Shown one piece after another: positions 1-23,368 of a stretch of DNA of 23,368 bases (the stretch's first letter is position 1; every line of letters starts with the position of its first letter). The stretch is from positions 1-23,368 of IMG/VR virus record IMGVR_UViG_3300047089_000063; one strand, written 5' to 3'. Both the position numbers and the translations under genes were made by a program. This DNA comes from a virus. The notes under the pieces are model-generated. The model made no database searches. It saw only the letters and a list, made by a program, of their open reading frames with translations, and was not told the DNA's origin.

Positions 1-321
1 GGTCTGGCTAAGAAAATGGGCGTTGCCGGTGGCGCTGTCGCTCAGTGGGAGACCGGCGCCACCATGCCAACGATCGCGCGTCGCGCAGAACTCGCCAAGC
101 TCCTCAACATCCAGTTCCTCGAGCTTTTGCCTGAGGCTGAAGGGAAGCCAAGCGACGGGGTTATGGAACGTCAGCTCGCGACAGTTGTTCGGATAATGAC
201 TGAACTGCCCGAACACAATCGCGAAGCGTTTGTGGTAACGCTCGCGGGTTTCGCGGAGGCCCTGCGGGGCTCCGATCCAGACAGTCGCTCAGTTCGCACA
301 GTGAAGAAGAAGCGCGCCTGA
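1..321 (+). CDS. XRE-family phage repressor, 5' partial
   Basis: The reading frame is open from base 1 to a TGA at 319-321, so the true start lies left of the window; 106 residues are visible. The first 35 or so match the second half of a Cro/cI-type helix-turn-helix: GLAKKMGV, then GAVAQWETGATMPTI and a leucine-rich helix AELAKLL. The recognition helix would be around GAVAQWE. The C-terminal half (TVVRIMTELPEHNREAFVVTLAGFAEAL) is helical and could be a dimerisation segment; no LexA-type Ser/Lys autoprotease core is visible, so this looks like a short repressor. The ATG at 16-18 is unlikely to be the start because it would cut the HTH. It is followed by operator-like repeats and an early operon on the same strand, which suits a regulator of lysogeny or early transcription. 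HTH family call firm; role inferred. Confidence 0.85.
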   Translation, partial: GLAKKMGVAGGAVAQWETGATMPTIARRAELAKLLNIQFLELLPEAEGKPSDGVMERQLATVVRIMTELPEHNREAFVVTLAGFAEALRGSDPDSRSVRTVKKKRA

Positions 322-323
322 GT

Positions 324-342
324 GACTTGCTAAGTCTGACTT
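324..342. promoter_or_regulatory. Operator-like nested inverted repeats
   Basis: GACTTGCTAAGTCTGACTT contains three alternating half-sites: GACTT (324-328), AAGTC (332-336) and GACTT (338-342). They form two overlapping palindromes with spacers of 3 and 1 bases. The repeat begins three bases after the repressor stop codon. A related GCTTAGC lies at 407-413 in inverse orientation to the GCTAAG at 329-334. Such short symmetric half-sites beside an HTH repressor gene suggest a binding site, but no -35/-10 pair convinced me here. The repeats are seen; the operator function is inferred. Confidence 0.35.
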
Positions 343-355
343 TTCGCATCCGATA

Positions 356-369
356 GGCCGAAATCGGCC
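356..369 (+). terminator. Weak hairpin after repressor gene
   Basis: GGCCG (356-360), loop AAAT and CGGCC (365-369) form a perfect 5-bp GC stem. The nearest T-run is only TTTT around 379-382, ten bases on, so this is a poor Rho-independent terminator. It may simply be structured leader RNA between the repressor and the early genes. Confidence 0.2.
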
Positions 370-416
370 GCCCCGCCATTTTCCTGTAGACACATTGCTC
401 AGTTTGGCTTAGCGTC

Positions 417-437
417 CCTCCATCGAGTTTGTGGAGG
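417..437 (+). promoter_or_regulatory. RBS-sequestering hairpin before first early gene
   Basis: CCTCCA (417-422) pairs perfectly with TGGAGG (432-437) across a 9-base loop. The 3' arm is the Shine-Dalgarno GGAGG (433-437) that lies seven bases before the GTG at 445. Folding would hide the ribosome binding site of the first gene of the early operon. The stem is read directly from the sequence; translational control is an inference. Confidence 0.4.
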
Positions 438-444
438 TTGGTCG

Positions 445-915
445 GTGACGGCGTTCCGAGCATTTGTGGACAGCGGCATTTCTGCCGACGCTCCCTGCGG
501 TTTCTGTCGGCACGGCATGGACGCACTCAATCCGAGTGTAGCCCGCACGCCCCGGTTGACCAGCGATATTCGCGCCAGTCGTTCCGATCGGAACGAGCGT
601 ATTGGTGTGCCAAATATAACCGGCACTCTGCGCCAGCAGGCGCTGGACGGTGGCCAAGAAACTCTATGGCGAGTTTGCCAGACAAGACTGGAACGCAAAG
701 CCATGATCATTTACCCCTCATTCCGCGAACAGCAGTTGCAGCAAATGACACGCTGTATCAGCGAATATCGCGCCGCCAGCCCCGCCTTCCGCCCCTACTG
801 GCGCACCTTGGCCCGACACGACATCGCCCGGTTCCGCCGGGACTATTTGGTTCCAGAGCGCGCCGCCTTCGAGGCCGCTGTGCGTCGGCAGCAAGCCCGG
901 AGGGCAGCGGCGTGA
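445..915 (+). CDS. Hypothetical early phage protein
   Basis: I do not recognise this protein. The GTG start at 445 is chosen because a full GGAGG lies seven bases upstream and the frame stays open for 156 codons. The last 70 residues, from the in-frame ATG at 703 (MIIYPSFREQQLQQ), look like ordinary protein: helical, rich in Arg, Ala and aromatics (YWRTLARHDIARFRRDY). The first 86 residues are less convincing: arginine-rich, low in helical pattern, and overlying several inverted repeats including an 18-bp palindrome at 579-596. The real gene could therefore be 703-915 with 445-702 acting as leader DNA, though 703 lacks a strong ribosome binding site. The stop overlaps the next start as GTGA. 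First gene of the early operon; function unknown. Confidence 0.5.
   Translation: MTAFRAFVDSGISADAPCGFCRHGMDALNPSVARTPRLTSDIRASRSDRNERIGVPNITGTLRQQALDGGQETLWRVCQTRLERKAMIIYPSFREQQLQQMTRCISEYRAASPAFRPYWRTLARHDIARFRRDYLVPERAAFEAAVRRQQARRAAA
579..596. repeat. 18-bp perfect palindrome
   Basis: TCGTTCCGATCGGAACGA reads the same on both strands over its full 18 bases. It lies inside the doubtful N-terminal part of the 445-915 frame, downstream of the repressor. Symmetric sites of this length are typical of dimeric regulators, but no second copy was found by eye. Confidence 0.5.
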
Positions 916-1250
916 TCTCCAGGCAAACCGCCATGGATATCGCCCTGGCCTATCGTGAGGTGGAAACCGCCGAGCAGCTCCTCGAGGAAATCCAGGAGGC
1001 CATGAGCCGACATGTGATGCCGGACATCCGGGATGCGTTCGGACGGCCCGTCGGAGGCATGCAACTCGCCGTTCGATCCGGGAAAGACACGCAGCGGCTG
1101 TTCGACTTGCCGTGGTCATTGGCCAAGCCGGTGATCGAGGCACACATCGCGCTCCACAAGAGCCGAATTGCCGCGCTCAACGCAAAGGTCCTGTACGAAG
1201 CTGCGGATGACGGCGCAGTGGCTCCTGACGCTTGGAGGGCCGCGCCATGA
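912..1250 (+). CDS. Hypothetical early phage protein
   Basis: Starts at the GTG at 912, which overlaps the previous stop (GTGA) and has GGAGGG at 899-904 with seven-base spacing. The 112-residue product is acidic in its first half (TAEQLLEEIQEAM) and then has a likely compact segment FGRPVGGMQLAVRSGKDTQR and a long helix KSRIAALNAKVLYEA. No transmembrane segment, signal peptide or metal motif is visible. The frame continues open far upstream, but that part is a shadow of 445-915. Its stop overlaps the next ATG (ATGA at 1247-1250), so the three genes are probably translationally coupled. I do not recognise the family. Confidence 0.7.
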   Translation: MISRQTAMDIALAYREVETAEQLLEEIQEAMSRHVMPDIRDAFGRPVGGMQLAVRSGKDTQRLFDLPWSLAKPVIEAHIALHKSRIAALNAKVLYEAADDGAVAPDAWRAAP

Positions 1251-1543
1251 ACGCCTGCCCCGATCTGCTCGCGGCGCTGAAGCTGCGCATGCGCGATCTG
1301 GAACTCGACGCGGTGGAGGTGAAGGCGCGCATCAGCGAATTGGGCGAGATGATCACCATGCTGGAGCACCCGCAGCGCAAGCGCAGCCGCCCACAAGGAC
1401 CGCGGGCCGTGTTCACCCCCCGACGTGTCACCCCGTCCGACCCGCCGCTGCACGTCCCAGGCGCCGTCCACACTCCCCTCACGGTGACGACACAGCCGGA
1501 CGACGACGAGCTACCGTTCCAGTCAGACGCCCCCGGCGCGTAA
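1247..1543 (+). CDS. Hypothetical small coiled-coil protein
   Basis: The ATG at 1247 overlaps the upstream stop as ATGA, and a GGAGGG lies at 1232-1237, so I prefer it to the in-frame ATG at 1232. The product has 98 residues. Residues 6-42 (LLAALKLRMRDLELDAVEVKARISEL and on) are a heptad-like amphipathic helix. A basic patch RKRSRPQGPR follows, and then a long disordered tail rich in Pro and Thr ending in acidic DDDELPFQ. The layout resembles small phage DNA- or protein-binding accessory factors, but nothing specific can be assigned. Ends 15 bases before the next gene. Confidence 0.65.
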   Translation: MNACPDLLAALKLRMRDLELDAVEVKARISELGEMITMLEHPQRKRSRPQGPRAVFTPRRVTPSDPPLHVPGAVHTPLTVTTQPDDDELPFQSDAPGA

Positions 1544-1558
1544 CAGGGAGACCACACC

Positions 1559-1777
1559 ATGATCTCGCAGGATTACTTCTCCGCAGCCGATTGGTGTGCA
1601 GGTTTCGCCAAGCGCAATCAGGCGATGCCGCCCCGCGAAGCTGCCCACCTCGCACAGGTGCTTGCCGACCTCGCATCTCGCGTGCGCCAGATCGAGAACG
1701 TGCCGCTGCACCTCGATAGCCCTGAGGTGCGGCTGGGTTTCCACAAGCTCCGCAGGGAGCGCCACGATGCCGACTAA
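1559..1777 (+). CDS. Hypothetical small early protein
   Basis: The ATG at 1559 is preceded by AGGGAG about nine bases upstream, in the short gap after the previous stop. The 72-residue product begins MISQDYFSAADWCAGFAKRN and has a helical centre (AAHLAQVLADLASRVRQIENV). It is soluble-looking, with no metal or nucleotide motif. Its last 11 bases overlap the start of the next gene in another frame, which is usual in this operon. Function unknown. Confidence 0.65.
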   Translation: MISQDYFSAADWCAGFAKRNQAMPPREAAHLAQVLADLASRVRQIENVPLHLDSPEVRLGFHKLRRERHDAD

Positions 1778-1940
1778 GACCATCAGTAAGAAAACCCTCA
1801 GAGAAATCGCAGACCGCATTGAGGGGGTGATTGATCACGTCCCAGCCTGGGACGGGCTGCCATACTACGTCAGACGCTCCGCGGCCGTGAAAGCAACATA
1901 CGCACTCATCGAAGTCCTGGAGGCCAACGATGCCGAGTGA
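1767..1940 (+). CDS. Hypothetical small early protein
   Basis: The start is the ATG at 1767, preceded by AGGGAG (1754-1759). The longer upstream frame is a shadow of the 1559-1777 gene. The 57-residue product opens with a basic stretch (MPTKTISKKTLREIADRIEGVID), followed by HVPAWDGLPYYVRRSAAVKATYALIEVLE, probably two or three helices. It overlaps both neighbours by about 11 bases. The charge pattern would suit a small nucleic-acid-associated accessory protein, but I recognise no family. Confidence 0.6.
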   Translation: MPTKTISKKTLREIADRIEGVIDHVPAWDGLPYYVRRSAAVKATYALIEVLEANDAE

Positions 1941-2247
1941 CCAGCTACCGCCTGCTGATGAGCTGTTCGATGTTCGGGATAAGATCAAGCAACTCACATC
2001 CCGCGAACGCGAACTCAAAGCTATCGTGATAGCCGACCCTTCGACCCGCACGGGAAACCACTACTGCGTCGAGGTCAAAGACGTGGCCACGGCCCGTCTG
2101 GATGTGAAAGAGCTGCGCGCTATGCACCCCACGCTGGCCGAGGAGTTCACCCACACCGTGTTCGACAAGCGTGTTGAGCTGCGCGGCATCAACGAGGACG
2201 GTGAACTGGTGTCACTGCGCCGCAAACCCGAGAAGGCCACACAATGA
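1930..2247 (+). CDS. Hypothetical protein coupled to recT
   Basis: The ATG at 1930 has a GGAGG at 1919-1923 with ideal spacing. The product has 105 residues: a charged helix (VRDKIKQLTSRERELKAIVIAD), a segment STRTGNHYCVEVKDVATARLD with beta character, then KELRAMHPTLAEEFTHTVFDKRVELRG. Its stop overlaps the recT start (ATGA, 2244-2247), so the two are probably translated together. Co-translation suggests a recombination or replication accessory role, but this is context only. No catalytic motif is seen. Confidence 0.7.
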   Translation: MPSDQLPPADELFDVRDKIKQLTSRERELKAIVIADPSTRTGNHYCVEVKDVATARLDVKELRAMHPTLAEEFTHTVFDKRVELRGINEDGELVSLRRKPEKATQ

Positions 2248-3290
2248 ACGCCATTTCCACGATCGCGCAGCCGATGCCGTTGCAGGACATGCAGACACTC
2301 GCCGTCGCCATCGCCAAGAGCAACTTGTTCGGCATCAAGACGCCAGAGCAGGCGCTGGTCCTGATGGCGATTGCCCAAGCTGAAGGCCGCCACCCGGTCG
2401 AGGCCGCGCGGGACTACGACATCATCAACGGCAGGCCAGCCAAGAAGGCCGAGGCGATGCTGCGCGATTTCATCCTCGCTGGCGGCAAGGTGGCGTGGCA
2501 CGCGCTCACCGACGAACTGGCCGACGCCACGTTCACCCATCCGCAGACCGGCGAGGTGCGCATCGACTGGGACATGAAGCGTGCGATGACCGCCTTCGGT
2601 AAGAAGGACATGTACGCCAAATTCCCCAGGCAGATGTTGCGCAGCCGGGTGGTGTCAGAGGGCGTCCGCACGCTCTGGCCGCTGGCCACGTCGGGCATGT
2701 ACGTCCCGGAGGAGCAGGCCGACATTCCCGCCAAAGAGACGCCGCACACAGGCTCCACGATCGATGGGGAGCCGCCCGCCGACGCCCGCAAGGCGCTGAA
2801 CGACAGTATCCCGCTGAAGTCGGTAGCCGCCACCATGCCTCGCGGCGAGAGTGTCCAGGACACGACCGTCTATGATACCGCCGATGATCCAGCCGACGAC
2901 GGCGATGTCTGCCCGAAATGCCAGGGCACGGGCCGGTACAGGAACACCGACAAGCCGTGCTTCGCCTGCGACGGTACTGGCAACACAGCCAAGAAACCGG
3001 TCGTGACCGGCAAGGACACAGCGCCGGCGCCCGAACGCACGCGCGAGGCGTGGGTTATGTGGATCAACGGCCTGATCCAGGCATGTGATAAGCAGACCAG
3101 CCGCGAAGGCATCGAAGCGATCGCCGCGCGCCCGTCAGTGGAGAAGGCACTTGCCGCAGCGCCCCCATGGGCCAAAGACGAGATCGACGCCATCATTGGG
3201 GATTACATGGCCAAGCTACCGGCGTTGCCACCAGCCGACGACCTGGACGAGGTGGTGATCAAAGGCGAGGAGCACCTCGCGGCCGGCTGA
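2244..3290 (+). CDS. recT: RecT-type ssDNA annealing protein with zinc module
   Basis: The 348-residue product carries the RecT family pattern in residues 15-160: AIAKSNLFGIKTPEQAL, MAIAQAEGRHPVEAARDYDI, INGRPAKKAEAMLRDF, a Trp-containing strand region, and FPRQMLRSRVVSEGVRTLWP. RecT proteins anneal complementary single strands in phage recombination and repair. Two CxxCxGxG repeats follow, at residues 223-230 (CPKCQGTG) and 239-246 (CFACDGTG). Together they form a four-cysteine zinc-binding module like one half of the DnaJ central domain. The C-terminal 80 residues are a separate helical domain (REAWVMWINGLIQACDKQTS onward). Many RecT proteins lack the zinc insert. The start overlaps the upstream stop (ATGA). 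No partner exonuclease is visible in the window. RecT call strong; role of the zinc module unknown. Confidence 0.88.
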   Translation: MNAISTIAQPMPLQDMQTLAVAIAKSNLFGIKTPEQALVLMAIAQAEGRHPVEAARDYDIINGRPAKKAEAMLRDFILAGGKVAWHALTDELADATFTHPQTGEVRIDWDMKRAMTAFGKKDMYAKFPRQMLRSRVVSEGVRTLWPLATSGMYVPEEQADIPAKETPHTGSTIDGEPPADARKALNDSIPLKSVAATMPRGESVQDTTVYDTADDPADDGDVCPKCQGTGRYRNTDKPCFACDGTGNTAKKPVVTGKDTAPAPERTREAWVMWINGLIQACDKQTSREGIEAIAARPSVEKALAAAPPWAKDEIDAIIGDYMAKLPALPPADDLDEVVIKGEEHLAAG

Positions 3291-3322
3291 CGATATTCGG
3301 CGCACTACGCACGAGGTTGCAA

Positions 3323-3502
3323 ATGGCTGACCCGGTATCCAATACGACCGATGCCCTCCGTCACAAGCTGATCGCGGACCTGTTCGATTTGCCGGTCTGG
3401 GAACGCGGGCACGAGCGTGTCGTGTCGCCCCCGTGGCGCGCGCTGACGGTAGCCGAACGCGACCTGATTGCCGCCGCGCTGAAGCAATGGAAACCAACAT
3501 GA
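3323..3502 (+). CDS. Hypothetical small early protein
   Basis: The start is the ATG at 3323, with GAGG at 3313-3316; the longer upstream frame is a recT shadow. The 59-residue product reads MADPVSNTTDALRHKLIADL and then FDLPVWERGHERVVSPPWRALTVAERDLIAAALKQWK. It appears helical with an aromatic- and proline-rich centre. The codons for SNTT lie in a 14-base stretch that recurs exactly near the start of the gene at 3725. The stop overlaps the next ATG (ATGA at 3499-3502). Function unknown. Confidence 0.6.
   Translation: MADPVSNTTDALRHKLIADLFDLPVWERGHERVVSPPWRALTVAERDLIAAALKQWKPT
3338..3351 (+). repeat. 14-bp direct repeat, copy 1
   Basis: TCCAATACGACCGA here is identical to 3737-3750. Both copies lie just after a start codon and are read in the same frame, giving SNTTD and SNTTE. 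Another short repeat of the area, TACAATTCGG, occurs at 3679-3688 and 3931-3940. Confidence 0.6.
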
Positions 3503-3735
3503 GCCAGGACGAAACCACCGCAGCGGCCACCCCACAAGAATGGCTTCGAGGCCACGCTACCGGCATTGCTGATAGGGATGGCGAGGTCTCTCTGCTTAAT
3601 GCCACCATCCGCGAATTGACCGTGGAGATCGAACGGCTGCGCGCACGCGAGGCGCGCCTGCTTGACATCATCCGCTGCTACAATTCGGACGATGCTCTGT
3701 TCGATAACGAAAAGGTTGTAAGCGATGTCATCTGA
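3499..3735 (+). CDS. Small coiled-coil early protein
   Basis: The ATG at 3499 overlaps the previous stop (ATGA); the alternative METN start at 3487 is possible. The product has 78 residues. After a polar N-terminus (MSQDETTAAATPQEWLRGHA), residues 29-58 form a clear heptad helix (SLLNATIRELTVEIERLRAR and on), so it likely dimerises. The tail (CYNSDDALFDNEKVVSDVI) is acidic. No enzymatic motif is seen. It overlaps the next gene by 11 bases. Could be a small regulatory or scaffold-like early factor; I do not recognise the family. Confidence 0.62.
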   Translation: MSQDETTAAATPQEWLRGHATGIADRDGEVSLLNATIRELTVEIERLRAREARLLDIIRCYNSDDALFDNEKVVSDVI

Positions 3736-3922
3736 GTCCAATACGACCGAGGTCCGCGAATACACTCGCGAGGAAATGCGCGAGGCGTGCCGGAACAACT
3801 ACAATGCGGCGCTACTTGAGGCACGCCTTGCGGCGATAGAGTTGGCCAAGAGTGAGGAGCGCTCAGCGGCTACGGCTCTGCGACTGTTTGCTCACACTCT
3901 TTATGAGCTGGCACAACGCTGA
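3725..3922 (+). CDS. Hypothetical small early protein
   Basis: The ATG at 3725 lies inside the end of the preceding gene, with a modest AAAAGG upstream as ribosome binding site. The 65-residue product begins MSSESNTTEVREYTREEMRE and continues as one long amphipathic helix (ALLEARLAAIELAKSEERSAATALRLFAHTLYELAQ). It is rich in Glu, Arg and Ala, with no membrane segment. The N-terminal SNTT matches the 3323 gene at DNA level, which may mark a small local duplication. Function unknown. Confidence 0.58.
   Translation: MSSESNTTEVREYTREEMREACRNNYNAALLEARLAAIELAKSEERSAATALRLFAHTLYELAQR
3737..3750 (+). repeat. 14-bp direct repeat, copy 2
   Basis: An exact copy of 3338-3351 near the 5' end of the 3725-3922 gene. 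The flanks are not similar, so either a short duplicated start region or a small recombination scar could explain it. Confidence 0.6.
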
Positions 3923-4001
3923 GCCGCTGATACAATTCGGGCGGAAGCAGCCCTCGGAAGCCGCTCCCGCCCTGACCAATGCCGCAGAATGGAGCTACGA
4001 C

Positions 4002-4247
4002 ATGGACGACGAATTGAAGCAACACTTAGAGGCGATGGAAAGCCGCCTGATGGGCCGCATCAACGGCGTCATGGAGCGGCTGCTGGAGGTGCAGGGGAAC
4101 CTGCGCGATCTACGCTCGGAGCACAGCGTCACGCGCGACATGGTGCTGAAGCTGCCGGGCACCGTGCTGGGTGCGATCGAGGCGCCCCTGCTGAAGCGCA
4201 GCAGGACTGCCGAGGACCGGCTCGACAAGCTGGAGGGCGGGGCGTGA
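4002..4247 (+). CDS. Small coiled-coil early protein
   Basis: The start is the ATG at 4002, with GGAG (3991-3994) seven bases upstream; the longer frame to the left runs over another gene. The 81-residue product is strongly helical: DDELKQHLEAMESRLMGRIN, then GVMERLLEVQGNLRDLRSEHSVTRDMVLKLPG, ending KRSRTAEDRLDKLEGGA. The heptad pattern suggests a coiled-coil oligomer. The 79-base gap before it carries TACAAT at 3931-3936, which could serve as a -10 element with a poor -35 (CTGGCA, 3909-3914 region). That promoter reading is weak. Function unknown. Confidence 0.65.
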   Translation: MDDELKQHLEAMESRLMGRINGVMERLLEVQGNLRDLRSEHSVTRDMVLKLPGTVLGAIEAPLLKRSRTAEDRLDKLEGGA

Positions 4248-4333
4248 TGAGCGACCTGACCGAGGACGAACTCAAGCTGGCACTGATGAAGGCCGATCTG
4301 CTGTTGAAGACCCGACAGAGCAGATGGGCATGA
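4247..4333 (+). CDS. Short early ORF, 28 residues
   Basis: Starts at ATG 4247 immediately at the end of the previous stop, with GGAGGG at 4232-4237; an in-frame GTG at 4244 is an alternative. The product MSDLTEDELKLALMKADLLL plus KTRQSRWA is an amphipathic helix with a basic end. It fills the gap exactly and its stop overlaps the nuclease gene, which argues that it is translated. It could also be the remnant of a longer gene cut by insertion of the downstream nuclease gene. Confidence 0.45.
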   Translation: MSDLTEDELKLALMKADLLLKTRQSRWA

Positions 4334-4902
4334 GAGCGTCACCACGCCAGGCGGTTGAATCTAGCTGCCTATATTGCGGCGCCTTATTCAAGGCGAAGCG
4401 CAATAAAATTGAAAGAGGTTGGGGCAAATATTGCTCACTGGCATGCGGTGGTCGGGCGCACATCCGGCATGGCATGGGACGCCGGGCCGCCCAATCACGG
4501 ACATATAGGTCTTGGTGTCACATGCTGACCAGGTGCTCAGACCCAAAGTTCCACGCCTTTGCTCATTACGGTGGCCGCGGCATTTCAGTCGCGGTAGAAT
4601 GGCGGAAGTTCGAGAACTTTCTCGCTGACATGGGCGAGCGTCCTGCTGGGATGGAACTTGACCGCATCGACAATGACGGGAACTACGAACCGGGTAATTG
4701 CCGCTGGGCTACTCATGCCGAACATTCCACCAACAAGAGCACGACCCGGTGGGTTGTCCTGAATGGGGAAACAATGTGCTTCCTCGCTGCCGCCGCCAGA
4801 CTACGGGTGTCCGCCACAACGATGCAGAGTTGGCGTCGATCGAAGGGCATATCGCACCAGGCGACAGTTGATCACTATTCAGAGCAGAGGCGTTCGCAAT
4901 GA
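4324..4902 (+). CDS. HNH-type nuclease, possibly homing
   Basis: The 192-residue product has three parts. Residues 15-41 hold a zinc ribbon, CLYC and CSLAC. Residues 59-137 carry a core I associate with phage HNH-like proteins: RTYRSWCHMLTRC, YGGRGISV, a Trp at 93, DMGERP, then LDRIDNDGNYEPGNCRWAT and a later Asn. The DRIDNDGNY...NCRW block is the hallmark. Residues 141-175 (VVLNGETMCFLAAAARLRVS and on) look like a NUMOD-like helix-turn-helix that would bind DNA. The expected role is site-specific DNA cleavage, often as a free-standing mobile gene. The 5' third is visibly richer in A and T than its neighbours. An ATG at 4330 overlapping the previous stop (ATGA) is an equally good start. Not a terminase-associated HNH, since packaging genes are absent here. 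Confidence 0.72.
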   Translation: MGMRASPRQAVESSCLYCGALFKAKRNKIERGWGKYCSLACGGRAHIRHGMGRRAAQSRTYRSWCHMLTRCSDPKFHAFAHYGGRGISVAVEWRKFENFLADMGERPAGMELDRIDNDGNYEPGNCRWATHAEHSTNKSTTRWVVLNGETMCFLAAAARLRVSATTMQSWRRSKGISHQATVDHYSEQRRSQ

Positions 4903-5063
4903 CCTGCGGTGACCGATGGGAAGTGCCGCGTGCCTTAGCCATGATCCTGCTGGCCGCTGCCGCGATTTCAGCAGCCGGCGGCCTGTCCACCTGGCTGTGG
5001 CCCGCCAAGCCCCAGACGATCGTCGTGCAGTTCCAGCAGCCGCTCGCCGTTAAGGTGCAGTGA
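4899..5063 (+). CDS. Small single-pass membrane protein
   Basis: The ATG at 4899 overlaps the nuclease stop (ATGA). The 54-residue product has a short N-terminus (MTCGDRWEVPRA), one strong transmembrane segment (residues 12-33, ALAMILLAAAAISAAGGLST and on) and a tail PAKPQTIVVQFQQPLAVKVQ. The N-terminus has mixed charge, so orientation is uncertain. It precedes two more tiny membrane proteins, a grouping that would suit a holin, a spanin part or an exclusion factor, but no endolysin gene is nearby on this strand. Too small to have been caught by a usual length cut-off. Confidence 0.6.
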   Translation: MTCGDRWEVPRALAMILLAAAAISAAGGLSTWLWPAKPQTIVVQFQQPLAVKVQ

Positions 5064-5143
5064 TGCTGCTCTGCCACGCGCCGACGCTCATCGGGTTCCT
5101 GGTCATCTGGATAATCTTCACCGCCTTGGCGGCTTCCGACTAG
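5063..5143 (+). CDS. Tiny membrane protein, 26 residues
   Basis: Starts at the ATG at 5063 that shares its A with the preceding stop (TGATG), with AAGG upstream. The product MLLCHAPTLIGFLVIWIIFT plus ALAASD is almost entirely one transmembrane helix. The coupled start and hydrophobic content make it a plausible membrane peptide working with the 4899 protein. At this length chance cannot be excluded. Confidence 0.4.
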   Translation: MLLCHAPTLIGFLVIWIIFTALAASD

Positions 5144-5304
5144 CTCTTCGGCGCCAGCCGGTTGCGAGTGGCCTCGGATGCTAATCCAGCCGCCGCTAGT
5201 GATGGGACGGCCGCGAATGTGGTCGGCTCATGTGGGCCGTGTAATCGCCGGAAGCGGTCTAAAGACCCGATATTGTGGGCCAACGAGATAGGGAGGCTGT
5301 TTTG

Positions 5305-5406
5305 ATGAGAGAGCCAGAAGGGTGGCAGTTGATGACCTTCGCCATGTGCTGTGGAGTATTGGCATGGGTCGGCATCATTGTCGCGGTATTGAGTTTCCTA
5401 CGCTAA
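5305..5406 (+). CDS. Tiny membrane protein, 33 residues
   Basis: A strong GGGAGG (5291-5296) lies eight bases before the ATG at 5305. The product starts MREPEGWQLMTFAMCCGVLA and continues WVGIIVAVLSFLR, one transmembrane helix with charged ends. It is the last plus-strand gene, after a 161-base gap without other coding signs. Its TAA (5404-5406) overlaps the TAG of the convergent virion gene (5403-5405). The good ribosome binding site is the main support. A lysis or membrane-exclusion role is possible but unproven. Confidence 0.5.
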   Translation: MREPEGWQLMTFAMCCGVLAWVGIIVAVLSFLR

Positions 5407-7367
5407 GGTGGGGCAAGGGGGTTACGTAGCTGATACTTAGCCGGGTCAGGATACTGCATCTGCATACCACGCGCCCGTTGTCGACGCGCCGCTGCTGCGT
5501 CCAGGATGGGAGCCAGCGCAGCCTTGGCCCGGTAGGCCATTGGCCCAAGCACAGGCACCGCACTCAGGGCGACACCGCTATACTGCTTTGCCACATCGAT
5601 CGCATTCGGCACGGTGTCGGAGCCGCTTGCCCGAGCCAAATCCTCCGCAGACGCTGAACGACGCAGATCATCGCGCAGCGCCCATAGTCGCTGCATCTGA
5701 TCATCGCTGAGGCTCTGCCATGGGTTCAGCGGTGCGTCTGGATGCCGCGCAGCAACTGCCTCACGCATCATCTGCTGCACCTTGGAATACTGCATCCGGT
5801 TCAAGCTGTCATACAGCTTCGGTTCGCGCGCTTGCAGCAGCTCCATAGCGTCGATCGGCCTCGAGGTCGCCGCATAATTGGAGATGGCGTCGCCAAATCC
5901 AGGGGCTGCCGGTTCAATAGCAGCGTCTACCGCATTCCGTAGCTGCATCAGTTGCCGGGCAGCCGCCTGATTGGAAGGTGTCTCGATTGCTGCCTCTTTG
6001 GACAGTAGGAAATTGATCTGCTTGCGTACGCCCCATAGTTTGGCCGGATCGGTCTCGAGGTTGCCGTCCGCATCGTAGAGCTTGTCCGTCACATTCTTGA
6101 CGACGCGCACGACAGGATCAATCTTGCCATCCGGCCCGTTGAGAATGCTTTGCCCAACGTCGACAATAGGCTGCGCATCCGCCTGGCCCTTGCGCCGGAA
6201 CGCCGCGCCTATATCGGCTTCCAGCTGGTCATCTCGCGCTTTGGTGGCGGCGTTTACATCGAACTGCGAGCCCGCATTGTCGGCGTAGTGGATCTGCCGC
6301 GCGGTGTTGTTGCGGTCGGCCACCTCGCGAGCCTCCTGGCTCACCTCAGTATTGAGGTTGCGCAGCGTCTTGTCTTCACGTGACGCGTTCACCGTCTGCT
6401 CGATCTGGGCAACGGTTGGGTGTGAGCCGTCAACGTAAAGGTTGAGATCCTGCACCCCCGGCTGCTGCTGCTCCAACAGCTTGGTATTCTCGGCCTGGCT
6501 CCGGTTTATCGCCACCTCTTGCGGCGTCATGGCAGCAGCTGTCGCTGGCGTCGGAGCCGCACCAGCGGGCGCAGGTTCGCCTGGCGCGATCAGGCTACCA
6601 TCAGGGCCAACACGGGGTGCCATCTGGTTGGTGGACGGCGCCGGTGGGCCATACTGCTCCGGCGGCACCCGGTTTATCGCCGCGTTCAGCTCGTTCAGTG
6701 TCACCGGCATGGGCCGCATATCGCCTTGCCGTTCGAGGAAGCTGGGTGCCTCTCGCTTGAAAGCGTCCGCCCCGCTGAACTGCACATCCCGGCCACCGGC
6801 AACGCCAGCGCCTGGAGCGAAGAGTTGCAGCGCCGCCAACCCCTCGGGGGTCTGGTTGAGCGTGTTGGTCGCGGGATCGATGGTGAGGCCGCCTGTGCCC
6901 TGCCCCAGGCCCATAAGAGCGTTGATCGGCCACTGAGCCAAGGATGCCAGCCCATGCACGCCTACCATCGCCCCATAGCGCGCACCACGCTCGATCAGCC
7001 CAGCGTCTGGCCCTGGTGCGAGCGTTTTAAGGGTGCTGATGTCGCCCTGTTGGATACGGTCGCGCAGATCTCCGAGCGATGCGATCGGCGGCTGGCTCGG
7101 CGGCGCATTAACGCGCGCCACATCGTCTGGACTGACCACGGTGTCGCCAACCGCGACCGGGATGCCAGTTGGAGGCGCCGCAGCGGGCACGGGAGGCGCT
7201 GGTGGCGGCTGCTGGCCGGGGATCGCCGCTGGCGGTACGTATGAGCCGTCAGGCCCAAACGAGCCCTGCGACTGATCCACAGCATCGTGGCTGGCATATT
7301 CCATCCACGGGCCTGCCGAAGACGGAGACGGCGAGGACGACTGATATTCTTCCCACGGTCCAGCCAC
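5403..7367 (-). CDS. Large virion protein, probable DNA ejection protein
   Basis: The 654-residue product starts at a GTG at 7367, directly after the upstream stop, with GAGAGGG upstream. The N-terminus has two copies of AGPWxEY (residues 2-8 and 18-24), then a long Pro/Ala-rich linker to about residue 95. A possible membrane-active stretch lies around 130-165 (GARYGAMVGVHGLASLAQWP and on). The C-terminal half is helical and polar (for example TEVSQEAREVADRNN and KLYDADGNLETDPAKLWGVRKQINFLL). It is the last of three large genes at the promoter-distal end of the tail operon, where P22-like phages keep ejection proteins gp7, gp20 and gp16. The role is inferred from place, size and composition; no enzyme motif was found. 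Confidence 0.65.
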   Translation of the reverse strand: MAGPWEEYQSSSPSPSSAGPWMEYASHDAVDQSQGSFGPDGSYVPPAAIPGQQPPPAPPVPAAAPPTGIPVAVGDTVVSPDDVARVNAPPSQPPIASLGDLRDRIQQGDISTLKTLAPGPDAGLIERGARYGAMVGVHGLASLAQWPINALMGLGQGTGGLTIDPATNTLNQTPEGLAALQLFAPGAGVAGGRDVQFSGADAFKREAPSFLERQGDMRPMPVTLNELNAAINRVPPEQYGPPAPSTNQMAPRVGPDGSLIAPGEPAPAGAAPTPATAAAMTPQEVAINRSQAENTKLLEQQQPGVQDLNLYVDGSHPTVAQIEQTVNASREDKTLRNLNTEVSQEAREVADRNNTARQIHYADNAGSQFDVNAATKARDDQLEADIGAAFRRKGQADAQPIVDVGQSILNGPDGKIDPVVRVVKNVTDKLYDADGNLETDPAKLWGVRKQINFLLSKEAAIETPSNQAAARQLMQLRNAVDAAIEPAAPGFGDAISNYAATSRPIDAMELLQAREPKLYDSLNRMQYSKVQQMMREAVAARHPDAPLNPWQSLSDDQMQRLWALRDDLRRSASAEDLARASGSDTVPNAIDVAKQYSGVALSAVPVLGPMAYRAKAALAPILDAAAARRQRARGMQMQYPDPAKYQLRNPLAPP

Positions 7368-9731
7368 TTACTGAACCCTCTCCCAATTCGCCTGGCTTGC
7401 TGGATCACCGCCTTTGAACCGATAGCCCCCTTTGATGGTGCCGACAGCAGGAGGAGCGACAGCCTTTGGCGCACTCGCTGTTGATGCTGGCGGTTCGCGG
7501 CTCGGCGCCTGCCCATCCGGCTGCTGCATCTCCCCGGTGCCGGGGTTGTAGATCGGCGCAAAGCCATGCTCGTGGTAGTACTTTGCCTGCCAGTTCGGCG
7601 GCAACACGCCAGTAACGCTGGCATCCTCCATGCCCTTCGCGGCCATTTCGCGCTCATAGACGAACTGCGACCGCGCCCAATTCAGCACTCGCTCGAGCGC
7701 AGCAGGATCGGTTTCAATACCAGGCTGGGCTGCGATGAAGTGTTGGATCTTGGCGTCCGTGACCTGACTTCCTGGCCCCAGTATCTGCTGCAGGATCGCA
7801 CCCGACACCACAGCCAGCGTCTTCTTGGCAGTCTGGATGTTGCCCACGGCGTTCGGATCGACGCCAATGGCTTCGGTTGGCACACCAAGAGACTTGGCGA
7901 CCGAGGCGACCGTGGACAGCCACGGCGCGAAATATCCGGTGTTGATGCCGCCGGTTTTCGCTTTCGCGACCTGGCTCATCCCGTAGTCGATATTCCCGAT
8001 AGCCGACGCCGCCGTTCGTCCTTGGTCAGCGAGTTCTCCAGTCAGCTTGCCAGTGGCCGTGCCCGCCGCCGCTCCCGAGGTCTTCGCCGCCTCCTGCTCG
8101 GTGATGCCGGCCGGGTTCATCGGCACCACCACAGTGGCGCCCCCGCCAGGCTTCGATTGCACGGCACCGACACCGGGAACCATCGTCATTCTAGGCGAGG
8201 GCGGCGTGACCGGAGGATGCACGCCGGTGGTGTCCACGTAGGCGCCCTGCTGTTCGTTCCATACGTAGTGAGCATTCGGCGCGGCAGCGTTCAGCCGCTC
8301 GCCCGTGAGTTGCTTGGTCTGGATGCCGGTGACCGGATCGACGCTGACGCTGTCGGCCTGCATGTAGAGCGCGGCCTGGGCGCGCAGGCTGGCGGCCTGT
8401 GCCTTGGCTTGCGGCGAGTAGGGGAACTGCGTCTCGAGTGCCGTGGCGCGGCGGTTCATCTCGAGCGCTGCCTGGAACTGTGGCGATTGCGTCCCGGTGC
8501 CGGTCGAGGGAGCCGGCTGTGCGGTCGCAGCAGGCGCCGCAGCGGGCTGTGGCTGCCCTGGCTGTGCCGGGGTTGATGCTGGAGCTGCGGCCGCCACGGG
8601 CACTCGTGGACCAGGTGGAGGCGTGCCGTAGTTGCCATCGGCATAGTGGACGCCGCCCTGTGCATCAGGAGCGTCCCCGACTTTGCCATTGGGGTAGGTG
8701 AACTGGGGAGCTGCTGGAGGCCCTCCAGGCGCCGCTGTGGGCCCTGGTGGCGCCACCGGCGCATTGGAGGCCACCTGGTATGACGGCGTCCCACGGCCTC
8801 CTGCGGGCGCAGCGGATGCAGTCGTGGTGCCCCCGCCGATCTGCTGTTGCAGTTGCAGCGCAGTGGCCGAGCGCCGCTGCATCTCTGCCTGGGTGTCCTT
8901 GGGCCGCAGGTAGTATTGCGAGACCGCGGCTGCCTTAGCCGCTGGCCCCTGTGCCTCGGCAATCTTCGCCGCTGCCGGCGCCTCGCTGCCCTTCAGCTCG
9001 CGCACCACGTTGTCAAGTTGCTCATCGAGGGGGGAGCCGTCCGGCGAATGGCCGTATGCGTCCGTATAGGCTTGCAGGCGTGGGCCGGCCCACTGGAACA
9101 GCCCTGCGGAGTTGCCGTTGTCGCCGCGGCCGGTGGCCGGGTTGGCGACGCTCTCGTGCAGCGCGTTGGCTGCCAAGGCTGTGGCTGTGTCCGGGTCAAT
9201 GCCGCGCTTGATCAACCCGTCGCGGACAGCGGTGGCGTTGTTGAAGGCGGCCGGCTCGATAGTCGCGGAAGGTGTCGTGGCTACGCTGCCGGGCGTGGTC
9301 CCTGTCGTGCCCCCATACCCCGGCTGCCCTGGCAATGGTGCGTTGGATCTGGCCAGCGCGTCCGTCAGACCTGGCGCTGTGATCAACCCCATCTTGTACT
9401 GGTCCTGGACCGGCACGGTCTGGTTGACCAGCATCTGCAGCGACTGCTCGTCCGGCAGCGTCGGGGGCGCGTACTTCGCCAAGCCCTGCGACTGCAGCAC
9501 CCCGACCCCCTGCGCATACGCCTGCGCGCGCGCCGCTGGGTCTTTGATGTTCAGCAGCCCAGCCGCAAGACGCCCGACCTGCTCATGGTCAGCAGCGGTC
9601 AGATCCATTTGCTGGCCCTGGATCGCCAGTTGGTTCTTCTGGAGCTGCTGGCCGGTCAGACCCGACGCCGAGTTAAACAGGATGTTCTCGTCGGGGAACG
9701 GCGAGTCGATGTGTTGCGTGAACCCGGACAT
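7368..9731 (-). CDS. Virion protein with tail-lysozyme domain
   Basis: The ATG at 9731 forms TGATG with the preceding stop; an in-frame GTG at 9740 is the alternative. The product has 787 residues. After a helical N-terminus, residues about 160-295 resemble a phage tail lysozyme: AVRDGLIKRGIDPDTATALA, NALHESVANP with a likely catalytic Glu near 193, and SAGLFQW at about 208-214. Such domains cut peptidoglycan locally during DNA entry. A Pro/Ala/Gln linker spans about 300-430. The C-terminal half is helical (QTAKKTLAVVSGAILQQILG) and ends with GGYRFKGGDPASQANWERV. Size and place suit an internal virion protein that is ejected, like T7 gp16 or P22 gp16. The domain call is from pattern, not alignment. 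Confidence 0.72.
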   Translation of the reverse strand: MSGFTQHIDSPFPDENILFNSASGLTGQQLQKNQLAIQGQQMDLTAADHEQVGRLAAGLLNIKDPAARAQAYAQGVGVLQSQGLAKYAPPTLPDEQSLQMLVNQTVPVQDQYKMGLITAPGLTDALARSNAPLPGQPGYGGTTGTTPGSVATTPSATIEPAAFNNATAVRDGLIKRGIDPDTATALAANALHESVANPATGRGDNGNSAGLFQWAGPRLQAYTDAYGHSPDGSPLDEQLDNVVRELKGSEAPAAAKIAEAQGPAAKAAAVSQYYLRPKDTQAEMQRRSATALQLQQQIGGGTTTASAAPAGGRGTPSYQVASNAPVAPPGPTAAPGGPPAAPQFTYPNGKVGDAPDAQGGVHYADGNYGTPPPGPRVPVAAAAPASTPAQPGQPQPAAAPAATAQPAPSTGTGTQSPQFQAALEMNRRATALETQFPYSPQAKAQAASLRAQAALYMQADSVSVDPVTGIQTKQLTGERLNAAAPNAHYVWNEQQGAYVDTTGVHPPVTPPSPRMTMVPGVGAVQSKPGGGATVVVPMNPAGITEQEAAKTSGAAAGTATGKLTGELADQGRTAASAIGNIDYGMSQVAKAKTGGINTGYFAPWLSTVASVAKSLGVPTEAIGVDPNAVGNIQTAKKTLAVVSGAILQQILGPGSQVTDAKIQHFIAAQPGIETDPAALERVLNWARSQFVYEREMAAKGMEDASVTGVLPPNWQAKYYHEHGFAPIYNPGTGEMQQPDGQAPSREPPASTASAPKAVAPPAVGTIKGGYRFKGGDPASQANWERVQ

Positions 9732-10399
9732 CAGGCCCACCCCAGATCAGCGCCTGGCATCTGCGCGTAGGTGGAGGCGCCACCGCTACCACCAAGCCAA
9801 TTCTGGAACCCCTGGTTGTTCATGAGGCCATTGGCCGCGGTGCCGATGCCCTTGGCGATGTTGCCGTAGATGCTGGCATCCGCCCCCGCCTGGCCGACAT
9901 CGACGTTCGCGATGTTCGCCGCCCCGCCGGTAGCCGCGTTGGCAATACCGCCAGCCGCCGACAGGCCGGACCCACTTAGCTGCTGCAGCCGGTTCCAGTA
10001 GTTGCCGAAGTCGCTGTTCGCCAGGCCCTGCCCGAACGTCTGCTCAGCCTTCAGCGCAGCGCCAGAGCGCGTGAACCCTCTCGCCGCCGCTCCGGCATCC
10101 ACCGCCCGCAGACCCTCGTTCATCTGCCACTGGTATCCAGGGCTGGTCTGATAGGTGCTCATCGCCTTGTTCGCCGCATCCTGGCCACCAAGCCCTAGCA
10201 GGTCATACTGCTGCTGGTTCGCTGGAACACCAGTCGTCGTCCACGGCGACAGTTGGTTGGTGGCAGTCTGGATGCCCTGATTGAGCGCATCTCTGGCAGC
10301 CGACGCCCCCTTGTCGATGGCGTTCTTCTGCATGATGCCGCCGGCAATGCCAGCAACAGCACTCACACCGGCTCCAACCGCAGCGGCGGCGAACGGCAT
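9731..10399 (-). CDS. Probable DNA transfer/ejection protein
   Basis: The ATG at 10399 follows the cupin stop by two bases; the longer upstream frame is a shadow. The 222-residue product begins with a glycine-zipper hydrophobic segment (FAAAAVGAGVSAVAGIAGGI), then a polar helix AARDALNQGIQTATNQLSPW. Next is a block common in short-tailed phage transfer proteins: SPGYQWQMNEGLRAVDAGAA, RSGAALKAEQTFGQGLAN and FGNYWNRLQQLSG. The end is Gly/Ala-rich with more hydrophobic patches. It probably inserts in or crosses the cell envelope during ejection, with the two large proteins encoded just downstream (coupled TGATG to the lysozyme gene). Family recognised from the SPGYQWQ-to-NYWNRL pattern; exact role inferred. 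Confidence 0.7.
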   Translation of the reverse strand: MPFAAAAVGAGVSAVAGIAGGIMQKNAIDKGASAARDALNQGIQTATNQLSPWTTTGVPANQQQYDLLGLGGQDAANKAMSTYQTSPGYQWQMNEGLRAVDAGAAARGFTRSGAALKAEQTFGQGLANSDFGNYWNRLQQLSGSGLSAAGGIANAATGGAANIANVDVGQAGADASIYGNIAKGIGTAANGLMNNQGFQNWLGGSGGASTYAQMPGADLGWA

Positions 10400-10401
10400 C
10401 G

Positions 10402-10755
10402 CTAGTCCTCCTCGAAGCTCAGATGATGTTCCTCGGCCACCGCAGGCTCGTCGGCCTCGAGGTGGTCCGCGTTGTGTATACATGCCAGTAGAACGCCGGG
10501 AGTGAGCGTCAAAAAGCTGTGCATGACGTGGGCCGGTATGCGGATCGTGGCCGGCGCGCAGTACTCGGTCGGCCCGTCATCATCGCCGTCGCGCCACAGC
10601 CGAACGCGACCCTGCAGCAGGGCCGTCAGGTGACCGTGGTGGTGCGCGTGTTGGGGTAGCAGCGTGTCGGCATCGGGGACGCGATAGACTTTCATGTAGA
10701 TGCCAGCGTATACACTTACGCTCACCGTCTCGGGCTGGTTAGGGGCGCGCTTCAT
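10402..10755 (-). CDS. Small cupin-domain protein
   Basis: The start is the ATG at 10755, overlapping the dioxygenase stop (ATGA); the longer frame is a shadow. The 117-residue product is a single beta-barrel cupin. Motif 1 is LLPQHAHHHGHLTALLQGRV with candidate metal ligands His36, His38 and His42, and motif 2 is APATIRIPAHVMHSFLTLTPG with His76 or His79. The tail (HLEADEPAVAEEHHLSFEED) is acidic. The conserved barrel and histidines suggest a metal- or small-molecule-binding protein rather than a structural one. It lies in the tail operon between a dioxygenase-like gene and the ejection genes, so it may act with the dioxygenase or end up in the virion. Substrate unknown. Confidence 0.7.
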   Translation of the reverse strand: MKRAPNQPETVSVSVYAGIYMKVYRVPDADTLLPQHAHHHGHLTALLQGRVRLWRDGDDDGPTEYCAPATIRIPAHVMHSFLTLTPGVLLACIHNADHLEADEPAVAEEHHLSFEED

Positions 10756-11306
10756 CTCTCCACCCGTAGGCACACGATCATTGTGGTGCGTTGCGTGGTG
10801 CCGTCGTTGGTCATCGAGTGAGGGCGGAGATTGTCGAACTCGAAGATTTCGCCCTCGCGAAACACCTGCTCGTCGCCATCGCACTCCACCACGCAGCGGG
10901 CATTCGCCTCCAGCACGATGTAGCATTTGAAGTTGTAGCGCTGGGCATGCCAGGCTGCCGCGTCGCTGTGCCGCTCAATGCGCCCACCTGGCGGCAGACG
11001 CGTACAAAGTATCCCACCAAGTTCCACCGATCTCTGCGACGCCATCAGCGTCCACACGACCGGATGCAGCGACGGCAGCTTGTCCCACACTGGATAGAAC
11101 ACGCACTGGCCGGGGCGATTGTAGTCGGCAGGCTCATGAAGGGTGGATCTGTCGAAGTACCTGATCCAGAGGTCGGTCATGGCGCGATGAGCGGTTCCGT
11201 CGCGCTCCTTGCGCTCGGCATATAGGCCCCACTCGGGCACAGCCTGTAGCTCGGCCAAGATCGGAGCGACGTTCAGCCCTGCATGGATCAATCGGAAGTT
11301 CCGCAT
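10752..11306 (-). CDS. Aspartyl/asparaginyl beta-hydroxylase-like dioxygenase
   Basis: The 184-residue product has a strong GGAGG (11311-11315) before its ATG. The C-terminal half carries the Asp/Asn beta-hydroxylase pattern: GGRIERHSDAAAWHAQRY with His113 and Asp115, VVECDGDEQVFREGEIFEFD, then NLRPHSMTNDG with His163, and Arg173 in TQRTTMIVCLR. His, Asp and His would bind Fe(II), and the Arg would bind 2-oxoglutarate. All expected metal ligands are present, so it is probably active. The family hydroxylates Asp or Asn side chains in proteins, and related enzymes act on small molecules. Its place inside a tail operon, coupled to a cupin, suggests a virion or host-surface target. That target is inference. 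Confidence 0.78.
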   Translation of the reverse strand: MRNFRLIHAGLNVAPILAELQAVPEWGLYAERKERDGTAHRAMTDLWIRYFDRSTLHEPADYNRPGQCVFYPVWDKLPSLHPVVWTLMASQRSVELGGILCTRLPPGGRIERHSDAAAWHAQRYNFKCYIVLEANARCVVECDGDEQVFREGEIFEFDNLRPHSMTNDGTTQRTTMIVCLRVER

Positions 11307-11321
11307 CGTCCCTCCGGGGAA

Positions 11322-11348
11322 GGGCGCCAGCCATTGTGACTGGCGCCC
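11322..11348 (-). other. GC-rich hairpin before dioxygenase gene
   Basis: GGGCGCCAG (11322-11330) and CTGGCGCCC (11340-11348) form a perfect 9-bp stem with a 9-base loop, just upstream of the dioxygenase ribosome binding site. On the transcribed strand it is followed by TTCCCC, so it lacks the T-run of a terminator. It sits in the only sizeable gap (11307-11443) within the virion operon, which otherwise holds no convincing gene. RNA processing, stability or translational control are possible. Confidence 0.5.
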
Positions 11349-11443
11349 GACCCTACCTGCGGCGTAGGATGATCTTGACCTTCACGGCCACGACCACCAC
11401 TATCCACGGCAGGAGTTTGAGGCGCCTGCCGGCATTTCCATAT

Positions 11444-11674
11444 CTAGCACTTTCCTGGCCGATTGCGCCGCTCGTCGATCGCCTTCTGTAGCGCTCCCGC
11501 TACCTCTTCCGGCGCATCGTCAGGCGCCACCCCTACAGCATGCCGCCAGCCGTTCTGCGTGCGGATGTAGATGCCGTGCCAGCAGCCGTGATCTCTGTCG
11601 CCGGTGGTAACCCAGGTGACCTGATCGCCCAGTTGCTGCTCGACGTGCCGCCGGATGTCCTCGAGCCACTCCAT
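11444..11674 (-). CDS. Hypothetical small late protein
   Basis: The ATG at 11674 shares its A with the preceding stop (TGATG); an upstream in-frame start at 11749 would lie inside the neighbour. The 76-residue product starts MEWLEDIRRHVEQQLGDQVT, an amphipathic helix. A strand-rich centre (WVTTGDRDHGCWHGIYIRTQ) follows, then a final helix PEEVAGALQKAIDERRNRPGKC. It looks like a small folded alpha/beta protein. The operon place suggests a minor tail or assembly factor. I do not recognise the family. Confidence 0.6.
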   Translation of the reverse strand: MEWLEDIRRHVEQQLGDQVTWVTTGDRDHGCWHGIYIRTQNGWRHAVGVAPDDAPEEVAGALQKAIDERRNRPGKC

Positions 11675-12201
11675 CAACGTGCCCGCCTCGCCCGAATACT
11701 CCCCGAGGCCGTCGCGCTGCTGCTGCCAGCCGCCAACGCCACCAGCCACACCGTCACGGTCGCCGTCCCATTGTACCGTCGCGTCGCGGTATTCATGACC
11801 TGGTTAATCCCCCCGGTCGGAAACGTCGCCATGATCTGCGTATCGATGCTGTCGATGCCGACTGCAAACGTCACGTGTGTGCCGCTGCCGGTCGCCAACC
11901 CCACATTGCCGGACACGTCCCAGTCGCCCGCCGTCAGATCCAGCGACACAACATTCGTAACCACGTTGTCCGACAGTCCCACCCCACCGGCCGATGCGGT
12001 CATGAACTCGCCAATTTGCCCCGCCGTGGCCTCGCTGCCGTCAGTCACGCCGGCCTTCGCCATAACCTTCTGCGTAATGCTATCCAGCCGGTCAGCGACG
12101 TTCTGGTGAAATCCCGTCCATGCGTCCGAATGCCGTCCGTCGTCCGCCACCGGCGGGTCGTTGGCCGGCGGTTGCAACCGTGGGGGCAGCGTCACGGACA
12201 T
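11674..12201 (-). CDS. Hypothetical late protein, likely minor tail component
   Basis: The ATG at 12201 shares its A with the gp10-like stop (TGATG). The product has 175 residues. It has a proline-rich N-terminus and a helical stretch HSDAWTGFHQNVADRLDSIT. A beta-rich region with repeated small polar residues follows (VVTNVVSLDLTAGDWDVSGN, HVTFAVGIDSIDTQIMATFP, RRYNGTATVTVWLVALAAG). The basic tail is SIRARRAR. The beta part looks like a surface-exposed virion domain such as those in decoration or fibre proteins. Position directly after the tail hub gene would also suit a tail-tip protein. No family assigned. Confidence 0.6.
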   Translation of the reverse strand: MSVTLPPRLQPPANDPPVADDGRHSDAWTGFHQNVADRLDSITQKVMAKAGVTDGSEATAGQIGEFMTASAGGVGLSDNVVTNVVSLDLTAGDWDVSGNVGLATGSGTHVTFAVGIDSIDTQIMATFPTGGINQVMNTATRRYNGTATVTVWLVALAAGSSSATASGSIRARRAR

Positions 12202-13682
12202 CAGCCGCCCACCCCTGCCGTGATGTCCGCACTTAGGGCGTAGAAAGTCGCCCGGCTGACAGTCGTCACCCGGAACATGCGTTCACGAAAACTACCCAGC
12301 CGCGTCGTCACCATGCGCTGCGTCCGCCGCGTGGCCCCGGAGCGCGTCAGAACGCGCGGCGCCGACCAGGTGATGCCAGCGTCGTCCGACCACTCCAGCG
12401 TCACCGGCGCCTCGTTGATCTCCATCTCCAGTTCCAACCGTGAGCAGAACGCCCGGTTGGTATCGGCCCACAGCGGCGGTGTGATGTATTGCCGCGCTAC
12501 CTCGGTGCCGAACTCCTGGCCCACCTCCGGGTTGAGCAGCGCGAGCCGTCCCGTCGTGCGTTCGGCGAATATCTGATTGATCGATGAAAGTTGCGGCCCG
12601 GTGCAGCGCCACCCGCCGGTCACGTCCACCGAGCTGGCGCGCTCGTGCCAGACCTGTGTCGCGCAGTCATACACCAGCGTCCGTGAGGTCAGGTCGAGCA
12701 CATAGAACGTATGCCCGTTCTGGCTATAGGCCCAGGCGTTGTTGATATCGGTCAGCGGAATGAATCGCAACAGGTCTTCGATGGCGTGCGTCGATATCCG
12801 CTTCGCTTTCATCCCAACGGAGCGCATCACCATCCAGTCAGCGGTGACCCAGAACAGCGAGCCATCCGCGATGGCGCATGTCTTGGCCGACAGCGTGCCG
12901 TGCTGGATGACCCCGCCCGACTGGCGCCGGAACGGAAAGAACGAGAAGCCCGGCGTCGTCTCCAGCCCGGACGATCCGGCGTCATACCAGATCTCCACCG
13001 AGCGATCGCCGATGAACCACAGCAGGCCGCCCAGCGACATGACGCGCCGCACGATGTCGCTGTCGGCGTCGGCGTAAGCGAAGTCGAGCGCATCGTAATC
13101 CAGCGGATCGAACAGGCGCGAGGCGAAGAACCGCCCGTCTTCGGCGGTATAGACAAAGTATCCGTCGAGGTAGGTCACACTGCGCGCGCCGGAAAAGTCC
13201 CCACCGATCTGGTTCAGCGGCCCGTCATGCGCGCAGGTAAAGGCGTTCGGTGGCACACACACCACGCACGCGGTCGGCCCGCAGGCGATCGTGGAGAGGA
13301 TGTGCTGCGGATAGTCCGGCAGCGACGGGAAACCGACAAAGCCCAGGTCGGTGATCGTCAGCGTGCCGCCGACCGAGACCGAGCGGCGAAAGAAGCTCCC
13401 TCCGCTTACGGCGTAGAGCACCCCGGCAATATCGCAGTTCATGGCGTTGATCGGGCCGCCGCCAAGCCGCTCGCCGGTATCGTCCATCCCCGGCGTCGGC
13501 ACCAGCGCGGCGGCGGTTCGGCTGTCGGCGGGTTCCGCCTCCGCCATGAGATTGACGAGCCGCTTGTGCTGCAAAGCCGGACTGTTGTGCTGATAGCTTT
13601 CGAGCGGGAACGGGATACGCCGCATTCCCGTCTTCGGCGCGGCAGCCAATGCGGATGCAGTATCGCTCACAGGGAAAACCAT
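12201..13682 (-). CDS. P22 gp10-like packaged-DNA stabilisation / tail hub protein
   Basis: The ATG at 13682 is used (493 residues); an in-frame GTG at 13688 is an alternative. Both overlap the tailspike end and have weak ribosome binding sites. The protein matches the layout I know for the phage stabilisation family of P22 gp10 (about 470 residues). After an N-terminal segment with IPFPLESYQHNSPALQHKRL come repeated beta-propeller-like strands: GVLYAVSGGSFFRRS, GYFVYTAEDGRFFASRLFDP, LGGLLWFIGDRSVEIWYDAG, YSQNGHTFYVLDLTSRTLVY and WHERASSV. The C-terminal half continues in beta strands (FCSRLELEMEINEAPVTLEW). gp10 forms a hexameric ring that plugs the tail after DNA packaging. Similarity is at motif level, so orthology is likely but unproved. 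Confidence 0.72.
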   Translation of the reverse strand: MVFPVSDTASALAAAPKTGMRRIPFPLESYQHNSPALQHKRLVNLMAEAEPADSRTAAALVPTPGMDDTGERLGGGPINAMNCDIAGVLYAVSGGSFFRRSVSVGGTLTITDLGFVGFPSLPDYPQHILSTIACGPTACVVCVPPNAFTCAHDGPLNQIGGDFSGARSVTYLDGYFVYTAEDGRFFASRLFDPLDYDALDFAYADADSDIVRRVMSLGGLLWFIGDRSVEIWYDAGSSGLETTPGFSFFPFRRQSGGVIQHGTLSAKTCAIADGSLFWVTADWMVMRSVGMKAKRISTHAIEDLLRFIPLTDINNAWAYSQNGHTFYVLDLTSRTLVYDCATQVWHERASSVDVTGGWRCTGPQLSSINQIFAERTTGRLALLNPEVGQEFGTEVARQYITPPLWADTNRAFCSRLELEMEINEAPVTLEWSDDAGITWSAPRVLTRSGATRRTQRMVTTRLGSFRERMFRVTTVSRATFYALSADITAGVGG

Positions 13683-15082
13683 TTCCACGAAGGCGTGCCG
13701 CTGTAGGCCACGCCGATCGTCTGTCCGGGCAATATCTCCATATAGCCAGGCGCCACGGCTCCGGTCTGATTGCCGTTGATCGACATCTGATTGAACCCGG
13801 TGGGATACACGCCACAGCGGTAGGGATACGGGTTGGTGACCGTGCTACTGGAAGCGGGGACCGCTGGCGGCGTGCTGATGTAACCCGTGCCTGTCATGCC
13901 GCGCACGTTCTCGAGGTTGAGGACGCCTGCCGCGATGGAGTAGCCGCCCGCGCTTGCCCAGGAGCCGCGCACGCCACCGCCCAGCCACGTAATGGTTGGC
14001 GCGTTCGCACCGCCGGCCTGCAACGCGACCGCCGCCTGTCCTGGCGTACCCGTATGATCGCATGATCCGACATTACAATGAATGATCTGCCAGCCGTAAG
14101 CGGCGTTATCAGTCGATCGCGCGACTATCCCAAACTGCACGGTGTCCAGATCGATGTCAGACATATGTCCATACGAATTTGGAGGGGTCTCGGACGCTCC
14201 GTCCGTCAACTGAATGCCGACATAACGATACAGCACGCCAACGCTTGCAATCGACAGGGCATCCGCCCGTGAGACGTTGATGCCAACGCCGTGGGTGAGC
14301 ACCCACGCATCGATCGGTTGGCCCACCGGAAGACCGAACATGGTATCCCAGAATGGTTCGATCATAACGTGGTTGATGTAGGTATAATCCGCGACCGTAT
14401 CCACATCGATGCCGATATAAAACGCGCCGATTTTGCAATCCTCGATCAAACTCCGCCCGCCGCGCACATCGATGCCGATGTAAGCGTTGGTGGTGGTCAC
14501 GCGCCGCACGTAGCAACGGTCGGCCATGTAGATGGCGGCTGGATAGACGTTCGGCGTCGTGGCCGATGCCAGCACCTGCTGCGGATAGTGGATCAGTACG
14601 TCCTGCAACGATGATCCGGTATTAAGAAACACCAACTGCGTGCCCGTCGAATTGGCGAGCAGTGTGCAGTATTTGTTGTTCACGAGCGGGTCGGTGTAGG
14701 CGTCGGGCGGCCCGGGTATCATGCCGCACAGCGCCACGTTCTCGGGAATATTGATCGGGTCGATCCGGTAGGCTCCGATCGGCACCACTACGAGGCCACC
14801 GCCCGCCGAGGACGCCGCGTTCAGCGCCGCGTTGAACGCCGCCGAGTCGTTGGTGGTGCCATCGCCAACCGCACCGTGCTCCCTGACGTTGATGCCCTGG
14901 CCGGCGATCCGCGCCGCCGTTTCGGCATTGAGCGCGGCCTGCGTGGCGAATGTGCCGCCCATGTAGGTTCGCACCGCCGGCATGGCGAAGCGCCCGGAGC
15001 CTGCTCGTTCGCCAACCACCGAGGAGCTGTCGTTAACGACGCCGAGATCCGGCATCTCGACGATGCGAATTGTGTTGCTCAT
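13667..15082 (-). CDS. Tailspike, beta-helix, shared anchor (copy 2)
   Basis: The ATG at 15082 overlaps the previous spike's stop (ATGA). The 471-residue product opens with an anchor nearly identical to that of the next gene upstream: IRIVEMPDLG, then VVGERAGSGRF (24 of 32 residues identical). A short helix AALNAETAARIA follows. From about residue 64, INVREHGAVGDGTTNDSAAF is the start pattern of pectate-lyase-like right-handed beta-helix domains, continuing to about residue 400 in short repeating strands (GIDVRGGRSLIEDCKIGAFY, GIDVDTVADYTYINHVMIEP). The C-terminus (GYMEILPGQTIGVAYSGTPS and on) is probably a trimerisation cap. Such spikes bind and often cut surface polysaccharide. Catalytic residues cannot be assigned by eye. 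Confidence 0.78.
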   Translation of the reverse strand: MSNTIRIVEMPDLGVVNDSSSVVGERAGSGRFAMPAVRTYMGGTFATQAALNAETAARIAGQGINVREHGAVGDGTTNDSAAFNAALNAASSAGGGLVVVPIGAYRIDPINIPENVALCGMIPGPPDAYTDPLVNNKYCTLLANSTGTQLVFLNTGSSLQDVLIHYPQQVLASATTPNVYPAAIYMADRCYVRRVTTTNAYIGIDVRGGRSLIEDCKIGAFYIGIDVDTVADYTYINHVMIEPFWDTMFGLPVGQPIDAWVLTHGVGINVSRADALSIASVGVLYRYVGIQLTDGASETPPNSYGHMSDIDLDTVQFGIVARSTDNAAYGWQIIHCNVGSCDHTGTPGQAAVALQAGGANAPTITWLGGGVRGSWASAGGYSIAAGVLNLENVRGMTGTGYISTPPAVPASSSTVTNPYPYRCGVYPTGFNQMSINGNQTGAVAPGYMEILPGQTIGVAYSGTPSWKWFSL

Positions 15083-16794
15083 AGGCAGCGTCCAATCTCT
15101 TGCCAGTTGCCTGAGGTAGTAAGCTGCACGGTAAGGCTGGAGTTGACATTAGCGATAAAGTTAGTCCTGCCGTTCAGCAGGAACTGCCCGGCGGTTCCAG
15201 CTGTGCCACTGGTAATGGTGATCGTGGCCTGGAAAAACAGCGTCACCGTCAACCCACCATAGGCCGCGTTGGTGCCGATGTTCTTACTATATGTCATGCT
15301 GCCGATCGTCGTGTTGCCGCTGATAATCACCTCGGGCATGGCGTCGCCGATGACGGCGGGTAGCGTTATCAGGCTCGCGCTGGGTATAATGTTGCTCACG
15401 ACCGTGGTGGCCCAGCCATTTGCCATATTGCCGCGCACCATGTACGGCCCGCTATTTGCGTCGATACCGAGCCACGGGACGCTGGTGACCGTGCCGGTGG
15501 CATTCCAGGCGATATTGTTGGTGACAGCGCCATTGCCGCCGGCCAGCTCTATCATGCTGGTGGTGTAGGTTCCGCTGGCCACCCGATTGAGCTGATTGCC
15601 GACGATGGCCACCGAGAAATAGTCGTTGGCTGACGCACAGTAGATAGCACGAACATCAATCAGCCCTGTTTCAAAGCTACAATCCGATACGATCAACCCG
15701 GCGGCGCCGCTCGCCACGTTGGAATAGACCAAGCTGTTATTGGCGATCCCGGTGCTGCCAGTGAAGAACTTGGCGCCGCGGACGGTGACGACACCGCCGG
15801 TATGCCGCACCGCGTTTTTCGCCTGCGTTGGATCGCCACCCACGCTGAATGTGCAGTTGTCGGTGAGGATGTTGCCGGCAGCCACCTCCAGGCCGCCGAA
15901 GGTATCGAAGCCACAGCCAACGATCGAGCCGTAGGTCCATCCAGGCCACGATCCGGACGGCTGGTTCTGGAACACCGCGGCCCGCCCCACCAGGAACAGC
16001 CCGCCCTTCCAGTCCAGGTAGTCATTCCGCAGGCTGAGAATGCCGTAACAGTTGGCGTCGTAGAAGATCTTCTGTTGGTTGGCGGTCATAATGCCGGTGT
16101 CGCTGAACGGCCACACCTCGCAGTCGGTGAACGAGGTCACATCAAGGTTGCCGTCGATGTAGATGTTCCGGCCATAGCAGGCGAAGTCGCAGGCGAACGC
16201 CCGGAACCCCCCGCAGTTACCGGCCATGTAGATGCCGTCTATCCCGCCCGCCAGGCGCACGTTCTCGAACTGACAGCGCGAGGCGGCATTGAGATAGAAC
16301 ACTGGCGGATAGCTGTTGAGCGAGGCGCGGACGGCGGTATTGGGCTGCGCGAGGGCCACAGTGAAGTCGGAGAAGTACTGGCACGCATCCGTTCCGGCAG
16401 TCGAGTTGGTGACATTGAAAATCCCGGCGCTGAAGCCGGCACTTGGCCCGCTTATCCTGATAAACGTGGCCTGGCGGCCGGCACCGCGGATTGCCTGACC
16501 GCGGGTGCTGCAATTGATCTGTGACGTGATGCGATAGTTGCCTGCCGGCATGAATACCGGCATTCCGGTTGCCACGGCGGCCTGGATCGCTGTGCTGTCG
16601 TCGGCGGCGCCATCACCCAACGCGCCGTAATCACGCACATTGGCGACCCCGGTTCCACTGCTGCCGACAGAGACGTAGTCGCGCAGCGCGGTAGCGGAAA
16701 AGCGGCCCGATCCTGCGCGCTCCCCGACGAACGAGGTGGCGTCGGTGACCGTTCCGAGGTCCGGCATCTCGATGATGCGGATGCTGCCGCTCAT
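15079..16794 (-). CDS. Tailspike, beta-helix, shared anchor (copy 1)
   Basis: The ATG at 16794 overlaps the upstream stop (ATGA); the longer upstream frame is a shadow. The product has 571 residues. Residues 1-32 are the anchor (IRIIEMPDLG, FVGERAGSGRF). Around residues 51-90, ANVRDYGALGDGAADDSTAI and MPVFMPAGNYRITSQINCST give the classic entry into a pectate-lyase-like beta-helix, which runs to about residue 500 with short Gly/Asn-rich rungs (YGRNIYIDGNLDVTSFTDCE, DYLDWKGGLFLVGRAAVFQN). The C-terminal strands (TVTLFFQATITITSGTAGTA) form a separate cap. It should recognise or degrade host surface glycan. The body differs from copy 2, pointing to different targets. Confidence 0.8.
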   Translation of the reverse strand: MSGSIRIIEMPDLGTVTDATSFVGERAGSGRFSATALRDYVSVGSSGTGVANVRDYGALGDGAADDSTAIQAAVATGMPVFMPAGNYRITSQINCSTRGQAIRGAGRQATFIRISGPSAGFSAGIFNVTNSTAGTDACQYFSDFTVALAQPNTAVRASLNSYPPVFYLNAASRCQFENVRLAGGIDGIYMAGNCGGFRAFACDFACYGRNIYIDGNLDVTSFTDCEVWPFSDTGIMTANQQKIFYDANCYGILSLRNDYLDWKGGLFLVGRAAVFQNQPSGSWPGWTYGSIVGCGFDTFGGLEVAAGNILTDNCTFSVGGDPTQAKNAVRHTGGVVTVRGAKFFTGSTGIANNSLVYSNVASGAAGLIVSDCSFETGLIDVRAIYCASANDYFSVAIVGNQLNRVASGTYTTSMIELAGGNGAVTNNIAWNATGTVTSVPWLGIDANSGPYMVRGNMANGWATTVVSNIIPSASLITLPAVIGDAMPEVIISGNTTIGSMTYSKNIGTNAAYGGLTVTLFFQATITITSGTAGTAGQFLLNGRTNFIANVNSSLTVQLTTSGNWQEIGRCL

Positions 16795-17315
16795 GCCAGG
16801 ACTTGCTCCTCGATGTCGCTGTGGATCGGGATATAAGTATCGGTCTCCAGGATGGGTGCTGCGAACGAGAACGTCATGCCGACCATGCGGACGTGGAGGA
16901 TGCCGGTCATCAGCACCTCGACGCCCTGCGTGTCGTAGTTGAGTTGCACAGCCCAGCGGCAGCGACGTGGCCAGCCCGACATGGTGCCGGAGGGGAAGCT
17001 GATGTCGAACGCGCCCAGCGCATCCGAGATCACGCCAGTCCCCACCCATAGCACCGTCTGCGGGCACTGCGGCCAGTGCCAGTAAGCACCATAGTCCCAC
17101 GAGGAGCGGCCGTGCTGATCCGGCCAGACCAGCATTTGCAGCACCGGGCCGCCGATGCCACCGGACAGGTCGATGCCCTGCGCGCAGACGCTATCGCTGT
17201 CGACCACGGTAACGCGGAGGAACAGCGAGTCGGCGCGGCCGAGCACGAGGTCGCGGCGCGGGATGTGGACCGGCGAGGTGCGCATGTAGGGCACCGTCAT
17301 GGCGAACGAGGGCAT
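16791..17315 (-). CDS. Hypothetical late protein in adhesin cassette
   Basis: The ATG at 17315 has AGAGGA upstream. The 174-residue product is mostly beta: RRDLVLGRADSLFLRVTVVD, a Trp/Gly-rich middle (SSWDYGAYWHWPQCPQTVLW), then GAFDISFPSGTM, CRWAVQLNYDTQGVEVLMTG and ILHVRMVGMTFSF. The pattern of a first strand pair, a variable middle and a final LxxGxLxVR-like strand resembles baseplate or fibre-attachment domains (BppU-like) in other phages, but only loosely. It lies between the SPRY-like protein and the first tailspike and overlaps the latter (ATGA). It may be an adaptor for one of these adhesins. Low certainty on function, good certainty that it is coding. Confidence 0.6.
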   Translation of the reverse strand: MPSFAMTVPYMRTSPVHIPRRDLVLGRADSLFLRVTVVDSDSVCAQGIDLSGGIGGPVLQMLVWPDQHGRSSWDYGAYWHWPQCPQTVLWVGTGVISDALGAFDISFPSGTMSGWPRRCRWAVQLNYDTQGVEVLMTGILHVRMVGMTFSFAAPILETDTYIPIHSDIEEQVLA

Positions 17316-17326
17316 CGGCTATTCCT

Positions 17327-18505
17327 CTATCCGATCATCGTGACGATGGGGCCGTTGAGGACGGTAGGCGCTGGTGGCCATCCGGCTGTGTAGCCGCTCG
17401 GTACCGTGCCGCTAAATGCGCTGTCACCGAAATTGCCAGTGAACACGCACTGAATAGAGAGTTGCACGGCGGCAACCGGACAAATCGTGGCGCCGGTAAT
17501 AGCTGAGAAGCTGACGCCACCGGCCACGCCTGGGGCATACGTGGCATTGCCGTTCCAGTTGCCGGCGGGTGCAACCCGGAACCAGATGAGACTATTGGTT
17601 AGATCGGCCGCAATCCCGATAACATCCCCGTCTGCCCTGGCACCGATGCTGACACCAGTGACGCTGCCATTTACATAAATGTTACCCGCTGGAATGACAG
17701 TAGCGGCGCCCACGCTGCCGCTACTGGACATCGATGACAAAGCAGCAGTGGTGTTTGCTATCCCGACAGGGGGTGAGCCAGCCCCCGCCCACGTCGAAGC
17801 TGAGATTTCAAAGTAAGCCTTGCCCGAGGTCATCGCTTTCGTAGATCGAACGCCCTGAGTGCCGTTGACGAGCGTAGCGGTCAGGCTGCCGCCGGATAAG
17901 GTGACGCTAGACGTTTTGTCGCTCGGGTTCCAAGTGGCGTGGGCAAGAACCTGCGCGGGAAACCCAGATGTAAAGCCGCTTGGCACCCCGCCAACGAATG
18001 CGCTGTCACCGAAATTCGCAGTGACCGCATCACCAGACGCAAAGAACAGTCCCGCCGGGGACATGCCGTTAGCGGCGATGGCAGACACCGACAGGCCGCC
18101 AAGTGGGGTGGCCGGGTTGGCGGTGCCACTGCCGTTCCAGTTGCCGGCGGGTGCTACGCGAAACCATATGCTGTTGGTGCCACAGTCCACCGCAACGCCG
18201 ATGACATCGCCGGCAGATCGCGCACCCAGAGATGAACCGCTGTTGCTGCCATTGATGAAGATCGCGCCGCTCAGGATCACCACGGCATTGTGGCCGGCAG
18301 ACGGAAAGCCCCCGACATTGCTAATGCCGACCTGCGTCGATCCGTTAGTCCAGGTGGTCGGCTTCAGCTCGAAATAATACTTGCCGGTGGTCTGCTTATC
18401 GACAGCCCTGATCCACGACGTGGTCGATGTCGCGGTCGCGGTAAGATTGCCGCCGCTGAGGGTTACCGATACGAGATCATTCGGGTCCCAGGTGGTGTTG
18501 GCCAC
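17327..18505 (-). CDS. Tandem SPRY-like adhesin
   Basis: The GTG start at 18505 lies three bases after the upstream stop. The 392-residue product consists of two homologous domains, about 1-183 and 184-392. Each runs TWxPxD, VTLSGG, a GKxYFE strand, VGI, a GDVIG(V/I)A strand and WFRVAPAGNWNG (114-125 and 308-319, identical), and ends NFGDSAF...VPSG. This order (GKxYFE, IGV, GDVIGVAxD, I/VWFR) is that of SPRY domains, beta-sandwich binding modules known in eukaryotes and in some phage structural proteins. A 25-base DNA repeat (17548-17572 and 18130-18154) lies in the WFR region. It probably serves as a receptor- or glycan-binding virion protein. No anchor to the tail is obvious. Confidence 0.7.
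   Translation of the reverse strand: MANTTWDPNDLVSVTLSGGNLTATATSTTSWIRAVDKQTTGKYYFELKPTTWTNGSTQVGISNVGGFPSAGHNAVVILSGAIFINGSNSGSSLGARSAGDVIGVAVDCGTNSIWFRVAPAGNWNGSGTANPATPLGGLSVSAIAANGMSPAGLFFASGDAVTANFGDSAFVGGVPSGFTSGFPAQVLAHATWNPSDKTSSVTLSGGSLTATLVNGTQGVRSTKAMTSGKAYFEISASTWAGAGSPPVGIANTTAALSSMSSSGSVGAATVIPAGNIYVNGSVTGVSIGARADGDVIGIAADLTNSLIWFRVAPAGNWNGNATYAPGVAGGVSFSAITGATICPVAAVQLSIQCVFTGNFGDSAFSGTVPSGYTAGWPPAPTVLNGPIVTMIG
17548..17572. repeat. 25-bp direct repeat in SPRY-like gene, copy 1
   Basis: Identical over 25 bases to 18130-18154. Both encode the APAGNWNG part of the duplicated domain. The rest of the two domains has diverged at DNA level, so this is either a strongly conserved core or a trace of gene conversion between the halves. 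Confidence 0.7.
18130..18154. repeat. 25-bp direct repeat in SPRY-like gene, copy 2
   Basis: Second copy of the repeat at 17548-17572, 582 bases away, in the N-terminal domain. The distance is one domain length (194 codons). Confidence 0.7.
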
Positions 18506-18508
18506 CGC

Positions 18509-19162
18509 TCAAGCCCACGTCACGGCGAGCGACAGCAGCGCATCGGTCGGGCTGCTGGTTGCTGATGTGATCACCGCTGTGATGCGCTGGCCTGCTGTGA
18601 ACGTATTCGCAGCCGTTGCATTGGTGGTCGCAGGCGTTGCACTGCTCACTGCCACTGCGCTCAACCCTGTCACGTTGGTGCCGTTGATCTGGATCGCAAC
18701 GCTGAATGAGCCATTGCCGGTGAAGTAGGTCAGGCTGTTGATGGTGCCGTTGTATGGCACATCATAGGCCAGCCAGACGGTGTCGTTGGCAACGATGGCA
18801 CCAGTGACCCATTGAGCTTGCAGGCGCGCGGTGTTGCGGGACGTGCCGGCTGGTCCTGTGGCCCCTGTCGCGCCGGCTGGCCCGGTGGCTCCCGTTGGAC
18901 CAGCAGGCCCCGTTGCGCCAGTTGGTCCGGTCGATCCAGTGGCCCCCGCTGGCCCTGTCGGGCCTATGGCGCCAGGCGGCCCAGGAACCGCGCTGCCAGC
19001 GCCAGTGGGGCCTTGTGGTCCTACCGGGCCAGTCGCCCCAGGTGGCCCAGGGAAGCCCTGCGGGCCTCTCCAGCCCTCGCCCACCGGATCGCATGGCACG
19101 TCTGGCGGCTGCGGGTTGCCGGCGAAGGACGGGCCGCCGGGGATGCTCACGCCGTCAGGCAT
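18509..19162 (-). CDS. Collagen-like tail fibre protein
   Basis: The ATG at 19162 overlaps the upstream gene by 8 bases. The 217-residue product has a Pro-rich N-terminus ([20 protein letters not shown]), then a collagen-like region at residues 33-106 of Gly-X-Y triplets ([19 protein letters not shown] onward), broken once by an AGSAVP interruption near 55-60. The C-terminal 110 residues are beta-rich ([60 protein letters not shown]). Phage collagen-like regions make trimeric rods joining the tail to a receptor-binding head. The final domain would be that head or a trimerisation unit. Similar triplets occur in the fibre gene upstream. Confidence 0.75.
18845..19066 (-). repeat. Collagen-triplet coding repeat
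   Basis: The DNA encodes about 24 Gly-X-Y triplets rich in GPT, GPA and GAT units. It is the kind of low-complexity tract that can expand or contract by slippage or recombination, changing fibre length. Confidence 0.7.
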
Positions 19163-19346
19163 TGTCAGCGTCCTCCATGGAGAACCGCGGCTGCGACTGC
19201 TGCTGTAGCTGCTGCATCAGGGCGTCGATGATGGGGCGCACCACGCGATGCTGGCCCATGTCCAAATGCCCCAGCACCGCCTCCCATTGCTGCGCGGTGA
19301 GCGTGGCAGAGAGTTGGCGCGAGGGTTCGATTGGCTGCATGTCCAT
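19155..19346 (-). CDS. Small late protein between fibre genes
   Basis: The ATG at 19346 lies four bases after the fibre stop. The 63-residue product is helical ([20 protein letters not shown] and [16 protein letters not shown]) with a polar tail. Small proteins with an LTxQQWxxVL start sit beside tail-fibre genes in other phages, which I recall only generally. It might be a fibre assembly factor or a hinge subunit. Overlap with the collagen-like gene suggests coupled translation. Confidence 0.6.
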
Positions 19347-19350
19347 GTGC

Positions 19351-20871
19351 CTAGTTCGCCATCATCGTCTGCCAGTTTGCGCCGTCGCATTGCAGCCAGC
19401 AGAACTTGCTCGGGCCAGCGGGCATGATTGCCGTCCCGGCGCCGCCGCCAGCGAACGGAAACACGTTGGCGCTGGCTGAAATGACTGCGAACGCCACAGC
19501 GTTTTTCAGGATCAGGATGCGCCCTGTATTGCTACTCGCTGTTGGTAGCGTCAGCGTCAGCGTGCCGCTTTGAGCCAATAGCAGCGTAACATCCGTTGCC
19601 GATACCGTGTACGTCGTGCCGCCGATGACGGCAGGGGCAACACCAGAAAGGGCGCCGTTCAGTTTAAGGCTGCTAACCGGAGCATTCAGATCAATGCTGC
19701 TCGTGGCGAACGATGCGACATCTGTGCCGGCCACCATCATTTTGTGCGCGTTGCCCGCTGGCAGGACATAATTGAGCCGCCCACCGGTAACACTGAACCC
19801 GACGAGGCCGGGGTATAGCGCAATATGGCGCGAGAGGTCCGTGTTGCTTGACGGCGCTGGCGATGTTGGGAACGTGAGACCGTTGTAAAACGTGGTCATC
19901 CCGGTGCTGTCGATCGCCAGTCTATTGGTGACTGTGCCCGCAGTATCGATCTCACCGAGAGTAAACCCGCCGCTCCCGCCGCCCTTCTGATTGAGCAGCC
20001 ATGTCGCGCCATCGCCGCTATTCTTGTTCCACATCAGCCAAGTGCCACCGGCACTGGTCGTGGAGGTATGCCCCTGCACGTTGATGGCACCAGCAGGTCC
20101 AGTGACCATACCGGCGTTGGCAAAAACGTTCCCGGCACTCGTTACGATGAAGTTTGCTGACCCAGACAGAAAGCCCTCTATGAAGTTTGTCCAGGCGCCT
20201 GAACCTGGGCTGTCGCTGATACGCAGCCCCGTCTTCGATGTGGCAAGGTCTGCCTCCAGCAATAAACCGAAGGAGTCATTGCTTTGCGGATTGTGAGCGC
20301 CAAGCTGTGCCCGAATAGCTTGCACGCTTGCTCCGGTCGTCGGTGCCATCCGAGTGGAGACGCCCTCAAGGATCGCGGTAAACCCATTACCCGCACTCGC
20401 CACATCCACCAAAATGCCCCCGGCGTCCGAGTTGGGTCCGCCCTGGCGCACGTAGGAATACAGCCCATCGATCTCACCGACTTGCGTCGTCGTCAGATAG
20501 TTCTGTTTATAGTGATTGATGCTCAACCCAAGCTGTGCTGACGATGGTCCGTTGGTGCCCGATCCAGTCGCTGTTGAATTGATATACTGCGCGGCGTTGG
20601 GCGTGGTCGTCGCCATGACAGACGGCTGCACAGTAACATGCCCCGTCACCGTGCCGCCGGTCAGCGGCAGCGCTGCGATCCATGCCGGCGTCGTGCCACC
20701 CCGACCATAGATCGTGCCGTCAGCAGGCGCCTCGGGGAACGCGGGGCCAGGGATTCCTTGGGGTCCGACCGGACCTGGGACGCCTTGGGGTCCAGCCGGT
20801 CCGACCCACGCAGCCGGGTTCGGCGGGCCGGATGCAGTACTATAATCGCTGTACGAAAGTTTGTAGGCCAT
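19351..20871 (-). CDS. Tail fibre protein with short collagen segment
   Basis: The ATG at 20871 has GGAG nine bases upstream, within a GGAGC/GCTCC inverted repeat. The product has 506 residues. The N-terminus, MAYKLSYSDYSTASGPPNPA, leads to a collagen-like stretch at residues 24-43 (VGPAGPQGVPGPVGPQGIPG). IYGRGGTTPAWIAALPLTGG is a typical fibre motif. The long middle (about 80-400) has phage side-fibre character (QYINSTATGSGTNGPSSAQL, INVQGHTSTTSAGGTWLMWN). The end, TLTLPTASSNTGRILILKNA to SKFCWLQCDGANWQTMMAN, is a C-terminal domain common in fibre proteins. It should bind a receptor. No dedicated chaperone is evident unless the 63-residue protein serves. Confidence 0.75.
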   Translation of the reverse strand: MAYKLSYSDYSTASGPPNPAAWVGPAGPQGVPGPVGPQGIPGPAFPEAPADGTIYGRGGTTPAWIAALPLTGGTVTGHVTVQPSVMATTTPNAAQYINSTATGSGTNGPSSAQLGLSINHYKQNYLTTTQVGEIDGLYSYVRQGGPNSDAGGILVDVASAGNGFTAILEGVSTRMAPTTGASVQAIRAQLGAHNPQSNDSFGLLLEADLATSKTGLRISDSPGSGAWTNFIEGFLSGSANFIVTSAGNVFANAGMVTGPAGAINVQGHTSTTSAGGTWLMWNKNSGDGATWLLNQKGGGSGGFTLGEIDTAGTVTNRLAIDSTGMTTFYNGLTFPTSPAPSSNTDLSRHIALYPGLVGFSVTGGRLNYVLPAGNAHKMMVAGTDVASFATSSIDLNAPVSSLKLNGALSGVAPAVIGGTTYTVSATDVTLLLAQSGTLTLTLPTASSNTGRILILKNAVAFAVISASANVFPFAGGGAGTAIMPAGPSKFCWLQCDGANWQTMMAN

Positions 20872-20892
20872 GAGGAGCGTGCTCCACTGGTG

Positions 20893-21537
20893 TTAGAAGT
20901 ACGCGGTGGACACCGTCTCGCCGCTGCTCGGCAGCGCCACATAGCGATAGATCGCCACCATCGCGTCGGCGGTGTCCTTCGGGTCAGTGTCGCCGCCGAA
21001 CAGCGGTGCCAGCGCATCAGCCGCAAGTGTGGCATAGGGATCGGAGAGCGGGTCAGGTATGTCTTGGATGCTCCACCGAGCGATGCCACGCATAACGAGG
21101 TCGTCGTGGACTGCCTGCACCGCCTGCTGGGCGTTGGTGTCGGCCGACAGCACCATGGCACCCTTGCGGATGCGCGCCTCGAGTAGCGCGACCATCGCCG
21201 GATCGATGGCCTTGCCGAAGCTGCTGCCCGCCATCGCCGCGGTGAGCTTGGTATATTCCTCGGTGAACGCGCGCGGGATGCTGCCGGAGGGCCACCACAC
21301 CACCCCCTGCGCATCCAGCGCGGCATGCACGGACGACACCTTATCGAGCATCAGCGCCTGGTCGGACGGGATTGGCGTTTCGTCCGAGGCAATCACGCCT
21401 AGCTCGATCAGGGCGTTCGTGGCGATGGTTGCAGCCGGAACCATCTCAGTGAGCGTGGGGCTGTCGTCCAAAGGCACGATGCGCACGCCGAGACGACGCA
21501 ACGCCTGCTGTGCGATCGTGCCGATGGAGACCGTCAT
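20893..21537 (-). CDS. Head-tail adaptor candidate (P22 gp4-like)
   Basis: The ATG at 21537 follows the previous stop by one base; the longer frame is a shadow. The product has 214 residues. It begins MTVSIGTIAQQALRRLGVRI, a helix typical of P22 gp4-type tail accessory factors (ALRKLGV in gp4). Further helices NALIELGVIASDETPIPSD, RAFTEEYTKLTAAMAGSSF and MVALLEARIRKGAMVLSADT follow. It is longer than P22 gp4 (about 166 residues) and has an extra C-terminal part ending in AIYRYVALPSSGETVSTAYF. The role would be the ring between portal and tail hub; the gp10-like hub gene in the same operon supports it. The match is weak and partial. Confidence 0.55.
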   Translation of the reverse strand: MTVSIGTIAQQALRRLGVRIVPLDDSPTLTEMVPAATIATNALIELGVIASDETPIPSDQALMLDKVSSVHAALDAQGVVWWPSGSIPRAFTEEYTKLTAAMAGSSFGKAIDPAMVALLEARIRKGAMVLSADTNAQQAVQAVHDDLVMRGIARWSIQDIPDPLSDPYATLAADALAPLFGGDTDPKDTADAMVAIYRYVALPSSGETVSTAYF

Positions 21538-21538
21538 C

Positions 21539-22111
21539 TCAGGCCACCACGACGCCGACCGACGGAGGCGCTGCCGCCGATCCAGCAGCATTGGTCGCCG
21601 TCACCGTGCAGGTCGCTGTGCCACCCACATCGGCGGCCTGCACGTCGTAGGTCGCGGCGTCAGTGCCGACGGCAGTGCCGTTGACCTGCCAGGCGTAGGC
21701 GTAGCTGGTGGGCTCGCCGCTCCACTCGCCCTGCGTGCAGGTCAGCGTGGCGCCGGCCTGGGTGACCGCTGGCACGGTGGTGTTGACCGGCGCGGTGGCC
21801 GTGCCACCGTTGCCACCGTTGCCGCCCTCTGGTGGCACCTCGACCTCAGCGCCAGGGTCGGCCGGATCAACGCCCAGCTCCACGTATCCCGCATCACGCA
21901 GCATCGTGTTGTGCTCAATGTTGTCGTAGACGCCGCGGGCGCCGGCCGATGCGGCACTGTCCGGCGGCAGCACCACCGTAGCGCCCTGGATGCCGGCGAT
22001 CTGTTCGGGCGTGGGCGGCTCGATGCCGAGTTCGGACGCCGCCGCAGTGATGGACGCCGACACGGCTGGCAGCGGCCGGCGTTCACGACGCGGCGTGTGT
22101 TGCTCTTCCAT
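21539..22111 (-). CDS. Ig-like domain virion protein
   Basis: The ATG at 22111 has AGGAGA upstream. The product has 190 residues. The first 90 are polar with a helix ASITAAASELGIEPPTPEQI and a motif GARGVYDNIEHNTMLRDAGY. A Gly/Asn/Pro linker (EVPPEGGNGGNGG) leads to residues about 105-190, which carry an Ig-like bacterial or phage fold: APVNTTVPAVTQAGATLTCT, EWSGEPTSYAYAWQVNGTAV, then GGTATCTVTATNAAGSA with the usual paired cysteines and Trp. Ig-like domains on phage heads and tails bind carbohydrates weakly. Directly after the capsid gene, it could be a head decoration or linker protein. Domain call firm; place in the virion inferred. Confidence 0.7.
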   Translation of the reverse strand: MEEQHTPRRERRPLPAVSASITAAASELGIEPPTPEQIAGIQGATVVLPPDSAASAGARGVYDNIEHNTMLRDAGYVELGVDPADPGAEVEVPPEGGNGGNGGTATAPVNTTVPAVTQAGATLTCTQGEWSGEPTSYAYAWQVNGTAVGTDAATYDVQAADVGGTATCTVTATNAAGSAAAPPSVGVVVA

Positions 22112-22128
22112 TGGATGTCTCCTGTGAG

Positions 22129-22159
22129 AAAAAGCAGGAGGCCGGTTCGGCGCCTCCTG
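22129..22159 (-). terminator. Rho-independent terminator after capsid gene
   Basis: On the minus strand CAGGAGGC and GCCTCCTG (22159-22152 and 22142-22135) form a perfect 8-bp stem with a 9-base loop, followed by CTTTTTCTC. It begins 17 bases after the capsid stop codon. It should end most transcripts after the capsid gene and let a fraction read through, keeping capsid protein in excess over tail proteins. Confidence 0.85.
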
Positions 22160-22175
22160 TCGTAGCTACAAACGG

Positions 22176-23291
22176 CTATGCATCAGCAACCGCAGCACTC
22201 CAGACAGTCATAATACCGTTGTCGACGGGTTTTGTAGTGTCGACAGTCGGATCTGTACCAAATCTGAGCTTGCTAACACCCCTGATTTCTTCAACTCCGA
22301 CCCCGTTCATGAAGCCATAATCGCGGGTGTTGGTGATGACCTTGGTGCGCTGCGCCCAGGCAATGCCGATCGCCTGTGCCCCGCACAGATACGACGCACC
22401 GCAGTCGATGGTTGAACCACCGGGATCACCAGTATGGAGTACTGGTAGTTCGGGTATTTCTCTCACAATGACCCCATCGTAAATCAAGTCACCAGCCGTG
22501 AACAACGGATTGTCGCTGCCCCGGTTCCATGCGTATTGCAGCGCATTGATGATGACCGGATCGAGCATCAGGTCACGGAACACGAGGCTCGGCACGAACA
22601 TCACGTACCACTCCTCGTCGTTACTGATCCGGATGGGTCGGATCTTCGGCGTTGCCGTGCGCGCCAGCCGCTTTGCGAGGGTGATCTGCGCGGCGGTCAT
22701 CTTGTCGGCGGCATTGTCGACGGTTGCCAATGCAGTTGCATATACACCACTGACTGCGTTGGCCTTGGAGATCCCGAACAGCACCCGGTCGGCGTTGTTG
22801 ACCAGCCAGGTATTGCGCTGGGCTGCGGTGGCGGCTGCGTAGGTGACCTGGACGTTGCCGTCTGCCGTGATCGCTCCGAGCGACGAGATGATGTCCGTGC
22901 GGAGCTTGTTAGCGGCCCAGTTCTTCAGGACGCTCCTGCCGGCTTGCAGCAGGTCGATCACCGACTTCTGTTCGTCCCAGTCTGACACCGCCACGGCATG
23001 GCGGATGACGCTGACCACGACGTTAAGCGATCTGGCGTTGAGGATTTCTTCATTGCCCTCCAACACCGTGTTGCCGCTAACGCCGGCTCCGACCAGATTG
23101 CGGACGGTGGGGAAGACGACAGTATCGCCGGGTTTGCGCGTAAGATCAGTTTGCAACTGTATCATGGCATCCATAGTGGTGCCGAAATACGGTGTGAACT
23201 GATTTTCGCGGAGGAACTCTACCCAGAAGTCACTTTGCCATTGTATTGGGGTTAAGCCCGGTCTTGCCGGGGTTAGGATCATGTCAGCCAT
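22176..23291 (-). CDS. Major capsid protein, N4-gp56 type
   Basis: The 371-residue product begins MADMILTPARPGLTPIQWQS and shows the N4 gp56-family pattern: FWVEFLRENQFTPYFGTTMD, MIQLQTDLTRKPGDTVVFPT, NTVLEGNEEILNARSLNVVV, IRHAVAVSDWDEQKSVIDLL, and a helix LKNWAANKLRTDIISSLGAI. The middle (WYVMFVPSLVFRDLMLDPVI and SDNPLFTAGDLIYDGVIVRE) and the end (YLCGAQAIGIAWAQRTKVIT, DYGFMNGVGVEEIRGVSKLR) fit the same family. It has an HK97-type fold in known members and builds the head shell. The upstream 77 bases to the window edge hold no gene, so portal and scaffolding genes must lie outside. The upstream ribosome binding site (GGAACCCC) is weak for such a gene. A strong terminator follows. Confidence 0.82.
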   Translation of the reverse strand: MADMILTPARPGLTPIQWQSDFWVEFLRENQFTPYFGTTMDAMIQLQTDLTRKPGDTVVFPTVRNLVGAGVSGNTVLEGNEEILNARSLNVVVSVIRHAVAVSDWDEQKSVIDLLQAGRSVLKNWAANKLRTDIISSLGAITADGNVQVTYAAATAAQRNTWLVNNADRVLFGISKANAVSGVYATALATVDNAADKMTAAQITLAKRLARTATPKIRPIRISNDEEWYVMFVPSLVFRDLMLDPVIINALQYAWNRGSDNPLFTAGDLIYDGVIVREIPELPVLHTGDPGGSTIDCGASYLCGAQAIGIAWAQRTKVITNTRDYGFMNGVGVEEIRGVSKLRFGTDPTVDTTKPVDNGIMTVWSAAVADA

Positions 23292-23368
23292 TGTTTGGGG
23301 TTCCGCATTGGGATTGCGGCCCGCTTCGACGACCCGGACTCGATAGGTCGAACCGCCCGCTTGTTACG
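23292..23368 (-). other. Capsid 5' untranslated region, window edge
   Basis: No reading frame or complete RNA gene is seen in these 77 bases. The minus strand contains GGTTCGACC, which resembles a tRNA T-loop, but no acceptor stem or anticodon arm fits. The region probably holds leader sequence of the capsid transcript. Confidence 0.35.

Follow-up and report, generated by a model that had tools for sequence, protein, structure and literature searches.

A gene pair encoding a PF05118-type Fe(II)/2-oxoglutarate (2OG) oxygenase and a small four-histidine cupin lies directly upstream of a P22 gp7-like DNA-ejection gene in the window, the whole 23,368-nucleotide stretch of IMG/VR virus record IMGVR_UViG_3300047089_000063 analysed here. 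The enzyme and its linkage to ejection genes are well supported. We propose that, in the cell producing the phage, the two proteins modify a phage protein, for which the ejection protein encoded next to them is the likeliest candidate, and assign this reading a probability of about 0.45.

The oxygenase and its cupin partner

The oxygenase gene (10752..11306, minus strand) begins with ATG and encodes 184 amino acids that match PF05118 above the curated Pfam cut-off (E=2.5e-11). The protein has the HxD...H triad for metal binding (H113, D115 and H163) and an arginine for 2-oxoglutarate (R173), all invariant in alignment A1. The triad is kept in 106/106 full-length homologues and R173 in 104/106. 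AlphaFold2 modelling from 54 sequences gave a confident jelly roll (double-stranded beta-helix, pLDDT 95) that matches many 2OG oxygenases, and among viral predicted structures an Asp/Asn/Pro hydroxylase from an uncultured phage matches best (TM 0.90). Comparison with the window's clade yielded dN/dS values of 0.05–0.11, indicating strong purifying selection. Because the predicted fold, the kept ligands, the profile match and the low dN/dS agree, the oxygenase is very probably a functional enzyme. A scan of the genome collection for a close cellular or prophage copy found none, and its single match was short and weak.

The cupin gene (10402..10755, minus strand) overlaps the oxygenase gene by an ATGA stop/start (10752..10755), and the same −3 offset occurs in many relatives. 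Its 117-amino acid product starts with MKRA. A longer mechanical open reading frame starting at 10926 was rejected as an over-extension, as relatives begin at the conserved MKRA. The Pfam Cupin_2 match (E=0.0016) is below the cut-off; the fold is backed by an AlphaFold2 model (pLDDT 91) and by PDB matches to TM1459, KdgF and quercetinase-type cupins. The initial annotation had placed both genes within 10402–11306, coupled them by ATGA and named His113, Asp115, His163 and Arg173 as ligands, all of which was correct, and the structure prediction that it suggested as a check returned the jelly roll and the cupin fold.

H36, H38, H42, H79 and C92 are invariant in the oxygenase-paired cupin homologues (n=34). 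The protein thus has the HxH, third ligand and second-motif histidine of a metal-binding cupin, with His42 at the place of the usual glutamate. Phages that lack the oxygenase have cupins of the same family (profile E 1e-8 to 3e-16). The four-histidine site is intact in 34/34 oxygenase-paired cupins and broken in 9/9 of the unpaired cupins examined, a difference that could reflect a single clade effect.

A perfect 9-bp inverted repeat (GGGCGCCAG, 9-nt loop, CTGGCGCCC) lies at 11322–11348, shortly before the GGAGG and start codon of the oxygenase gene. It has no T run and was not called a terminator. A scan for consensus promoters and terminators near the pair found nothing above chance.

A slot upstream of the ejection gene

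The pair sits in a run of minus-strand virion genes. Head closure Hc3 (12201..13688; P22 gp10-like, phrog_578, E=1.3e-65) marks the upstream side of the slot and is followed by a small tail-fibre-like gene (11674..12201; phrog_11393 tail fiber, E=5.9e-14), the oxygenase and the cupin. Next come the gp7-like DNA-ejection protein (9731..10399; MPFAAAAVGAG...; phrog_598, E=7e-28, and 2.3e-30 in a second search), which is the proposed substrate or partner, and a large virion protein with a phage tail lysozyme domain (7368..9740; PF18013, E=9.7e-20), the second gene of the ejection module. The third module position is held by a 654-amino acid protein (5403..7367) of cluster c23, which is also downstream in relatives; it has no family match in the Pfam or PHROG search. 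The pair had been placed between a tail hub and the ejection genes. The ejection gene is indeed downstream, and the supposed hub is Hc3 plus the small tail-fibre-like gene.

Gene order is 10-26-14-7-20-16 in P22 and 12-13-14-15-16 in T7; therefore the pair, directly upstream of the gp7/gp14-type ejection gene, occupies the position of P22 gene 14 and T7 gene 13. A review regards P22 gp7 and T7 gp14 as equivalent, each being the ejection protein of the outer membrane (PMC8954989). Neither the oxygenase nor the cupin matches the GNAT-like families DUF2824, phrog_651 or phrog_308.

Scans of IMG/VR and phage records yielded 108 oxygenase loci, some near-identical or from one contig. Almost all of them have the oxygenase in the late operon, and a gp7/gp14-like ejection gene usually follows immediately. 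A profile search placed a gp7-like gene no more than 3.5 kb downstream in 64/99 loci with room, and other ejection-type neighbours are phrog_21132 ('DNA ejection') in MW202665 and gp14-like phrog_418 in L055 and L070. L070 has a gp12-like tail protein followed by gp13 (phrog_308), oxygenase, cupin, gp14 (phrog_418) and a lysozyme-domain protein, in that order. DC33-like phages carry the cassette between terL and portal, before a small ejection-like ORF (c10) whose N-terminal make-up is similar to that of ejection-type genes and which no library names. The exceptions are L120 and L125–L129, where the oxygenase directly precedes terL. The survey recommended in the initial annotation thus bears out linkage to virion genes with the metal ligands retained. 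The pair had been described as embedded in the tail operon; it is conserved in virion operons, but the constant neighbour is the ejection protein rather than the tail.

The partner of the oxygenase varies. Among the 108 loci, a GNAT gene is downstream in 47, a cupin is downstream in 28 and upstream in 9 (37 with cupin), neither is present in 24, and no locus has both. The partner labels cluster on the tree, with 9 changes against 34 when shuffled (67 sequences below 95% identity).

Loci were also recovered starting from the window's Hc3. The slot holds oxygenase and cupin in 6/8 of these, cupin alone in one and neither in one (L143); four of the six (L141, L142, L145 and L146) are one allele, which leaves fewer independent cases. 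Since the oxygenase is under purifying selection and its linkage is kept in loci found independently of it, neither the enzyme nor its position is a matter of chance. Hc3 of locus L140 is 99% identical to that of the window and its oxygenase (L140:6658-7251) only 51% identical, so the allele was exchanged in place with function retained. L140 also has a free-standing HNH endonuclease gene between the cupin and the gp7-like gene.

Relatives without the oxygenase were found starting from an ejection-module gene of Pseudomonas phage PfAn1. Their slot holds a GNAT-like gene (L150, L152, L153, L155) or a cupin-SET fusion (L151). The Pfam SET match is 1.4e-9 in L151:2760-3632, 6.4e-6 in L161:3492-4253 and a weak 0.015 in L157:3462-4337. 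The ejection gene follows these fusions immediately, except that in L161 the gene in its position is unannotated, and the fusion is possibly a phage protein methyltransferase. Related cupins without oxygenase occur in BA3, P26218, X14, VPMS1, VAC_51, Amaethon and MW202744, where the next gene downstream is the ejection gene or, in three records that lack ejection annotation, the gene that takes its position. Absence of the oxygenase from cupin-bearing isolates was judged by tblastn of the phage collection with three family members, which found only MW202665, DC33 and PfAn1. The public labels 'short tail fiber' and 'tail fiber adhesin' (phrog_12032 and phrog_24280; BA3, X14, VPMS1) sit on cupin-family proteins adjoining ejection genes and are probably misleading.

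Vibrio and Pseudomonas Zobellviridae and Manatee Spring phages have GNAT genes in the same places but no oxygenase. The product of L153:3118-3618 matches phrog_651 (the P22 gp14 family, 6.9e-13), the acetyltransferase family phrog_1249 and, above the cut-off, Acetyltransf_1; therefore P22 gp14 (DUF2824, 'head morphogenesis'; L026:8911-9366) is related to GNATs by way of L153 and its relatives. Direct hhalign comparison of P22 gp14 and T7 gp13, each as a single sequence and so of little depth, with the GNAT profile gave no signal. The link of T7 gp13 to the slot enzymes is positional only.

What the pair may modify

The pair may form a modification module, expressed late, that occupies the slot immediately before the ejection gene in P22/T7-type podoviruses. 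Most likely the oxygenase would act inside the cell that makes the phage, hydroxylating the side chain of a protein, with the metal-binding cupin working together with it. The likeliest substrate would be the gp7/gp14-like ejection protein encoded next to the pair, which would be modified ahead of its packaging into the head. In other phages a GNAT acetyltransferase or a cupin-SET fusion would serve at the same place instead. Action in the producing cell on the ejection protein or some other virion protein is favoured because the folds found in the slot (2OG oxygenase, GNAT, SET) are typically protein-modifying, their co-substrates are cytoplasmic and the ejection protein is the constant neighbour. 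That relatives have other modifying enzymes at the same place hints at chemical modification of ejection proteins, though it is no demonstration of it. The choice of the ejection protein as substrate follows from gene linkage, a form of guilt by association that can mislead. The cassette between terL and portal in DC33-like phages and the oxygenase before terL in six loci count against it. A search for target residues in gp7-like proteins specific to carriers found none; Pro57 and Pro92 are conserved but occur in enzyme-free phages as well. A search of the open-access literature found no paper on hydroxylation of a phage virion protein.

The strongest alternative is that the pair is late-operon cargo: the junctions at the ejection gene and terL would tolerate insertion, the enzymes would be independent auxiliary genes acting on host metabolites, and their linkage would be positional. 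The oxygenases adjoining terL, the HNH gene in the L140 slot, a closest solved relative that acts on free proline (substrate from the PDB title) and publication of the DC33 enzyme as an auxiliary metabolic gene (PMC12195039) are all consistent with cargo. However, the same few enzyme folds recur almost always before an ejection-type gene in both P22-like and T7-like phages, only two small junctions are used, and the oxygenase is retained even as divergent alleles replace it. We regard cargo as a real but unlikely explanation.

PF05118 also includes lipid hydroxylases. The pair could act on a molecule of the host surface, such as lipid A, ornithine lipid or a glycan, in the manner of LpxO/OlsC-type hydroxylases, leading to superinfection exclusion or easier release, and the cupin matches do include the sugar-acting KdgF. 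But the oxygenase is a 184-amino acid single-domain protein with no conserved surface-modifying partner gene, and the alternatives in the slot are GNAT, SET and the P22 gp14 family, which makes a surface role improbable.

Ejection of the enzymes into the new host, another role raised in the initial annotation, would have them packaged, delivered with the gp7/gp14-like protein and active there. The genes are inside the internal-virion cluster, and the record of phage X14 labels its homologous cupin 'Unknown function structural gene' (a record note only). It is possible but less likely than action in the producing cell because 2-oxoglutarate, acetyl-CoA and SAM are cytoplasmic. Moreover, the outer membrane is the reported location of gp14-type proteins (PMC8954989), and the slot GNAT of vB_PaeM-G11 (ORF39), which is next to internal virion proteins, is not among the gel-assigned virion proteins (PMC10142737). 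We give packaging only a slim chance.

Hydroxylation of collagen-like fibres from the same operon, as in collagen prolyl hydroxylation, had also been suggested and is very unlikely: the window encodes collagen-like repeats (18509–19162) and the fold of the oxygenase is related to that of vCPH, a collagen prolyl hydroxylase from a virus (rank 48 in the fold search), but such repeats are present in only 7/40 large carrier records (4/40 over the cut-off), which rules these fibres out as the general substrate. The adjoining virion-operon gene at 17327–18505, next to the collagen-like and pectate-lyase-like spike genes, encodes a SPRY domain (PF00622, 5e-8).

Modification of the ejection protein could have a wider bearing. 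Tentatively, several podovirus lineages may share a slot of interchangeable protein-modifying enzymes (2OG hydroxylase, GNAT, SET methyltransferase, metal cupin) upstream of an outer-membrane-pore ejection protein whose modification is needed for packaging or infectivity, with T7 gp13 and P22 gp14 as degenerate textbook members. Little is established about what T7 gene 13 and P22 gene 14 do. If the slot holds enzymes that modify the ejection protein, both genes gain a testable function and the building of an infectious short-tailed phage gains a new step. An experimental test is practical because two carriers, Pseudomonas phage PfAn1 and Limnohabitans phage DC33, are in culture. Relative to the open-access literature searched, four things appear to be new: a conserved cassette at the ejection gene that pairs the hydroxylase with a cupin or a GNAT, the correlation of the cupin metal site with the oxygenase, SET-fused cupins as an alternative, and the link of P22 gp14 to GNATs. 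Priority is not claimed.

Comparison with known systems

The oxygenase had been called Asp/Asn beta-hydroxylase-like. It is a jelly-roll PF05118 oxygenase, but fold and sequence place it nearer to HxD..H proline hydroxylases than to AspH proper. The top PDB fold match is L-proline cis-4-hydroxylase 4p7w (TM 0.68 by query, 0.47 by target), with human AspH lower (TM 0.47–0.58), and a profile search likewise favoured 4p7w (E=1.5e-10) over AspH (6.8e-5). L-proline cis-4-hydroxylase (4p7w/4p7x) and proline 3-hydroxylase (1e5r) are the best matches by profile and fold, with HxD..H and Arg in register with the phage protein. However, the free L-proline cis-4-hydroxylase has a chain of about 290 amino acids compared with 184, and the sequences align only over residues 102–180. 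Animal AspH shares PF05118 and the jelly roll. Its metal site consists of two histidines with no carboxylate ligand, whereas Asp115 is invariant in the phage oxygenase, and the single 184-amino acid phage domain lacks the TPR domain and membrane anchor of AspH. Filing the oxygenase as AspH proper is ruled out by metal site and size, and Asp/Pro-hydroxylase-type protein is the better name.

Other phages encode proteins with the same annotation. Limnohabitans phage DC33 ORF8, a detected homologue, was published as an Asp/Asn beta-hydroxylase (PMC12195039), Asp/Asn/Pro-type hydroxylases are core genes in pelagimyophages (PMC7029224), and such hydroxylases are present in T4-like cyanophages (PMC3037559). 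The open-access papers found on phage hydroxylases list them as auxiliary or core and describe neither a link to ejection genes nor alternation of cupin and GNAT. The DC33 record (PQ492659.1) carries the family label Inoviridae, although the phage is tailed, as its terminase and podovirus-type portal show.

The phrog_12032/24280 cupins and the cupin-SET fusions belong by profile to the same family as the window's cupin and occupy the same slot. Unlike it, those examined occur without the oxygenase and have lost the four-histidine site. T7 gp13, P22 gp14 and the cobavirus GNAT pc40, which adjoins internal virion proteins and has been compared to T7 gp13 (PMC6775973), share the gene position of the window's pair. 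They differ from it in enzyme fold, and L070 has oxygenase and cupin in addition to a gp13 homologue.
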